From contig JAJDWE010000031.1 in the NCBI GenBank assembly GCA_022825725.1, forward strand, positions 1 through 64,000: DNA of 64,000 bases. Direction: 5' to 3'. Numbering within the stretch: position 1 is the first letter of the stretch; each line of letters opens with the position of its first letter. A program made the translations under genes and the position numbers. The notes below the pieces were generated by a model. That model was not told the DNA's origin. It worked only from the letters and a program-made list of their open reading frames with translations, and made no database searches. The DNA is from Gemmatimonadota bacterium (GTDB lineage Bacteria; Gemmatimonadota; Gemmatimonadetes; Palauibacterales; Palauibacteraceae). Positions 1-64,000 of the stretch are shown here, piece by piece.

Positions 1-619
1 GCCCGCGCGCCGCGACGCCCGCGGCGCCGGCGAGGCCAAGCCCCGCGACAACCGGCCACCACGCGGCGCCCGCCGCGCCGGACGGCTGCGTCGACAGCAA
101 ACGAACGAACAGCACGGAAGGCACGAATAGCGCGGCGACGAGGAGTCCGGCGCGCAACGCGTCCAGGGCGATCGCCAGCCTGTGGCGCCGCGCGAGGGCG
201 GCCGCCCCCCCGCGGAAGCCCTCGGGTCGCGAGACCAGGCTCGGCGTCACGCGTCGGAGGAGGGTCACCGAGTGGGCGCCCGTCCACCCGATCGCCCAGC
301 CGACCGTGACCGCGGCGACGATGCCGATCGGGGCGCCATCGCCGGCGGCCGCGTAGGCGGCTCCGGCCGTGAAGGCGGCGGGTCCGGTCTCCGGGTGCCG
401 CGCACCGCCGAAGGGGGGATGCCGCGACAGGGCGAGTTCCAGCCAGACTCCAACCAGGCAGCCCGCGGCGGGGGCCCCGAAGAGCAGTCCTCCCAGCGCG
501 CCCGCCACGATGGGCCGGGACCACATGGCCTGAGGCCAGGACACCCCGTCGAGACCGATCGCCGCGCCGAGCAGACAGGCCAGTGCCCAGTCGCCGGCGG
601 AAAGCTCGACGCCCGTCAT
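1..619 (-). CDS. PTS mannose/sorbose-family EIIC component (partial, runs off left edge)
   Basis: Membrane permease subunit of a mannose-family phosphotransferase system. Translating the minus strand from the ATG at 619 gives an uninterrupted frame of about 206 codons to the window edge. It reads as a hydrophobic protein with an early Gln-Ala-Met-Trp-Ser-Arg-Pro segment (about residues 30-36), then a glycine-rich stretch and a Trp-Leu-Glu-Leu-Ala segment, the layout of EIIC-Man/Sor proteins. The ATG overlaps the EIIB stop by 4 nt (ATGA), so the two are probably translationally coupled. The C-terminus is outside the window; EIID, HPr and EI are not seen and may lie beyond the edge. Confidence 0.8.
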   Translation of the reverse strand, partial: MTGVELSAGDWALACLLGAAIGLDGVSWPQAMWSRPIVAGALGGLLFGAPAAGCLVGVWLELALSRHPPFGGARHPETGPAAFTAGAAYAAAGDGAPIGIVAAVTVGWAIGWTGAHSVTLLRRVTPSLVSRPEGFRGGAAALARRHRLAIALDALRAGLLVAALFVPSVLFVRLLSTQPSGAAGAAWWPVVAGLGLAGAAGVAARG

Positions 620-1095
620 CGGAGCCTCCGCGCGTCGAGACGAACCTCCCGCTGGGTGGGGAGGCTCCGTGCGCTCACGGAAGCGCGCTCACCGATCACC
701 CGCAGGTCGTCGATCTCCTCCGGAGAGAGATGGACGTAGTCCAGGATCTTCTTCCGCCCCTCCGCGGCGTACACGCCTCCGACGTTCACGGTCCGCCCGT
801 CGAGGCAGCCGCGCTCGGCCAGCGCCCGCATCGTCCGCGTATCCCGCGTCAGGAGCGCGCCGCGCGCCGCCCGGCGGCCGAGTTCCCCGAAACGCCGGAC
901 CGCCTCGTCCACCTCCAGGAATTCCGCGCTCTCCTCGCCGGCGAGCGCGCTGGCCCAGAGCTCCTGCTCCCACTCGCTGGAAGCGAGAGCGTCATCGACG
1001 ACGATGTAGAAGTCGAGATCCAGCGCACGCCCCCACCCCACGAGTACCTGGCCGTGTATCAGACGCTCATCGATCCGCAGGAGTTCGAGCGGCAT
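616..1095 (-). CDS. PTS mannose/fructose/sorbose-family EIIB component
   Basis: Cytoplasmic phosphocarrier of 159 residues that takes phosphate from EIIA and passes it to sugar. The N-terminus carries the family motif Arg-Ile-Asp-Glu-Arg-Leu-Ile-His-Gly-Gln with the likely phospho-histidine at residue 14. Length and the central Thr-Arg-Asp-Thr segment fit EIIB-Man. It sits 9 nt after EIIA and overlaps EIIC by 4 nt. In this context, with HprK but without visible sugar-catabolic genes, the PTS may be regulatory as much as transporting; that is inference. Confidence 0.92.
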   Translation of the reverse strand: MPLELLRIDERLIHGQVLVGWGRALDLDFYIVVDDALASSEWEQELWASALAGEESAEFLEVDEAVRRFGELGRRAARGALLTRDTRTMRALAERGCLDGRTVNVGGVYAAEGRKKILDYVHLSPEEIDDLRVIGERASVSARSLPTQREVRLDARRLR

Positions 1096-1104
1096 GGGTC
1101 CCGC

Positions 1105-1506
1105 TCAGTCGGTCCCGGCCGGCGGAGACGGGTGCGCGCGCTGCCCGGCCTGCCCCTTCCGGACCAGACGGGGGACGAGCGTCGCGATCGGCATTTCGCG
1201 ATGAAAGACGAAGTCGAGCAGCATCGGGAGGTTGACGCCGGCGACCCACGCGCAGCCTCGGCTCTCCCGCACGTGCTGAAGGCCGGCCAGACCGCAGCTG
1301 CCGCCCGCGAGATCCACGAAGAGGATCGTCTCCCCCCCCGCCGCCGCCTCTCCGATGACCTCGGCGAGTTCTTCGGGTCCCAGGCCTTCGTTGCTCACGG
1401 CACGCAGGGCACCCCGGACGCCGCTGATGGTTTCGACGGCGGAGACGAGGGCCTGCGCGAGCTCCGCGTGCGCCACGACGACACCGCGGACCCGGTCATT
1501 CGTCAT
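1105..1506 (-). CDS. PTS mannose-family EIIA component
   Basis: Phosphocarrier of 133 residues, the usual size of a stand-alone EIIA-Man domain. The N-terminal strand ends Val-Val-Val-Ala-His with His13 as the likely phosphorylation site, followed by a helix, and a later Leu-Phe-Val-Asp-Leu-Ala-Gly-Gly-Ser segment typical of the fold. The ATG start overlaps the end of hprK by 11 nt. The C-terminal ten or so residues (Ala-His-Pro-Ser-Pro-Pro-Ala) are low-complexity and probably disordered. Confidence 0.9.
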   Translation of the reverse strand: MTNDRVRGVVVAHAELAQALVSAVETISGVRGALRAVSNEGLGPEELAEVIGEAAAGGETILFVDLAGGSCGLAGLQHVRESRGCAWVAGVNLPMLLDFVFHREMPIATLVPRLVRKGQAGQRAHPSPPAGTD

Positions 1507-2452
1507 CGGACTCCAGGTAGTCGCGCACCGGCCGCATGCGCTCGATGAGGTCGCGCTCGAAAGCCGCCGCCGGATCTTCTCCGGAATAGCGCAGAAGGTG
1601 GTTCATGGCCACGACTTCGGCGATGACGGTGATGTTCTTTCCCGGGTTCAGGGGGATGCGGACCTTCGGCAGCTTCGCGCCCAGGATCTCGCATTCCTCC
1701 ACCTCGAGACCCGTCCGGTCGTAATCATCGCGCTCTCCCCATACCTCGAGTTCGACGACGACTTCGATTCGCTTCTGCTGGCGCACGGCCCGGATCCCGA
1801 ACATGGCGCGCACATCGATGATCCCCACGCCCCGGATCTCCATGTGGTGGCGCTGGTTTTCATGCGCACGCCCGAGGAGGATATCACTCTGGCGGCGGTG
1901 TACGAGGATGAGATCGTCGGCGACGAGGCGGTGGCCCCGCTCCACGAGATCGAGCACGCACTCGCTCTTGCCGATGCCGGACGGTCCCATGAAGAGGAGA
2001 CCGATCCCGTATACATCCGCGAGAGATCCGTGGAGCGAGGTCCGCGGCGCGAACTCTTCCTCGAGATAGGGCTGCAGCCGCCGGTAGAAGTCGCCCGTCT
2101 TCAGAGGCGTTTCGAGCACCGCGACGCCCGCCGCCTCCGCCGCGGAGACGAGTTCCGCCGGCGCTGCCTGATTCTTGGTGATGATCGCGCAGGGAACACC
2201 GGACTCGAACACGAACGTGAGGGCGGCGGCGCGCTCCGAAGCGCGGAGGCTCTCGAGGTAGGCGATCTCCGTTTCGCCGAAGATGAGCACCCGCTGGGAA
2301 ACGAAGCGCTCCCTGTAGCCGGCCAGCGCGAGTCCCGGCGACGAGACTTCCGGCACCTCGATACCGCGCTCCAGGCCGGCCTCGCCGGCGACGACCGTGA
2401 GCGAAAACGCCTCCCGCTTGCGCCGAAGCAGCGACGCCACCGTTAGGGTCAC
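1496..2452 (-). CDS. hprK: HPr kinase/phosphorylase
   Basis: Bifunctional enzyme that phosphorylates and dephosphorylates a serine on HPr or an HPr-like protein, linking carbon state to regulation. The 318-residue protein has the N-terminal domain, then a Walker A loop Gly-Pro-Ser-Gly-Ile-Gly-Lys-Ser at residues 156-163 preceded by the catalytic-region His141, an Asp-Asp pair about 20 residues after the loop, and the C-terminal signature Glu-Ile-Arg-Gly-Val-Gly-Ile-Ile-Asp. GTG start in a GTGA overlap with hpf. Its placement between hpf and PTS EIIA-B-C is the classic nitrogen/carbon PTS neighbourhood, here without rpoN. Confidence 0.95.
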   Translation of the reverse strand: MTLTVASLLRRKREAFSLTVVAGEAGLERGIEVPEVSSPGLALAGYRERFVSQRVLIFGETEIAYLESLRASERAAALTFVFESGVPCAIITKNQAAPAELVSAAEAAGVAVLETPLKTGDFYRRLQPYLEEEFAPRTSLHGSLADVYGIGLLFMGPSGIGKSECVLDLVERGHRLVADDLILVHRRQSDILLGRAHENQRHHMEIRGVGIIDVRAMFGIRAVRQQKRIEVVVELEVWGERDDYDRTGLEVEECEILGAKLPKVRIPLNPGKNITVIAEVVAMNHLLRYSGEDPAAAFERDLIERMRPVRDYLESDDE

Positions 2453-2796
2453 TCGGGCTCTCCCTCCGCTTCGAAGGGGCTCCCGAACAGTTCATCCATC
2501 GGCGGCGCGGAGTGTTCGTTGTACCGGTCATGGTTGCGGCGGAGCTGGTTTCCCAACTTGTCGGCGAGCCGGTCGAGCGCCGTGCGGGGGTCGGGACCCG
2601 CGGCCTCCCCATGCACGGGACGGGCGCGGTCGACGCTGACCACGGCCGCTGCGCGTACGCGGGTCTTCTCTCCGGTGAATACGACCTCGGCCTTCGAGGC
2701 GCGCGGCTCGAAGCGAGTCAGATTCGTAAAGCGCGCCTCGATGATCTCGCGAATGTCCGAAACATCGGTGTTACGCGCGGTGACGATGGTTCTCAT
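2449..2796 (-). CDS. hpf: Ribosome hibernation promoting factor, short type
   Basis: A 115-residue HPF/YfiA-family protein that binds the 30S subunit and helps make inactive ribosomes in slow growth. The N-terminal half follows the family pattern (Thr-Ala-Arg-Asn-Thr-Asp-Val start, helix, then Lys-Ala-Glu-Val-Val-Phe-Thr strand) and a helix with Leu-Asp-Arg-Leu-Ala-Asp-Lys-Leu follows. It lacks the long-form C-terminal dimerisation domain, so it should be the short class. ATG start 9 nt after the glycosyltransferase stop; 4-nt overlap with hprK. Confidence 0.88.
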   Translation of the reverse strand: MRTIVTARNTDVSDIREIIEARFTNLTRFEPRASKAEVVFTGEKTRVRAAAVVSVDRARPVHGEAAGPDPRTALDRLADKLGNQLRRNHDRYNEHSAPPMDELFGSPFEAEGEPE

Positions 2797-2805
2797 CGGT
2801 CCTCA

Positions 2806-3927
2806 TCAGGGTTCGAGTGACTGGTAAAGGTGCGCTTCCGTCTCATCCGCTGCACGGGACCACGAGAACCGGGCGGCGTGGGCGAGCCCGCCCGTTCCGA
2901 GGCGTTCGCGCACCGATGGCTCCTCGAGAACTTCGCAGATCGCGGCGGCCCACGCTGCGGCGTCCCCGTGCGGGGCGAGAATTCCCGACTCCCCCGCCGC
3001 CACCGACTCGCGCAGCCCGGGGGAATCGCTCGCGATCACCGGCGTGCCGCACGCGGCCGCCTCCACGTTCGTCATCCCCCACCCTTCCTTCGGCGAGGGA
3101 TATACCACAGCCCAGGCCCGACGCAGCCAGGCGACCTTCTCCGCCTCGGAGATGTACCCCGGAAAGCGTACCCGGTGCGAAAGCCCGGCGCGGCGCACGA
3201 GTTTTCGGAGACGACGCTCGTCGCTGCCGCGGCCCGCGATGACGAGCCTGGCGTCCGGCAGCCGGTCGTTCAGCCGTGAAAGCGCGTCGAACAGGACGTC
3301 GAGGCCCTTGTATCGCTTGAGGCGACCCACGTAGAGCAGTGTCGGGGTCTCCGCGCGCTCCGTCGCGGCGCCTGGCCGGTAGGTGTCGTGATCGATCCCG
3401 GGCGGGATCACCGTGATATCCCGGGCGAGGAGGCCGCGCTTCGTGAGGTCGAGCGCCGTGCTCTCCGAGATCGCCTGGAAGGAGCAGTCCCGATAGATGC
3501 GGGGGATCGCCCGTTCCGCGGCCCAGACCGCCGTCGCGAGAGGGATGGACGCTTCCGCGTAGGCCGTGGCCCCGAACAGGTGCGGAACGAGTCCGACAAC
3601 GGGGACGCCGGCCCACCGGGGGGAATAAAGCGGGACCTTGTTGATGTCCTCGACGAGCACGTCCGGGGCGAAGCCGTGAACGATCCCCCGCGCCGCGCTC
3701 CGGGCGCGCCATGCGTAGCTGTACCGGTTTCCGACCCGCCTGAAGTCGATGCCATCGAGCGTTGCCGACGGGGCCGCGCCCGGCCAGCCGCTCACGACGG
3801 CCCGCACCGCATGCCCGCGGGCAGCGAGCCGGCCGAAGATCTCGTGGAGGTGCACTTCGGCCCCGCCGGCCTCGGGGTTTTCCCGGTCCTGCCAGTTGAG
3901 GAGGAGGATCCGAAGGGGGCACGCCAC
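2806..3927 (-). CDS. Glycosyltransferase family 4
   Basis: A 373-residue GT-B glycosyltransferase with the two-domain GT4 layout. The N-terminus has Asn-Pro-Glu-Ala-Gly-Gly-Ala-Glu-Val-His, the glycine-rich acceptor loop; the C-terminal half has Leu-Leu-Tyr-Val-Gly-Arg-Leu-Lys followed by Pro-Ser-Pro-Lys-Glu-Gly-Trp-Gly-Met and Glu-Ala-Ala-Ala-Cys-Gly-Thr-Pro-Val, the nucleotide-sugar site with its EX7E-type glutamates. It probably transfers a hexose to an envelope glycan or lipid; substrate unknown. GTG start just after nusB. The N-terminus does not look like BshA. It is out of theme between nusB and hpf. Confidence 0.85.
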   Translation of the reverse strand: MACPLRILLLNWQDRENPEAGGAEVHLHEIFGRLAARGHAVRAVVSGWPGAAPSATLDGIDFRRVGNRYSYAWRARSAARGIVHGFAPDVLVEDINKVPLYSPRWAGVPVVGLVPHLFGATAYAEASIPLATAVWAAERAIPRIYRDCSFQAISESTALDLTKRGLLARDITVIPPGIDHDTYRPGAATERAETPTLLYVGRLKRYKGLDVLFDALSRLNDRLPDARLVIAGRGSDERRLRKLVRRAGLSHRVRFPGYISEAEKVAWLRRAWAVVYPSPKEGWGMTNVEAAACGTPVIASDSPGLRESVAAGESGILAPHGDAAAWAAAICEVLEEPSVRERLGTGGLAHAARFSWSRAADETEAHLYQSLEP

Positions 3928-3935
3928 GGTACCGG

Positions 3936-4370
3936 TCAGGGCCCTGCCTCGCGGGCCTTCAGCACCGCGTCGAGCACGCCATTGAGAAAACGCGGACTGC
4001 CGGGACTGCCATACCGGCGCGCCAGCTTCAGGGCTTCATGAATCGTGACTTTCGGCGGAACGTCTTCGAACCAGAGCAGTTCCGCGATCCCGATTCTCAG
4101 TATGTTGCGGTCGATGGCGTGCAGGCGCTCGATCCGCCAGTTCGAGGCGTGATGGGCGATCGTCGCGTCGATCTCGCCGAGATGGCCGCCGACGGTTTCG
4201 AGCAGGCGCCGGACATGAGGGCGGTAGCGTCCGGACATGCGGCGGTGGACGAGGCTCTGTGCCGCGTGTTCGAGCGGCGTGCCCCTGCCGCCCACTTCCC
4301 ACGCGTACAGGAGGTTCAACGCCCAGCTCCGGGCCCGCGAGTGGACGTGTGTACGGGCGGTCGAGGTCAC
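3936..4370 (-). CDS. nusB: Transcription antitermination protein NusB
   Basis: All-helical antitermination factor that works with NusE on boxA of rRNA operons. I chose the GTG at 4370 because it overlaps the ribH stop as GTGA and gives a normal 144-residue protein beginning Thr-Ser-Thr-Ala-Arg; the open frame continues upstream only as a shadow of ribH. Family landmarks are Arg-Ser-Trp-Ala-Leu-Asn-Leu-Leu-Tyr-Ala near the start, Ile-Asp-Arg-Asn-Ile-Leu-Arg-Ile-Gly-Ile-Ala-Glu-Leu in the middle, and Arg-Phe-Leu-Asn-Gly-Val-Leu-Asp near the end. ribH-nusB adjacency is a widespread arrangement. Confidence 0.95.
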   Translation of the reverse strand: MTSTARTHVHSRARSWALNLLYAWEVGGRGTPLEHAAQSLVHRRMSGRYRPHVRRLLETVGGHLGEIDATIAHHASNWRIERLHAIDRNILRIGIAELLWFEDVPPKVTIHEALKLARRYGSPGSPRFLNGVLDAVLKAREAGP

Positions 4371-4891
4371 GAGCCCGGCTGTCCATGAAGGTCGGCCATG
4401 CGGAGCGCAGCGCGAGCCGCCTCCGAGCCGGCGTTTCCGAGTTCGCCGCCGGCCCGCGCGAGCGCCTGCTCCAGCGTGTCGGGCGTGAGCACGCCGAGGC
4501 CGACCGGCACGCCCGAGTCGAGCTGTACCCTCGCGAGTCCGTCGGTCGCCGCACGGCTCACGTGGTCGAAGTGCGCGGTTTCCCCGCGGATCACGCAGCC
4601 CAGCGCGACGATGGCGGCGTATCCTCGAGCGGCGGCTCGTCGCGCGGCCAGCGGAAGCTCCCAGGCACCGGGGACATACACGATATCGAGGTCCTCTTCG
4701 GTCACGCCGCATTCGAGGGTTGTCCGCGCGGCGCCCGCAAGGAGACGCTCGGTGACCCGGGAGTTGAACCGGCTGACGAGAATGCAGACCGTCCGGCCAT
4801 CCCCCGAAGCCGCGCCCTCGTACGTCGTCACGCGCCCCCGCTCGAAGCCCTCGGGCCCATCACCTCGTGGAGTATCCGACCTGCTTCTCAC
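4367..4891 (-). CDS. ribH: 6,7-dimethyl-8-ribityllumazine synthase
   Basis: Penultimate riboflavin enzyme, condensing the ribityl-pyrimidine with dihydroxybutanone phosphate. The 174-residue protein shows Ser-Arg-Phe-Asn (substrate site), Val-Pro-Gly-Ala-Trp-Glu-Leu-Pro, Ala-Leu-Gly-Cys-Val-Ile-Arg-Gly-Glu-Thr-Ala-His-Phe-Asp and Gly-Val-Leu-Thr. The first 25 or so residues are an unusual polar extension. GTG start overlapping the ribBA stop as GTGA; an internal start is possible because of the extension. Confidence 0.95.
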   Translation of the reverse strand: MRSRSDTPRGDGPEGFERGRVTTYEGAASGDGRTVCILVSRFNSRVTERLLAGAARTTLECGVTEEDLDIVYVPGAWELPLAARRAAARGYAAIVALGCVIRGETAHFDHVSRAATDGLARVQLDSGVPVGLGVLTPDTLEQALARAGGELGNAGSEAARAALRMADLHGQPGS

Positions 4892-6135
4892 GCGGATCCG
4901 GTCAGGTGTCCCAGCTTCTCGCGCTTCGTGCGGAGATAGCGGACCAGCCGATCGTCAACCCCGCCGAGCTCGAGGGGCACGCGGTCGCGGATCACGAGGC
5001 CGAAGCCCTCCAGCCCCGCGAGTTTCTTCGGGTTGTTCGTCATGATCCGGATCGAGTGCAACCCGAGGTCCACCAGAATCTGGGCCCCGATGCCGTAGTT
5101 CCGCAGGTCGGGCGGAAAACCCAGCGCCTCGTTCGCTTCGACCGTGTCGTGGCCCTCGTCCTGAAGTTCGTAGGCGCGGAGCTTGTTCAGGAGTCCGATC
5201 CCCCGCCCTTCCTGGTCGAGGTAGACGATGACCCCGGCGTCGGCTTCCACGACCATCCGCATCGCGGCCTCGAGCTGGCTGCCGCAATCGCAGCGATTGG
5301 AGTGGAACACATCGCCCGTCAGACAGCGCGAGTGAACGCGGACGAGGACGTCCTCCGCACCCGCCACATCGCCGCGCACGAGCGCGACGTGTTCGCGCCC
5401 ATCCACCTCGTTCGCGTACCCGACGATCCGGAAATCGCCCCACGGCGTGGGGAGCTCCGCTTCGGCAACGCGCCGCACGAGACTTTCCGTGCGCAACCGG
5501 TAGGAGACGAGGGCGGCCACCGTGATGAAGGGCAGGTCGTGCTCCGCCGCGAACTTCTCGAGTTCCGGGCGGCGGGCCATCGTCCCATCCTCGTTCAGGA
5601 TCTCGCAGATCACGCCCGCCGGAGTGAGCCCGGCCAGCCGGGCGAGATCGACCGAAGCCTCCGTCTGGCCCACCCGCTGCAGCACGCCACCGGGCCGGGA
5701 GCGGAGGGGAAAGATGTGGCCCGGGCGCACGAGGTCCGTCGGCCGGGTCTGGGGATCCACCGCGACCCGGATGGTTCGGGCGCGATCCTGTGCCGAGATC
5801 CCGGTCGACACGCCGAAGTCCGGGCGGGCGTCGATCGACACGGTGAACGCCGTCTTGTGGGGGTCCGCCAGCCGGTCGTCCGTCATGAGCGGGAGATCCA
5901 GGCGATCGGCCATCTCATCGGGCATCGTGAGGCATATGAGCCCCCGGGCGTGCCTGGCCATGAAGTTGACGGATTCGGGCGTCGCAAGCGCGGCCGCGCA
6001 GACGAGATCCCCCTCGTTCTCGCGATCCTCGTCGTCTGCGATGATCACGAGTCCGCCGCTGCGGATACGCTCGATCGCCGCTTCCACCGTATCGGCGGGC
6101 ACGCCCGCCAGCCGAAGTCTGTTGTCGGTTTTCAT
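4888..6135 (-). CDS. ribBA: Bifunctional 3,4-dihydroxy-2-butanone 4-phosphate synthase / GTP cyclohydrolase II
   Basis: Fusion enzyme feeding both branches of riboflavin synthesis. The N-terminal half (RibB) carries Asp-Asp-Glu-Asp-Arg-Glu-Asn-Glu-Gly-Asp-Leu and a Gly-His-Ile-Phe-Pro-Leu segment. The C-terminal half (RibA) carries His-Ser-Arg-Cys-Leu-Thr-Gly-Asp followed by Cys-Asp-Cys-Gly, the zinc-binding cysteines, and Asp-Gln-Glu-Gly-Arg-Gly-Ile-Gly. I chose the ATG at 6135 (415 residues), which clears the ribE stop by 16 nt and leaves a normal N-terminus; a GTG at 6189 in frame would add 18 residues and overlap ribE by 38 nt. Neither has a clear Shine-Dalgarno. Confidence 0.94.
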   Translation of the reverse strand: MKTDNRLRLAGVPADTVEAAIERIRSGGLVIIADDEDRENEGDLVCAAALATPESVNFMARHARGLICLTMPDEMADRLDLPLMTDDRLADPHKTAFTVSIDARPDFGVSTGISAQDRARTIRVAVDPQTRPTDLVRPGHIFPLRSRPGGVLQRVGQTEASVDLARLAGLTPAGVICEILNEDGTMARRPELEKFAAEHDLPFITVAALVSYRLRTESLVRRVAEAELPTPWGDFRIVGYANEVDGREHVALVRGDVAGAEDVLVRVHSRCLTGDVFHSNRCDCGSQLEAAMRMVVEADAGVIVYLDQEGRGIGLLNKLRAYELQDEGHDTVEANEALGFPPDLRNYGIGAQILVDLGLHSIRIMTNNPKKLAGLEGFGLVIRDRVPLELGGVDDRLVRYLRTKREKLGHLTGSA

Positions 6136-6151
6136 TCGCACGGGAGCCGAC

Positions 6152-6760
6152 TCAGGAGTCCACTGGGGCCACGTGCGGTCGGAGGGCACGAGCCACGTGC
6201 TTGCCGATCAGATCCGCCTCGAGGTTGACTCTCGCGCCCGACGCGAGGCGCCCCAGGGTAGTATGGGTCCATGTATAGGGAATGATGGCGAAACGCGCGA
6301 TGGTCCCGGTCAGGCGGTTGACCGTGAGACTCACGCCATCGACGGCGAAGGAACCCTGCGACACGGTCACCCTCTCGAGGCCAGCGGGGAGCTCGATCTC
6401 GAGCAGGCCCGACTCGCCTTCCCACCTGGCCGCCGCCACGGTCCCCACCCCATCGACGTGTCCCTGTACCATGTGACCGCCCAGCGGTTCCCCGGCGCAC
6501 AGCGCCGGCTCGAGGTTCACGGGATCCCCGACCCGCCAACTCCCGATCGTGGTCCGCTCCAGTGTAGCCTCGACGACATCGACCTCGAACGTCTCCTCCC
6601 GGAGCGCGACGATGGTCGTGCACACGCCCGCGAGCGACACGGAATCCCCATCGCGGAGCCCTTCGAGAAACGGGACGCGGGCAATCGTCAGCCGCAGCGC
6701 CGTCTCCCGGTGTTCCCGGCCAGCGACCTCGCCGACCGCCCGTATGATTCCGGTGAACAC
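6152..6760 (-). CDS. ribE: Riboflavin synthase alpha chain
   Basis: Final riboflavin enzyme, dismutating two lumazines. The 202-residue protein shows the expected internal duplication: Phe-Thr-Gly-Ile-Ile at the start with Ser-Leu-Ala-Gly-Val-Cys-Thr-Thr in the first barrel, and Gly-His-Met-Val-Gln-Gly-His-Val-Asp-Gly then Ala-Val-Asp-Gly-Val-Ser-Leu-Thr-Val in the second. GTG start, 12 nt after ribD. The symbol is ribE or ribC depending on the naming scheme. Confidence 0.95.
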   Translation of the reverse strand: MFTGIIRAVGEVAGREHRETALRLTIARVPFLEGLRDGDSVSLAGVCTTIVALREETFEVDVVEATLERTTIGSWRVGDPVNLEPALCAGEPLGGHMVQGHVDGVGTVAAARWEGESGLLEIELPAGLERVTVSQGSFAVDGVSLTVNRLTGTIARFAIIPYTWTHTTLGRLASGARVNLEADLIGKHVARALRPHVAPVDS

Positions 6761-6772
6761 GAATCCGATCGC

Positions 6773-7933
6773 TCAGAGGTTGTCCAGGGTTTCCTGGAGT
6801 TGTCGGTGTTCGAACACGATCTGCGTATCCTGCCCCAGCGAATCTCGTTGCATCGGCAACCAGTCGCCCGGCGTCGACGGCTCGAGTCCCGGAAACGCCG
6901 GCACGCCGTCCCGGCCGTAGAACATGGGAGCGATGAAGGCATGGATCCGCTGTATGTGTCCTCCGCGTAGCAAAGATGCGGCGACCTGTCCCCCACCTTC
7001 AACGAACACGGAGAGCACGCCGCGAATGGCCAGTTCGTTCCAGACGGCGCTCAGATCCAGTCGGTGGTCTTCGCTTCGGGGCACTCCGATGACTTCCACG
7101 CCCGCTTCGCGGAGCAGATCCGCGCGCTCCTCGAACCCGTTCGAGTCGGGATCCGCGAAGACCCACACGGGCGCCTGGGCGGCCGTCCGCACGAGCTGGC
7201 TCGAGCGTGGGAGCCTGAGCCTGGTGTCCAGGACGGCCCGTACCGGCGGTACCCTCGGCACGACCTCGCCGCGAGCGGTGAGCAGAGGGTCATCGATCGC
7301 GATCGTGTTGGAACCGATGAGGATCGCATCGTGACAGGAGCGGAGACGGTGGACCTCGTCCAGCGCCCGGATGCCGGTCACCGGAGTGCGAACGCTTTCT
7401 TCTCCGAGCTTCGCGTCGAGCGAGAGGGCGAGCTTGAGCGAAGCGAAGGGGACCCACTGCCGGTGAAACCAGAGGAAGGCCGCATTCAGCCGTTTCGCGG
7501 CGTTCGCCTCGATCCCGATCTCGACGTCCAGTCCGGCCTGCCGCAGCTCCTCGGCCCCGTGACGCGCCTCCGGATTGGGATCCCGGCAGGCGATCACGAC
7601 GCGCCGTATGCCGGAGCGGATAATCGCCGTGGTGCACGGAGGTGTCTGCCCCGTATGGCGGCACGGCTCGAGCGTGACGTACATCGTTGCGCCCGCCGCG
7701 CGCGGCCCCGCCTCCCGCAGCGCCATGACCTCCGCATGGTCGCCGCCGTATTCCGCGTGCCATCCCGTGCCGAACACCTGGTTTCCGCGGGCCACAACGG
7801 CGCCCACGAGCGGATTGGGCGACACGCGGCCCAGTCCTCGCGGCGCCACGGCCAGCGCCTCGCGCATGTGACGCAGATCCTCGGTGCGGCTCGGCGGTGC
7901 CCCGGCGATGGGGTCGAATCCACGCGCCGTCAT
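6773..7933 (-). CDS. ribD: Bifunctional diaminohydroxyphosphoribosylaminopyrimidine deaminase / 5-amino-6-(5-phosphoribosylamino)uracil reductase
   Basis: Two early riboflavin steps in one 386-residue chain. The deaminase half has the zinc motif His-Ala-Glu-Val near residue 71 and Pro-Cys-Arg-His-Thr-Gly-Gln-Thr-Pro-Pro-Cys about 30 residues later. The reductase half has Phe-Ala-Ser-Leu-Lys-Leu-Ala-Leu-Ser-Leu-Asp-Ala, Ile-Leu-Ile-Gly-Ser-Asn-Thr, Asp-Asp-Pro-Leu-Leu-Thr and Val-Glu-Gly-Gly-Gly. The usual deaminase Ala-x-x-Asp-Pro-Asn-Pro appears as Ala-Cys-Arg-Asp-Pro-Asn-Pro. ATG start in a 4-nt overlap with purM. Confidence 0.95.
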   Translation of the reverse strand: MTARGFDPIAGAPPSRTEDLRHMREALAVAPRGLGRVSPNPLVGAVVARGNQVFGTGWHAEYGGDHAEVMALREAGPRAAGATMYVTLEPCRHTGQTPPCTTAIIRSGIRRVVIACRDPNPEARHGAEELRQAGLDVEIGIEANAAKRLNAAFLWFHRQWVPFASLKLALSLDAKLGEESVRTPVTGIRALDEVHRLRSCHDAILIGSNTIAIDDPLLTARGEVVPRVPPVRAVLDTRLRLPRSSQLVRTAAQAPVWVFADPDSNGFEERADLLREAGVEVIGVPRSEDHRLDLSAVWNELAIRGVLSVFVEGGGQVAASLLRGGHIQRIHAFIAPMFYGRDGVPAFPGLEPSTPGDWLPMQRDSLGQDTQIVFEHRQLQETLDNL

Positions 7934-8955
7934 GAAGTCTCCAGATGCACCCTGCCGCTGCCCGCCACGAGTTCACCGCACAGGAAGGCCTCGCACCCGG
8001 AGTCGCGAATCTCCTCGAGGACCCGGCCGGCCTCCGCCTCCCGCACGACCGCGACCATCCCCACGCCCATGTTGAAGGTGGAGAAGAGCTCCGCCTCGTC
8101 CGCCCCGCTTTCGCGCGCGATCACGTCGAACTCGTGCGGGCGCGGCCAACTGTTGGAGCGCACCACCGCATCGAGATTCCGGCCGATGACCCGGTCGACG
8201 TTCCCCGGGATCCCTCCCCCCGTGATGTGGGCGAGCGCCCGCACGCGGCCTGCTTCGAGGCTGCGCTCGAGGATCGACAGGTAACTTCGGTGAGGACGCA
8301 GGAGGACCTCCGACACGGAGTCCCCGGTTCCCGGGAAGGCGTCGTGGGCCCCGAGTCCGAGGCGGTCGAAGAAGAGGGCACGCACGAAGCTGTAGCCGTT
8401 CGTGTGGATGCCGCTCGACGCGAGTCCGATGAGACGGTCCCCCGGCTCCAGATCTCTGCGGGTCAACTCCGGGTAGGCGATCTCGCCCACCACGAATCCC
8501 GCGAGGTCGTATTCCCCCGGCGCATAGAAATCCGGCATCTCCGCCGTCTCTCCCCCCAGCAGCGCGCAGCCGTTCGCGCGACAGGCGGCGGCGAGTCCCG
8601 AAACGACGCTCGTCACGGTATCCGGGTCCAGCACGCCGCAGGCGACGTAGTCCATGAAGATGAGAGGCCGGGCGCCTTCAACGAGGATGTCGTTGACGCA
8701 GTGGCTCACGAGATCGGCACCCACGGTGTCGTGCCGGTCCGCCATGAAGGCGACCTTCAGCTTCGTCCCCACGCCGTCGGCGCTCGCGACGAGTTCACGG
8801 CCGGGCGTCGCCCGGAACCGCCCTCCGAACGAGCCGAAATCCGAACTCACGGCATCCGTCCGGGTCCCCTGGACGAGCCGGGAGAGCCGAGCTTTCGTCG
8901 CGCGGGCCGCCTCGAGGTTTACGCCCGCGTCACGGTACGTCAATCCGTCGTTCAT
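7930..8955 (-). CDS. purM: Phosphoribosylformylglycinamidine cyclo-ligase (AIR synthetase)
   Basis: Fifth step of purine synthesis, closing the imidazole ring with ATP. I chose the ATG at 8955 (341 residues, Met-Asn-Asp-Gly-Leu-Thr-Tyr-Arg-Asp-Ala-Gly-Val); the frame extends 12 codons further but into the kinase gene upstream. Motifs seen are Asp-Gly-Val-Gly-Thr-Lys-Leu near residue 60, His-Cys-Val-Asn-Asp-Ile, Leu-Leu-Gly-Gly-Glu-Thr-Ala-Glu-Met-Pro and Ile-Thr-Gly-Gly-Gly-Ile-Pro-Gly-Asn. Only this single purine gene lies here; purH and purN are 23 kb away. Confidence 0.95.
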   Translation of the reverse strand: MNDGLTYRDAGVNLEAARATKARLSRLVQGTRTDAVSSDFGSFGGRFRATPGRELVASADGVGTKLKVAFMADRHDTVGADLVSHCVNDILVEGARPLIFMDYVACGVLDPDTVTSVVSGLAAACRANGCALLGGETAEMPDFYAPGEYDLAGFVVGEIAYPELTRRDLEPGDRLIGLASSGIHTNGYSFVRALFFDRLGLGAHDAFPGTGDSVSEVLLRPHRSYLSILERSLEAGRVRALAHITGGGIPGNVDRVIGRNLDAVVRSNSWPRPHEFDVIARESGADEAELFSTFNMGVGMVAVVREAEAGRVLEEIRDSGCEAFLCGELVAGSGRVHLETS

Positions 8956-8962
8956 GTGTCGT

Positions 8963-9934
8963 TCACGCTTCCATCCGCGGGATTGGCTCATCGAATCTGG
9001 TGAGCGTTCCGATGCTTCGCACGCGGTCCTCCACTTCGGCCCTGGTGAGCGTCACCATGCGGCGCGCGCCGAAAGCTTCGCACGCGAAGGAGCCGAGCGC
9101 GCACCCGTACACGACGGCGCGCTTCAGCGCGGGCCCCGCGATCGAACCGCAGCGCGCCAGGTACCCGAGCAAGCCGCCGGCGAACGCATCGCCGGCTCCG
9201 GTGGGATCGACGACGTCGTCGAGCGGAAAGCCGGGGGTGAGGAAGAAGCCCTCGCTCGTGAGCAGCACGGCTCCGTGCTCCCCCTTCTTGATCACGACGT
9301 GGCGCGGGCCCCGGCTCTGAATCCAGCGCGCGGCCCGAGCCAGATTGTGCTCCCCCGAAAGCTGTTTCGCCTCTTCATCGTTCAGGGTGATCAGGTCGAT
9401 CTTCGCGATGACCTCGGCGAGACGCTCCGGCGTCCCCTCGATCCAGTAGTTCATCGTGTCGCAGGCCGTGAGCACGGGTGACTCGATCTGATCCAGGACC
9501 TCGAGCTGCAGCGCGGGGTCGATGGCGCCCAGAAAAGCCCAGGGCGCGCTCCGGAACGCGAGGGGGATCGTCGGATGGAAGTCCGCGAAAACCCCCAGTT
9601 CGGTGAACGTCGTGTCCCTCGTATTCATGTCCCGGTGATAGACGCCACCCCACCGGAAGCTGCGGCCGGGCCGCTGCTCGAGCCCCGACAGATCCACGCC
9701 CCGGCGCCGGAGGAAGTCGAGTTCGTCCGTCGGATAGTCCTCGCCGATGACCCCGACGAGCCGAACCGGCGCGAACAGGGAGGCTGCGGCGCTGAAGTTG
9801 ACCGCCGTCCCGCCGACGACGTCCTCCTGGTGCCCGACAGGCGTCGAAATCTCATCCAGCGCGACGCTGCCCACGACGAGGATCGACCCCGCTCCGGTCC
9901 GGCCGGCGCCGTTTCCGGGGACGCGGACCTTCAC
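8963..9934 (-). CDS. PfkB/ribokinase-family sugar kinase
   Basis: A 323-residue kinase of the PfkB fold. It has the N-terminal Gly-Gly-Thr-Ala-Val-Asn-Phe-Ser substrate-side glycine motif and the C-terminal signature Asp-Pro-Thr-Gly-Ala-Gly-Asp-Ala-Phe-Ala-Gly-Gly with the catalytic aspartate in the anion-hole loop. An Ile-Thr-Leu-Asn-Asp-Glu-Glu-Ala segment matches the family's Asn-x-x-Glu region. Substrate cannot be told from the sequence: nucleoside, fructose or another sugar are all possible. GTG start in a GTGA overlap with argS. Confidence 0.85.
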   Translation of the reverse strand: MKVRVPGNGAGRTGAGSILVVGSVALDEISTPVGHQEDVVGGTAVNFSAAASLFAPVRLVGVIGEDYPTDELDFLRRRGVDLSGLEQRPGRSFRWGGVYHRDMNTRDTTFTELGVFADFHPTIPLAFRSAPWAFLGAIDPALQLEVLDQIESPVLTACDTMNYWIEGTPERLAEVIAKIDLITLNDEEAKQLSGEHNLARAARWIQSRGPRHVVIKKGEHGAVLLTSEGFFLTPGFPLDDVVDPTGAGDAFAGGLLGYLARCGSIAGPALKRAVVYGCALGSFACEAFGARRMVTLTRAEVEDRVRSIGTLTRFDEPIPRMEA

Positions 9935-11619
9935 TTCGCGTCCCGGGTCATGGTTTCGGGGGCCGAGAGGCCGAGCGCCCGCAGCCCGTTGCGCAGCGTG
10001 AGCTGAACCGCGCGCGCGAGCCGGATTCTCGCGGTCCGCTCCGGCACGTCCGCCAGGATTCTCTGCGCCGGATCCAGGTTCCCCTGGTGATACCAGGCGT
10101 TCACGAGCCCCGCCGTCTCCTCCAGGTACGCGCAGACCAGGTGCGGAGCCCGGCTCGTGGCGGCTGCGGCGATGACCTCGGGAAGCCTCAGGACGGAGAG
10201 GGCGACCTCACGCTCGGCCGGGGTGCCGAAGCCATCCGGAACCTCGAGGGAGGCCGGGACTTCGTCGGCGACGACCTCCGCCTTGCGGAACACGCTGCAC
10301 ATGCGCGCATGCGCGTACTGGACCTTGTAGACCGGATTCGCATCCGACGTATCCAGAGCGAGGTCGAGATCGAAGTTGAGATGGACCTCCGCGCGGCGCA
10401 TGAGGAAGAAATACCGCGCCACGTCCGGACCCGTCTCCTCCACGAGTTCGCCCAGCGTCACGAAGCGTCCGGCGCGCTTGCTCATCCGGACTTCCCTGCC
10501 GTCGCGCAGGACCGTGACCAGCTGGATGATCAGGACCTCGAGCAGGTCCGGGCACGACAGGCCGCGCAGGGCCGCCAGCATGCGCTTCTCGTGGCCCTGA
10601 TGATCCGCGCCCCAGACGTCGATCGCGATGTCGAACCCGCGCCGCGCCTTGTCGAGGTGATAGGCGAGGTCCGGCAGGAAGTAGGTGAAGGAGCCGTCGC
10701 TCTTGATGAGGACCCGGTCCTTCTCGTCGCCGTGGCCGGACGTCCGAAGCCAGGTCGCCCCCTGCGAGCGATAGATCAGGCCGCCGCCTTCCAGCGCTTC
10801 CAGGAGGCGGTCTATCGCTCCGGACTCGTAGAGCGAGCGCTCGGAGTAGAAGAGATCCATGTCGACGCCGAAGCGCGACAGATCCTCCGCCTGTTCCTCG
10901 CGGAGCAGTCGCACCGCTTCGCGCCGAAAGTGCGCCTTGCGCTCTTCCGCCGGGAGAGAGGCGAGAAACCCCGGGCCGGCGGCGTCTCGGATCGTCAGCG
11001 CGACATCGCGGACGTACTCGCCGTGATACCCGCCTTCGGGAACCGTCGCCGGCCGGCCGGCCGTTTCCTCGTAGCGTGCCTCGACGGATTCTCCGAGGAG
11101 TTCGATCTGCCGTCCGGCGTCGTTCACGTAGAACTCGCGGGTCACGTCGTGTCCGGCCCACTCCAGCAGCGACGCGACCGCGTCGCCGAGCGCCGCGCCA
11201 CGACCATGGGCCACATGCAGCGGCCCCGTCGGATTGGCGGAGACGAACTCCACATTGACGCGGAGCGCCGGCGAGGTCTTTGTCCGTCCCCAGTCGCGGC
11301 CCGCCTCGATGACCTCCGTCAGTCGAGGCCAGATGGATCGGTCCGAAAGCCGGAAGTTCAGGAACCCCGGGCCCGCGACTTCCACCGCCGCGATGCCGGC
11401 GGCTGCGGGATCGATCAGTTCGCAGACGCGCGCCGCGAGCGCCCGCGGAGGCTGGCCGAGTCTCTTCGCGAGCACGAGCGCAGCGTTGGACGCCCAATCT
11501 CCGTGCGTCGGATCCCGCGGCCGCTCCAGCCCCGGAGAGAAGCCCTCCGGAGCCCCTGCGGCGGAAAGGGCGGATTCGAGCGCCTCGGAGAGCCGAGCCA
11601 ATCCGGCGTCGCCCGTCAC
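9931..11619 (-). CDS. argS: Arginine--tRNA ligase
   Basis: Class I aminoacyl-tRNA synthetase of 562 residues, a normal length. The HIGH-type motif is Pro-Thr-Gly-Pro-Leu-His-Val-Ala-His-Gly-Arg-Gly near residue 130, and the KMSK-type motif is Val-Arg-Met-Ser-Lys-Arg-Ala-Gly in the second half. The N-terminal additional domain and the C-terminal anticodon-binding helices (His-Ala-Arg-Met-Cys-Ser-Val) are present. GTG start overlapping the FmdB-like stop as GTGA. Confidence 0.96.
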   Translation of the reverse strand: MTGDAGLARLSEALESALSAAGAPEGFSPGLERPRDPTHGDWASNAALVLAKRLGQPPRALAARVCELIDPAAAGIAAVEVAGPGFLNFRLSDRSIWPRLTEVIEAGRDWGRTKTSPALRVNVEFVSANPTGPLHVAHGRGAALGDAVASLLEWAGHDVTREFYVNDAGRQIELLGESVEARYEETAGRPATVPEGGYHGEYVRDVALTIRDAAGPGFLASLPAEERKAHFRREAVRLLREEQAEDLSRFGVDMDLFYSERSLYESGAIDRLLEALEGGGLIYRSQGATWLRTSGHGDEKDRVLIKSDGSFTYFLPDLAYHLDKARRGFDIAIDVWGADHQGHEKRMLAALRGLSCPDLLEVLIIQLVTVLRDGREVRMSKRAGRFVTLGELVEETGPDVARYFFLMRRAEVHLNFDLDLALDTSDANPVYKVQYAHARMCSVFRKAEVVADEVPASLEVPDGFGTPAEREVALSVLRLPEVIAAAATSRAPHLVCAYLEETAGLVNAWYHQGNLDPAQRILADVPERTARIRLARAVQLTLRNGLRALGLSAPETMTRDAK

Positions 11620-11951
11620 GAGCCGGAATCGCCTTCCGGCGACCCTGAGGAGGCGCCATCAGACGCGGCTGAGGCCCCATCGGACGCGGACGACGCGCCG
11701 TCCTGCGACCCCGAGGAGGCATCGCCCGACGCCTTGGCGGCCGTGGACTTCCCGCCACCCTCCGGCGCCTGCCGATAGTCGGTGGCGTAGAAACCCGGCC
11801 CCTTGAAGACGATCCCGCCTCCCGACGAGATGAGCCGCTCCACCTGCTCTTCCCCACACAACGGACAGACGCGGATCGCCGGGTCCGACATGCGCTGGAA
11901 CCGCTCGAATTCGTGTCGACAACTGCGACATCTGTATTCGTACGTTGGCAC
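11616..11951 (-). CDS. FmdB-family zinc-ribbon protein with low-complexity tail
   Basis: Small zinc-ribbon protein of 111 residues of the FmdB/putative regulatory family. The first 45 residues fit the family: Pro-Thr-Tyr-Glu-Tyr-Arg-Cys-Arg-Ser-Cys, then Cys-Pro-Leu-Cys, then a Ser-Ser-Gly-Gly-Gly-Ile-Val-Phe-Lys-Gly-Pro-Gly-Phe-Tyr-x-Thr-Asp-Tyr segment. The last 40 residues are an acidic Ser/Ala/Gly/Asp repeat of the type Asp-Gly-Ala-Ser-Ser. I chose the GTG at 11951 because homologues begin Pro-Thr-Tyr-Glu-Tyr; an ATG lies 6 codons upstream. Function is unknown; it overlaps argS by 4 nt. Confidence 0.85.
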   Translation of the reverse strand: MPTYEYRCRSCRHEFERFQRMSDPAIRVCPLCGEEQVERLISSGGGIVFKGPGFYATDYRQAPEGGGKSTAAKASGDASSGSQDGASSASDGASAASDGASSGSPEGDSGS

Positions 11952-11985
11952 TCGTGCCCCTGGGTCCATCCGTGGAACGTCGACG

Positions 11986-12010
11986 TGCCCGCGGCGTTTC
12001 GCCGCGGGCG
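11986..12010 (-). terminator. Strong hairpin just after the mutase gene
   Basis: Positions 11988-11996 and 12000-12008 are perfect inverted repeats (9 bp, loop TTT), extended by a G-C pair at 11987/12009 and a wobble at 11986/12010. It starts 2 nt after the mutase stop codon. No T-run follows on the minus strand, so it may be a processing or attenuation hairpin rather than a full intrinsic terminator. Confidence 0.5.
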
Positions 12011-12011
12011 G

Positions 12012-13574
12012 CTAGCCGGGCCGGTATTCTCCCCACACCTCGCGCAGCGCGTGGCTGATCTCGCCCAGAGTCACGCGGCGCCTGACGGCGTCGATCAGAA
12101 CGGGCAGGAGGTTAGCATCTCCGGCCGCCGCTCGCCGGATCCCCGCCAGCGCCGCTTCCACGTCCGCGTCGCTCCTCTCCGCCCTGAGCCGCGTGAGCCG
12201 CAGGCGCTGTTCATCCGCCAAGCGAGCGAAATCCGGCGCCTTCGGCATTTCGACCGGTTCGGCATCCGCGTGCAGGTTCACGCCGACCACCTCGAGTTCG
12301 CGGCTCTCGATCGCCTCCTGATGTCGGCGGGCTGCGAGGTGGATCTCCTCTCTCATGTAGTCGATCGCCTGCACGGGGCCGCCCAGTTCTTCGACGCGCG
12401 CGAGGTACTCCCGGGCCCGCGCCTCGATGTCGTCCGTGAGCGACTCCACGAAGTAGGAGCCCCCCAGGGGATCGACGGTGTCGCCGACACCGGTCTCGGC
12501 CGCCAGGACCTGTTGCGTGCGGAGCGCGAGGCGGGCCGCATCCGCTCCGGGAAGCGAGAGCGCTTCGTCGTAGCTGTTCGTGTGCAGCGACTGCGTCCCC
12601 CCCAGAACCGCGGAGAGCGCCTGAACGGCGACGCGCACGACGTTGTTCAACGGCTGTTGGGCCGTCAGCGCCGCCCCGGACGTCTGGGTGTGGAACTTCA
12701 GTCGACAGCTCTCCGCCGTGGCTCCGAAACGGTCCCGCATGAGGCGGGCCCACATGCGGCGGGCGGCGCGGAACTTGGCGACCTCCTCGAAGAAAAGCCG
12801 GTCGGCCGAGAAGAAGAAGCTGAGCCCGGGAGCGAAATCGTCGATCTCCAGCCCCCGCTCGATGGCGCGGCGCACGTATTCCAGACCGTTGGCGATCGTG
12901 AAGGCCAGCTCCTGGGCCGCCGTCGCGCCGGCCTCGCGAATGTGATACCCACTGATGGAAATCGAGCGCCAGCGCGGCATCTCACGGGAGCAGAAGTCGA
13001 ATACGTCCGTCACGAACCGAACGCTGGGCTCCACCGGATAGATGTACGTCCCCCGCGCGATGAACTCCTTGAGCACGTCGTTCTGAAGCGTGCCCCGGAG
13101 GACGGCCGGATCGATACCCCGTTCCTGAGCCACGCCCGCGTACATCGCGAGGAGCACGGGCGCCGTGGCGTTGATCGTCATCGCCGTCGAGACGCGTTCG
13201 AGCGGGATCTCCTCGAACAGCCGGTGCATGTCCTCGATCGAATCGATCGCCACGCCGACCCGTCCGACTTCCCCCCGCACCCTGGCATCGTCGGAGTCGT
13301 AGCCCATCTGGGTCGGGAGGTCGAAGGCAACGGAGAGACCGGTCTGTCCTGATTCCAGCAGGTAGCGGAAGCGCGCGTTCGTCGCCGCGGCCGTGCCGAA
13401 GCCGGCGTACTGACGCATCGTCCACAGCCGCCCCCGGTACATCGTGGGGTACACGCCGCGCGTGTAGGGGAACTCGCCGGGCAGGGCCGGATCCGGCCTC
13501 GCGTCGCCCGCCCCGTAGACCGGATCGACTTCGATCCCGCTCGTGGTGGAAAAGACCGGGCGCCGTGCGTTCAC
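12012..13574 (-). CDS. Methylmalonyl-CoA mutase, large (catalytic) subunit
   Basis: B12-dependent isomerase domain converting (R)-methylmalonyl-CoA to succinyl-CoA. The 520-residue protein has the family signature Thr-Met-Tyr-Arg-Gly-Arg-Leu-Trp-Thr-Met-Arg-Gln-Tyr-Ala-Gly-Phe near residue 45, Phe-Asp-Leu-Pro-Thr-Gln-Met-Gly-Tyr, Ser-Ile-Ser-Gly-Tyr-His-Ile-Arg-Glu-Ala-Gly and Ser-Leu-His-Thr-Asn-Ser-Tyr-Asp-Glu-Ala. It ends where the barrel ends: the C-terminal B12-binding domain of one-chain mutases is absent, so a separate small subunit must exist elsewhere. GTG start in a GTGA overlap with the BCCP gene. A related acyl-CoA mutase (for example ethylmalonyl or isobutyryl type) is a lesser possibility. 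Confidence 0.92.
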   Translation of the reverse strand: MNARRPVFSTTSGIEVDPVYGAGDARPDPALPGEFPYTRGVYPTMYRGRLWTMRQYAGFGTAAATNARFRYLLESGQTGLSVAFDLPTQMGYDSDDARVRGEVGRVGVAIDSIEDMHRLFEEIPLERVSTAMTINATAPVLLAMYAGVAQERGIDPAVLRGTLQNDVLKEFIARGTYIYPVEPSVRFVTDVFDFCSREMPRWRSISISGYHIREAGATAAQELAFTIANGLEYVRRAIERGLEIDDFAPGLSFFFSADRLFFEEVAKFRAARRMWARLMRDRFGATAESCRLKFHTQTSGAALTAQQPLNNVVRVAVQALSAVLGGTQSLHTNSYDEALSLPGADAARLALRTQQVLAAETGVGDTVDPLGGSYFVESLTDDIEARAREYLARVEELGGPVQAIDYMREEIHLAARRHQEAIESRELEVVGVNLHADAEPVEMPKAPDFARLADEQRLRLTRLRAERSDADVEAALAGIRRAAAGDANLLPVLIDAVRRRVTLGEISHALREVWGEYRPG

Positions 13575-14074
13575 GGGGTCTCCGCTTCGACCGTCACGAG
13601 AACCTGATCGCGATCCACGACATCACCGGCGCGGACCTCGATTTCGGCCACCGTTCCCGGTTCACGGGCGCGCAATTCGTTCTCCATCTTCATGGCTTCG
13701 ATCACGACGAGTCCATCGCCGGCGTTCACGCGTTGCCCGGCTTCCGCGAGGACGCGCGTGATCAGCCCCGGCATCGGCGCGCGCAACTCCTGCGGTCCCC
13801 GCCCCCCCGCGCCTTGATCGGCCAGTGCGCGGAGCGCCCGGGTACGTTCGTCCTCCACCGTGACGTCGAAGGTCCGGCCGCGCACGGTCAGCCGCCACCC
13901 GGCGGGCGTCCGGCGCGCGAACACGCGGTGGTTCGCCCCATCCAGGGTGAGCTGGATTTCGCCGTCCGCCAGCCACGCGAACTCCGCGGCCCGCTCCGAA
14001 CCGTTCAGGCGCAGCCCGGAGACCAGCCGTTCGACCTCGAAGCTCGTGCCGTCCACCTCGACGTGGTACTTCAT
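13571..14074 (-). CDS. Biotin carboxyl carrier protein of acyl-CoA carboxylase
   Basis: A 167-residue biotinylated carrier. The C-terminal 70 residues form a biotinyl domain with the attachment motif Glu-Ala-Met-Lys-Met-Glu-Asn and an upstream Ala-Pro-Met-Pro-Gly-Leu-Ile strand. The N-terminal 90 residues resemble the connecting (BT) domain found in propionyl-CoA carboxylase alpha chains. I chose the ATG at 14074, eight nucleotides after the biotin carboxylase stop; the longer open frame upstream is a shadow. It is in effect the split C-terminal part of a PccA chain. Confidence 0.92.
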   Translation of the reverse strand: MKYHVEVDGTSFEVERLVSGLRLNGSERAAEFAWLADGEIQLTLDGANHRVFARRTPAGWRLTVRGRTFDVTVEDERTRALRALADQGAGGRGPQELRAPMPGLITRVLAEAGQRVNAGDGLVVIEAMKMENELRAREPGTVAEIEVRAGDVVDRDQVLVTVEAETP

Positions 14075-14081
14075 GATGGCT

Positions 14082-15572
14082 TCACCACTCCCGATCCGCC
14101 CGCATCCAGGCCGACAGCCCGTTCGCTCCGTCGCGGGAGCGCCGCGCACCGCCGGCAACGACCCGCGGCCGATCCTCATCCGCGAGGAGCACCGCGGTCG
14201 CCATGGCCACGTCGCGCAGCCCGGGGTCCGCCGTCGCTCCGAGTCCGGGGTGTTCCTCCACGTACCGGATCGAGAGATCGTTCGCTCGGTAGTCGGCTTC
14301 ATCCATCACCGCGAGGTGCCAGGGGACCGTCGTCTCGACGCCGCCGATGACGAGCCCCTCGAGCGCGGACCGCATGCGCCGGATCGCCGCCTCACGATCC
14401 GAGGCGTGGACGACCAGCTTGCCGAGCAGCGAGTCGTAGTGCGGACCGACCTCCGACCCGTTCCGGATCCCGCCATCCCAGCGCACGCCGGGCCCCGTCG
14501 GCACTTCGAGACGGTCGATTCGACCCATGGATGGGAGGAATCCGGCGGCCGGGTCCTCCGCGTTGATCCGGCATTCGATCGCGTGTCCGCGCGCGGCGGG
14601 CGGCTCTCCGCCGCCTAGCAGCGGGAGCCCCCGGGCGACGCGCAGTTGCTGACGGACAAGGTCCACGCCGGTGACGAGTTCCGTCACGGGGTGCTCGACC
14701 TGAATCCGGGTGTTCATCTCGAGGAAGAAGAACTCGCCCCCTTCGACCAGGAACTCGACCGTGCCCGCGCCGCGGTAGCCGACCGCCTCCGCCGCCCGCA
14801 CGGCGACCTCCGCCATTCGGCGTCGGAGCGCGTCATCGATCGCCGTGGACGGCGCTTCTTCGATCAGCTTCTGGTGTCGCCGCTGGATCGAGCATTCCCG
14901 CTCGCCGAAGTCCACGGTCCGCTCGTCGTCGGCGAGCACCTGGATCTCGATGTGCCGGGGGGAACCGAGGAAGCGCTCCGCGAACACGCGTCCGTCGCCG
15001 AAGGCGCTCTTCGCCTCCCGCGTCGCGCGTCCGAACGCGCCGGCCATCTGCTCCTCGTCGGAGACGACGTGCATGCCCTTGCCGCCCCCGCCGGCCGCCG
15101 CCTTCAGGAGGACGGGGAATCCGATCCGTTCAGCTTCGAGAACGGCGTCCCGCGCCGAATCGAGCGGGTCGCTGCCCGGTATCACGGGCACCCCGGCCTC
15201 CACCATCCGCGCCCGGGCCCGCGTCTTGTCGCCCATGATTTCGATCGCGTCGGCGGGAGGTCCGATGTGGACGAGACCCGCGGCTTCGACGGCGCGAGCG
15301 AAATCGGCGTTCTCGGCCAGGAAGCCGTACCCCGGATGGACCGCCCCCGCCCCCGTCTCCTTCGCGGCGGCGAGGAGCCTGTCGATCGACAGGTAGCTCT
15401 CCGCGGCGGCAGCCCCCCCGATCCGGACCGCCTCGCCCGCGAGAAGCACGTGGGGGGCCCGGCGATCCACGTCGGAGTAGACCGCGACCGTCCCGAGGCC
15501 TTCCTCGTGGCACGCGCGGACGATCCGGACCGCGATCTCCCCGCGGTTCGCGATCAGAACCTTGTCGAACAT
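14082..15572 (-). CDS. Biotin carboxylase subunit of acyl-CoA (propionyl-CoA) carboxylase
   Basis: ATP-grasp enzyme of 496 residues that carboxylates biotin. The chain starts Phe-Asp-Lys-Val-Leu-Ile-Ala-Asn-Arg-Gly-Glu-Ile-Ala, has the glycine-rich ATP loop Lys-Ala-Ala-Ala-Gly-Gly-Gly-Gly-Lys-Gly-Met near residue 160, and the catalytic Glu-Met-Asn-Thr-Arg-Ile-Gln-Val-Glu-His segment. A C-terminal extension of about 40 residues follows the family core. It lies between the carboxyltransferase and BCCP genes of the same complex; with the mutase downstream, propionyl-CoA is the likely substrate. Confidence 0.94.
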   Translation of the reverse strand: MFDKVLIANRGEIAVRIVRACHEEGLGTVAVYSDVDRRAPHVLLAGEAVRIGGAAAAESYLSIDRLLAAAKETGAGAVHPGYGFLAENADFARAVEAAGLVHIGPPADAIEIMGDKTRARARMVEAGVPVIPGSDPLDSARDAVLEAERIGFPVLLKAAAGGGGKGMHVVSDEEQMAGAFGRATREAKSAFGDGRVFAERFLGSPRHIEIQVLADDERTVDFGERECSIQRRHQKLIEEAPSTAIDDALRRRMAEVAVRAAEAVGYRGAGTVEFLVEGGEFFFLEMNTRIQVEHPVTELVTGVDLVRQQLRVARGLPLLGGGEPPAARGHAIECRINAEDPAAGFLPSMGRIDRLEVPTGPGVRWDGGIRNGSEVGPHYDSLLGKLVVHASDREAAIRRMRSALEGLVIGGVETTVPWHLAVMDEADYRANDLSIRYVEEHPGLGATADPGLRDVAMATAVLLADEDRPRVVAGGARRSRDGANGLSAWMRADREW

Positions 15573-15588
15573 CCGGCCTCGGAGGGGT

Positions 15589-17136
15589 TCACAGCGGGAT
15601 ATTGCCGTGCTTCCTGGGCGGGTTGCGATCGCGCTTCTCGGCCATGGCCTCGAGCCCCGAAACGCGGCGCGCGCGCGTCTCGCGGGGGTCGATCACATCG
15701 TCGATGAACCCCCGCTCGGCGGCGAGATAGGGGTTGGCGAACTTCGCCCGATATTCCGCTTCGAGTTCGGCCGTGCGCGCCGCGGGGTCCTCGGCCGCGG
15801 CAATCTCCCGCCGGAAGAGGACTTCCACCGCGCCCTTCGCGCCCATCACCGCGATCTCCGCGCTCGGCCAGGCGAGGTTGAGGTCGCCCCGGATGTGCTT
15901 GGACGACATGACGTCGTACGCGCCGCCGTAGGCCTTGCGCGTGATGACGGTGAGCTTCGGCACCGTCGCCTCGCAGTAGGCGAAGAGGAGCTTCGCGCCG
16001 TTTCGGATGATGCCCTCGTGCTCCTCCCTCAGCCCCGGGAGAAAGCCGGGCACGTCCTCGAAGGTCACCAGCGGAACGTTGAACGCGTCGCAGAAGCGGA
16101 CGAACCGCGCGGCCTTGATGCTCGCATCGCTGTCCAGGACGCCGGCCAGGACCGCGGGCTGGTTGCCGATGATCCCCACGGCGTTCCCCCCGAGTCGGGC
16201 GAAGCCGGTAATGATGTTGCGGGCGTACTCGGCGTGAACCTCCATCAGGCTGTCGGCGTCGACGACGCGACGGATGATGTCCAGCATGTCGTACGGGAGC
16301 TTCGGGTCGTCGGGCACGATCTCGAGAAGCGCTTCGTCGGCCCGGTCCGCCGGATCCGTCGTCTCCCGCCACGGCGGCGTCTCCTGGTTGTTCGAGGGCA
16401 GATAGGAAAGGAGGCGGCGCACGGCGCCGAGCGCCTCCACCTCGGTCGCCGACCGGAAGTGCGCCACACCGGACCGGCTCGCGTGCACGGCGGCGCCGCC
16501 GAGTTCGTCGAACGTCACGTCCTCGTGCGTCACCGTCTTCACGACGCCCGGGCCCGTGATGAACATGTGGCTCACCCCGTCCACCATGAACACGAAGTCC
16601 GTGATGGCGGGGCTGTAGACCGCGCCTCCGGAACATGGCCCCAGGATCGCGCTCAGTTGCGGGATTACGCCCGAGGCCAGCGTGTTCCGGAGGAAGATGT
16701 CCGCATAGCCGCCCAGCGAGGCGACCCCTTCCTGAATCCGGGCGCCACCCGAGTCGTTGATGCCGATGAAGGGGGCGCCGTTCCGCGTCGCGAGGTCCAG
16801 GACCTTCACGATCTTGCCGGCGTGCGTTTCCGAAAGCGAGCCTCCGAAGACCGTGAAGTCCTGGCTGAAGACGTAGACGGTTCGCCCGTCGATGCGCCCG
16901 TAGCCGGTGATGACGCCGTCGCCGGGGATGCGCCGGTCCTCGAGCCCGAAGTCCGTGCAGCGGTGCTCGACGAAGCGGTCGAACTCCACGAAGCTCCCCT
17001 CGTCGAGGAGGATTTCGAGGCGCTCCCGGGCGCCCAGCTTGCCGCGCGCGTGCTGGCGGGCGAGCCGATCCGGGTCTCCGCGGGCGGCCTGTTCGGATCG
17101 GGCCTCGAGTTCGGCCAGCTTCTCGCGCATGCTCAC
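15589..17136 (-). CDS. Acyl-CoA carboxylase carboxyltransferase (beta) subunit, propionyl-CoA type
   Basis: Crotonase-fold carboxyltransferase of 515 residues transferring CO2 from biotin to propionyl-CoA or acetyl-CoA. The N-terminal half has Gly-Lys-Leu-Gly-Ala-Arg-Glu-Arg and [10 protein letters not shown], an oxyanion loop; [11 protein letters not shown] follows. The C-terminal half has Asp-Val-Pro-Gly-Phe-Leu-Pro-Gly and Lys-Ala-Tyr-Gly-Gly-Ala-Tyr, and the chain ends His-Gly-Asn-Ile-Pro-Leu, the usual C-terminus of PccB. GTG at 17136 overlaps the upstream stop as GTGA; an ATG two codons in is equally possible. Confidence 0.94.
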
Positions 17137-19079
17137 CGGATGCCCGCCGTTCGCACCCCGTGCCGCGCCTCCGTGCGCAGGGTGACGACGCGCAGGGTGT
17201 CGACGCGCACCGAGTCTCGTGGCGCAAAGGGAGACGGCGCCGCGCGCACCTCCGCCAGCCAGGTGAGAAGTTCCTCTCTGTCCGCCTCCACGGGCGAACC
17301 GTCCACCAGCATGCGGATCTCCGTGGAGCGCCGTACGACCGACCGCTCGGCGTCGGGACGCAGACGGCCCGTCACGCCCTCGACTTCCGGTCCCGATTCG
17401 AGGTAGGCCGCGAGCGCGACCGGGATCGGCAGTCTCGCGCCATCGAGAGCGGAGAGAACCAGGAGCGTCGCATCGTGTGCCAGAGCCGGCATAATGTTGT
17501 CCCGCAACGTCTTTCGGTATCGTCTCTCATAATCGGCGACAAACTGCCGCCACGGCGTGCCCGGGCTGACGCGGTCCGTCGCGAGACCGATGACCCGGTG
17601 GTCCGTCGCGAAGCGTTCGAGACGACGCAGCGCGGCCGGTTCGGCCCAGGCCCCGCTCCCCAGCACGATCACGTTGTAGAGCCCGTAATAGAAGAGTTGA
17701 GGCGCGATGGCGAGGACGCCGGACACGGACGCCGCCGGCGCGAAGACCACGTCGGGCTCCGAGGCGGCGACGGATTCGATGGGCGCCTGGAAGGTCGTGA
17801 TCCCGGGATCGTAGCGTTCGTGCCCCACGAGCAGGCCGCCGTTCTCCCGGATCGTGCGCGTGAACGCATCGATCGCGCCTCCGAGCCCGACCCCGGCCGG
17901 CTCGAGAACGGCGACCCGGGGGAGCCGCAGATCCTCCAGCGTCCAGCGCGCCAGTTCCTCCGCCACATCCGAGGCGCGCGTGCCTGCGTCGTAGAGCGTG
18001 TAGGTCGCCGACCCGGGGCTCAGGACCTCCGTCGCCGTGGGGCTGATGATCGGCAGCCGCTGATTCCCTCGGGCCCGCGACGCCGCCGCGAACGGCTCGG
18101 CGCGCAGCGGACCCAGGATCGCGATCACGCCCCGTTCTTCGAGCGACCGCACGAGATCCGCCGTGTTCTCCGGATCCGATTCGTCGTCGGCGAAGAGGAG
18201 TTCGACATCGAAACCGTCCGGACGCTCCTCGCGGTATCGCTCGACCGCGAGTTCGATCCCCTCGCGCAGCACCAGGCCCAGATTCGCGAGGTCGCCCGTG
18301 AGGGGGAGGATCGCGCCGATCCGCGCGCTGCCGCTGCCGAGATCCGTTTCCGCCCCGACGATCATCTCCGCCGTAACCCGCTCCGGTTCGGCGGGCTGCC
18401 CGTCCAGGATGCGGGCGGCCAGACGCCTCGCCTCGTCCCCCTGCTCCTCGACGATGAGCAGACGGATGAGTTGGGTATGAACGATCGCGGCGGCAGCCGT
18501 CTCCGGCGGGAAGTTCCCGGTCAACGGGCGTAATTCCTGGAGCGTGAGGGCACCGGTCAACCGGCGGAGATTCTCCGCACCGATCGTCTCCAGTCCACCG
18601 GGCGCGGAGAGGATCGCAGCGACCGCTTCGGGCTCGCGGCCGGTGTCGGAGAGGATCCGAACCAGTCGCTCCAGGGTGGCCGTTCCGAGGGGTGAGGCGG
18701 GCCCCCGCGCGAGGAGCCTGCCGTAACGATCCGCGGCGGCGCCCGGGAGTTGCTGCGCTTCCAGCGCCCGACCCGCCACGGAGAGGGCGCGGTCCGCGAG
18801 GGGTCGGAGAAGTTCCACTTCACGCCAGGCGGCGTCGAGGGAGTCCGCGCGCGACGCGGCGGCGGCGAAGCGCCCCTGCTCGTAGTCGGACTCGGCGAGG
18901 CGGAGCGCAGCCGCCGCTCCTTCCGTGTCCACCGTGCTCGGCGCGACCGTCTCGACGGGTGGGTTGCCGGCGATGAACGCACAGCCCGCGGCCGCGACAA
19001 GCGCGGCGCCGCAACCGAGAGCTACGCGTCTCCGCGCCGCTCTACGCCGCTCGTGGAAAGGGCTACTCCTCTGCCTCAC
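17133..19079 (-). CDS. LpoA-like lipoprotein (penicillin-binding protein activator / periplasmic ligand-binding fold)
   Basis: Exported protein of about 648 residues. An arginine-rich N-region is followed by a hydrophobic stretch ending Val-Ala-Ala-Ala-Gly-Cys, a lipobox, so it should be lipidated. Residues about 60-250 are helical, TPR-like; the C-terminal 370 residues start Ile-Gly-Ala-Ile-Leu-Pro-Leu-Thr-Gly and read as a type I periplasmic binding fold, the same order as in LpoA/LppC. It may activate a peptidoglycan synthase or bind a small ligand; inference. I chose the GTG at 19079, since the ATG at 19136 lies deep inside rpsA. Confidence 0.75.
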
Positions 19080-20976
19080 CACCGGAATCGGACTGCTCCC
19101 CCTCGTCCGTGTCATCCGCATCCGCGTCCGCGTCATCCGCCGCGGAGCCCGACTTCGACGCCGCCATGTTCTCGTACTCTACCTCTTCGGCGGCGTACGG
19201 GACATCGGGTGCATCCACGACGGCAAGAACGATGCGACGGTTGATGGGATCCGTCTCGAGTACGCGCAGTTCCAGCCGATGCCCCTCGTCGAAGTGGTCG
19301 GCGGGCTCGGTGACCGGCGCCTCCACCCCGAGTTGCGAGATCGGCACGAATCCTTCGAGATCGCTCCCGAGGTCCACGACGACGCCCTTCTCGAGCAGAC
19401 GGGTGATCGAACCCGCCACTTCCCGTCCCGGCTGGTACGCCTGCGCAAGCTGATACCACGGATCTTCCTGCACCTGCTTCAAACCGAGGGAGATCCGCTT
19501 CTGGTCGGGATCGATCGAGAGTACGACGACATCGACCTCCTCCCCCTTCCGGAGCACTTCGGCCGGATGCTGCACCCGCCGCGTCCAGCTCATGTCGGAG
19601 ATATGGACGAGGCCGTCGATTCCCGCCTCGACCTCCACGAAGGCGCCGAAGGACGTGAGGTTGCGGACCAGCCCGCGGATCTTCGTCCCCGGCGGGTACT
19701 GCGCCGGCAGCGCCAACCACGGGTCCTCCTCCACCTGCTTCATCCCGAGCGAGATCTTCTGTGCCTCCTCATCGACGCGCAGCACGACGCATTCGACCTT
19801 GTCGTTGATGCCGACGAGCTGGGAGGGATGGCGGACGTTGCGGGTCCATGACATCTCGGAGATGTGGACGAGACCCTCGATCCCGCGCTCGAGTTCAACG
19901 AAGGCGCCGTAGTTCGTAATCGAGACGACCCGGCCCAGCACGCGCGTCCCGACCGGGTACTTCTCGGCCACGTTCTTCCAGGGGTACTCCTGAAGCTGCT
20001 TGAGGCCGAGCGAGATCCTCTCCCGGTCCCAGTCGATGTCGAGGATCTTGATCTCGAGCGACTGGCCGATGTCGCAGACTTCCGACGGATGGCCGATGCG
20101 CCCCCAGGACATATCGGTGATGTGGAGGAGGCCGTCCATCCCGCCGAGGTCGATGAAAGCGCCGAAGTCCGTGATGTTCTTGACGATTCCGGGGCGCACG
20201 TCGCCCACGGACAGCTCCTTCTTGAGTTCCTCCCGCTTCCCTGCCCGCTCCTCTTCGAGAAGGACGCGACGGCTCACCACGATGTTCCGGCGGCGCTTGT
20301 TGAGCTTGAGGATCTTGAAGTCGTACTCGTCGCCCAGAAGGTCGTCGACGTTGGGTACGCGGCGAAGCGCGATCTGGGATCCGGGCAGGAACGCGTCGAC
20401 CCCCATGAGGTCGACCGTCACGCCACCCTTGATCTTCCGCTTGATGCGCCCCTGCACGGGACGGTCGTTGTCGAAGGCGTCCTTGATCTTCTCCCAGACG
20501 CGGAGGAAGTCCGCCTTCTTCTTCGAGAGGACGACGACGCCTTCCTCATCCTCGAGGCTCTCGAGGAGGACATCGACGGAATCGCCCATCTCAACTTCGT
20601 CCGGATCCGCGAACTCTTCGAGCGGGACGGCTCCTTCGGACTTGAAGCCGACATCCAGGATGATGTCCGTCTCCGTTTTTCCGATGACCTGCGCGGAGAC
20701 GATCTCACCTTCGGTGATGCGACTGAGGGTGTCCTCGTAGAGCGCGTAGAGTTCGGCGTACTCGGCCTGATCGTGCTGGGAGTCATCCCGGGGATCCGCA
20801 TCGAGATCCAGATCGATGGCACTGGGTTCGAAGGCGGCCGGCGTCGCGACGGCGACCTCCACCTCTTCCTGAGCGGGGTCGTCGACTTCCGTCGACGCGT
20901 CCGTGGTCTCGGGGATGTCCATCTCGGGGACTTCGGTCTCGGGAACTTCGGTCTGAGGGTTCGTGTCGTCGGGCAT
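19063..20976 (-). CDS. rpsA: 30S ribosomal protein S1
   Basis: mRNA-binding ribosomal protein of 637 residues. After an acidic Glu/Asp/Pro-rich N-terminal stretch of about 75 residues come six S1 domains; the later ones carry the repeated pattern Gly-x-Val-x-x-Ile/Leu-Thr-x-Phe/Tyr-Gly-Ala-Phe-Val and Gly-Leu-Val-His-Ile-Ser-Glu/Asp-Met-Ser-Trp-Thr. The C-terminal 35 residues are again highly acidic and disordered. Both acidic tails are longer than in E. coli. It follows the AroA-Cmk fusion, the same order (cmk-rpsA) as in many bacteria, but behind a 208-nt leader with its own promoter candidate. Confidence 0.96.
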   Translation of the reverse strand: MPDDTNPQTEVPETEVPEMDIPETTDASTEVDDPAQEEVEVAVATPAAFEPSAIDLDLDADPRDDSQHDQAEYAELYALYEDTLSRITEGEIVSAQVIGKTETDIILDVGFKSEGAVPLEEFADPDEVEMGDSVDVLLESLEDEEGVVVLSKKKADFLRVWEKIKDAFDNDRPVQGRIKRKIKGGVTVDLMGVDAFLPGSQIALRRVPNVDDLLGDEYDFKILKLNKRRRNIVVSRRVLLEEERAGKREELKKELSVGDVRPGIVKNITDFGAFIDLGGMDGLLHITDMSWGRIGHPSEVCDIGQSLEIKILDIDWDRERISLGLKQLQEYPWKNVAEKYPVGTRVLGRVVSITNYGAFVELERGIEGLVHISEMSWTRNVRHPSQLVGINDKVECVVLRVDEEAQKISLGMKQVEEDPWLALPAQYPPGTKIRGLVRNLTSFGAFVEVEAGIDGLVHISDMSWTRRVQHPAEVLRKGEEVDVVVLSIDPDQKRISLGLKQVQEDPWYQLAQAYQPGREVAGSITRLLEKGVVVDLGSDLEGFVPISQLGVEAPVTEPADHFDEGHRLELRVLETDPINRRIVLAVVDAPDVPYAAEEVEYENMAASKSGSAADDADADADDTDEGEQSDSGGEAEE

Positions 20977-21188
20977 AGGGAATCAAGCTCCCGCGCGGGG
21001 CCAACGGTGCGTCCCGCCGGGCCTCGTGGCAAAAAAGAATCGACCCCGACCGAGCATCACCATCTCCGCCCAGCCGCCGGCCGATCCCCTGGTGTCGGGT
21101 CTTCACAGGATCCGGGGCGAAGCGCCACTTTTTCCGCCACGATCCTCGAACAGTACGCCAACTTAGATTCGCGCTGCGGGAGCGTCAA
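20977..21188 (-). promoter_or_regulatory. rpsA promoter candidate and long leader
   Basis: On the minus strand a TTGACG hexamer (21183-21188, overlapping the stop codon of the AroA-Cmk gene) lies 17 nt from TAAGTT (21160-21165), a sigma70-like spacing. Transcription from there would give a leader of about 175 nt before the rpsA ATG. The leader contains short GC-rich hairpins, such as GGCG-CTT-CGCC, and a T6 run. S1 leaders are often autoregulated in other bacteria; whether this one is remains untested. Confidence 0.45.
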
Positions 21189-23164
21189 CGGAAAGCGGAG
21201 GCCGCAAGCTCGAGGATGGCGTCCACGACGAGGTCCGGGGACATGGAGGTCGTGTCGATCTCGATCGCGTCGGGCGCTCGCCGGAGCGGGGACAGCGGAC
21301 GCGATCGATCCAGCCGGTCGCGCGCCTCGATCCGCAGGATCTCGCGCTCGAGGTCGTCCTCCGTGAAGGGAGCGGCGCGCTGGCGCAGTCGACGGCGGGC
21401 TCTCTCGCCGACGTCCGCCACGAGGAAGACCTTCAGCTCCGCGTCGGGGAAGACGGCGGTGCCGATGTCGCGTCCCTCGCAGACGAGCTCGTGGCGGCGG
21501 CCCGCCCGGCGCAGCCGCTCCAGCACGACCTCCCGAACCGCCGGAAGCGTGGAAACGGCGGATACCCGCGCGGTCACCTCGGACGATTCGAGACCGCGGC
21601 CGGGCCGGATTCCCGCAACGGACACATCGAACCCGTCGTGCGCGGGGACGAGATCGACGTCGAGCCCGGGCACCGCAGCCTCGATCGAAGGCTCGTCTTC
21701 GGCGATGCCCCTGTCGAGCGCCCACCAGGTGATCGCCCGGTAGAGCAGTCCGGAGTTCACATGCACGAAGCCGAGTCGTTGGGCCACGCTCCGCGCCGTG
21801 CTGCTCTTGCCGGAAGCGGCGGGGCCGTCCACCGCGACCACCCGTCCCGTTCGCGGCGGAGACCCTCCGGGTGAACCGCGCCGGAAGGGCTCCAGGGCGT
21901 CCCAGAAATCCGGATACGAGACGTCCGCGCACGAGCGGTCGTCGATCCGCAGGTCGGCGTCTCCCGCCGCCTCGAGAACCCCGAACGCCATGGCGATCCG
22001 GTGGTCGCCGCGCGTCTCGACATCGCCGCGCAGCCGCCCGGCACGGCCCTGGATCGTGAGACCGTCCGGCTTTTCCTCCACGACGACGCCGAGTTTCCCG
22101 AGCGTCCGGGCCAGGACGGCAAGACGGTCGCTCTCCTTCACGCGCAACTCGGCGGCGTCGCGAATTTCCGAACGGCCCCGCGCTCGGGCGGCGAGGACGG
22201 CGAGGAGCGGAATCTCGTCGATCACGCGCGGGATCAGGTCGCCGCCGATCGAGAACGCCCGCAGGTCGTCCGGGGGATGGACGGTCCACGTCTCCCGCGG
22301 TTCCCCGCCCTCCGTCGGTGCGGGGTCCCGGTCGATGCCGGCCCCCATCGCCTCGAGCACGGAGAGAAATCCGATGCGGCCGGGGTTGGCCGCCACGTCC
22401 GCCACCCTCACCGTGCGGCCGCCGAGGAGCGACGCCCCGATGAGGAAGGCGGCCGAGGACGGGTCGCCGGGGACCGTCATGCGGAGACCTTCGAGCGCAC
22501 CCTCCCAATCCGATGGATCGAAGCGCACCTCCCCCGCCCCGGTCCGCCCGGGATCGAATGCGAGCGGCACCCCCATCTCGGCCAGCATGCGCTCGGTGTG
22601 GTCCCGGGAGAGGGCGGGCTCGCTGACCTCGACCCGCACGCGGGCCAGCACGCCGGCGAGAAGGATGGCCGACTTGACCTGGGCGCTGGCGACCCGGCCG
22701 CGGTGGCGCAGGGTCCTCAACGTCCCCGTCGCTCGCCCTCGAAGCCGCACGGGAAGCCGCTCCGGCTCCCCGTCGTACTCGACCCGCGCCCCCATGGCCT
22801 GCAGCGGATAGATGACGCGGCGCATGGGACGGCTGCGAAGCGATGGGTCGCCATCCAGGACGGCCGGGACGCCGGAACCCGCCAGGATCCCGGCGAGGAG
22901 GCGCGCCGTCGTCCCGCTGTTCCCACAATCGAGCCGCGGAGCCGACGCGACCTCGAGCCCGCCGCCTGCACAGCGGATCGTGAGGCCGCCCTCCTCCTCC
23001 TCACACTCGACGGCGGCGCCGAGCCGCCGCATCGCTCCCACGCTGGCCCGCACGTCGGCGCCGTCCGAGAGACCGCGCACGACGGAGGCCGACGAAGCGA
23101 GCGGCGCGATGAGCGCGGCGCGGTGGGAAATCGACTTGTCCCCGGGTACGCGCACCCGGATCAA
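21185..23164 (-). CDS. Fusion of EPSP synthase (AroA) and cytidylate kinase (Cmk)
   Basis: One 659-residue chain with two enzymes. Residues 1-430 are 3-phosphoshikimate 1-carboxyvinyltransferase: Pro-Gly-Asp-Lys-Ser-Ile-Ser-His-Arg at 7-15, Asp-Cys-Gly-Asn-Ser-Gly-Thr-Thr, catalytic-region Val-Ile-Asp-Glu-Ile-Pro-Leu near 314-320, and Lys-Glu-Ser-Asp-Arg. A short Gly/Pro/Ser linker (430-440) leads to cytidylate kinase: P-loop Gly-Pro-Ala-Ala-Ser-Gly-Lys-Ser at 447-454, Asn-Ser-Gly-Leu-Leu-Tyr-Arg-Ala and Glu-Gly-Arg-Asp-Ile-Gly-Thr-Ala-Val. TTG start overlapping the rnz stop as TTGA. Such fusions are known in some Proteobacteria; the neighbour rpsA is the usual partner of cmk. Confidence 0.95.
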   Translation of the reverse strand: MIRVRVPGDKSISHRAALIAPLASSASVVRGLSDGADVRASVGAMRRLGAAVECEEEEGGLTIRCAGGGLEVASAPRLDCGNSGTTARLLAGILAGSGVPAVLDGDPSLRSRPMRRVIYPLQAMGARVEYDGEPERLPVRLRGRATGTLRTLRHRGRVASAQVKSAILLAGVLARVRVEVSEPALSRDHTERMLAEMGVPLAFDPGRTGAGEVRFDPSDWEGALEGLRMTVPGDPSSAAFLIGASLLGGRTVRVADVAANPGRIGFLSVLEAMGAGIDRDPAPTEGGEPRETWTVHPPDDLRAFSIGGDLIPRVIDEIPLLAVLAARARGRSEIRDAAELRVKESDRLAVLARTLGKLGVVVEEKPDGLTIQGRAGRLRGDVETRGDHRIAMAFGVLEAAGDADLRIDDRSCADVSYPDFWDALEPFRRGSPGGSPPRTGRVVAVDGPAASGKSSTARSVAQRLGFVHVNSGLLYRAITWWALDRGIAEDEPSIEAAVPGLDVDLVPAHDGFDVSVAGIRPGRGLESSEVTARVSAVSTLPAVREVVLERLRRAGRRHELVCEGRDIGTAVFPDAELKVFLVADVGERARRRLRQRAAPFTEDDLEREILRIEARDRLDRSRPLSPLRRAPDAIEIDTTSMSPDLVVDAILELAASAFR

Positions 23165-24099
23165 GGGTCCGGAACTCCGGGCTCCGCGTCATCGAAGGAG
23201 ACGTCGGTGGACCAGCCGTCGCGTGCGAGTTCCGCCCGGGGGAAGACGGTACGTGCCTCCTCGAGCAGTTGGGCCGGCCGCTCGGCGTAGCGGGCGCTGA
23301 TGTGCGTCAAAACCAGCCGCCGCACGCCCGCCTCGCGCGCGACCCGGGCCGCGGCGGCGGCGGTGGAGTGGCCGGTTTCCCGCGCCCGACCCCGTTCCTC
23401 CTCCGTGAACGTCGCCTCGTGCACGAGGACGTCGGCGTCGCGCGAGATCCGGACTGTTTCGGCGGAGGGACGCGTGTCCCCCGTGTACACGACCTTCCTG
23501 CCCGGCCGCGGCGGACCCACGAGCTCCGCGGGGCGGACGCGCCGGCCGTCCTCGAGATCCACGGTCTCTCCGCGATGGAGACGGCCGAAGAGCGGACCCT
23601 CGGGGACCCCCATTTCGCGGGCGGCCGCCACATCGAACCTTCCGGGACGGATGTCCTCGATCAGGGCGTATCCGAGCGAGCGCCGGGTATGCTCGGTCGC
23701 GAATGCCTCTACCCGAAAGCCCTCCCCTTCGACCGCATCGCCCGCGCGGAGTTCGTGCACGGTCGCGTCGAAGGCCAGACGATCCCCTCCCAGGTCCCGG
23801 AGCGCGCGGATCGTCTCGCCCGTGCCGTGCGGCGCCCAGATCCGGAGCCGCTCCTTGCGTCCCTGGAGGCTCATCGTGCGGAGCAGGCCCGCGAGCCCGA
23901 GGTAGTGGTCGGAGTGGAGGTGCGTGATGAGGATATCGTCGAGGGAGAAGCCCACCCCGTACCGCATCATCTGCCGTTGCGTCCCCTCGCCGCAGTCGAG
24001 GAGAAACAACCGCCCCTCGCGCTTCAGGGCGAGCGACGAAACGTTCCGCGACACCGTCGGCCGCGAGGAAGCCGTTCCGAGAAACGTCAGTCGGAGGAT
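23161..24099 (-). CDS. rnz: Ribonuclease Z (tRNA 3'-processing), non-canonical start
   Basis: Metallo-beta-lactamase endonuclease that trims tRNA 3' ends. The protein starts in the first strand Leu-Thr-Phe-Leu-Gly-Thr-Ala and has the metal motif Thr-His-Leu-His-Ser-Asp-His-Tyr-Leu-Gly, a flexible arm containing Gly-Pro-Leu-Phe-Gly-Arg, Tyr-Thr-Gly-Asp-Thr-Arg-Pro and a final Leu-Thr-His-Ile-Ser-Ala-Arg-Tyr. No ATG, GTG or TTG in this frame precedes the first strand without running far into the upstream gene. I placed the start at ATC (24097-24099), 7 nt after AAGGAG. A CTG at 24088-24090, forming CTGA with the upstream stop, is the alternative. Confidence 0.88.
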   Translation of the reverse strand: MLRLTFLGTASSRPTVSRNVSSLALKREGRLFLLDCGEGTQRQMMRYGVGFSLDDILITHLHSDHYLGLAGLLRTMSLQGRKERLRIWAPHGTGETIRALRDLGGDRLAFDATVHELRAGDAVEGEGFRVEAFATEHTRRSLGYALIEDIRPGRFDVAAAREMGVPEGPLFGRLHRGETVDLEDGRRVRPAELVGPPRPGRKVVYTGDTRPSAETVRISRDADVLVHEATFTEEERGRARETGHSTAAAAARVAREAGVRRLVLTHISARYAERPAQLLEEARTVFPRAELARDGWSTDVSFDDAEPGVPDP

Positions 24100-24545
24100 G
24101 GCGCGACTCCTTCGGGGGCGCTGACGCGCGCGATCAGTTCCGCGTCCGACATCTCGGAGAGCGCGGCGCCGTTCAGCTCCACCACCGGGCGATGCGCGCT
24201 GATGCAGCACACCCGGAGGCCTACGGTATCCGCCGCGCTCCCCCCCCCGGCCCAGACCGGCCCCATGCTCCGGGCGAGCCAGACCGCTCCGTTGCCATCG
24301 ACGACCCGGCGCTCGGTCGGCGTGAGCGGTCGTCCCGCCTCCCACAACGCGCGGAAGGCCTCGTCGTCGAGGTCCGCGACGGCGAGGCCGGCGGGAAGCG
24401 CCGTCCGCCGGTCCGCCACCTCCGGGTCGTCGCAGACGAAGTAGCCGAGACCGAGGCCCGATGGCGCGCGGGCGGCCTCGTACACCGTCCACGATGCGCC
24501 ATCGATCGTGCCCGAGCGCCGCGGGCGAGCGCTTCTGCCCGTCAT
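24087..24545 (-). CDS. Hypothetical protein of 152 residues
   Basis: I do not recognise this family. The protein is soluble, acidic and without signal or membrane segments. It begins with a basic stretch and has Gly-Leu-Gly-Tyr-Phe-Val-Cys-Asp-Asp-Pro-Glu-Val, an Asp-Asp-Glu-Ala-Phe-Arg-Ala-Leu-Trp region, Gly-Pro-Val-Trp-Ala-Gly-Gly-Gly and a Val-Cys-Cys segment. Codon use and the tight overlaps (ATGA with the E1-alpha gene, and shared bases with the rnz start) support a real gene. Any role in tRNA processing or metabolism would be guesswork. Confidence 0.7.
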   Translation of the reverse strand: MTGRSARPRRSGTIDGASWTVYEAARAPSGLGLGYFVCDDPEVADRRTALPAGLAVADLDDEAFRALWEAGRPLTPTERRVVDGNGAVWLARSMGPVWAGGGSAADTVGLRVCCISAHRPVVELNGAALSEMSDAELIARVSAPEGVAPSSD

Positions 24546-25681
24546 GCCGACACCCCGCCGTACACGCCGCGCGTCACCGTTTCGCCGCGGGGTGCGGCAC
24601 TCTCACGGCTCGCCAGAGCCTCGCTTGCGGCCTGCTCGATCTCCGCCTCCACTTCCCGCTCCACCAATGCGAGCTTCCGGAGGTTCCGGTCCCGCAGGCT
24701 GCCGGTGCCGGCGACTCCGAGGTCGATCCCTGCGAGATATTCTTCATAGAGTCCGATCGGGTCGCGCCGCCCCCAGTGCCCGAACAGCTCGCGCGAAAAG
24801 ATGGCGCGGGCCTCGCGCACGTCGTGCGTCGCGTGCCCTCCCATGCGGAAGGTGCGCGCCTCGATGAGTTGCGGACCCTCTCCCCGCCGGCAGCGTTCGG
24901 CGGCCACCCGCGTTGCCGCGTAGACCTCGAGCACGTGGTTCCCGTCCACCGATTCCGAGGGGATCCCGTACGCCGCGCCCCAGGCCGAGAAATCGGGCGG
25001 CACGTGGTGCTGGTCCAGCCGCGTGCCCAGCGCCACCTGGTTGTTCTGGATGATGAAGACGATCGGCAGCCCGAGCGATGCCGCGAAGGCGAACGCCTCG
25101 TGCGCCTCGCCGTGTTTCGTCGCGCCGTCTCCGACCCAGGTCAGCGCCACGCGGGGCTCTCCGCGAATCCGGAACGCGAGGGCGAACCCGTTCATGACCG
25201 TCGCCAGCGTGGCGACCATGCTGATGGGCGGACACACGCCGTAGCGCAGATCTCCCAGGTGCAGATCCCGCCCCTCCGCGGGGGCGTCCGCCGTCCCGAG
25301 GTAGGTGCGGAACACCTCCGCCATCGGCATGCCCATCTCGTGGTTCGCGCCCTGGTTGCGGATCATGGGACCCACGATGTCCCCCTCGGAACCGCGGCGA
25401 TCAAGCGCGTTCACCGCGCCCACCGTCACGGCTTCCTCTCCGGTACCGAGCCACGCCTTCGAGATCACGCCCTGCTTCACCCACCTCGTGAGCGCGATAT
25501 CGCTGAGGCGGAAGCGGAGGAGTCCCCGATACAGGGCGAGGTACGCTTCGGGAGGGAGCGCGGCAATCTCCCTCTCGCGGGCGTCGTCCGCCCGGATGCG
25601 CGACCTGTACTCCTCGAGGAGTTCGGGGTCCGGCTGCCAGGAGACGTACTCAGGGGGGTCGTAGGCCGAGTATCGACGCAT
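24542..25681 (-). CDS. Thiamine-diphosphate-dependent 2-oxoacid dehydrogenase E1 component, alpha subunit
   Basis: A 379-residue E1-alpha of the pyruvate/branched-chain 2-oxoacid or acetoin dehydrogenase type. The ThDP motif is Gly-Asp-Gly-Ala-Thr-Lys-His-Gly-Glu through Asn-Asn-Gln, and a Phe-Arg-Met-Gly-Gly-His-Ala-Thr-His-Asp loop matches the phosphorylation-loop region of these subunits. The first segments (Arg-Phe-Arg-Leu-Ser-Asp, Thr-Gly-Glu-Glu-Ala) fit. No E1-beta, E2 or E3 gene is adjacent, which is unusual. I chose the ATG at 25681 with GAGGA 9 nt upstream; the frame extends 18 codons more. Confidence 0.88.
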   Translation of the reverse strand: MRRYSAYDPPEYVSWQPDPELLEEYRSRIRADDAREREIAALPPEAYLALYRGLLRFRLSDIALTRWVKQGVISKAWLGTGEEAVTVGAVNALDRRGSEGDIVGPMIRNQGANHEMGMPMAEVFRTYLGTADAPAEGRDLHLGDLRYGVCPPISMVATLATVMNGFALAFRIRGEPRVALTWVGDGATKHGEAHEAFAFAASLGLPIVFIIQNNQVALGTRLDQHHVPPDFSAWGAAYGIPSESVDGNHVLEVYAATRVAAERCRRGEGPQLIEARTFRMGGHATHDVREARAIFSRELFGHWGRRDPIGLYEEYLAGIDLGVAGTGSLRDRNLRKLALVEREVEAEIEQAASEALASRESAAPRGETVTRGVYGGVSA

Positions 25682-25743
25682 CGTCCAGGTCCTCGTGGTC
25701 CGGCAGGCCGGAAAGCGGCCCGTCGCGCGGCACATCCTAAGCC

Positions 25744-25771
25744 TTCGCCACGGACCGCGCGAACCGATAAT
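25744..25771 (+). promoter_or_regulatory. Promoter candidate for the DUF4159 gene
   Basis: In the divergent gap 25,682-25,862, TTCGCC (25744-25749) is followed after 16 nt by GATAAT (25766-25771), one mismatch from the -10 consensus. It would start transcription about 85 nt before the DUF4159 ATG. Only the -10 is convincing. Confidence 0.35.
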
Positions 25772-25862
25772 CTACGGGTGAGCCACCACGCGGCCGAAGT
25801 GCCGCGCCATGCGACCGAGGCGTCAAGATGAACCCAGGTCGAGCCCTCGCGGAGGAGTTCGT

Positions 25863-26666
25863 ATGAAGCCGTGCCGGCGCTGCCGGTGCAACGTGCCGGA
25901 CGCGACGAAAATCTGTCCGCATTGCCGCGCCCCGCAGCGGCGCGGCGACCGCACGCCGCAGGTGGTGCTCGGATTCGTCACGGTCGCCGCCGCCGCGCTC
26001 GCCGCGCTCGGGTCCTGTCCGAGCCTCGCCGGCCAGCCGCCGGGCGGGTCATTGCGGACGGAGCCGCCGACGATCGCACGCCTGCGCTACGACGGCGGGG
26101 GCGACTGGTACGCGAACCCCTCGAGCCTCGACAACCTCCTCGAGCAGATCCGGTCCCGGACGGGGATTCCGGTCGCCGGCCGGCCCGCGGAGGTGGGCGC
26201 CGCGGATCCCGACCTCGCCGACCACCCGTACCTGTACGCGACGGGACACGGGAACATGTCCTTCACGGCGCTCGAGATCGAACGCCTGCGCGCCTACCTG
26301 TACGGGGGCGGCTTCCTCCACGTGGACGACAACTACGGCCTGGACGAGTCCTTTCGCCGGGAGATCGCCCGCCTCTTCCCGGACCTTCCCCTCGCCGAAG
26401 TACCGCTCGAGCACAGCATCTACCGGATCTTCTACGAGATGCCGGACGGCCTGCCCAAGATTCACGAGCACGATGGGAATCCCGCGCAGGGGTTCGGCAT
26501 TTTCCTCGATGGCCGCCTCGCGGTTTACTACAGCTTCGAATCCGATCTGGGGGACGGCTGGGAGGATGAGGGCGTGCACGGGGACGCGCCCGAGATACGG
26601 GAGTCCGCAATCAGGATGGGCGTGAACCTCTTCCTCTACGCGCTCTCCGCGACCCCCGCCCGCTGA
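25863..26666 (+). CDS. DUF4159-domain protein with N-terminal zinc ribbon and membrane segment
   Basis: A 267-residue protein. Residues 1-25 carry Cys-Arg-Arg-Cys and Cys-Pro-His-Cys, a small zinc ribbon; a hydrophobic segment (about 35-55) follows, and the rest is a DUF4159 domain with Leu-Arg-Ala-Tyr-Leu-Tyr-Gly-Gly-Gly-Phe-Leu-His-Val-Asp-Asp-Asn and His-Ser-Ile-Tyr. DUF4159 has a glutamine-amidotransferase-like fold and is common in predicted envelope clusters. The ATG at 25863 is 5 nt after GGAGGAG; a longer frame from 25809 lacks such a site. It is the only plus-strand gene between 1 and 48 kb. Function unknown. Confidence 0.85.
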   Translation: MKPCRRCRCNVPDATKICPHCRAPQRRGDRTPQVVLGFVTVAAAALAALGSCPSLAGQPPGGSLRTEPPTIARLRYDGGGDWYANPSSLDNLLEQIRSRTGIPVAGRPAEVGAADPDLADHPYLYATGHGNMSFTALEIERLRAYLYGGGFLHVDDNYGLDESFRREIARLFPDLPLAEVPLEHSIYRIFYEMPDGLPKIHEHDGNPAQGFGIFLDGRLAVYYSFESDLGDGWEDEGVHGDAPEIRESAIRMGVNLFLYALSATPAR

Positions 26667-26702
26667 AGGCGCGACTGCCCGACACCCGCTGACGGGCCGA
26701 CA

Positions 26703-26999
26703 TCAGGCGCCGAACTTGCCGAAGATCGCCATCAATCCGACCACGATGGCGGTGGCGATGAAGACCCCCCAGGCGAAGATGGCCGTGAGGACCGGGCCGT
26801 CGGATTTCAGGTGCATGAAGAACATCGCGACGAGCGCGAACTTCGCCGCCATCATCACGAGGAGGATCGGAATGAGCACGGGGGCGAGCGCCTCGATGTA
26901 GAACACCATCACTTCGAGCGCCGTCAGCGCGGCGAGGATCACCGCGATGGCGACGTAGAGGCGCGTGCTCGGGTGCGATTCGGCGGAGTGGCGGCTCAC
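26703..26999 (-). CDS. Cytochrome c oxidase subunit IV
   Basis: Small membrane subunit of 98 residues of the caa3 oxidase. Three hydrophobic helices are visible: one from Tyr-Val-Ala-Ile-Ala-Val, one from Leu-Ile-Pro-Ile-Leu-Leu-Val containing Ala-Lys-Phe-Ala-Leu-Val-Ala-Met-Phe-Phe-Met-His-Leu-Lys, and one at the C-terminus. The Phe-Met-His-Leu-Lys pattern is typical of bacterial subunit IV. I chose the GTG at 26999, 7 nt after the subunit III stop. Confidence 0.88.
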   Translation of the reverse strand: MSRHSAESHPSTRLYVAIAVILAALTALEVMVFYIEALAPVLIPILLVMMAAKFALVAMFFMHLKSDGPVLTAIFAWGVFIATAIVVGLMAIFGKFGA

Positions 27000-27006
27000 G
27001 TGTGCC

Positions 27007-27576
27007 TCACACCAGCAGGTAGATGAGGGTGAAGAGGATAATCCACACGACGTCCACGAAGTGCCAGTAGAGGCCGGCGATCTCCACCGTCTCCGCATGG
27101 CGGGCGTCGAGCTTCCCGTTCACCGTCCTCACGAGGAGCGTGCTCAGCCAGATCACGCCTCCGGCGACGTGGGCGCCGTGCGTTCCCGTGAGGACGAAGA
27201 AGGTCGACGAGAAGAGGTTCCTCGACAGCGGCAGTCCCTCGTGCACGAAGTGACTGAACTCGTAGTACTGGCCGCCGAGGAAGATCAGGCCGAACAGCGC
27301 CGTCAGGCCGAGCCACAGCTTCGTCGCCCGCAGATCGTTCCTCTGCACCGCCGCGAGCGCGAGCACCATCATGAGGCTGCTCATCAGGAGCACGAAGGTC
27401 GTGACGGTGATGAACGGGATGTTCAGGAGATCGTGCGGATAGGGCGGCACGAGATTCCGGCCGCGATAGATCATGTACGTGGCGATCAGCGTGCCGAAGA
27501 GCATGCACTCCGACCCGATGAAGGTCCACATCGCGAGTTTGCGGTTCGGGATTCCCGTCGAGGTCGGCCCCTCCAT
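27007..27576 (-). CDS. ctaE: Cytochrome c oxidase subunit III
   Basis: A 189-residue membrane subunit with five helices. It starts Glu-Gly-Pro-Thr-Ser-Thr-Gly-Ile-Pro and has Gly-Ser-Glu-Cys-Met-Leu-Phe-Gly, Gly-Gln-Tyr-Tyr-Glu-Phe, the segment Leu-Thr-Gly-Thr-His-Gly-Ala-His-Val, and Trp-His-Phe-Val-Asp-Val-Val-Trp at the end. The ATG at 27576 shares one base with the subunit I stop (TGATG); the frame extends 13 codons more upstream inside ctaD. Confidence 0.94.
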   Translation of the reverse strand: MEGPTSTGIPNRKLAMWTFIGSECMLFGTLIATYMIYRGRNLVPPYPHDLLNIPFITVTTFVLLMSSLMMVLALAAVQRNDLRATKLWLGLTALFGLIFLGGQYYEFSHFVHEGLPLSRNLFSSTFFVLTGTHGAHVAGGVIWLSTLLVRTVNGKLDARHAETVEIAGLYWHFVDVVWIILFTLIYLLV

Positions 27577-29414
27577 CAGTGCGCCTCCTCGCCGAACGGG
27601 GGCTCGAAGGCCCACGCGAAAAGTCCCACCGCCGTCACGAACAAACCGAAGAGGGTGAGCCCGAGCGACCCGAGCGCGCCGATCGTCATGAGGAGCATCC
27701 CCACCGCGAGCACGAGCGGCCAGTACGACGGATTCGGCATGATCACCGGCTCCGGCGGCTCATCCGGCTGCCGCCGCGGCACGGCGCCTCCGGGCTCATC
27801 CCCCGCTCGGCGCGACTCCGGTTCGATGTAGGGATGCCAGAGCGGATCCCGCCGGTCCACGGTCGGGATCTCCGCGAAGTTGTAGTGCGGAGGTGGCGAG
27901 GCCGTCGTCCATTCGAGCGTCGACGCGTCCCACGGGTTGTGTCCGGCCGCCTCTCCGCGCCGCCAGGTGCGCCACAGATTCCAGACCAGCGGCACGAAGG
28001 AGAGCGTGAAGATGAAGGCCCCGATCGTCGAGATCAGGTTGAAGACGTCCAGCCCGAGCCCTTCCGCGTACGTGTAGGTGCGCCTCGGCATCCCCAGGAG
28101 CCCCGAGAAGTGCATCGGGAAGAAGGTCACGTTCAGCGCGAGGAAGGTGAGCCAGAAGTGGGCCTTCCCGAGGCCCTCGTGCAGCATCCGTCCCGTCGCC
28201 TTCGGGAACCAGTAGTAGAAGCCGCAGAAGAGGCCGAAGACGGTGCCGCCGATGAGCACGTAGTGGAAGTGCGCCACCACGAAGTACGTATCCGTCTGCT
28301 GCAGGTCCGCCGGCGGCGAACTGTGCATGACGCCGCTCAGGCCGCCGATCGTGAACGTCGCCACGAGGCCGGCCGCGTAGAGCATCGCCGTGCGGAAGCG
28401 TAAACGTCCCCCCCACATCGTCGCGATCCAGTTGAAGATCTTGATCCCGGTGGGAATCGCGATGAGCATCGTCGCCCCGCCGAAGACCGCGTTCACGACG
28501 GGTCCCAGTCCGACCGAGAACATGTGGTGGACCCAGACGCCGAAGCCGAGGAAGGCGATGAGGACGCCCGAAAAGACGACGACGGGATACCCGAACAGGA
28601 TCTTCCGCGAGTACGTCGGGATCACGTCGGATACGATGCCGAAGGCCGGCAGGATGAGGATGTAGACCTCGGGGTGGCCGAAGACCCAGAACAGGTGCTG
28701 CCAGAGGACGGGGTCCGCGCCCGCCGCCGCGTCGAAGAAGTGCGTCCCGAAGCTGCGGTCGAAGAGCATGAAGATCAGGCCGACCGTGAAGGGCGGGAAG
28801 GCGAGCAGGATGAGCGCGGAGACGATGAGCGCCATCCAGGTGAAGAGCGGCATCCTCATGAACGTCATCCCCGGCGCCCTCATGTTGAGGATCGTGACGA
28901 GGAAGTTCAGCCCGCCGGCGATCGACCCCACGCCGGAAATCAGGAGCGAGAGGACGTAGAAGTCGATGCCCGGACCCGGCGAATACTCGGGGTTCGTCAG
29001 CGGCATGTACGCGAACCATCCTCCGTCGGGCATCGCACGGAGGGGGATGCTCGCATACAGGAAGAGGCCGCCGAAGAGGAAGACCCAGAAGGAGAATGCG
29101 TTCAGGCGCGGAAAGGCGACGTCGCGCGCCCCGATCTGCAGGGGCACGACGAAGTTGAAGAAGGCGACGACGAGCGGCATGCCGGCGAAGAACACCATCG
29201 TCGTGCCGTGCATCGTGAACAGCTGGTTGTACAGGTCCGGATCGAGGAAGTCGCGCCCGGGGGCGGCGAGCTGGAGCCGGATGAGCTGTCCCTCGAAGCC
29301 CGCGACGAGCAGGAAGGCGAACCCGACCACGAAGTACATGATCGCGATCCGCTTGTGGTCGACCGTCGTCAGCCAGCTCCAGATCCCGGTGGGATGCGCG
29401 TCGGTCATGGCCAT
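27576..29414 (-). CDS. ctaD: Cytochrome c oxidase subunit I
   Basis: Catalytic heme-copper subunit of 612 residues. It has the high-spin site Trp-Val-Phe-Gly-His-Pro-Glu-Val-Tyr (Cu-B histidine and the crosslinked tyrosine), a His-His pair in Trp-Val-His-His-Met-Phe (Cu-B ligands), and Val-Ala-His-Phe-His-Tyr-Val (heme histidines). Twelve core helices are followed by an Asp/Pro-rich loop and two extra C-terminal helices, as in caa3-type oxidases. The frame starts with two close Met codons; 29414 is used. It is 4 nt from the ctaC stop. Confidence 0.96.
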   Translation of the reverse strand: MAMTDAHPTGIWSWLTTVDHKRIAIMYFVVGFAFLLVAGFEGQLIRLQLAAPGRDFLDPDLYNQLFTMHGTTMVFFAGMPLVVAFFNFVVPLQIGARDVAFPRLNAFSFWVFLFGGLFLYASIPLRAMPDGGWFAYMPLTNPEYSPGPGIDFYVLSLLISGVGSIAGGLNFLVTILNMRAPGMTFMRMPLFTWMALIVSALILLAFPPFTVGLIFMLFDRSFGTHFFDAAAGADPVLWQHLFWVFGHPEVYILILPAFGIVSDVIPTYSRKILFGYPVVVFSGVLIAFLGFGVWVHHMFSVGLGPVVNAVFGGATMLIAIPTGIKIFNWIATMWGGRLRFRTAMLYAAGLVATFTIGGLSGVMHSSPPADLQQTDTYFVVAHFHYVLIGGTVFGLFCGFYYWFPKATGRMLHEGLGKAHFWLTFLALNVTFFPMHFSGLLGMPRRTYTYAEGLGLDVFNLISTIGAFIFTLSFVPLVWNLWRTWRRGEAAGHNPWDASTLEWTTASPPPHYNFAEIPTVDRRDPLWHPYIEPESRRAGDEPGGAVPRRQPDEPPEPVIMPNPSYWPLVLAVGMLLMTIGALGSLGLTLFGLFVTAVGLFAWAFEPPFGEEAH

Positions 29415-29418
29415 GGCG

Positions 29419-30423
29419 CTAGCGGAGCGAGCCGAGATAGGCGACGAGCTGCCGAATCTGCGCGTCGCTCAGTTCGACCTCCGGCATCGGATTCCCGGGT
29501 TTCACGTGCTGGGTCGAATCCAGCCAGCGCGCGAGGTTCCCCGGCGTGTTATCGAGCACGCCCGATGCGATCGTGAGCCGGCTCCCGAAGTGCGTGAGGT
29601 CGGGGCCGAACTGCCCCTCCGCCGGCGTCCCCCTCACCGCATGACAGCTCACGCAGGCGTTCGCCATGAACACGCCCTGCCCCGCCCGCGCCTCCGCGTC
29701 GGCGGGCGTTGAAGCCGGCTCCGCGTTCGCCCGGGCCCAGCGCTCGAAGTCCGCGGGTTCGTCCACGATCAGGCGCATCCCCATGAGGGCGTGCGCCGTG
29801 CCGCAGAACTCCGCGCACTGTCCGTGGTACACGCCGACCGAATCCGGCCGGAACCAGAGCTGGTTTTCGATGCCCGGCACGAGATCCCGCTTTCCGGCCA
29901 GACGCGGAACCCAGAACGAGTGCATGACGTCCGCGGAGCGGAGCCGCAGGTCGACGGTGCGGCCCAGCGGAACGTGCGCCTCGTTCGCCGTCACGATGCC
30001 GAGTTCCGGATAACGGAATTCCCACCACCACTGCTTGCCGATGACCTCGATGACGAGCGCTTCCGGATCCGGCGTCGACCGGTCGATGATGAAGATGGCG
30101 CGGATGGTCGGGATCGCGATGGCCACGAGGATGAGCGCCGGGGCGAGCGTCCAGCCGACTTCAAGGAGAAGGTGACCGTGGACCTGCTTCGGCCGCCCGT
30201 CGCCAGGGCGTTCCCGAAAACGCACGAACACGTAGATGAGAATGCCTGTCACCACGACGAACACGCCGACCGCCCACCAGAAGATCTGGTCGAAGAGCTG
30301 GTCGATGAGCGTGGCGGAGTCCGAACTGGGGTGCAGCGTGGATTGCGGATATTCGCCGCCGCAACCCTGGCTGACCAGCACCCCCAGGAATAGCACGAGC
30401 GCTGCGATCGCGCGTCGTCTCAA
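29419..30423 (-). CDS. ctaC: Cytochrome c oxidase subunit II with fused cytochrome c domain (caa3 type)
   Basis: A 334-residue membrane-anchored subunit. It starts with a lipoprotein signal (Val-Leu-Val-Ser-Gln-Gly-Cys, lipid on Cys21), two transmembrane helices, the Trp-Trp-Trp-Glu-Phe strand, and the Cu-A loop Gly-Gln-Cys-Ala-Glu-Phe-Cys-Gly-Thr-Ala-His-Ala-Leu-Met. A C-terminal cytochrome c domain has the heme motif Cys-Val-Ser-Cys-His and a later Gly-Asn-Pro-Met-Pro methionine. This makes the enzyme a caa3 oxidase. The start is TTG at 30423 with TATAGAT 13 nt upstream. Confidence 0.95.
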   Translation of the reverse strand: MRRRAIAALVLFLGVLVSQGCGGEYPQSTLHPSSDSATLIDQLFDQIFWWAVGVFVVVTGILIYVFVRFRERPGDGRPKQVHGHLLLEVGWTLAPALILVAIAIPTIRAIFIIDRSTPDPEALVIEVIGKQWWWEFRYPELGIVTANEAHVPLGRTVDLRLRSADVMHSFWVPRLAGKRDLVPGIENQLWFRPDSVGVYHGQCAEFCGTAHALMGMRLIVDEPADFERWARANAEPASTPADAEARAGQGVFMANACVSCHAVRGTPAEGQFGPDLTHFGSRLTIASGVLDNTPGNLARWLDSTQHVKPGNPMPEVELSDAQIRQLVAYLGSLR

Positions 30424-30508
30424 GGGCGTATCTATATGTGTTTCGGGGAAATCTCGAATTCAGGGCGGGCTCCGCATCCACGGGGCCCGCGGGACTCTAG
30501 CCGGGCAT

Positions 30509-30537
30509 GGCGGGCGGGTCAAGGAGCCCCGCCCGCC
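30509..30537 (-). terminator. GC-rich hairpin downstream of the MsrP-like gene
   Basis: Perfect 10-bp inverted repeat 30509-30518 / 30528-30537 with a 9-nt loop, 6 nt after the stop of the molybdoenzyme gene. No T-run follows. It lies between this gene and ctaC and probably separates the two transcripts. Confidence 0.5.
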
Positions 30538-30543
30538 GAAACC

Positions 30544-31575
30544 TCAGCGGGCGTGCGGCACGTCCCCGACCGGCGTCACGCGCCCGCCGTAGAGTTCCCC
30601 CACCCACTCGCCGTATCCGTTGAAGGGGAGCGTCGGAACCCGTTGTCCGGTGCCGACGATTTCCTCCTGCGCCTGGGACCAGCGGGGGTGGGGCACGCCG
30701 GGATCCACGTTCGAGTAGAAGCCGTATTCGGACGGCTGCAGGTCGTTCCAGAAGGTCGTCGGCATCTCGTCGGTGATGTCGATGCGGACGATGCTCTTCG
30801 GGCTCTTGTACCCGTACTTCCAGGGCACGTGGATGCGGACCGGCGCGCCGTTCTGCTTCTGTAGCGGATGGCCGTACATGCCCGTCGCGACGAAGGCGAG
30901 TTCGTTCATCGCCTCGTCCATGCGAAGCCCTTCGTAGTAGGGCCACTTGTACCAGGTCTGTGTCTTCTGGCCGAAGGCCTGCTCCGGCCGGTCGAAGGTC
31001 ACGAAGCCGACGTAGCGGGCCTCGTTCCTCGGCTGCACCCGCTCCAGCAGCCGGGCGAGCGGGAAGCCGATCCACGGCACGACGACGGACCACCGCTCCA
31101 CGCAGCGGTGCCGGTAGATCCGTTCCTCGAGCGGGAAGGCGCGTTCCAGCTCCACGAGGTCGTAGATGCCCGGATTCTCGACGAGGCCGGTGACTTCCAG
31201 CTCCCACGGGCGGGCCTCGAACGGACCGACGTTGCGCCACACCCCGTCCTTGTCCGTGCCGAACTCGTAGAAGTTGTTGTACGTGGCCACGATCTCCTCC
31301 GGCGAGACCTCCTTGTGGCGGTCGCCGGGCGTGAAGCGCGGATCGTTCACCGCGACGGGATAGAGATCCGCGGTCGGAGTGTCCGGGATGTTGTCGAGCG
31401 GGCCGCGCTGCTGGGCTTCCGCCGCTCCCCCCGGCCGGCACGCGAGCGAGGCGGCGGCGAGGATCGCTCCTCCGCCCATGCGGGACACGAACTGCCGCCG
31501 GTCGAGGTACACCGACTCCGGCGTCGCTTCGCCCTCGCTGAGCCGCCAGCCGGGCGGAATATGAATGTTCGCCAT
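30544..31575 (-). CDS. msrP: MsrP-like periplasmic molybdopterin oxidoreductase (methionine sulfoxide reductase catalytic subunit)
   Basis: A 343-residue sulfite-oxidase-fold molybdoenzyme that, in MsrP, repairs oxidised methionines in the periplasm. A Tat-type motif Arg-Arg-Gln-Phe-Val precedes a short hydrophobic stretch (about residues 25-45). Landmarks are Tyr-Asn-Asn-Phe-Tyr-Glu-Phe, the molybdenum-ligand region Arg-His-Arg-Cys-Val-Glu-Arg-Trp-Ser, and Pro-Val-Arg-Ile-His-Val-Pro-Trp-Lys-Tyr-Gly-Tyr-Lys. I chose the ATG at 31575 with GGGAG upstream; the frame extends 76 codons as non-coding. No msrQ membrane partner is adjacent. A TATATT at 31652-31657 is a possible -10. Confidence 0.88.
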   Translation of the reverse strand: MANIHIPPGWRLSEGEATPESVYLDRRQFVSRMGGGAILAAASLACRPGGAAEAQQRGPLDNIPDTPTADLYPVAVNDPRFTPGDRHKEVSPEEIVATYNNFYEFGTDKDGVWRNVGPFEARPWELEVTGLVENPGIYDLVELERAFPLEERIYRHRCVERWSVVVPWIGFPLARLLERVQPRNEARYVGFVTFDRPEQAFGQKTQTWYKWPYYEGLRMDEAMNELAFVATGMYGHPLQKQNGAPVRIHVPWKYGYKSPKSIVRIDITDEMPTTFWNDLQPSEYGFYSNVDPGVPHPRWSQAQEEIVGTGQRVPTLPFNGYGEWVGELYGGRVTPVGDVPHAR

Positions 31576-31726
31576 GAAAATTCTCCCTTGCCGTTCGGCC
31601 CCCGGTCCCCGCCGGTCGCCGGCCGCTTCGCCTGCGGCGTTGCCCGCTTGAAATATAACCGCTCCGGCGCCGCGTGTTTCGCAACCCCTCTCCCGCCCCG
31701 CAGCTCCGCCTCGGACGGCGAGGACG

Positions 31727-33316
31727 CTAGTGGCGGAAGAGCCGGCGTCCGGTGAAGACCATCGCGATGCCGTGCTCGTTCGCGGCCTCGACGACCTCCG
31801 CATCGCGCTTCGAACCGCCCGGCTGCGCGATCGCGGTCACCCCGGCGGCGGCGGCGGCATCGATGCCGTCGCGGAAGGGGAAGAACGCGTCCGACCCGAG
31901 GACGGCCCCCGCCACGTCGAACCCCTGCGCCCGGGCCTTGCGGATCGAGATCTCCACCGAGTCGACGCGGCTCATCTGCCCCGCGCCGATTCCGATCGAC
32001 GCTCCGTCGCGCGCGAGCAGGATCGCGTTCGACTTCACGCTCTGCACCGCGGACCACGCAAACGCGAGGTCGTCCCACTCCGCGTCGCTCGGGGCCCGCG
32101 CCGTCGGGACGTGAGTCTCCCGAGTCACGTCGCACGCCGGCCGGGGCGCCGCCTGCATCAGGACCCCGCCGCGCACGCCGCGTACTTCGACCCCTTCCTG
32201 CAGATGGCCTCCCGCGTCCAGCGCCGCGCCCGCCTCGGGCTTCAGGATCCGAATGTTCTTCTTCCCCCGCAGGAGGCGGAGCGCCTCCTCCGAGTATCCC
32301 GGCGCCACGACGCATTCCACGAAGTTCCGGGAGAGGGCTTCCGCGACGGCCTCCGTCAGCGTGTCCGTGAAGGCGATGACCGAGCCGAACGCCGAAACGG
32401 GGTCGCACGCGAGCGCCTTCTCGTAGGCCTCGAGCGGGGACGCGCCGACGGCGAGGCCGCACGGCGTCGAGTGCTTGAGGATCGCGCAGGCGGCGCGCTC
32501 CCCGGACACGAAGGGCGCGATCGCCGTGAGGGCCCCGTCCACGTCGAGGATGTTGTTGAACGAGAGTTCCCGGCCGTGCAGTTGCGCGAGCGCGGGAATC
32601 CCCCGCGGCGGACCCGCCCCATCGCGGAAGAAGGCGGCCTCCTGGTCCGGATTCTCCCCGTACCGCAGCGACTGCACGCGCATGAGCGAGACGACGGCCT
32701 CTTCCGCCGCGAGGTCGGTCGAATCCGCCGTTCCACCCGACCGGGTCAGGTAGCGGGTGATCGCCGCGTCATAGGCCGCGGTGTGCCCGAACACCTTGGC
32801 CGCCAGCTTCCGCCTCAACTCCGGTGTCTCCGGCGCGTCCCCGGCATCGAGGGCGTCGAGCACCCGCCCGTAGTCGGCCGGATCGCACACCGACCAGACG
32901 GATGGATGGTTCTTCGCCGATGCCCGGAGCATCGTCGGGCCGCCGATGTCGATCTGCTCCAGCGCCTCCCCGAGCGTGACGTCCCCGCCGGCCACGGTCT
33001 CGCGGAACGGGTACAGGTTCACGGCCACGAGGTCGATGGGAACCATCCCGTGCGCGGCGAGCTGGTCCAGGTCGTCCGCCAGCTCGCGCCGGGCCAGGAT
33101 CCCGCCGTGCACCCCCGGGTGCAGCGTCTTCACGCGGCCGCCAAGCATCTCCGGATGGCCGGTCAGGTCGCTCACGCCGCGGACCTCCAGCCCCGCCGCG
33201 AGCAGCGCCCGCATCGTCCCTCCGGTCGACGCGATCTCCCAGCCCCGCGCGATCAGTCCCGCACAGAAGTCCTCGATCCCCGTCTTGTCCGAAACGCTCA
33301 CGAGCGCAGTCGGCAT
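31727..33316 (-). CDS. purH: Bifunctional AICAR transformylase / IMP cyclohydrolase
   Basis: Final two steps of purine synthesis in one 529-residue chain. The N-terminal cyclohydrolase has Val-Ser-Asp-Lys-Thr-Gly-Ile, Ser-Thr-Gly-Gly-Thr, Lys-Thr-Leu-His-Pro-Gly-Val-His-Gly-Gly-Ile and Asp-Ile-Gly-Gly-Pro-Thr-Met. The C-terminal transformylase has Leu-Ser-Phe-Asn-Asn-Ile-Leu-Asp-Val-Asp-Gly-Ala, Lys-His-Ser-Thr-Pro-Cys-Gly and Lys-Ser-Asn-Ala-Ile. ATG start 6 nt after purN with a GAGAGGGG site. Confidence 0.96.
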   Translation of the reverse strand: MPTALVSVSDKTGIEDFCAGLIARGWEIASTGGTMRALLAAGLEVRGVSDLTGHPEMLGGRVKTLHPGVHGGILARRELADDLDQLAAHGMVPIDLVAVNLYPFRETVAGGDVTLGEALEQIDIGGPTMLRASAKNHPSVWSVCDPADYGRVLDALDAGDAPETPELRRKLAAKVFGHTAAYDAAITRYLTRSGGTADSTDLAAEEAVVSLMRVQSLRYGENPDQEAAFFRDGAGPPRGIPALAQLHGRELSFNNILDVDGALTAIAPFVSGERAACAILKHSTPCGLAVGASPLEAYEKALACDPVSAFGSVIAFTDTLTEAVAEALSRNFVECVVAPGYSEEALRLLRGKKNIRILKPEAGAALDAGGHLQEGVEVRGVRGGVLMQAAPRPACDVTRETHVPTARAPSDAEWDDLAFAWSAVQSVKSNAILLARDGASIGIGAGQMSRVDSVEISIRKARAQGFDVAGAVLGSDAFFPFRDGIDAAAAAGVTAIAQPGGSKRDAEVVEAANEHGIAMVFTGRRLFRH

Positions 33317-33322
33317 CCCCTC

Positions 33323-33991
33323 TCATCCTTCCCGGTTGGTGAACGTTTCCGTCTCGAACCACTCGCGAACCCAGCGAACCCGACGGTCCGCTTCCAGACG
33401 GACCGCCCCCGAAGCGAGCGCTTCCACGGCCGCGGGCAGAATCCGGTGCTCCACCGTCAGTACGCGGGCCGCGACGGACTCCGGAGTATCGCCCGCGAGC
33501 ACGGGTACGGGCCACTGGCACAGGATCGGACCCCGGTCGTACGCCTCGTCGACGAAATGGACGGTCGCCCCGGTGATCCGGACGCCGGCGTCGATGACCG
33601 CGCGATGCACGCGGGCGCCGTACATCCCCTGGCCGCCGAACGAAGGCAGCAGCGCCGGGTGGATGTTCAGGATCCTTCCCCGGTAGGCCCGCACGACGGC
33701 TTCGGGCACCAGCTTCATGTAGCCCGCCAGGACCACGATGTCGCTGCGCCACTCGTCGAGCGTGCGGAGGAGGAAGATCGCCGCCCCGTCGCCGGTCGAT
33801 GCCGGGGGCGAGACCGCCGATGCGACCCCCGCCCGCCGCGCCCGCTCGAGGACGCCGGCCCCCTCGCGACTGGCGATCACCCCGACGACCTCGCGCTCCG
33901 GGCCGTCCGGGCGCTGGAAGCGGTCGACGAGCGCCTGGAAGTTGGAACCGCCTCCCGACGCGAGGACGGCGATCCTCACGGCGTCAGACAT
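33323..33991 (-). CDS. purN: Phosphoribosylglycinamide formyltransferase (folate-dependent)
   Basis: Third purine step, formylating GAR with 10-formyl-THF. The 222-residue protein has Val-Leu-Ala-Ser-Gly-Gly-Gly-Ser-Asn-Phe-Gln-Ala at the start, Ile-Leu-Asn-Ile-His-Pro-Ala-Leu-Leu-Pro-Ser-Phe (catalytic Asn and His) near residue 105-118, and Val-His-Phe-Val-Asp-Glu with the catalytic Asp. I chose the ATG at 33991, which overlaps the end of selA by 8 nt. Confidence 0.95.
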   Translation of the reverse strand: MSDAVRIAVLASGGGSNFQALVDRFQRPDGPEREVVGVIASREGAGVLERARRAGVASAVSPPASTGDGAAIFLLRTLDEWRSDIVVLAGYMKLVPEAVVRAYRGRILNIHPALLPSFGGQGMYGARVHRAVIDAGVRITGATVHFVDEAYDRGPILCQWPVPVLAGDTPESVAARVLTVEHRILPAAVEALASGAVRLEADRRVRWVREWFETETFTNREG

Positions 33992-35360
33992 CGGCGAGCC
34001 GATCGAGCGCCGAGGTGAGAGCTGCGGCGGCTCGGGCCGTTTCCTCGTCGGGCAGGGTCCGCACATCGACGATGAACGCCGCACGCTCGATGCGGCCGAT
34101 GAGCGGGAGGGGGCCGGCGCGGCACTCCGCCGCGAGCCGCTCCACATCGATCCCCGTCACGGCCCAGCCGGCCGAGGGAATCGCGAACCCCGGAAAGGCG
34201 CCTCCTCCGACCATGGCCTCGGTCCGGACCACCTCCACGCGGGCTCCACTTCGCGGTGGCGGCTCGGGGCGTGCGGCGGCCGCGCGGGCTTCGACCGTCT
34301 CCACCGGCTCGCGCAGCATCCGCAGCGCCGGTATGCGCCGGACGGCGAGCTCCGGGTCGCGGTAGAGCATCAGCGTGGCTTCGAGGGCGGCGAGCGTCGT
34401 CTTGTCCACCCGAAACGCCCGCAGCAGGGGATTCCGACGCAGACGCCCGATCAACGCCGCATCGCCGGCGATGATCCCGGCCTGCGGCCCTCCGAGGAGC
34501 TTGTCGCCGCTCCACGTCGCGACGTCGACGCCCGCGGCCAGCGATCCCCGCGCGGTGGGTCCCTCCGGGAAACCGGGCAGGAGATCGGCGTCGAGCAGTC
34601 CGGAGCCGAGGTCGTGCGCGAGCGGGATCCCGTGCTCCCGTGCGAGTGATACCAGTGCCCCGAGCGAGGGGCGCGCCGAGAAGCCCTCGACCCGGTAGTT
34701 CGAGGGGTGGACGCGCAGAATGAGTCCGGTCGATTCGCTGACGGCCGCCGCATAGTCGGAAACTCTCGTCCGGTTCGTCGTGCCGACCTCCCGCAACCGG
34801 CCACCGCTCCGCCCTACGACATCGGGGATCCTGAACGTGCCTCCGATTTCGACCAGTTCCCCGCGGGACACGAGCACCTCGCGGCCCCGCGCCAGTTCGT
34901 TCACGACGAGCGCCACCGCCGCCGCGTTGTTGTTCGCGATGATTGCCGCGTCCGCACCCGTCAGCTCGCAGACGACTTCGCTGCAGTGGTCGTATCGTGA
35001 GCCGCGACGGCCCGTCGCGAGGGAGAACTCCACGTTCCCGTAGCCGGCGGCCTCCGCCTGGGCGCGACCCGCCGCGTCGGCGAGCGGCGCCCGGCCGAGG
35101 TTGGTGTGGAGCACGACCCCCGTTCCGTTCAGCGTCCGCCGCAGCGACGGCCGGGATCGCGCCTCCAGCTCGCGTTCCGCCGCCCGGCGGAGATCGACCG
35201 GATCGGACCGCTCCGGATCGGCTTCCGCGCGGGCACGGTCCAGGGCCCGGCGGAGCGAGTCCTTCACCGTCTCGCGGCCGTAGCGGTTGATCAGGGGGAC
35301 GACCTCAGGCTCCTTGAGGAGCGCGTCCATGGAAGGGAGCCGGCGGCGCGGGTCCGTCAT
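33984..35360 (-). CDS. selA: L-seryl-tRNA(Sec) selenium transferase
   Basis: PLP enzyme of 458 residues converting Ser-tRNA(Sec) to Sec-tRNA(Sec) with selenophosphate. The PLP lysine is Lys287 in Ser-Gly-Asp-Lys-Leu-Leu-Gly-Gly-Pro-Gln; other landmarks are Asn-Gly-Thr-Gly-Val-Val-Leu-His-Thr-Asn-Leu-Gly-Arg (78-90), the Asn-Asn-Asn-Ala-Ala-Ala region (143-148) and Val-Gly-Thr-Thr-Asn-Arg-Thr. Its presence implies selenoprotein synthesis, but no selB, selD, tRNA(Sec) or obvious in-frame UGA selenoprotein gene is visible in the window. ATG start overlapping the lipoprotein stop by 4 nt. Confidence 0.95.
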   Translation of the reverse strand: MTDPRRRLPSMDALLKEPEVVPLINRYGRETVKDSLRRALDRARAEADPERSDPVDLRRAAERELEARSRPSLRRTLNGTGVVLHTNLGRAPLADAAGRAQAEAAGYGNVEFSLATGRRGSRYDHCSEVVCELTGADAAIIANNNAAAVALVVNELARGREVLVSRGELVEIGGTFRIPDVVGRSGGRLREVGTTNRTRVSDYAAAVSESTGLILRVHPSNYRVEGFSARPSLGALVSLAREHGIPLAHDLGSGLLDADLLPGFPEGPTARGSLAAGVDVATWSGDKLLGGPQAGIIAGDAALIGRLRRNPLLRAFRVDKTTLAALEATLMLYRDPELAVRRIPALRMLREPVETVEARAAAARPEPPPRSGARVEVVRTEAMVGGGAFPGFAIPSAGWAVTGIDVERLAAECRAGPLPLIGRIERAAFIVDVRTLPDEETARAAAALTSALDRLADV

Positions 35361-36772
35361 GCTCGCCGTCGAACCGTGTCCGGCGGTGCCCCAGCCGTGT
35401 CCGGCGGCGCCCCGACGGTGTCCGGCGGCGCCCCGAGAGTTTCCGGCGGGACTCCGGGGAGGTCGAGCGTGTCCGGCGCCGATGGCACCGAATCCTGCTC
35501 CACGGCTACGGAATCGCCCTCGGCGGCGGCAGAGTCCGCGACGGCCACGGAGTCCGTAACGGCGGCCGAGTCGGCGGTCGGGGGCTCCGGCTCCGCCACG
35601 AAGGACGTATCGCCGCCTCCCGCGAGACCGCGCACGTTCACCACGCCCGTAACCGAAACCCGGTATGTCCCGGAGTCGAGCGCCGCCCCGAGCCGCACGG
35701 TGATGAACCTGGAGGGAAGGACGGGATCCTCATCCGCGAGGGAGTCGGAGACCGCGCCGGCGGCGGAATCCGGGCTCGGAGCGTCCACTTCCGCGGTGTC
35801 GGCGACCGCGGCCGAGTCCTCAACGGCCGCGGAATCCGCCGCCGCAACGGAATCCGCCGGCGCGGCGGAGTCGGAGGGGAACGTCACCTCATCGGCCGAA
35901 CCCATGAGGCTCGCCACGATCTCCAGCGTTTCGTTGGTCGCGGAGTCCCGAATCGCGAGGCCGGGTTCCTCCGGTTGGGGATTGAGAAGGTAGTCATCGA
36001 ATTCGAGTTGCACCGTCTCGCTTCCCACCACGAGGGCGCGAGCGAGCAGGGGCGGCGTCGTGTCCGGCGCCACGACAACGAACCTCAACTCCGTCAGTGA
36101 GTCCGGCGAGGCCGCCACGAACGCGCTGTCATACAACTCCAGCGCGCGATCGGGAATCATGTTGCGATTGCGATCGACGAACCCGAAGGCCTCGTACTCG
36201 CCCGGCGGCAACCCGCGCGCCGCGAACCTTCCGCTGCTGTCCGTGATGGCGCCGTACGGGACGGAATCCGGACCTGCCCAGAAGATGACGCGCGCCTCCT
36301 CCAGCGGTTGCGCCGTCAGTGCGTCGATCACCTCTCCCTCGACCATGGTTTCAGGGATCTCCGCGCCCGTGGAGAAGCAGAATTCGACCGGGATTTCCAT
36401 CCCGTTGCGCAGGAGATCGTTGATCCCGTCGGTCGGGATCGTGAAACAGTACATGACGCTGTCCCGCCACCCGTCCTCCGGCCGGAGACGCAGATCCGAG
36501 AATCCCGTCTCCGCCTCGTACACCTCCATCGGCGTGACGAACATCTCCCTGGCAAGGCCGTTCGGGATCCGCACCGGTTCGCTGAAACGGATTTCGAGCG
36601 CGCCGTCGAAGTCGACGACCGTCGAATCCGGCGCGGGACGGATGCGGACGATGGACGGCGGGACCTCATCCGGCCGCGCGCCCGGCGGAGGCATCTCCCG
36701 TGCGCACGCCAGCGTGATGAGGAGGGCCATGATCGCCGAAAAGAGCTTCCCGTCGGCGATGAACGCGACCAA
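35357..36772 (-). CDS. Ig-like (Big_5/SbsA type) domain lipoprotein with repeat-rich C-terminus
   Basis: Exported protein of 471 residues. The signal ends Leu-Ile-Thr-Leu-Ala-Cys, a lipobox at about residue 23. Residues 40-135 read as an Ig-like domain (Pro-Ala-Pro-Asp-Ser-Thr-Val, Glu-Ile-Arg-Phe-Ser-Glu-Pro-Val), followed by a carboxypeptidase-regulatory-like segment with Gly-Arg-Phe-Ala-Ala-Arg-Gly-Leu-Pro-Pro-Gly-Glu-Tyr. The last 150 residues are runs of Ala-Asp-Ser-Ala-Ala and a 7-residue Gly-Ala-Pro-Pro-Asp-Thr-Val repeat. This family is common in Bacteroidota and Gemmatimonadota; function unknown, probably at the outer membrane. Confidence 0.82.
   Translation of the reverse strand: MVAFIADGKLFSAIMALLITLACAREMPPPGARPDEVPPSIVRIRPAPDSTVVDFDGALEIRFSEPVRIPNGLAREMFVTPMEVYEAETGFSDLRLRPEDGWRDSVMYCFTIPTDGINDLLRNGMEIPVEFCFSTGAEIPETMVEGEVIDALTAQPLEEARVIFWAGPDSVPYGAITDSSGRFAARGLPPGEYEAFGFVDRNRNMIPDRALELYDSAFVAASPDSLTELRFVVVAPDTTPPLLARALVVGSETVQLEFDDYLLNPQPEEPGLAIRDSATNETLEIVASLMGSADEVTFPSDSAAPADSVAAADSAAVEDSAAVADTAEVDAPSPDSAAGAVSDSLADEDPVLPSRFITVRLGAALDSGTYRVSVTGVVNVRGLAGGGDTSFVAEPEPPTADSAAVTDSVAVADSAAAEGDSVAVEQDSVPSAPDTLDLPGVPPETLGAPPDTVGAPPDTAGAPPDTVRRRA
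35376..35459 (-). repeat. Four tandem copies of a 21-bp unit
   Basis: Units at 35376-35396, 35397-35417, 35418-35438 and 35439-35459, the first three nearly identical and the fourth diverged. They encode the Gly-Ala-Pro-Pro-Asp-Thr-x repeat at the C-terminus of the Ig-like lipoprotein. As in-frame heptamer repeats they may change copy number between strains. Confidence 0.9.
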
Positions 36773-36795
36773 TCGTTCGCGGGCTCCCGGCCCCT

Positions 36796-36812
36796 GCCCG
36801 GAGGTTCCGGGC
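36796..36812 (-). other. Short perfect hairpin between valS and the Ig-like lipoprotein
   Basis: Perfect 7-bp stem (36796-36802 / 36806-36812, loop GGT) in the 50-nt gap after the valS stop. No T-run follows, so its role as a terminator is uncertain. Confidence 0.4.
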
Positions 36813-36822
36813 CCGGCGCGCG

Positions 36823-39513
36823 TCAGACTTCCGCCCGCAGCGATCGGAGCTTCTCCTCGAGACGGGTGCGTTGTGCTCCCAGCGACGTCACTTTGTCCCG
36901 CTCCCGCGCGATGACTTCCTCGGGCGCGTTACCGAGGAAGCCCGTGTTCTCGAGCTTTCCGCGGCTCCGTGCGAGCAGGCCGGCCGTTCGCTCCAGCTCC
37001 GCACGGATGCGCCCCCGTTCGGTTTCCAGGTCGATGACCCCCTCCAGCGGGAGGAAGAGTCCCCCGCCCGAGCGGAGCACGGCGTGCGCCCCGGCCCCGT
37101 CCACGGACGCCGTGCCGGCGCCCTCCGCAACCCGCTCCACGTCGGACAACCCCGCCAGGCGCGCGATGCTCCGCTCCTCCTCGGCCAGAGCCGACCGCAG
37201 GGCCGGCGACGCATCCGCCACCCTGACGCGGACCCGGGTTCCCGGCTCCACGCCGTATTCCGCGCGCAGCGCCCGCACCGTCCCGACAAACTCCTGCAGC
37301 GCCTCGATGCCCGCATCCGCATCGGGGTCGATCCAGTCGTCGGGGCATTCCGGCCACGGTCCCGTGACGAGCGAACCCGCGGCGCCCGCGTCCGGCAACC
37401 TCGCCGCGATCGCTTCCGTGACGAAGGGCACGATCGGATGGAGGAGGGAAAGCCAGCCGCGCATCACGCGCGTCAACGTGTGTCCCACGTCCCGGGCCGA
37501 TTCGCGGTCTCCGTTCAGCCGGTGCTTCGCCAACTCCAGGTACCAATCGCAGAAATCTCCCCACACGAACGAGTGGCCGACCTCCGCCGCCTCGTGGAGA
37601 CGATAGCCTTCGTAGGCCGCGTCCATCTCGTGCGCTACCCGCGCGAGACGACTTCGGATCCACCGGTCCGCGAGCGCCGTCGGTTCCGGCGCGTCCCTCT
37701 CGCCGTCCCAGCGGGCGTGCGGCAGCGCGAACCGCGCCGCGTTCCACATCTTGTTCGCGAAGTTGCGCCCCGGACGGAAGGCGGCTTCCAGATTCTCGTT
37801 GTCCAGCTGGATGTCCGTTCCGAGGGGAGACCCTCGAACGAGCGTGAAACGCATGGCATCAGCACCATACATTTCAACAACTTCCAGAGGATCTATCCCG
37901 TTCCCGAGGGATTTGGACATGCGGCGGCCGAGGTGGTCCCGGACCGTCCCGTTCAACAGGACATCGGTGAACGGCAACTCTCCCATGAACTCGAAGCCCG
38001 CCATGATCATGCGGGCCACCCAGAAGAAGAGGATCTCGGGCGCCGTGACGAGCGTCGCCGTGGGGTAGAACGACTGGAGGTCCTCGGTCTGTTCCGGCCA
38101 GCCCAGCGTCGAGAAGGGCCACAGCCACGAACTGAACCACGTATCCAGCACGTCCTCGTCCTGGCGCAGTTCGCCTTCGCAGGCGGGGCAGTCGTCCGGG
38201 TCCTCGGTCGAAACGACGAGTTCGTCGCAGTCGGGGGCCTCGCAATACCAGACCGGGATCCGGTGTCCCCACCACAGCTGCCGGCTGATGCACCAGTCGC
38301 GGATGTTCTCCATCCAGTTGCGGTACACGCGGCCGAATCGCGGGGGGTGGAAACGAAGTTCCCCGCTTTCGTAGGCGGCGAGCCCCGGTTCCGCCAGGGG
38401 CTTCATGCGAACGAACCACTGGAGGCTCAGGCGCGGCTCTACGATGTCGTCGCAGCGATAGCACCGCCCTACGGCGTGGGCATGGTCCTCCACGCCCACG
38501 AGCCAGCCGCCCGCCTCGAGATCCGCCACGACGCGCTCCCGCGCCTCGAAACGATCCAGACCGCGATAGGCCTCCGGGACGGCATCGTTCATCGCCCCCC
38601 CGTCCGTCATCACATTGAGCACTTCGAGACCGTGACGCTGCCCGATCTCGAAGTCGTTCGGATCGTGCGCGGGCGTGACCTTCACCACGCCCGATCCGAA
38701 TTCCGGATCCACGTACTCGTCCGCGACGATCGGCAGACGCCGTCCGACCAGCGGCAGTTCGGCCTCCCGGCCGACGAGGTCGCTGTATCGCGCGTCCTCC
38801 GGAGACACCGCGAGCCCGGTGTCCCCCAGCATCGTCTCCGGTCGCGTCGTCGCAACCTCGACGTGGCCGCCGGCCACGAGAGGGTACTTCAGGCGGTAGA
38901 GTTTCCCATCCAGGTCGCGGTGCTCCGCTTCCTCGTTCGAGAGCGCGGTACCGCAGCGGGGACACCAGTTGATGATGTAACGGCCGCGGTAGATGAGGCC
39001 CTTCTCGTAGAGACGGACGAAGACCTCGCGCACCGCTTTGGAGAGTGCCTCGTCGAGCGTGAACCGCGTCCGCTCCCAGTCGCAGGAACACCCGATGGTG
39101 CGCAGCTGGTCGATGATCCGTCCCCCGTACTCGTCGACCCACTCCCACACGCGCTCGACGAAATCGGTCCGGTCGAGGTCGAAGCGTGTGAGCCCATCTC
39201 CGCGCAACTGCCGCTCGACGACGTTCTGCGTCGCGATCCCGGCGTGATCCGTGCCCGGTACCCACAGGACATCGTATCCCTGCATCCGCCGCCGACGGAT
39301 GAGGACATCCTGCAGCGTGTTGTTGAGCCCGTGACCCATGTGCAGCGCGGCGGTGACGTTCGGCGGGGGGATCACGATCACGTAGGGCCGCTCGACGTCC
39401 GCGGCCGGAACGTGAAACAGCCCCGCCTCGACCCAGCGCTCGTACATCGGCTGTTCGAGTCCCGCGGGATCGTAACGGGAGGAAAGCTCGGTGGACGGTT
39501 TAGAGTCACCCAA
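36823..39513 (-). CDS. valS: Valine--tRNA ligase
   Basis: Class I synthetase of 896 residues, a normal length. The HIGH-type motif is Asn-Val-Thr-Ala-Ala-Leu-His-Met-Gly-His-Gly near residue 52, followed by Trp-Val-Pro-Gly-Thr-Asp-His-Ala-Gly-Ile-Ala. The editing domain has Ala-Thr-Thr-Arg-Pro-Glu-Thr-Met-Leu-Gly-Asp-Thr. The KMSKS-type motif is Arg-Arg-Met-Ser-Lys-Ser-Leu-Gly-Asn. Cys-Pro-Arg-Cys, Cys-Tyr-Arg-Cys and Cys-Pro-Ala-Cys clusters may bind zinc. The C-terminal 70 residues form the expected tRNA-binding coiled coil. ATG start. Confidence 0.97.
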   Translation of the reverse strand: MGDSKPSTELSSRYDPAGLEQPMYERWVEAGLFHVPAADVERPYVIVIPPPNVTAALHMGHGLNNTLQDVLIRRRRMQGYDVLWVPGTDHAGIATQNVVERQLRGDGLTRFDLDRTDFVERVWEWVDEYGGRIIDQLRTIGCSCDWERTRFTLDEALSKAVREVFVRLYEKGLIYRGRYIINWCPRCGTALSNEEAEHRDLDGKLYRLKYPLVAGGHVEVATTRPETMLGDTGLAVSPEDARYSDLVGREAELPLVGRRLPIVADEYVDPEFGSGVVKVTPAHDPNDFEIGQRHGLEVLNVMTDGGAMNDAVPEAYRGLDRFEARERVVADLEAGGWLVGVEDHAHAVGRCYRCDDIVEPRLSLQWFVRMKPLAEPGLAAYESGELRFHPPRFGRVYRNWMENIRDWCISRQLWWGHRIPVWYCEAPDCDELVVSTEDPDDCPACEGELRQDEDVLDTWFSSWLWPFSTLGWPEQTEDLQSFYPTATLVTAPEILFFWVARMIMAGFEFMGELPFTDVLLNGTVRDHLGRRMSKSLGNGIDPLEVVEMYGADAMRFTLVRGSPLGTDIQLDNENLEAAFRPGRNFANKMWNAARFALPHARWDGERDAPEPTALADRWIRSRLARVAHEMDAAYEGYRLHEAAEVGHSFVWGDFCDWYLELAKHRLNGDRESARDVGHTLTRVMRGWLSLLHPIVPFVTEAIAARLPDAGAAGSLVTGPWPECPDDWIDPDADAGIEALQEFVGTVRALRAEYGVEPGTRVRVRVADASPALRSALAEEERSIARLAGLSDVERVAEGAGTASVDGAGAHAVLRSGGGLFLPLEGVIDLETERGRIRAELERTAGLLARSRGKLENTGFLGNAPEEVIARERDKVTSLGAQRTRLEEKLRSLRAEV

Positions 39514-39610
39514 GGGGCGGCTCCTGACTGACGGGTTTGCGTTGTCGGGAGAACCATCGGTGCGACGGGGAGGGCCCCCGGCGTCCAGGCTGCGGCTCAG
39601 TCTAACGGAG

Positions 39611-39638
39611 GCGCCGCACGTTCGGAACCACGCGGCGC
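39611..39638 (-). terminator. Hairpin after the TonB-like gene
   Basis: Inverted repeat 39611-39617 / 39632-39638 (7 bp, 14-nt loop), 8 nt downstream of the stop at 39646, in the 132-nt gap before valS. No T-run on the minus strand. I looked for a T-box in this valS leader and saw no conserved T-box sequence. Confidence 0.35.
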
Positions 39639-39645
39639 GGCACGG

Positions 39646-40566
39646 TTACGGGGGCCCGCGGACGCGCAGGGTGTCACCGCGCCGGCGGACCTCCTCTTCG
39701 GAACGCTCACGCATGCGGGCCCTCGCCTCGGCGGCCGCGGCTTCCACGTCGTCCCGCAGGTTCTGCATCTGGATGGCCGTCAGGTCGCGGAGCGCCTGTT
39801 CGAAGGCTCGCCGTTGCGGCCCGGTGGGCACGAAGACGTCCGGGTATCCATCCCCGTCGAGATCACCGATCGGAAGCGGGATCGTGACGTCCCCGAGGTG
39901 AATCCCGTCGGGGGAGATGCCCCACCTCTCTCCGTCGCGCTCGAAGGTCCAGTCGCGCGCGCGACGCCGCACATCGTCCTCGAGCTGGAGGCTGTCGAGC
40001 CAATCGCGCAGAATCGCCCGGACCGCGCTGTCCGCCCGGGCGAACTGGACGAGCCTTTCCCCGATGAGCCGGGGGGACTGCGGGTCGAACCACAGCCGTC
40101 TGTCGCTGAAGCGGAGTCGGAGCCGCGAGGCGTTGGTGAGGCCCCGAGGCGCTTCCGGAGCCGTCGGTGGACCGGTGACGATCAGCCCCGGTGCTCCCTG
40201 GAGCGGATCTCCCTCCTCCACCGTTTCTTCCTCCTCCTCCGGCTCTTCCTCTTCCTCCTCCGGCTCGGGTTCGACCTGAGGAGGATCCTCCTCGGGGGGC
40301 GGCACCGGTTCGGGCCGGGGCTCCTCCGGAAGGTCCTCGGGCAGCGTGGGCGCAATTTCGACCACGACGAGGGCGTCGGGCGCGGGCACGGTCTCGATCG
40401 GCGGGAGCGTGAACGGAAGCGAATCGACCCGGACGCCCCCCACCGCGACCAGGAGCAGGAGGTGCAGGAGCACCGAGGCGAGGAGCCCCATCGCCAGCGT
40501 CCGACGCCCGGAACGCTCCCGTTCGCGTCGCCGGTCCGCGAACGCCTGGGGTCGAGTGGGAGGCAC
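39646..40566 (-). CDS. TonB-like envelope protein with Pro/Glu-rich spacer, no TonB C-domain
   Basis: A 306-residue protein. A basic N-terminus and one hydrophobic helix (about 25-43, Leu-Leu-Ala-Ser-Val-Leu-Leu-His) resemble TonB anchors. Residues 60-115 are a long Pro-Glu spacer with runs of glutamate. The C-terminal half has no TonB fold that I can see; it contains a segment Gly-Asp-Leu-Asp-Gly-Asp-Gly-Tyr-Pro-Asp, like a calcium-binding FG-GAP loop, and a final charged helix. The gene follows the secreted protein and TPR genes and may belong to the same envelope group. Function unknown. Confidence 0.7.
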   Translation of the reverse strand: MPPTRPQAFADRRRERERSGRRTLAMGLLASVLLHLLLLVAVGGVRVDSLPFTLPPIETVPAPDALVVVEIAPTLPEDLPEEPRPEPVPPPEEDPPQVEPEPEEEEEEPEEEEETVEEGDPLQGAPGLIVTGPPTAPEAPRGLTNASRLRLRFSDRRLWFDPQSPRLIGERLVQFARADSAVRAILRDWLDSLQLEDDVRRRARDWTFERDGERWGISPDGIHLGDVTIPLPIGDLDGDGYPDVFVPTGPQRRAFEQALRDLTAIQMQNLRDDVEAAAAEARARMRERSEEEVRRRGDTLRVRGPP

Positions 40567-40641
40567 CGATCTACTCGCCGGCCGAAGTCCCGGGCCTGGT
40601 GTGGTGGCCGTCGGACCGGCCAGCCGCCCGGGGCGGAACCC

Positions 40642-41937
40642 TCATGTGATCAGCTTCTTCTTCTTCGCGGCCGGGAAGAGGACGTTGTTGAGGATCAGCC
40701 GATAGCCGGCGGAATGCCGGTGGAGGTCCAGATCGGTCGGGGCATCGCCGATGAGGTGGCGAGGGTCTTCCGGGTCGTGGCCTCCGAGGTAGGTGAAGGT
40801 GCCCTCGCCGAAGCTCCCGTGCAGGTACTTCACGCGTCCGCGCGCATCCTCCTCCGCGAGCACCGTGACGCCCGGCTGGAGACGTTCCCGGCGAAACGTC
40901 GTCGTGAGGCCGTAGAAGTCGGGCAGCACGCGCCGATGGTTCTGGGTCAGCATCGCCGGAACGGGATCGAATTTTGCGCTGAACTCGAACAGCGAGAAGC
41001 TGCCGAGATCGACCCTCCACGGAGTGTTCACCTGGTGCCCGTCGATATCGCTGAAGGCGCTGAGCGTGGGGTCCGTCACGAGGACGGCATCGCGGAAGGC
41101 GAGAGCGTCCGGCCAGTGGAGCTTTTCGCTTGCCGCCGCATCGGGAGGCGATCCGTCCGCGAAGGAGGCGGCGATGTCGGTCCCCGCCGCGGCGAGGGCG
41201 AGTTCCAGCGTTTCCGTCGCCGTGCACATGGCAAACAGGAAACCGCCCCCCTCGATGTAGCTCCGGAGTCGGGCCGCGACGGCCTTCTTCAGGGCCGGGA
41301 CGTTCGGATACCCGAGTTCGCGCGCGATCGCCTCGTTGCGCGCGACTTCCTCCTGCAGCCAGGCCGCGGAAGCATAGGTCAGGTAGAACTTCGAATACTG
41401 CCCGGTGAAGTCTTCGTGATGGAGGTGCAGCCAGTCGAAGTTCTCGAGTTCCTCGGAGAGCACCTCACGGTCCCAGATCTGCTCATAGGGAATCTCGGCG
41501 TATTCGAGCGCCATCGTCACGGCATCGTCCCACGGCGAGCTGTTGGGCGGCGTGTAGACCGCGATCGTGGGCGCCTTCTCCAGGGGCACGGTTTCCATGT
41601 TCTGCGTCTCGATCTCGCGGCGGATCCTCGCCACGTCGGAACCGTCGAGCGTCTCCACGGTGACACCCATGAGCGCGGCTCGCCGACGGTTGGACGGTGC
41701 GTCCGACACGAGAAAGGACCCGGAGCGGTAATTCAGGAGCCATTCGGCCGACTGGCCCGCCGAGAGCGCGCCGAACACGTACCCGTAGGCCTTGAGGTGG
41801 TTCTCCTGTTCGCGGTCCATGGGGACGAGAAGCTGCGCTCCGAGCCCCGAGGCGCCCGCGAGCGAGGCGAGGCCCGCCAGCAGGAAGCGGCGCGCGAGGC
41901 GGCGCCGAACGCGGCATCGTTTCGTCTCGGCCTTCAT
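40642..41937 (-). CDS. Secreted protein of the family often labelled 'asparagine synthetase B' (amidotransferase-like fold)
   Basis: A 431-residue exported protein with an Arg-rich N-region and hydrophobic signal ending near Gly-Ala-Ser-Gly-Leu-Gly-Ala-Gln. The mature part begins Leu-Leu-Val-Pro-Met-Asp, then His-Leu-Lys-Ala-Tyr-Gly and Glu-Trp-Leu-Leu-Asn-Tyr-Arg-Ser-Gly-Ser-Phe. A later segment, Leu-Arg-Ser-Tyr-Ile-Glu-Gly-Gly-Gly-Phe-Leu-Phe-Ala, resembles the glutamine-amidotransferase-like core also seen in the DUF4159 protein of this window. From memory, databases call this family asparagine synthetase B, but I see no synthetase motif and would not trust that name. 4-nt overlap with the TPR gene. 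Confidence 0.72.
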   Translation of the reverse strand: MKAETKRCRVRRRLARRFLLAGLASLAGASGLGAQLLVPMDREQENHLKAYGYVFGALSAGQSAEWLLNYRSGSFLVSDAPSNRRRAALMGVTVETLDGSDVARIRREIETQNMETVPLEKAPTIAVYTPPNSSPWDDAVTMALEYAEIPYEQIWDREVLSEELENFDWLHLHHEDFTGQYSKFYLTYASAAWLQEEVARNEAIARELGYPNVPALKKAVAARLRSYIEGGGFLFAMCTATETLELALAAAGTDIAASFADGSPPDAAASEKLHWPDALAFRDAVLVTDPTLSAFSDIDGHQVNTPWRVDLGSFSLFEFSAKFDPVPAMLTQNHRRVLPDFYGLTTTFRRERLQPGVTVLAEEDARGRVKYLHGSFGEGTFTYLGGHDPEDPRHLIGDAPTDLDLHRHSAGYRLILNNVLFPAAKKKKLIT

Positions 41938-43757
41938 CGGCCTCCTCCATCCAGTTCGGCGAGCATGCGGCGCGCGACCGGCGCCAGGGCGCTCCGCGGA
42001 TACCCCACGATGAGCTGTTCGAGCCAGGAAGCGGCGGCGGCGGGCGCGGACGCGCGTGCAAGATCCAGGAGAGCCGCGGGGGCCTCGGGGCTTCCCGGGT
42101 GCTGAAGAACGATCTGGCGCCGCAGGGCGTCGGCGATGCGGGCCTGCCCGGCCGCGGCGGCCGCGTCCGCGAGGAAGCTCAGAACAACGGACCGGCCGCT
42201 CGATGCCGGCCGGCCGGCCAGGTCGCGGAGCGCCGGACTCGGATCGAACACCTCGGGAGAGGCGAGGAGGCCGAGGGCGGCGGCGCCCACGATGCGGATC
42301 TCCGCCGTGTCCGCCGCCTGCACCAGAGTCAGCAGCTGGAGTCGCCGCGTGCGTTCGGCCGCTCCGATCTCCGCCTCGCGGACGCTCCGGCTCGCCCGCT
42401 CCCGCGCCGAATCGGGCCGGCCCGCGTACAGCGCCAGCCGCGCCGCCGCGGCGTCGAGCCGCCCCGACGAGGCGACGCGAATCCGTTCCCGCGCGTCCGC
42501 CACCAACGTCTCCGCCGTGTCGAGATCGCCAGCCCGGGCGTGGCCGAGCGCGAGCTCCCCCCGCATCCCGGCCTCGGCCGTCGCGGAGTCCGGGTATTGC
42601 CTCACATAGCGGTCCAGCACCGAGGCCGCGTCATCGAGCGAGGCGGGGTTGGCCGCGAGAAGGCCGAACAGGCGGCGCGACGCCAGCTGATGAGGACCGT
42701 CACCGGGAGTGCTCTCGCGCATCAGTGCCTCCAGCACGCCTCGCGCCGACGCCGTATCTCCCGCGGCCAGCGCCTGGTCGCCGGAGAGCGCGAGCCAGCG
42801 CAGGCGGTCCACCGATCGCGCGCTCAGGTCGACGAGCCGCCGCGCGGCCCATGCGATCTCGCCGGGGAGCACCGCCGCCTCCGCTTCGCGCACGTACTCC
42901 CGCAGGAAAGCGGCGGCTTCGGTATCGTCCGGCGTTGGCGCCGCCTCGACCAGCGCCCGGGCCGCCGCTGCACGCCCCAATCGCAGCGCGAGGATGGCGC
43001 CCGCCCGGGACGCCCGGTCCCGCCGATCGGCGAGGCGCGCGCGCAGCCGCTCGAAGGAGGCCGCATGGGCGCCGGACCCTTCGGCCCCGGTCGCCCGGAG
43101 GCCCGCTTCCACCTCGTCCGTCGCCGGCGGCGTGAGAGCGAGAAGTCCGACCCAGGCCGCGGCCAGGCGATCGCCGTCCCCGACCGCGAGGAGGAGGTCG
43201 GCGAAGCGCGCGAGGAGTTCCCTGCCGGGGTCTGCCGCGTCGTCGAGCGTCCGGATCGCCCCTGCCGAGTCCCCCGCCGCGAGCTGGACGTCGGCGCGGC
43301 CCAGCCGCGCCGCGGAGAGTTGAGGGGCCTCCTCAAGCCAGCGGTCGCTCACGGCGAGGGCCGAATCGAGCATCCCCGCCCCGGTCAGCCCCCGCACCCA
43401 CCACAGCCGGGCGATCTCCCCGTCAGGCGCCGCGACAACCGCGGCTTCGGCGTACGGCACGAGCGCGGCGGACTCACCCGACTCCAGGGCCAGTTCGCCG
43501 AGCAATTCGAGCGCACGCGCCGACGCGGGCGCCCGATCGAGGTGCTCGCGCAGGGCGGCAGCGGCTTCCTCGGTCCGCCCGCTCGCGCGAAGGCGCTCCG
43601 CACGAGAGACCGTGCGCTGCTCCGAGGCCGCGGATGCCTGACCGGCCACCTCGAAGCCCGTCGGCAGCTGGGCGCCGCAAGCCGCCGCAAGGAGCGCAAC
43701 CATCCTCATGGCGCCGGGGATCCTGCCGCGGGGGAACCGGAAACGGGGACGGCTCAC
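41934..43757 (-). CDS. Exported TPR-repeat protein
   Basis: A 607-residue alanine-rich protein of tandem helical pairs with the TPR rhythm (for example Ala-Arg-Ala-Leu-Glu-Leu-Leu-Gly-Glu-Leu-Ala-Leu, Arg-Leu-Gly-Arg-Ala-Asp-Val-Gln-Leu). The N-terminus has a basic part and a hydrophobic stretch ending Leu-Leu-Ala-Ala-Ala-Cys, a possible lipobox. Start is GTG at 43757, just after the DUF4175 stop, or ATG at 43709. TPR proteins of this type usually scaffold envelope complexes; partners here are unknown. Confidence 0.75.
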   Translation of the reverse strand: MSRPRFRFPRGRIPGAMRMVALLAAACGAQLPTGFEVAGQASAASEQRTVSRAERLRASGRTEEAAAALREHLDRAPASARALELLGELALESGESAALVPYAEAAVVAAPDGEIARLWWVRGLTGAGMLDSALAVSDRWLEEAPQLSAARLGRADVQLAAGDSAGAIRTLDDAADPGRELLARFADLLLAVGDGDRLAAAWVGLLALTPPATDEVEAGLRATGAEGSGAHAASFERLRARLADRRDRASRAGAILALRLGRAAAARALVEAAPTPDDTEAAAFLREYVREAEAAVLPGEIAWAARRLVDLSARSVDRLRWLALSGDQALAAGDTASARGVLEALMRESTPGDGPHQLASRRLFGLLAANPASLDDAASVLDRYVRQYPDSATAEAGMRGELALGHARAGDLDTAETLVADARERIRVASSGRLDAAAARLALYAGRPDSARERASRSVREAEIGAAERTRRLQLLTLVQAADTAEIRIVGAAALGLLASPEVFDPSPALRDLAGRPASSGRSVVLSFLADAAAAAGQARIADALRRQIVLQHPGSPEAPAALLDLARASAPAAAASWLEQLIVGYPRSALAPVARRMLAELDGGGR

Positions 43758-43758
43758 G

Positions 43759-46700
43759 TCAGGGCTCTCGCCGGGCCTCGGCGCCTGCCGGGGGCACCCG
43801 GTTCAGCCGGTCGAAATACTCGAAGATCAGCGATCGATAGAAGAGCGGCAGCTCCCGGAGCAGGGCCTCCGAGGGTGTCGGGTAGCGGCGTCCCCGCAGC
43901 AACCCCGGATCGATGGGCGGTGGAGCCCCCGGCGGGGCCGTGGCTTCGCGCGACTCCCGTTCGTTGGGGTCGAGATCCTCATCCTCCAGCGAGCGCCCGG
44001 CGTCGAGCATTCGCCGGAAGAGTTGCCGCTGTCGTTCAAGCGTCTCCTGCGTGGGTCCTTCCAACTCGAGCTGCTGTGCAAGTTCAGCCGCCTCCTCCGC
44101 CAGCTCCTCGGGACGTCCCAGGAGATCGCCCTCCGGGTCTTCCAGCTCTCCGAGCTCTTCGGCGACCTCCTCCTGCCGCCGCGCGATCTCCTCGCGTCGC
44201 CGCTCCTCTCCGGACGGCCGCGGGCCGGGCATGAGAAGCGAACTCGTCTCCTGCGTCACGGCCTGCTGCTGCTGCGCGAGCTGGTTCATCTGATCCGCCG
44301 CGTCCTGGCCGGCGGACTCCTGCCCGGCCGCACGCGCCGCTTCCTCGCTCGCCAGGAGATGTCGGGCCAGCGAGTTCAGCGACTCCTGGATGCCCTCGAC
44401 CTCCGCCCGGGACGGGAGACGCCGCGCACCATCGCCTGCGAGCCGGTCCAGCAGCTGATCCATGCGGGCCGCCGCCTCGCCCGCCGCCGCTCCCGTCCGC
44501 TGGTCCAGCATGGCGGCTTCGTTCCCGGCCTCCGAGAGTCTCTCGACCAGATTCTCCAACCCCTGGCGCACAGCGCCCTGCCGCGCACGCCAGGATGCCG
44601 GATCCGCGGCATTCTCGCCGCGCGTCGCCTCCGAAAGGCGGCCCTCCTCTTCCGACAGCGCGAGCGCCTCGCTGCGCGCGCGGGCCAGCGACTCGACGGC
44701 GGCCTCTCCCTGCTCCCCGCTCATCTCCCGCTGCGCCGAGCCGAGGGCACCCGCCGCCTGTTCGAGCGCCTCCGCGGCCTCCTCCGCCGCCTGCCGCTCC
44801 GTTTCGCCGACCTCGCCCGGCGCCCCGGATGGGGACTGCTCGGCTCCGCTCTGCGCGTCGGCCATCTTCCCCAGGGCCTCCTGCGTGCGCTCACCGGCGG
44901 CCCGTGCCGAATCCGCCGCCGCCTCCCGGTCCGCCGCCGCAAGCTCCGCCTCCAGCTCCGCCAGACGCTCCGCCAGCGCTTCGGCCTGTTCGACGAGCGC
45001 CTCCTGACCTTCCTGGAACGCCTCGGAATCCGTCTCCCCGGCCACGTCCCTCTGCTCCTGCGCCAACTCGTCCGCGTTGGCCTGTGCCGACTTCATCGCC
45101 TGTTCGAGCGCAGCCTGCTCGAGCATTCCGAGCGTCTGGTCGACCTGCTCCCGAAGATTTTCGTAGTCCCCGGCGAGCTGTTCGAGCGCTTCCCGGACCG
45201 CTTCCGGGTCCAGCTCCCGCAACGCTTCCGCGAGCGCCTCGATCTGCTCCTCGAGTCCGCTCTCGGACAGCTCCTCGTAACGTTCGGCCAGACGCCGCAA
45301 CTGCTCCTGCAGCGCCGGGTCGGAGAGCGGCGAGGCTTCGAGTTCCTCCTGAAGAGCCTGGAGCTGCTCCTCGACGCCCTCGAACTCCTCCTCCGACCGT
45401 TGCGCTTCATCGAGCACGCTCCGCGCCTCTTCCGTGGCCTCGAACCGGACGTCCTCGCTGTCGTCCCCCTCGGCATCCGTCTGCCGGGCCGCGTCGGCCG
45501 CCGCCTCGGCCAGCGCCTCCAGATTCTCCTCCAGGGCCTGCGCCGCTTCGGACAAGGCCTCGGTCTGATCCGCGCGCTGATCCCGAATCTCCGTGAAGGT
45601 CGGAACGCGAAGCAGAAAAACGTCTGAAAGCGCGGGCCCCCTGGCCGGGTGTCCGTCGAAGGCCTCGAAACGGTAGAACAGCGTGTCCCCGGGAAGGAAG
45701 GACTCCGCGCTGCGGTCGAGCAGGTGCCGGAAGACGGCCCGCGCGGCCCCGGCGGGGTCGGGGGAAAGCGCCTCCCGCCGCTCCGCGCTTTCGCTGCCCA
45801 GCCCCGAGCGCCAGCTGCGGACAAAGGCGCGGCGGAGGCCGATATCGTCCTCGATGTCCACGATAACCGGCATCACGCGCTCGTAGCCCAGGGTCGTATC
45901 CGGTGCGGGATAGAGGAGGTGGATGCGCGGCTGGAGATCGGGGACGACGAGCACCCGGATCGGGTCCGGGGCGATGGGCGCGCCCAGCGACGACTCCGCC
46001 CGAAGTTCCCACGCCCAGGCGCCCGTCCGCTCGGGGACCCACGACGCGGCGAACTGCGACCCTGCGACCTGGAGCGGGATTCGGGCTGCCACCTCGCCGG
46101 TCTCGCCGTCGCCGGGCTCCCATGCGAGGGCCCCGTCATCGAGTGGGAGGTTCGTTTCACCGCTCAACCGCAACGTCGTACCCTCCGGCGCCACGAGCGG
46201 CGGAATCCGCCCGCGGTAGCGCTCCGATCCGCGCCCGAGATAGGCCGGGAACTCGACGGTCAGCTGGAGATCCTGGACAAGAAGCGGCTCGAGGGGACGG
46301 ACGCGCAGGGTGTCGCTCGAAAAGCCCTCGGCGTCTTCGGCCCACACCGCCGTGGGAGAGATGATCGGGGCGGTGCGGCCCTCCGCCGAACCGGCCGCCG
46401 ATACATCGAGCAGGATCCGTTCGGGCGCCCGGCCCGCCGCGCGCCACACCAGGTCGACCCGGTCGCGGCCAGCGGCCGAGATCGACACCACCGCCGCATC
46501 TCCGCGCGGCACGCCGGTCTCGCCGGTCACGCCGAGGGGGGGGAGCGGCGCCGGGAAGGCTGTGCGCCACGGCGCGCCCAGCGCCGCGGCGGCGGAGAAG
46601 GTAGGCTGCGGCCGCAGCAGGGCGGCGACGGAGGTCGCGAGCAGCATGAGCGCCACGGCAACGCCCGAACGGCGAATCCGCCGCTTCCATCCCGAGCCGG

Positions 46701-47124
46701 TGACCGGCAGGAGCCCGCGCGACGCCGCACTCCCCAGCGCCTCGGATACGCGCGTGCGGTGGAGAGCGGCCAATCCGGCGCCCGCCGCCGCCTCCGCCCC
46801 TTCCAGTTCGATCGCGGAGCGCACATCGCCGGCCCCCAGGCCCGCTGCAGCGTCCGCCTCCTCCGCCACCGCGTGCGGATGCAGCGCGTGCCAGACGCGG
46901 CGGGCGATCCACACGAGCCCGGCGAGGCCGGCCCACAGCACGAAGGCGAGGGCGAGCGGAACGAGCGAGCCACGGCCCTCCCGGACGGAAACCGGAAGCA
47001 GGGAAAGGACGAGGATCAGCGCTCCACCCAGCGTGACGGCTGAAGCCGCCGCCGTCCCGGCGACGCGCGCCCGGGCCGCTGCGCAGGCGGCGGTCAACCG
47101 TTCGAAGCCGAATCCGTCACTCAT
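43759..47124 (-). CDS. DUF4175-family membrane protein with giant coiled coil
   Basis: A 1,121-residue protein. Two transmembrane helices lie near the N-terminus (about residues 25-80) and a third near 155-175; Ig-like beta segments fill 200-500, then about 500 residues of Glu/Ala/Gln-rich heptad coiled coil with runs such as Gln-Glu-Glu-Leu-Glu. The C-terminal 60 residues have Gly-Arg-Arg-Tyr-Pro-Thr-Pro and Tyr-Arg-Ser-Leu-Ile-Phe-Glu-Tyr-Phe-Asp. This architecture matches DUF4175. ATG at 47124 overlaps rsmI by 4 nt; the longer open frame is a shadow. It probably spans the periplasm. Confidence 0.82.
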   Translation of the reverse strand: MSDGFGFERLTAACAAARARVAGTAAASAVTLGGALILVLSLLPVSVREGRGSLVPLALAFVLWAGLAGLVWIARRVWHALHPHAVAEEADAAAGLGAGDVRSAIELEGAEAAAGAGLAALHRTRVSEALGSAASRGLLPVTGSGWKRRIRRSGVAVALMLLATSVAALLRPQPTFSAAAALGAPWRTAFPAPLPPLGVTGETGVPRGDAAVVSISAAGRDRVDLVWRAAGRAPERILLDVSAAGSAEGRTAPIISPTAVWAEDAEGFSSDTLRVRPLEPLLVQDLQLTVEFPAYLGRGSERYRGRIPPLVAPEGTTLRLSGETNLPLDDGALAWEPGDGETGEVAARIPLQVAGSQFAASWVPERTGAWAWELRAESSLGAPIAPDPIRVLVVPDLQPRIHLLYPAPDTTLGYERVMPVIVDIEDDIGLRRAFVRSWRSGLGSESAERREALSPDPAGAARAVFRHLLDRSAESFLPGDTLFYRFEAFDGHPARGPALSDVFLLRVPTFTEIRDQRADQTEALSEAAQALEENLEALAEAAADAARQTDAEGDDSEDVRFEATEEARSVLDEAQRSEEEFEGVEEQLQALQEELEASPLSDPALQEQLRRLAERYEELSESGLEEQIEALAEALRELDPEAVREALEQLAGDYENLREQVDQTLGMLEQAALEQAMKSAQANADELAQEQRDVAGETDSEAFQEGQEALVEQAEALAERLAELEAELAAADREAAADSARAAGERTQEALGKMADAQSGAEQSPSGAPGEVGETERQAAEEAAEALEQAAGALGSAQREMSGEQGEAAVESLARARSEALALSEEEGRLSEATRGENAADPASWRARQGAVRQGLENLVERLSEAGNEAAMLDQRTGAAAGEAAARMDQLLDRLAGDGARRLPSRAEVEGIQESLNSLARHLLASEEAARAAGQESAGQDAADQMNQLAQQQQAVTQETSSLLMPGPRPSGEERRREEIARRQEEVAEELGELEDPEGDLLGRPEELAEEAAELAQQLELEGPTQETLERQRQLFRRMLDAGRSLEDEDLDPNERESREATAPPGAPPPIDPGLLRGRRYPTPSEALLRELPLFYRSLIFEYFDRLNRVPPAGAEARREP

Positions 47125-47966
47125 TCCGAGGGCGCCTCTTGAACCTGCAAGCTCACGCGGTAGGCCTCGTTCCGGCTCAGACCGAACTCCGTAGCCAGAC
47201 GGTCGGCGATCTCGCGCCGCCGCAGGCCATCGCGCGACCAATGTCGCGCCTCTTCCATCAGGACCGCCAGATCGGGCGCTTCGTTGCCTGCCTTGCCTTC
47301 CCCGAACACGATCGTCACCTCGCCCCTGACCTCGCGCGTCGCGAACGCCGACGCCAACTCGCGCACGGATCCGGCCGTCGTCTCCTCGTGCAGCTTCGTC
47401 AGTTCCCGACAGACGACGGCCGCTCGCTCACCCAGGCCCGCTTCCGCCAATTCGTCGAGGAGTGCGACCAGCCGCCCCGGCGCCTCGAACGCGACCGCGG
47501 TGTCCACGCATGACCGGAGGCTGTCGATCCAGACGGAGCGTTCGCGGCCCCGCCGTGGCGCGAATCCGAGGAAATGAAACCGGTCCGCCGGAAATCCGGA
47601 CACGGAGAGCGCCGCCAGCACGGCGGAAGGACCGGGTACGGCAAGCACCTCGTGCCCCGCCTCGCGGGCGGCGGCGACCGCCCGGAAGCCGGGATCGGAC
47701 ACGGTCGGCGTTCCCGCGTCGGACACGAGGGCCGCGGAGCCTCCCCCTGCGAGGGCCGCGAGCAACTCCTCCACCCGTGCGCGCTCGTTGTGCATGTGCA
47801 GCGACCGCAACGGGACGTTCGCCTTTAGCCGCGCGAGCAGCGTACCCGAGCGCCGCGTGTCTTCCGCGTAGCACACATCCACAGAACGCAGAATCCCGAT
47901 TGCACGCCGCGGCATGTCGTCCAGATTGCCGATCGGCGTGCCGACCACGTAGAGCGTTCCCGTCAC
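47121..47966 (-). CDS. rsmI: 16S rRNA (cytidine1402-2'-O)-methyltransferase
   Basis: SAM-dependent tetrapyrrole-methylase-fold enzyme that methylates the ribose of C1402 in 16S rRNA. Signatures are Val-Gly-Thr-Pro-Ile-Gly-Asn-Leu, Tyr-Ala-Glu-Asp-Thr-Arg-Arg-Ser, and Val-Ser-Asp-Ala-Gly-Thr-Pro near residue 85. I chose the GTG at 47966 (281 residues, Val-Thr-Gly-Thr-Leu-Tyr-Val-Val), with GAGG 9 nt upstream; an ATG 19 codons earlier has no such site. Confidence 0.93.
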
Positions 47967-48071
47967 GACACGCGTCCTCGTTTCCCGTTCGCCGCCCGAT
48001 GCGCCCGCGCCCCCCGGAGCCATCAGGACCGGGGGGCGCGAAGTGGGGCTGGACAGTAGCGGCGCCGCTCC

Positions 48072-48410
48072 TCAGGCGTGCTCGCGGATCTTCTTCTCGA
48101 GAGAATCCCTGGGGTGCGCCCCCACGAGGGTGTCCACGACCTCGCCATCCCTGAAGAAGAGGATGCTCGGGATCGAGCGCACGTTGAAGCGGAATGCAGT
48201 CTGCGGGTTCGCATCCACATCGAGTTTCCCGACCGTAACGCGACCCGCGTACTCCTGCGCGAGTTCGTCGACGATCGGCCCGACGAGCCGGCACGGCCCG
48301 CACCACTCCGCCCAGAAATCGACCATCGCCAGACCCTCGGCGCCCTCGATCTCGTCGGCGAAATTCGCATCCGTGATCTCGACGGGCCCTCCGTTCGCAG
48401 CATCAGCCAT
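48072..48410 (-). CDS. trxA: Thioredoxin
   Basis: A 112-residue thioredoxin with the active site Trp-Cys-Gly-Pro-Cys near residue 36, Asp-Phe-Trp-Ala-Glu before it, and the cis-proline segment Arg-Ser-Ile-Pro-Ser-Ile. I chose the ATG at 48410 with AGGAG 6 nt upstream. It starts the minus-strand rsmI/DUF4175 group and diverges from the epimerase gene. The 170-nt divergent gap holds no strong promoter that I can name. Confidence 0.95.
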
Positions 48411-48584
48411 TCGAATCTCCTGTTCCTCTGCCACCCCGATCACGCGACCGGGAGAAATCGCTTCTTCACTGGCTCCGGTACCGGGTCCGGAATACGTTCC
48501 CGCGCGCGGGCACAGGTGAGGTGTCTTACCCCGGCGCCCCGCTCGCGTTCATCGTTCAGGAACTACAAAGGGTCTCCGGCCGCA

Positions 48585-49019
48585 GTGAACCAAGGCAACC
48601 GTATTCCGGGCGCGCCCATTATCGACCACGTGGGAATCGCGGTCAACTCGCTTCAGGAAGCCGTGCCGCGGTGGTCCGCCGTCCTGGGCCAGCCGCCGTC
48701 CGGGGAGGAGACCGTCCCATCGGAGGGCATTCGGGCCACCTTCTTCGGCGAGGGCTCCGGGCGGATCGAGTTGCTCGCTCCCCTGACCCCGGAGTCGCCC
48801 ATCGCCCGTTTCCTCAACCGGCGCGGCCCCGGCATCCACCACATCTGCGTCTGCGTCGACGATCTCGAGGTGGCCCTCGCGGAAGCCGAAGCGGCGGGCG
48901 CGGAAGCCATACCGCCCCGGATCCGCGTCGGTGCCGGCGGCGCCCGCATCGCGTTTCTGCATCCGCGCTCGCTGAAGGGCGTTCTCCTGGAGATGCGGGA
49001 GGATCCCGAGGGCGGGTGA
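48585..49019 (+). CDS. mce: Methylmalonyl-CoA epimerase
   Basis: Vicinal-oxygen-chelate enzyme of 144 residues interconverting (S)- and (R)-methylmalonyl-CoA. It has Ile-Ile-Asp-His-Val-Gly-Ile-Ala-Val (metal His), a Phe-Phe-Gly-Glu-Gly-Ser-Gly-Arg-Ile-Glu-Leu segment, His-His-Ile-Cys-Val-Cys-Val-Asp-Asp and a final Gly-Val-Leu-Leu-Glu metal glutamate. GTG start; the open frame upstream is non-coding. It supplies the mutase at 12-13.6 kb with its substrate isomer although far from it. Confidence 0.93.
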   Translation: MNQGNRIPGAPIIDHVGIAVNSLQEAVPRWSAVLGQPPSGEETVPSEGIRATFFGEGSGRIELLAPLTPESPIARFLNRRGPGIHHICVCVDDLEVALAEAEAAGAEAIPPRIRVGAGGARIAFLHPRSLKGVLLEMREDPEGG

Positions 49020-49786
49020 CGCAGGAGTTTTCCGTCATCGTGCCGACGCTCGATGAGGAAGCGCGGCTCGATGAGACGCTCCGGCGCGCAAGGTCCGCTC
49101 TCGGCCCCGAGGCGGAAGTCATCGTGGTCGACGGGGGCAGCCAGGATCGTACGACGGAGATCGCGGCCGCCCGCGGCCGCGTCCTGTCGACCCGCCGGAA
49201 TCGGGGCGCCCAGCTCGCCGCGGGGGCCCGGACCGCAACCGGAGAGATTCTCGTCTTCGTGCATGCCGACACGTGGCTTCCCGAGGGCGCCGCGATGGCC
49301 ATCCGCGCCGCGGTCCGCGCGGGTGCGGAAGCCGGCTGTTTCCGCTTCGCCATCCAACCGCAATCGCGCCAATCTCGCGCGCGACGATGGCGCTACCGCC
49401 TGCTCGAATGGGGCGTGAACTGGCGCACTCGCCGACTCCGCACCGCCACGGGCGATCAGGCCCTCTTCGCCACGCGCAACGCCTACGAGGCGTGCGACGG
49501 CTTCAGTGACCTTCCGCTCTTCGAAGACGTGACCTTCGTCCGGTCCGTTCGGCGGGTCACCCGCTTTCGCCTCCTCCCCCTCGCGGCATCCACCTCGAGT
49601 CGGCGCTGGGAAGCCGGCTTCCTCCGCACGGTCGTCAAGCACTGGACGTTGCGCGCGGCCTTCCTCGCAGGCGCGGATCCGCGGCGACTCAGTCGCTACC
49701 ACGAACGGCCTTCCGGGGTCACGGAGCCCCGAGTCCCTCCGTCCCGATGCGCTCCACGAACCAGCGGTTCCCATCCGAAACGATGA
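49016..49786 (+). CDS. Family 2 glycosyltransferase, resembling the rSAM/selenodomain-associated type
   Basis: A 256-residue GT-A enzyme. It has Ser-Val-Ile-Val-Pro-Thr-Leu-Asp-Glu-Glu at the N-terminus, Val-Ile-Val-Val-Asp-Gly-Gly-Ser-Gln-Asp, Phe-Val-His-Ala-Asp-Thr-Trp-Leu-Pro (metal-binding motif), Thr-Gly-Asp-Gln-Ala-Leu-Phe and Leu-Pro-Leu-Phe-Glu-Asp-Val. This set fits TIGR04283, a family tied to radical-SAM and selenoprotein loci; selA is in the window. GTG start overlapping mce as GTGA. The last 25 codons overlap, tail to tail, the opposite-strand lipoprotein gene by 68 nt. Confidence 0.82.
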   Translation: MTQEFSVIVPTLDEEARLDETLRRARSALGPEAEVIVVDGGSQDRTTEIAAARGRVLSTRRNRGAQLAAGARTATGEILVFVHADTWLPEGAAMAIRAAVRAGAEAGCFRFAIQPQSRQSRARRWRYRLLEWGVNWRTRRLRTATGDQALFATRNAYEACDGFSDLPLFEDVTFVRSVRRVTRFRLLPLAASTSSRRWEAGFLRTVVKHWTLRAAFLAGADPRRLSRYHERPSGVTEPRVPPSRCAPRTSGSHPKR

Positions 49787-50188
49787 TGAACGGGACGCCC
49801 ACAGCCCCGTTTCGCCTCCCTGTCAGATCCACCATCCAGCGCGAGGCGCCGCCGGCCCCTGCGACAGGATTCGGGCGGAGTTCCCAGGCGCGCGGCTCGA
49901 GAAGGCTCGCGAGCACGAACATTCGCTGTTCCGTCTCGGCCCTCCCCCATCGACGTTCCGCCGGGCCATCGTCCGTTCCGAACAGCCGCGCCATGGCCGC
50001 GTAGTCGCGCAGCCTCGCGGCATCGAGAAACCGCCCGGTCGCGGCCTCCGCGGACACCGCTCCATACAGCGCCGTGCCGTACTCCGCCCCGGCGCCTCCG
50101 CGCGGCGCGCAGCCGACAAGCGCGAAACCCGCCACGACCATGACCAGGGCCGCAACGCGGATCGCGGGGCCCTCCCGGGAACTCGCGG

Positions 50189-50192
<4 letters not shown>
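49719..50192 (-). CDS. Small hypothetical lipoprotein
   Basis: A 157-residue exported protein with a hydrophobic signal ending Phe-Ala-Leu-Val-Gly-Cys. The mature part begins with a short Gly-rich stretch and ends in a beta-rich segment (Ser-Arg-Trp-Met-Val-Asp-Leu, Asp-Gly-Asn-Arg-Trp-Phe-Val-Glu) of the SnoaL/DUF4878 kind. I chose the ATG at 50192, directly after GGAGGAGGA and overlapping the clpB stop as ATGA. It follows clpB, perhaps co-transcribed. Function unknown. Confidence 0.75.
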
Positions 50193-52813
<2,621 letters not shown>

Positions 52814-53117
52814 CTTCTATTCGCAGCCCTGGAGTCTTGCGTCGAACCGCCGCCATCGCGTTGCGGCCTCCCCGTTACATGAGCAATCCCCGTGCCCTGT
52901 CAGGTGCCGGGATCGAGGCCCCGATCCGCCGGAACGGCGGGACGCCCGCCGATGAGGCGGGGACCGGCGCCGTCGGGGACCCCACCTGGTGCCACTTAGG
53001 CAGGGGCTCCGTGTTGACCCCTGCCGGACCCGCGACTAGCGTCCCATCGGTCGACCCCGCCCCATGAGGATTCGATCGTCTCCCGTGTCGGCCCCAGGAT
53101 AATCTGGAGGGATGCCC
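52814..53117. other. Divergent intergenic region between clpB and the OPT transporter gene
   Basis: About 304 nt without a gene. It holds several GC-rich inverted repeats: CCCGCC-GATGA-GGCGGG around 52945-52961 and GGCAGGGG / CCCCTGCC at 52999-53006 / 53018-53025. A plus-strand promoter candidate is listed separately. I searched for a CIRCE operator and found none. Confidence 0.6.
53014..53042 (+). promoter_or_regulatory. Promoter candidate for the OPT operon, overlapped by an 8-bp dyad
   Basis: TTGACC (53014-53019) and TAGCGT (53037-53042) are 17 nt apart, and transcription would begin about 70 nt before the OPT start. The inverted repeat 52999-53006 / 53018-53025 covers the -35 hexamer, as a repressor operator would. 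The -10 is weak. Confidence 0.3.
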
Positions 53118-55178
53118 ATGTCGGACCCAACAGCCGGCGGCTCGGAATCGCGCGCGCACAAGCCGTATATTCCCGCCTCGCAGTCCCTGCCCGAGATTAC
53201 CGGCAAGGCAATCGTCCTCGGCATCCTCCTCTCCGCCGTTTTATCGGGAGCGAACGCCTACCTGGGCCTCAAGGTGGGCCTCACCGTGTCCGCGTCGATC
53301 CCGGCCGCCGTGATCTCGATGGCGATCCTCAGGATGTTCCGCGAACACAATATCCTCGAGAACAACATCGTTCAGACGGCCGCCTCCGCCGGCGAGTCGC
53401 TGGCGGCCGGCGTGATCTTCACCCTCCCCGCTCTCATCCTCCTCCGCCACTGGGCCGGGTTTCCGTTCCTGCCCACGATGGGGATCGCGCTCTGCGGCGG
53501 CATTCTCGGCGTCCTCTTCACCATACCGCTCAGGCGAGCCCTCATCGTCGAGGCGGACCTGCGTTTCCCCGAGGGCGTTGCAACGGCGGAAGTGCTGAAG
53601 GCCGGGGCCAGCGGCGGCTCCGGCGCGAGGTTGATCGCGCTCGGCGGCGTGGCGGCCGCCCTGCTGAAGTTCTTGCAGACGGGACTCAAGGTCGCGGGTT
53701 CCTCCATAGAGCACGGCGTCACGTTCGGCCGTTCCGTGTTCGGCATCGGAAGCGATCTCTCCCCCGCCCTGCTCGGCGTCGGATACATCGTCGGGCCCCG
53801 CGTCGGCAGTCTCGTGCTCGCGGGCGGCGCGATCTCCTGGCTCCTGGGGATCCCCATCTACATGGCGATCACGGACCCGCAGGTCGTGGCCGGCATCACG
53901 GGAGGCGCGAGCGGCTACGACGCGGCCGCCGCGATCTGGAGCGCGCAGATTCGCTTTATGGGCGTGGGCGCCATGGTCGTGGGAGGCGTATGGGCCCTCG
54001 TCTCGCTCCTCGGTCACGTGAGAGATGGCGTGCGGTCCTCCATCGAGGCGCTGCGGGCGGCCCGCGCGGCGGAGGGCGGCACGGAGATCGTTCGGACCGA
54101 GCGCGACATGCCGATCAACATCGTCGGGGTCGGAACCGTGGCGCTCGCGGTGCCGATCCTCGCGGTGTTCGTGCTCGTCATCGACCGCGGCGCGCTCTCC
54201 ATTACGCCGGGACTCTACTGGCTCGTGCTCGCGCTGGGGACGGTCTTCGCCCTCCTGGCGGGGTTCCTCTTCGCCTCCGTCGCGGGCTACATGGCGGGTC
54301 TGGTGGGCTCCTCGAACAACCCGATCTCGGGCGTGACGATCGCGACGATCCTCACGATCTCCCTGATCCTCTATCTCCTGCTGGGACTCCAGGTCGACTT
54401 CACCGTCTCGGCGCCGCAGGCGCTCTCGGCGGCGGCGACGGCCATCCTCGTGGGGGCCGTCGTCGCCTGCGCCGCCGCGATCGCGGGGGACAACATGCAG
54501 GATCTGAAGGCGGGCCGGATCGTCGGCGCCACGCCGCGGCAGCAGCAGATCATGCAGCTCGTCGGCGTCACGGCGGCCGCGCTCGTCATCGCGCCGATTC
54601 TCGGCCTCCTGTTCGAGGCCTACGGGCTCGGCGGCATCCTGCCGCGCGAGGGGATGGACCCGGACGAGATGCTGCAGGCGCCGCAGGCAACACTCATGGC
54701 TTCCGTCGCCGACGGCGTCTTTTCGCGCAATCTCCCGTGGGGGATGATCGGGATCGGGGCGCTCATCGCCGCATCCGTGATCGCTCTGGACCAGGTCCTC
54801 AAAGCACGCGGCTCCAGCCTGCGGGTGCCGGTCCTCGCCGTTGCGGTCGGGATCTACCTGCCCATCGAACTCGAGGTCCCGATCTTCGTGGGCGGGCTCG
54901 TGGCGTGGATGGTGGGCCGGGCCGTGCGGAGGGGCGGGGGCGACGAGGACGCCGTCCAACAGGCGAACCATCGCGGCCTCCTCTTCTCTTCCGGACTCAT
55001 CACGGGAGAAGCGCTCGTCGGCATCCTCCTCGCGATCCCGTTCGCGGCCTGGCAGAGCACGGACGTGCTGAGCATCGTGCCCGAGGGGTTCGATGCGGCC
55101 GCGAGCTGGATCGGCGCCGGGGTCGTCGTCGGATTCATATTCTGGCTGTACCGCGCCTCGCTCCGCGCTTCCGAATGA
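53118..55178 (+). CDS. OPT-family oligopeptide transporter
   Basis: Integral membrane protein of 686 residues with about 14-16 hydrophobic helices. The early segments Leu-Ser-Gly-Ala-Asn-Ala-Tyr-Leu-Gly-Leu-Lys-Val-Gly and Glu-Asn-Asn-Ile-Val-Gln-Thr-Ala-Ala-Ser-Ala-Gly-Glu are OPT signatures, as is Ser-Ser-Asn-Asn-Pro-Ile-Ser-Gly-Val in the middle. It probably imports peptides or metal chelates with protons. The ATG at 53118 lies 7 nt after GGAGG; an ATG two codons earlier sits too close to that site. Confidence 0.93.
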   Translation: MSDPTAGGSESRAHKPYIPASQSLPEITGKAIVLGILLSAVLSGANAYLGLKVGLTVSASIPAAVISMAILRMFREHNILENNIVQTAASAGESLAAGVIFTLPALILLRHWAGFPFLPTMGIALCGGILGVLFTIPLRRALIVEADLRFPEGVATAEVLKAGASGGSGARLIALGGVAAALLKFLQTGLKVAGSSIEHGVTFGRSVFGIGSDLSPALLGVGYIVGPRVGSLVLAGGAISWLLGIPIYMAITDPQVVAGITGGASGYDAAAAIWSAQIRFMGVGAMVVGGVWALVSLLGHVRDGVRSSIEALRAARAAEGGTEIVRTERDMPINIVGVGTVALAVPILAVFVLVIDRGALSITPGLYWLVLALGTVFALLAGFLFASVAGYMAGLVGSSNNPISGVTIATILTISLILYLLLGLQVDFTVSAPQALSAAATAILVGAVVACAAAIAGDNMQDLKAGRIVGATPRQQQIMQLVGVTAAALVIAPILGLLFEAYGLGGILPREGMDPDEMLQAPQATLMASVADGVFSRNLPWGMIGIGALIAASVIALDQVLKARGSSLRVPVLAVAVGIYLPIELEVPIFVGGLVAWMVGRAVRRGGGDEDAVQQANHRGLLFSSGLITGEALVGILLAIPFAAWQSTDVLSIVPEGFDAAASWIGAGVVVGFIFWLYRASLRASE

Positions 55179-55549
55179 TGCGCCCGCGCCGAGACGGTGC
55201 CACCGTGAAGTCGGTCCTGCTCGTCGTGGGCCTCATGGCCGTCGGCTGCGGCGGGTCCGGCGGCGAGCTGGACGAAAACACGTACGTTCAGGTCATGGCG
55301 AAACTCAGCTGGGCACGGGCGAAGTACGCGGATACCGTGGAGGGCGACTCGGTCCGGGCGGCCACGCTCGAGGCGCATGGCGTGACCGGACAGCAGCTGG
55401 AAGACTTCACGGCCCGGTTCGGCGACGACCCCAGACGCATGCATCGGCTGTGGGAGGCGATTCGACTCGAGGTGGAAGTGCTTGACGGCGTGCCGAGACC
55501 GGGATCGCAGGTGGAGGTGCCGGACGCGGAGAGGTACGAAAGCCGTTGA
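55175..55549 (+). CDS. Small lipoprotein between the OPT transporter and mlaE
   Basis: A 124-residue exported protein. The hydrophobic signal ends Leu-Met-Ala-Val-Gly-Cys followed by a Gly-Gly-Ser-Gly-Gly linker, so it is a lipoprotein. The rest is helical and charged (Tyr-Val-Gln-Val-Met-Ala-Lys-Leu, Gln-Gln-Leu-Glu-Asp-Phe) and resembles DUF4296-type proteins. The ATG at 55175 overlaps the OPT stop (ATGA); a second ATG is at 55178 and a GTG at 55205. Its stop overlaps mlaE (TTGA). It might assist the lipid transporter; inference. Confidence 0.75.
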   Translation: MMRPRRDGATVKSVLLVVGLMAVGCGGSGGELDENTYVQVMAKLSWARAKYADTVEGDSVRAATLEAHGVTGQQLEDFTARFGDDPRRMHRLWEAIRLEVEVLDGVPRPGSQVEVPDAERYESR

Positions 55550-56331
55550 AGGCGCCGAACCTCCTCGCCGCGCCGGGCCGTTCCGCCCGGGCCGCGGCGC
55601 TCCACGCCGGAAGGGCGGGCCTGCTCGGCGTCGCGACGCTCCGCGCGCTCGCCCATCCGCGCCGATACGCGCTGGAGACGGTCCAGCACGCGAAGTTCAT
55701 CGGTCTGGACAGCCTCCCGCTCGTGCTGCTGATGGGTGCCCTCTCGGGCGCGGTCATGGCCCAGCAGACGATGTACCAGCTCTCGCCGGGACTGCCGAGG
55801 GAGATCGTCGCGGGCGGCGTCGTGGGCGGCATGCTCACGGAATTGGGACCCGTCCTGACGGCGGTCGTCCTCGCGGGACGCGTCGGCGCGGCCATCGGGG
55901 CCGAACTCGGCACGATGAAGGTGACCAACCAGATCGACGCGCTGCTGACGATGGGCCGGGATCCCGTCGTGGAACTCGTGGTTCCGCGCGTCGTGGCCGG
56001 AACCCTTATCCTGATTCCGCTCGTCATGCTCGCCAACGCGATGGGGATCTTCAGCGGCTACGTGACATCGGTCGGCATCCTCGGGCTGAGCACGGGCGAG
56101 TACGTGGATGGGGCCAAGGGGTACTATCACCACGGCGCGCTGATCTTCTCGCTCGTGAAGGCCGTCGCGTACGGATTCGCGATCACGTTCATTTCCAGCC
56201 ACGTGGGGCTTCGCGCGAGCGGCGGCGCGGCGGGCGTCGGCCGCACGGCGACGAGGGCGGTGGTCGCGATCATCGTCTCCATCATGGTCCTGGACACCGT
56301 GCTGGGGCCCGTGTACAAGACGCTCACATGA
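55546..56331 (+). CDS. mlaE: MlaE-type ABC transporter permease
   Basis: A 261-residue inner-membrane permease of the phospholipid (MCE/Mla) transport system. It has five or six helices and the family core Gly-Ala-Leu-Ser-Gly-Ala-Val, then Glu-Leu-Gly-Pro-Val-Leu-Thr-Ala-Val-Val-Leu-Ala-Gly-Arg-Val-Gly-Ala-Ala and Ala-Glu-Leu-Gly-Thr-Met-Lys-Val-Thr. TTG start in a TTGA overlap. It acts with the ATPase and MCE protein next to it. Confidence 0.94.
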   Translation: MKAPNLLAAPGRSARAAALHAGRAGLLGVATLRALAHPRRYALETVQHAKFIGLDSLPLVLLMGALSGAVMAQQTMYQLSPGLPREIVAGGVVGGMLTELGPVLTAVVLAGRVGAAIGAELGTMKVTNQIDALLTMGRDPVVELVVPRVVAGTLILIPLVMLANAMGIFSGYVTSVGILGLSTGEYVDGAKGYYHHGALIFSLVKAVAYGFAITFISSHVGLRASGGAAGVGRTATRAVVAIIVSIMVLDTVLGPVYKTLT

Positions 56332-57074
56332 TCAGGATCATCGGCGTGCACAAGTGGCTGGGGGGACGTCCGGTCCTGAGCGGCGTCGACCTCGACGTGC
56401 GGGAAGGTGAAACCCTCGCCATCATGGGGCCGTCAGGGACGGGTAAGAGCGTCCTCCTCAAACACATCGTCGGCCTCTTCGATCCCGACGCCGGAGATAT
56501 TCTCGTCGATGGGATCTCGGTACCATCGGCCGACCGGGCCGAGATGGCCGCCGTTCGCACAAAGACCGCCTACGTGTTCCAGAACTCCGCCCTCTTCGAC
56601 TCCATGACGGTGCGCGGGAACCTGCTGATGGGTCTTCCACCGGGTTTCTGCCGCGGCCGCGCCGCCAAATGCGAGGAACTCGTGCGGACCGCGCTCGATC
56701 ACGTGAACCTCGAGCCGGAGGTGCTGACGCTCCTGCCGGCTGAACTCTCCGGAGGCATGCAGCGGCGGGTCGCCATCGCCCGCGCGATCATCGGAAAGCG
56801 CCGCTACGTCCTGTACGACGAGCCCACGACGGGGCTGGATCCCGTCAACGCGACCCGGATCAACCGCCTGATCGCGCGCGTGAGCGAGGAAGTCGATGCG
56901 ACGAGTATCGTCGTGACGCACGACGTGGAGTCCGCCTTCTTCCTGGCGGACCGGATCGCCCTTCTTTCGGACGGCGTCGTCGCGGCGGAGGGTACGCCGC
57001 GGCAATTGCGCGAAACCGACAACCGGGCGGTGCGCGAATTTCTCGACGCGGCGCCCACGCGGGGTCTCGAATGA
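56328..57074 (+). CDS. mlaF: MlaF-type ABC transporter ATPase
   Basis: A 248-residue ABC ATPase. Walker A is Gly-Pro-Ser-Gly-Thr-Gly-Lys-Ser at 34-41, the signature Leu-Ser-Gly-Gly-Met-Gln-Arg-Arg, Walker B Tyr-Val-Leu-Tyr-Asp-Glu-Pro, and the switch histidine in Val-Thr-His-Asp. Ser-Gly-Gly-Met-Gln with Leu-Asp-Pro-Val is typical of MlaF. I chose the ATG at 56328, overlapping mlaE by 4 nt; the longer frame is a shadow. Confidence 0.94.
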   Translation: MIRIIGVHKWLGGRPVLSGVDLDVREGETLAIMGPSGTGKSVLLKHIVGLFDPDAGDILVDGISVPSADRAEMAAVRTKTAYVFQNSALFDSMTVRGNLLMGLPPGFCRGRAAKCEELVRTALDHVNLEPEVLTLLPAELSGGMQRRVAIARAIIGKRRYVLYDEPTTGLDPVNATRINRLIARVSEEVDATSIVVTHDVESAFFLADRIALLSDGVVAAEGTPRQLRETDNRAVREFLDAAPTRGLE

Positions 57075-57994
57075 GGGATCCGGGGCTGCGCGACCGCGGC
57101 GTCGAAATCCGGGTCGGCGCCTTCGTCATCCTGACCGCAGCCGTCATCGTGGCGGGCCTGTTCTGGATATCGGGCTCGCCGTTTCGCGGCCCCACCATCC
57201 GCGTCCGGGGGATCGCGGAGAACGCGAACCGGATCGCGACCGCGTCGCCCGTCCTGCTGCGCGGGGTGGAGGTCGGCACCGTGGACGAAGTCGCGCTCGA
57301 GGCGGAGCGCGTCATCCTCACGATGACCCTCTCTTCGCGGGTCCGGTTGCCGGCGGACACCCGGGGCACCATCCAGCCGGATGGCTTCCTGGGCCAGCAG
57401 CTCGTCGAGCTTGTGCCGGGGACCAGTGCCCGGACGCTGGCGGAGGGCGACACGCTCTCGCTCGACCGCCGATCCGACCTCACGTCGCTGGCCTCGACGC
57501 TTGGGGACGACGTGGGCTCGCTGATCGGAGAGATGGAATCGCTGCTTGGCGGAGGTCTGGCCGAGAACGTCGCCTCCGGGTCGGAGGCCTTCACGCTCGC
57601 GATGCGGGAACTCGCCGGAATCCTCGAGACGGAGCGCACGTCGATCGGCAGCCTGCTCGCCAACATGGACACCCTGTCGAATCGGCTCGCGGGGATGACG
57701 GGCTCCGAGGAAGTCGATCGCACGCTGGCCAACCTCGACACGCTCTCGTCGCGGCTCGCCGGCGCCAGCGCCGATTTCTCGGCCGCCGGCCGATCGCTCG
57801 CCGAGATCACGCGGGGGTTGGAAAGCGGGGAGGGCACGCTCGGAAAGCTCCTGCGCGAAGACGCGGTCCACGACGAAGTGCTGGAGACGCTGCGGCTGCT
57901 GCGCGCCGCGGGGGAGGAACTCGCCCTCCTCCTGCGGGATGTCCGTGAACGGCCGGACCGCTACCTGACGGACCTCAAGGTCTCGGTCTTCTAG
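57071..57994 (+). CDS. mlaD: MCE-domain lipid-binding protein (MlaD type)
   Basis: A 307-residue protein with one N-terminal membrane anchor (about 15-33) and one MCE domain with Val-Leu-Leu-Arg-Gly-Val-Glu-Val-Gly-Thr-Val and Gln-Pro-Asp-Gly-Phe-Leu-Gly-Gln-Gln-Leu-Val. The C-terminal 170 residues are helical with repeats of Leu-Asp-Thr-Leu-Ser-Xaa-Arg-Leu-Ala, longer than E. coli MlaD, perhaps a periplasm-spanning stalk. 4-nt overlap with mlaF. MlaB and MlaC homologues are not adjacent. Confidence 0.9.
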   Translation: MRDPGLRDRGVEIRVGAFVILTAAVIVAGLFWISGSPFRGPTIRVRGIAENANRIATASPVLLRGVEVGTVDEVALEAERVILTMTLSSRVRLPADTRGTIQPDGFLGQQLVELVPGTSARTLAEGDTLSLDRRSDLTSLASTLGDDVGSLIGEMESLLGGGLAENVASGSEAFTLAMRELAGILETERTSIGSLLANMDTLSNRLAGMTGSEEVDRTLANLDTLSSRLAGASADFSAAGRSLAEITRGLESGEGTLGKLLREDAVHDEVLETLRLLRAAGEELALLLRDVRERPDRYLTDLKVSVF

Positions 57995-57999
57995 CCATC

Positions 58000-58019
58000 C
58001 GGTGCAGGGTCCTGCGCCG
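58000..58019. terminator. Bidirectional hairpin between mlaD and the Nif3 gene
   Basis: Nine-bp inverted repeat (58000-58008 / 58011-58019 with one G-T wobble) in the 36-nt gap between two convergent genes. It could end both transcripts, though no T-run is present on either side. Confidence 0.45.
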
Positions 58020-58030
58020 GCAGGCCCCGA

Positions 58031-58828
58031 CTAGAGGCCTGTGGGGATGTCGAAGAAGGCGTGCTCCACCCCGAAATGCTCGGCGGCGCGCTTCGCCAAA
58101 GCCCGGATACCGAGCGTCTCCGTCCCGTAGTGGCCGGCGTAGATCACGTTGATCCCGAGTTCCATCGCCTCGTGGTACGTGTGGTGGTTCCCCTCCCCCG
58201 TGAGGAAGGTGTCGGCTCCCGCCATGGCGGCGGCTTCGATCATCGAACCCGCACCGCCCGTGACGATCGCGAGCCGCGACAAGCGTTCCGGACCTCCGGC
58301 GATCACGATCGGGGTTCGTCCGCATACGACTTCCGCCCGAGCCGCGAGATCGTCACGCGAGGTGTCGACCGCGCCGATGACGCCGATCCCGTCATTCCCC
58401 TTGAAGGAGCCGAACGGTTCGACATTCCCGACGCCGAGTTCCGCGGCGAGGAGGACGTTGTTTCCGATCCCGGGATGGGCATCGAGCGGGAGGTGCGCCG
58501 AGTACAACCCCATCCCGCTCTCCACGAGCCGGCGGCAGCGTTCGTACGCGGGGCCGACGAAGGGGCGCAGGCCGCCCCAGAACAACCCGTGGTGAACGAG
58601 GAGGATCCCGCACCCGGCGCCGGCCGCGAGGTCGATCGTCGCCTGGCAGGCGTCCGTCGCCGCCCCGATGCGGACGACGGCGCCGCGCCCGTCGACCTGC
58701 AACCCGTTGAGGGCGAACGGGTAATCCTCTATCCGGGCCACGTCCAGGAAATCGTCGAGCCAGGCGGCGACTTCCCGGCAGTCCGGACCGCTGCCGGCAC
58801 CGGATTCCGCCACGGAGGCTACTCCCAC
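58031..58828 (-). CDS. Nif3-like dinuclear metal-centre protein
   Basis: A 265-residue member of the Nif3/YbgI (GTP cyclohydrolase I-type) family. The metal-site region Leu-Val-His-His-Gly-Leu-Phe-Trp-Gly near residue 78 and the C-terminal [10 protein letters not shown] fit. Family members form toroid hexamers; true function is not settled. GTG at 58828, overlapping the end of guaA by 10 nt. The chain is of the single-domain kind without the YqfO insert. Confidence 0.9.
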
Positions 58829-60354
58829 TCGATCGTGGCGGGGGGCTTCGAGGACACGTCGTAGGTCACCCGGTTCACCCCCTTCACTTCGTTGATGATG
58901 CGGTTGGAGATCCGGCCGAGCACCTCGTGGGGGAACTGGAACCAGTCGGCCGTCATTCCGTCCAGGGAGGTCACCGCGCGCAGCGCGACGACGTTCTCGT
59001 ACGTGCGCGCATCCCCCATGACGCCGACCGACTGCACCGGCAGCAGAACGGCGAACGCCTGCCAGATCTCATCATAGAGGCCCGCCGCGCGAATCTCGTC
59101 GAGATAGATCGCGTCCACCTCTCGCAGCGCATCCAGCTTTTTCCGCGTCACGTCGCCGAGAATCCGGATGGCGAGGCCGGGACCGGGGAAGGGATGGCGC
59201 CCCACGATCTCCTCTGCAAGGCCCAGTTCGCGGCCCACGGCGCGGACCTCGTCCTTGAAGAGCTCGCGAAGCGGCTCGATGAGTTCGAACGGGTGATCCG
59301 GACGGAGGCCGCCCACGTTGTGGTGGGACTTGATCTTCACCGATGGCCCCCACACGGAGACGGACTCGATGACGTCCGGGTAAAGCGTTCCCTGCACGAG
59401 AAAACGCGCGTCACCGTATCGGCCGGCCGCCTCCTCGAACACGTCGATGAAGGTGTGGCCGATGATGACCCGCTTCTCCTCGGGTTCCTCGACGCCGGCG
59501 AGCCGGTCGACGAAAAGGTCGGCCGCGTCGACGACCTCGAGCCGCATCCCCATGTGCTCGCCGAACACCGCCTCCACGGCATCGCGTTCACCCTTCCGCA
59601 GCATGCCCGTGTCGACGAAGATGCAGGTGAGCTGGTCTCCCACGGCCCGCTGCACGAGCGCCGCGGCCACGGAGCTGTCCACCCCGCCGGAGAGGCCGCA
59701 GATCACCTGTCCGTCACCCACCGTCTCACGGACCGCGGTGAGCTGGTGGTCGATGATGTTCGCGGCGTTCCAGCTCATCTCGCAGCCGGCGATCTCGAAC
59801 AGGAAGTTCCGCAGCATCTCGCCGCCGCGCGTCGTGTGGGCGACTTCCGGGTGGAACTGCACGCCCCAGATCCGTCGCTCCTCGGACCGGATCGCGGCGA
59901 TGGAGTTCTCGGTGGTCGCGGAGACCTCGAAGCCCGGAGGCAGCGCGTGGAGGGAGTCGCCGTGACTCATCCAGACCTGAGTGGGCTCGTCGTCGTCGAA
60001 CCCGTGAAAGAGGGGGTCCGTCGACCGGACCCTGAGTTCGGCCCGCCCATACTCCCGGCGCTCGGCCCGTTGCACCTCGCCCCCGACGAGATCCGCGACG
60101 AGTTGCATTCCGTAGCAGATCCCGAGAATCGGGACGCCCAGGGCGAGCGTCTCGGGCTGGGCCGTGGGAACGTCTTCGTCGTAGACGCTCGCCGGCCCCC
60201 CGGAGAGGACGATGGCCGCCGGATCGTAGCGGCGGACCCACGCCGAGCTCCGCGTCGGCGGGTGTACCTCGCAGTACACGCCCTCCTCGCGAATGCGCCG
60301 CGCGATGAGCTGGGTGAACTGGGATCCGAAATCGAGGATGAGAACGCGACTCAC
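58819..60354 (-). CDS. guaA: GMP synthase (glutamine-hydrolysing)
   Basis: Converts XMP to GMP with glutamine and ATP. The 511-residue chain has an N-terminal amidotransferase with Gly-Ile-Cys-Tyr-Gly-Met-Gln (nucleophile Cys near residue 80) and Val-Gln-Phe-His-Pro-Glu-Val, and an ATP pyrophosphatase loop Leu-Ser-Gly-Gly-Val-Asp-Ser-Ser; the C-terminus ends Pro-Pro-Ala-Thr-Ile-Glu-Trp-Glu. I chose the GTG at 60354 (GTGA with the hisS stop); the longer frame is a shadow. Confidence 0.96.
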
Positions 60355-61667
60355 CGCACTTCCTCCCCTCCCGTTTCGCCGGAGCGCGGCCCGGCCAGGG
60401 TCTCGATCGCGACTTCCCGTTCCTCGCCGGAAGCCATGTCGCGGAGCACCGCGACGCCCCGCTCCACTTCCTGCGGCCCGAGTACGATGGTGCGACCGGC
60501 GCCCGCCTGGTTGGCGGCCTTGAACTGGCGTCCGACCCCGCGTGACCGAAGGTCGTAGAGCACGCGCCGTCCCCGGTCGCGCAGGGCGCGGGCCAGACCG
60601 AGCGCGAGCGGGCGCTCCGCATCGGACACGCATACGATGTAGTCGTCCACGCGGCGGGCCGCCTCGGGCACGAGTCCCCGGTCCCTGAGCAGTTCCGTGA
60701 GGACCACATCCCCCATGCCGAAGCCGAGAGCCGGGAGATCCACGCCTCCCAGCGCCTTCAGCAGGTCATCGTAGCGGCCGCCCCCGCAGATCGCGCGCAG
60801 TTCGTCCCGGCGATCCCAGATCTCGAACACCGTCCCCGTGTAGTAGGCAAGTCCGCGGACGAGGCCCGCGTCGAAGCTGACGAAGTCCGCGAAGCCCGCC
60901 GCGCCGAGATGCGCGAACACGGTGGACAGCCGGTCCGCCGCCTCGGCGACCGCTCCGTCTCCCCCGTGCGCCGCCGCCAGATCCTCGAGCGGGAGCCGGG
61001 TGGCCGCCAGCAGCCGCGTCGCCGCGTCCCCGTCCACGCCGTGCTCCGCGAGCCGCGCGCGGACCCCGTCCTCCCCTTCCTTCTCGAGCCGGTCGAGGGC
61101 GCCGAACACCGCGACATGGTCTTCGGCAGAGATTCCGTGAACGTCGAGCAGCGCGCCGATGAGGCGCCGGTCCGAGATGCGGACCACGATGTCCGCGGCC
61201 CCCAGGCCGAGTTCCCGCAGCGCGTCGATGCCCGCGCTGATGATCTCCGAATCGGCGAGCGGGTTCGTCTCGCCGACGATGTCCATGTTGAGCTGGAAGT
61301 GCTCGCGGAGTCGACCGCGCTGCGGCCGTTCGTAGCGGAAGAGCTGCGGGATCGAGAACCAGCGTACCGGCTTCGCGAGCCCGGCGGCACGGGAGGCGAT
61401 CATGCGCGCGAAGGTCGGCGTCATCTCGGGCCGCAGCGCCACGGCCCGCCCTCCCCTGTCCTCGAACCCGTAGAGCTGTCCTACGATCTCTTCGCCGGAC
61501 TTCCGCGTGTAGAGTTCGAGCGCCTCGAGCGGAGGGCCGTCATACTCCGTGAATCCATAGCGGGCGCCGACGCTGCGCCAGGCCGAGAAGATATGTCGGC
61601 GGAGCGCGAGTTCCTCGGGAAAGAAATCTCGAAAACCGGGCAGGCCGCGGATCTCCCCGGAGGTCAC
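60351..61667 (-). CDS. hisS: Histidine--tRNA ligase
   Basis: Class II synthetase of 438 residues. It has [13 protein letters not shown] at the start, Leu-Arg-Pro-Glu-Met-Thr-Pro (motif 1), [10 protein letters not shown] (motif 2), Leu-Ala-Tyr-Tyr-Thr-Gly and Gly-Phe-Gly-Met-Gly-Asp (motif 3 region), and an anticodon-binding domain with Val-Gly-Arg-Gln-Phe-Lys-Ala-Ala. GTG at 61667 is the best start; a GTG 10 codons upstream is possible. Confidence 0.95.
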
Positions 61668-61710
61668 GGCCCCAGGAGCGGAGGCAACCCGTGGCACAAA
61701 CCCCGCTGGG

Positions 61711-62133
61711 CTAGCTCGTCGCGCAGTATCGGTCGTACGCCTTTGTGAGGTCGGCCGCGATGTCGTGCGCCTCGCGGCCCTCGATCTGGTGGCGCTCGAG
61801 CATGAACTGCAGCTCCCCGTTGGAGAGCAGCGCGAGAGCCGGGGACGAGGGTCGGACGCCGACGAAATACTGCCGCGCGCGCGCCGTCGCTTCCACATCC
61901 TGTCCCGCGAAGACCGTGACGACGCGGTCGGGCTGCTCTCCGTGGCTCATGGCCATCGCCACGGCGGGTCGAGCATTGCGCGCCGCGCAGCCGCAGACGG
62001 AGTTCACGACGACGAGCGTCTCCCCGTCGGCGCCGAGGACTTCGTCCACTTCATCGGAGGTCCGAAGCTCACGCACGCCGATGCGGGTGAGTTCGTCCCT
62101 CATCGGTTGTACCAGTCTGGGATCGTACAGCAT
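61711..62133 (-). CDS. BrxA/BrxB-family bacilliredoxin
   Basis: A 140-residue thioredoxin-fold protein. The active-site segment is Asn-Ser-Val-Cys-Gly-Cys-Ala-Ala-Arg-Asn-Ala-Arg-Pro near residue 50, the Cys-Gly-Cys motif of YphP/YqiW bacilliredoxins that remove bacillithiol from proteins. The last part has Phe-Met-Leu-Glu-Arg-His-Gln-Ile-Glu-Gly, also family-typical. ATG at 62133 with AGGAG 7 nt upstream. No bacillithiol synthesis gene is seen here. Confidence 0.9.
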   Translation of the reverse strand: MLYDPRLVQPMRDELTRIGVRELRTSDEVDEVLGADGETLVVVNSVCGCAARNARPAVAMAMSHGEQPDRVVTVFAGQDVEATARARQYFVGVRPSSPALALLSNGELQFMLERHQIEGREAHDIAADLTKAYDRYCATS

Positions 62134-62135
62134 CT

Positions 62136-63452
62136 TCAATCTCCTGTCCGTACGCCGGCGAGTTCCGGCAATGCCCGGGCCTCGCCCACGGTGGTTGCGG
62201 ATCCCGTGACCAGGAGCGTTCCGGCTCCGGCGAGCGTCAGCCCCCGTGAGACCGCCTCGGCCACGTTCCGGCACACGATCGATTCAAGGCCCCGTTCACG
62301 CGACAGCCACTCCTGCGCCCGGGACGGGTCCCACCGCCTCTCCGCGGGGGCGGCGGACCGCGTCAGAATCATAGTGTCGCTGTCAAGCGCGAGCCGGGTC
62401 AACGTTTTCTTCCAGTCCTTGTCGGCCAGCATTCCGACCACGGCGATGAGTGGGCGCGCCATCGACAGCTCCGCCACCGTCTCGCAGAGCGCCGAGACGG
62501 CCGCCGGATTGTGCGCGATATCGAACACACAGCCCGGGCGTCCGCCCCGCGGAGGCCGGACCTCGAAGCGGCCGGCCAGACGCGCGTGCGCGACCCCGCG
62601 GCGCGCGGAGCCTTCGTCCGGCGGATAGCCGGAACAATCCAGCAGCAGGAGGGCGAGGGCAGCGTTGTCCGCCTGGTGCCGCCCGGGCAGGCCGGTGGCG
62701 AGCCGCAAACCGTCGGGCCGTGACCCCGAAACGTATCGGAATAGCGTTTCCGGGGGATCGGTCCGCACCTCGACCTCCGACACCTCCGCCTCCCTTCCGA
62801 GGCGCGCAACCGGCGATCCGACGCGGCGCGCGACCCGCTCGAGCACCGCGAGCGGAAGCGCATCGATGCGACCCAGGCAGGCCGGCGCACCCGGCTTGAA
62901 GATCCCCCCCTTCTCCCTCGCGATCGACTCGGGAGATCCCCCGAGCCACTCCGTGTGGTCGAGGCTGATCGGGGTGATCGCCGTCCCGGCGGGACGCAGC
63001 ACGTTCGTCGCGTCGAGCCGGCCGCCGAGACCGGTTTCGACGACCGCCACCTCCACCCCGCACTCCGCGAAGCAGGTGAAGGCGAGCGCGGTGGCCAACT
63101 CGAAGTACGTACAATGTTCGGCCGTCTCGCAGTCGAGCACGCGGGCGGCGGCGGACTGAAGCGCCGACTCCTCCACCCAGGCCCCGTCGATCAGAAAACG
63201 TTCCCGAACGTCCTCGAGGTGCGGCGAGGTATAGAGGCCCGTGCGAGTGCCGCCGTCTTCGAGCATCGACGCCGCAAAGCAGGCCGTCGACCCCTTGCCG
63301 TTCGTGCCCGCGATATGGAGGGCGCCGAAGGTCCGTTCCGGCCGGCCCAGCTCCGCGAGGAGCGCTTCGATTCTGTCGAGACCCCAGCGGATCGTCGAGA
63401 CCGGACGGGGATCGAAGAGGGCCGCGAGGGCGTCTCCGCCCGCGATCAGCAC
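62136..63452 (-). CDS. folC: Folylpolyglutamate synthase / dihydrofolate synthase
   Basis: Adds glutamate to folates. The 438-residue protein has the P-loop Gly-Thr-Asn-Gly-Lys-Gly-Ser-Thr near residue 50, Thr-Ser-Pro-His-Leu near 75, [12 protein letters not shown] and Phe-Asp-Ile-Ala-His-Asn-Pro in the second domain. GTG start at 63452, overlapping the accD stop by 7 nt; accD-folC is a common order. Confidence 0.95.
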
Positions 63453-64000
63453 ATGTGATCCAGCAAGCTCGCGAGGGCGTCGCGCATCTCCGGCCGCGGG
63501 ACGATGCGGTCGATCATCCCGTGCTCCTCCAGAAACTCCGCCGTCTGGAAACCCTCCGGAAGGTCCTGCCGGATCGTTTCCTTGATGACCCGCGGGCCGG
63601 CGAAGCCGACCAGGGCGCCGGGTTCCGCGAGAATCACATCCCCCAGCATGGCGTATGACGCCGTCACCCCGCCCGTGGTCGGGTTCGTGAGGACGCTCAC
63701 GTAGGGGACGCCGGCACTCGCGAGTTGCTCGAGTGCGGCCGCCGTCTTCCCCATCTGCATGAGGGAGAGGATCCCTTCCTGCATCCGCGCTCCACCCGAA
63801 GCGGAGATGATGATGAGCGGGACTCGCCGCTCGAGGGATCGATCGGCGAGGCGACGGATCTTCTCACCCACCACCGAACCCATCGACCCGCCGATGAAGC
63901 GGAAATCCATGGTCCCGAGGTGGACTTCCCTGCCCCCGATCTCACCCCGCCCGGTCCGAATGGCATCCTGGTCGCCGCCTCGCTGCTCCGCCTGCACGAT
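63446..64000 (-). CDS. accD: Acetyl-CoA carboxylase carboxyltransferase beta subunit (partial, cut by right edge)
   Basis: C-terminal 184 codons of AccD, the carboxyltransferase half of fatty-acid-synthesis acetyl-CoA carboxylase. [12 protein letters not shown], [11 protein letters not shown], Gly-Gly-Val-Thr-Ala-Ser-Tyr and Phe-Ala-Gly-Pro-Arg-Val-Ile are all present. The frame runs open to base 64000, so the zinc-finger N-terminus lies outside. It is distinct from the propionyl-CoA-type beta subunit at 15.6-17.1 kb. Confidence 0.95.

What the first reader, a model, noticed from the sequence alone, without database searches (positions are those of the whole stretch)
25863..26666. DUF4159 domain fused to an N-terminal zinc ribbon
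The protein starts with two CxxC pairs, then a membrane segment, then a DUF4159 domain with the motif Leu-Arg-x-Tyr-x-x-Gly-Gly-Gly-Phe-Leu. The same motif occurs in the secreted 'asparagine synthetase B' protein at 40.6-41.9 kb, so the two may share a fold and perhaps a system. The zinc ribbon would be on the cytoplasmic side. It is the lone plus-strand gene in 48 kb.
Basis: partly seen in the sequence, partly recalled or inferred. Interest (0 to 1): 0.5.

Follow-up and report, generated by a model that had tools for sequence, protein, structure and literature searches.

The report
Zinc ribbon fused to relocated DUF4159
In a genus of uncultured Gemmatimonadota bacteria a tiny membrane zinc-finger protein has become fused to an exported protein of unknown function, which had left its ancestral gene neighbours yet tends to be kept or lost together with them, pointing to an undescribed cell-envelope module.

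Summary
In detail: ORF 25863-26666 (267 aa) has C4xxC7/C18xxC21, one hydrophobic segment (34-52) and a DUF4159 domain (E 6.4e-65). LRxYxxGGGFL is also in P0002 (40642-41937), and both models have the class I glutamine amidotransferase/ThuA-like fold.

New is the history. Outside this family, DUF4159 sits between rsmI and P0003, upstream of a TPR gene and P0002: 22 of 22 loci; 72 of 73 compatible (L199 is the exception). Here that row stands at 40.6-48 kb without DUF4159. The gene moved beside cytochrome oxidase genes and, in 14 of 17 genomes of the genus, is fused to a ribbon-membrane miniprotein. In genus g5 this is a separate 52-aa gene overlapping the DUF4159 start (3 genomes), or stands alone without DUF4159 (3 genomes).

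DUF4159 and P0002 stay coupled: both 162, neither 27, discordant 9 of 198 genomes.

Best reading: an exported DUF4159 subunit of an undescribed four-protein envelope module, now exported through the ribbon's helix. Whether signal peptidase separates the ribbon, and what the module does, are open.

The parts
25851..25857 (+). Shine-Dalgarno-like GGAGGAG before the ATG at 25863
   Evidence: sequence; present in 5 of 13 fused relatives
25863..25952 (+). Zinc ribbon, residues 1-30: C4xxC7, C18PHC21, Arg-rich end
   Evidence: A1 ribbon profile E 9.1e-30 (the window was a row of A1); pLDDT about 91, 91, 77 per ten residues; dN/dS 0.27
25962..26018 (+). Membrane helix, residues 34-52
   Evidence: hydropathy; dN/dS of residues 31-52 0.13; low model confidence at residues 31-57
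26016..26042 (+). Residues 52-60 CPSLAGQPP; possible signal peptidase I site after Ala56 (26030/26031)
   Evidence: invariant in 13 of 13 except Ser54 (12 of 13); cleavage is inferred from the -3/-1 rule (recalled)
26070..26645 (+). DUF4159 domain, residues 70-261
   Evidence: PF13709 E 6.4e-65; 4i66 Z 26.4, rmsd 1.5, 185 residues; dN/dS 0.075
40642..41937 (-). P0002, exported ThuA/GATase-like protein with invariant Cys238
   Evidence: model and fold search; co-occurrence
41934..43709 (-). TPR protein of the same row
   Evidence: Pfam TPR on 41934-43757; gene row
43759..47124 (-). P0003, large membrane protein with long coiled coil, related to a DUF4175 protein of the same genome
   Evidence: no Pfam family at E<=1 except a DUF6317 match below cut-off; 27% over 392 columns to L078:14175-17738, E 2e-11, which matches DUF4175 E 1.7e-10; gene row
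47121..47966 (-). rsmI (TP_methylase); its end overlaps the P0003 start by 4 bases, where the relatives have DUF4159
   Evidence: Pfam E 1.1e-30 on 47121-48023; gap analysis

Best explanation
The gene is a lineage-specific fusion. Shown by comparison: a 51-58-aa protein made of a zinc ribbon and one membrane helix, found with strong scores only in this order, is joined in frame to a DUF4159 gene that has left its usual place between rsmI and P0003 and now lies between the E1-dehydrogenase and cytochrome oxidase genes. Inferred: the ribbon helix replaced the signal peptide of DUF4159 and carries it across the inner membrane, N-terminus inside. Inferred: the DUF4159 domain keeps its old job as the exported subunit of a four-protein envelope module with P0003, the TPR protein and P0002. 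DUF4159 has a GATase-like fold with Asp where the catalytic Cys would be, so it is more likely a binding or metal-dependent partner than a glutaminase; P0002 keeps an invariant Cys at that place and an HxPE motif further on and is the likelier enzyme. The ribbon adds a cytosolic zinc site of separate origin.
For: Separate, overlapping and fused states in relatives: 14 fused, 10 separate in the family, 4 separate in the sister family; GTGCTGA overlap in G012, G013, G015. DUF4159 between rsmI and P0003 in 20 of 22 loci outside the family, after rsmI at a contig end in the other 2; in a second set of 73 loci 70 have rsmI upstream and 2 more have P0003 downstream at a contig end. Absent from that place in 5 of 5 family loci holding both flanks. 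Joint presence/absence 162/27 against 9 discordant of 198; within the family, where the genes lie apart, G007, G010, G011, G014 and G016 lack both. In G010 (one contig) rsmI is followed by c25, without P0003, TPR and P0002, and the ribbon stands alone at the oxidase site. Purifying selection on ribbon and helix. Fold and invariant residues: Asp156 61 of 61, Cys238 61 of 61.
Against: No expression, topology or interaction data. Ribbon dN/dS (0.27) is well above that of DUF4159 (0.075), and the link to the rest of the module is not shown for the ribbon: G010, G011 and G014 keep the ribbon without DUF4159, so it has a use of its own. One locus outside the family, L199, has DUF4159 without rsmI, P0003 or P0002 nearby. 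Genomes are related, so Fisher's p (1.4e-24) overstates independence; family f8 lacks both throughout the sample. P0003's own N-terminal half was found in only 153 of 198 genomes, fewer than P0002 (169), perhaps because it diverges fast. In the DUF4159 tree the split genus g5 is not the resolved sister of the fused genus.
Confidence: 0.7

Rival explanations
1. Processed precursor: ribbon plus helix act as an unusual signal peptide. Signal peptidase I cuts after Ala56, leaving a 56-aa ribbon miniprotein in the membrane and a free periplasmic DUF4159 protein, so one ORF yields the two ancestral products.
For: Residues 52-60 (CPSLAGQPP) are nearly invariant in 13 of 13 while residues 61-66 vary; S54-x-A56 fits the -3/-1 rule (recalled); the 56-aa product would match the 52-58-aa free ribbons. 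In the distant fused relative G030 the sequence CPGAASATT offers A-S-A. Unfused relatives begin with signal-peptide-like stretches.
Against: The hydrophobic stretch (about 18-19 residues) is long for a signal peptide; A-x-A-like triplets are common in this composition (69 of 74 relatives had one in the window tested), so the motif is weak evidence; no cleavage data.
Confidence: 0.3
2. The ribbon part is not normally translated; DUF4159 starts at residue 34 (GTG here, ATG in most relatives) with an ordinary signal peptide, and the upstream frame is a leftover.
For: Met34 in 11 of 13; weak ribosome sites before the first ATG in most relatives.
Against: Ribbon dN/dS 0.27, all four Cys invariant, good ribosome site in the window, free-standing homologues; no ribosome site seen before codon 34 and no positive charge between Met34 and the helix (by eye).
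Confidence: 0.1
3. The fused protein is a lipoprotein, cut before Cys52 and lipidated there (LGSC).
For: LGSC is invariant in 13 of 13 close relatives.
Against: The fused relative G030 has VETC and the free ribbons of the family have ETC, EAC, ESC or EGC at this Cys, which do not fit a lipobox (recalled); in g5 the Cys is the last residue, so its conservation has another cause.
Confidence: 0.08

Closest known systems
DUF4159 (Pfam PF13709); solved member 4i66, Hoch_4089 of Haliangium ochraceum
   Same: Whole domain matched by sequence (E 6.4e-65; 4i66 E 3.6e-27 with the A2 profile) and by fold (Z 26.4)
   Different: N-terminal ribbon and membrane helix, seen only in this genus among 150 collected DUF4159 ORFs (25 rows, 14 genomes)
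Class I glutamine amidotransferase / ThuA-like fold
   Same: Next best fold matches of the P0001 domain (Z about 8-10) and best ones of P0002 (Z about 10-12 over residues 121-426)
   Different: DUF4159 has Asp at the nucleophile position; P0002 keeps a Cys there but is a 431-aa exported protein without a sequence match in the PDB worth the name (best E 0.38)
MoxR-DUF58-BatA (Bat-type) operons
   Same: A paralogous DUF4159 gene of this genome lies beside MoxR-like AAA_3, DUF58, BatA and a DUF4175 protein related to P0003
   Different: The row of the window and of the class has no MoxR, DUF58 or BatA gene among the neighbours seen
Small zinc-ribbon families (Zn_Ribbon_1/3, DZR, UPF0547)
   Same: CxxC-CPHC ribbon; weak matches, best E 2.8e-5 to 1.3e-4, in 4 to 14 of 15 ribbons
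   Different: Fixed 51-58-aa ribbon-plus-helix protein with its own conserved residues, strong only in this order

Membership tests
DUF4159 (PF13709) | Match over the curated cut-off along the whole model | tested here: met
   218.9 bits against 25.9, model 1-202 of 202
DUF4159 (PF13709) | Fold of the solved member | tested here: met
   4i66 Z 26.4, rmsd 1.5 over 185 residues
Class I glutamine amidotransferase (enzyme) | Cys nucleophile at the elbow, in DUF4159 | tested here: not met
   Asp156 in 61 of 61 after strand 151-155
Class I glutamine amidotransferase (enzyme) | Cys at the elbow, in P0002 | tested here: met
   Cys238 in 61 of 61 after strand 233-237
Class I glutamine amidotransferase (enzyme) | Cys-His-Glu triad geometry in P0002 | tested here: inconclusive
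   H387 and E390 invariant, distances not measured: no coordinates were available
MoxR-DUF58-BatA (Bat) operon | MoxR, DUF58 and BatA genes in the row | tested here: not met
   None among the window genes of 40.6-52.8 kb scanned with Pfam; met only for the paralogue row L078
DUF4175 (PF13779), for P0003 | Match over the curated cut-off | tested here: not met
   No match at E<=1; only its paralogue L078:14175-17738 matches, E 1.7e-10, 40 bits against 27.3
Zinc ribbon | Two CxxC knuckles in a ribbon fold | tested here: met
   Four Cys invariant in 15 of 15, strands at 2-3, 10-11 in the model with pLDDT about 91
Zinc ribbon | Binds zinc | not testable with these tools
   no experiment

The most novel reading that the evidence does not exclude
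The fused ORF is a two-in-one precursor: a zinc-ribbon membrane protein that doubles as the signal peptide of an exported DUF4159 protein. The DUF4159 product belongs to an undescribed envelope module in which one GATase-like protein (P0002) keeps the nucleophile and the other (DUF4159) has replaced it by Asp.
Probability: 0.25. Interest if true: 0.6.

Novelty: new variant of a known kind. Interest (0 to 1): 0.45.

Why it matters
No paper in the library searched mentions DUF4159, so its role is open. The conserved row and the joint presence and absence of DUF4159 and P0002 name the partners to test; that the link persists where the genes lie apart is stronger than operon membership alone. The fusion also shows, in living relatives, separate, overlapping and fused states of the same two genes, and how a gene with its own signal peptide may take over the membrane helix of a neighbour.

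Tried and rejected
Direct sequence homology of P0001 and P0002: 12 residues and 16 hhalign columns at 39%; not accepted as proof. NCBIfam gave nothing for P0001 or P0002. A sigma-70 scan of 25600-26850 found no promoter. P0003 as a DUF4175 member: no Pfam match itself, though its paralogue is one. The 77-aa partner of the sister family's ribbons was sought in 35 family genomes and not found; the search had no positive control. P0003 (153 of 198) was not used for the co-occurrence count because it diverges fast. A ribbon remnant in G034 is too short to claim. Trees leave the order of juxtaposition and fusion open; G029 fell out of the DUF4159 tree; G030 and G034 are unresolved in the P0002 tree, so a secondary ribbon loss in G034 is possible.

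Literature, search listings only, no paper opened: DUF4159 0 papers; Palauibacter 7; Hoch_4089, 4i66 or DUF4175 1; MoxR with DUF58, von Willebrand and glutamine amidotransferase 0; MoxR with aerotolerance and BatA 7; zinc ribbon with transmembrane, gene fusion and Gemmatimonadota 0. The library lacks most subscription journals.

Choices behind counts: DUF4159 'present' means best E<1e-50, so G083 (1.6e-40) counts as absent. The nine P0002-negative genomes not printed were deduced by elimination. The 2x2 numbers were read by eye and typed into. The nine discordant genomes have 250 to 830 contigs each. The dN/dS set is 13 of 14 fused genomes, G030 left out, two of the 13 nearly identical. A1 holds 15 ribbons (5 fused, 10 separate). 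A2 holds 69 rows (10 fused, 8 ribbons, 48 other orthologues, 3 paralogues) out of 82 non-redundant DUF4159 ORFs plus extra fused rows; A3 holds 61 of 63 non-redundant P0002 relatives. One search used 22 of 23 fetched loci with orthologues outside the family; the one left out (L075) was added and agrees. The sets share some genomes.

Full report
WHAT IS THERE. The plus-strand ORF 25863-26666 encodes 267 residues (P0001) from an ATG with GGAGGAG five bases upstream. Residues 1-30 hold two CxxC pairs, 34-52 is the strongest hydrophobic stretch, and 70-261 match DUF4159 at E 6.4e-65. Its neighbours are a minus-strand E1-dehydrogenase gene and minus-strand cytochrome oxidase genes. By my gene caller it is the only plus-strand gene up to 48.58 kb (the next is a glyoxalase).

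ORGANISM. The relatives found in named records are nearly all titled Gemmatimonadota MAGs and include Candidatus Benthicola.

THE RIBBON IS A FUSED MINIPROTEIN. With P0001 as query, full-length in-frame matches appeared only in the same genus; in sister genera residues 1-55 or so matched a separate short ORF. In genus g5 this is a 52-aa protein (MKECQSC...LAETC) whose TGA stop lies inside GTGCTGA, where GTG is the likely start of DUF4159 in another frame: G012, G013 and G015. In G010, G011 and G014 of the same genus the ribbon stands alone and neither DUF4159 nor P0002 is found. In genera g2 and g4 a 58-aa ribbon lies elsewhere. Fifteen aligned ribbons share C4, C7, C18, C21 and a fifth Cys at the end of the helix; the four ribbons of family f2 are 51 aa and lack the fifth Cys. 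A profile search found strong matches (E<1e-15) in 28 of 198 class genomes, all of this order: 14 fused, 10 separate in the family, 4 in f2; 23 further genomes gave only weak matches. A phylum-wide draw of 200 added two weak ones. Of 150 collected DUF4159 ORFs, 25 rows from 14 genomes, all of the genus, carry the ribbon. Three of 17 genomes of the genus lack the fusion: G029 and G034 have DUF4159 without a ribbon, and in G033 no orthologue was found. In 13 of the fused genes dN/dS is 0.27 for the ribbon, 0.13 for the helix, 0.55 for the linker and 0.075 for DUF4159.

DUF4159 MOVED. In 22 loci outside the family DUF4159 follows rsmI in 22, and P0003 follows in 20; the two others end there. A second set of 73 loci outside the family (72 named contigs and L075) gave rsmI upstream in 70, P0003 downstream at a contig end in 2, and one exception, L199. 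Further members of the row are a ClpC-like ATPase, a 157-aa protein and thioredoxin upstream, TPR and P0002 downstream. In the window the row stands at 40.6-52.8 kb without DUF4159, and rsmI and P0003 overlap by 4 bases. Five of five family loci holding both rsmI and P0003 have no DUF4159 between them.

THE LINK SURVIVES. In 198 class genomes DUF4159 and P0002 are both present in 162, both absent in 27, and discordant in 9 (2 with DUF4159 only, 7 with P0002 only). The 27 fall in 17 genera and 7 families. Fisher's p is 1.4e-24 but ignores kinship. Within the family, where the genes lie apart, G007, G010, G011, G014 and G016 lack both; G002, G003, G005 and G033 are discordant. G010 is one contig: rsmI is followed by c25, with P0003, TPR and P0002 missing there, P0003 and P0002 not found elsewhere in it, and only a distant DUF4159 paralogue left. 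The TPR gene was not searched genome-wide. The ribbon is still there, so the ribbon itself does not follow the module.

FOLD. P0001's model has mean pLDDT 85.7, about 91 in the ribbon, above 85 in most of the domain, under 50 at 31-57. It matches 4i66 at Z 26.4 and then class I amidotransferases at Z about 10. P0002's model (86.2) matches ThuA-like and amidotransferase-like domains at Z 10-12 over residues 121-426. The shared LRxYxxGGGFL is the helix and strand before the elbow; the next residue is Asp156 in DUF4159 and Cys238 in P0002, each 61 of 61. H184, D228 and E234 of DUF4159 are also 61 of 61 and might bind a metal (inference).

PARALOGUES. The own genome has two more DUF4159 genes. One (L078) lies next to a MoxR-like AAA_3 ATPase, DUF58, BatA and a DUF4175 protein. 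The DUF4175 protein is related to P0003 over 392 columns at 27% (E 2e-11). DUF4159 and P0003/DUF4175-like proteins thus occur together in two different rows of this genome, which supports a working pair.

HOW IT WORKS. Shown by comparison: fusion, changed place, co-retention, fold. Inferred: N-in topology, export through the ribbon helix, partnership with P0003, TPR and P0002, P0002 as the enzyme. Open: whether the ribbon stays attached, and what the module does. The most novel reading, a precursor cut after Ala56 into ribbon protein and exported DUF4159, is favoured by the conserved CPSLAGQPP but its motif is common enough to stay at low odds.

VERDICT. A well-supported gene fusion in a known domain family with an undescribed gene module behind it: new variant of a known kind, interest 0.45.

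Noticed in passing
L203, L204, L205, L206 (family f2): In four of four f2 loci the 51-aa ribbon-helix gene follows, with a start overlapping by 4 bases, a 77-78-aa gene for another CxxC ribbon with two hydrophobic-looking segments: a coupled pair of zinc-ribbon membrane miniproteins. Not found in 35 genomes of the window's family (no positive control).
   Followed up: partly
L078 (G000:C24:10001-29500): A MoxR/DUF58/BatA row with a vWA-GATase-like protein, a TPR protein, a paralogous DUF4159 and a DUF4175 protein related to P0003.
   Followed up: partly
L212 and L043 (G010): In a one-contig genome P0003, TPR and P0002 are missing between rsmI and c25, and DUF4159 is missing from the oxidase site where the ribbon remains: a natural double absence.
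   Followed up: partly
L048, just upstream of the DUF4159 ORF (G034): After GGAGG a short frame reads MKRCTTYGYES then stop, perhaps a remnant of a lost ribbon.
   Followed up: no
L187, L198: Two contigs titled Gammaproteobacteria carry the Gemmatimonadota row rsmI-DUF4159-P0003-P0002 with 66% identical DUF4159; the records are probably mislabelled bins.
   Followed up: partly
L199 (contig titled Gemmatimonas phototrophica isolate): DUF4159 orthologue without rsmI, P0003 or P0002 within the 17.5 kb held: a second relocation or an assembly error.
   Followed up: no
window 48585-49019 (+): A glyoxalase gene facing against the row is kept at this place in many class loci; it ends the stretch in which the finding is the only plus-strand gene.
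   Followed up: no
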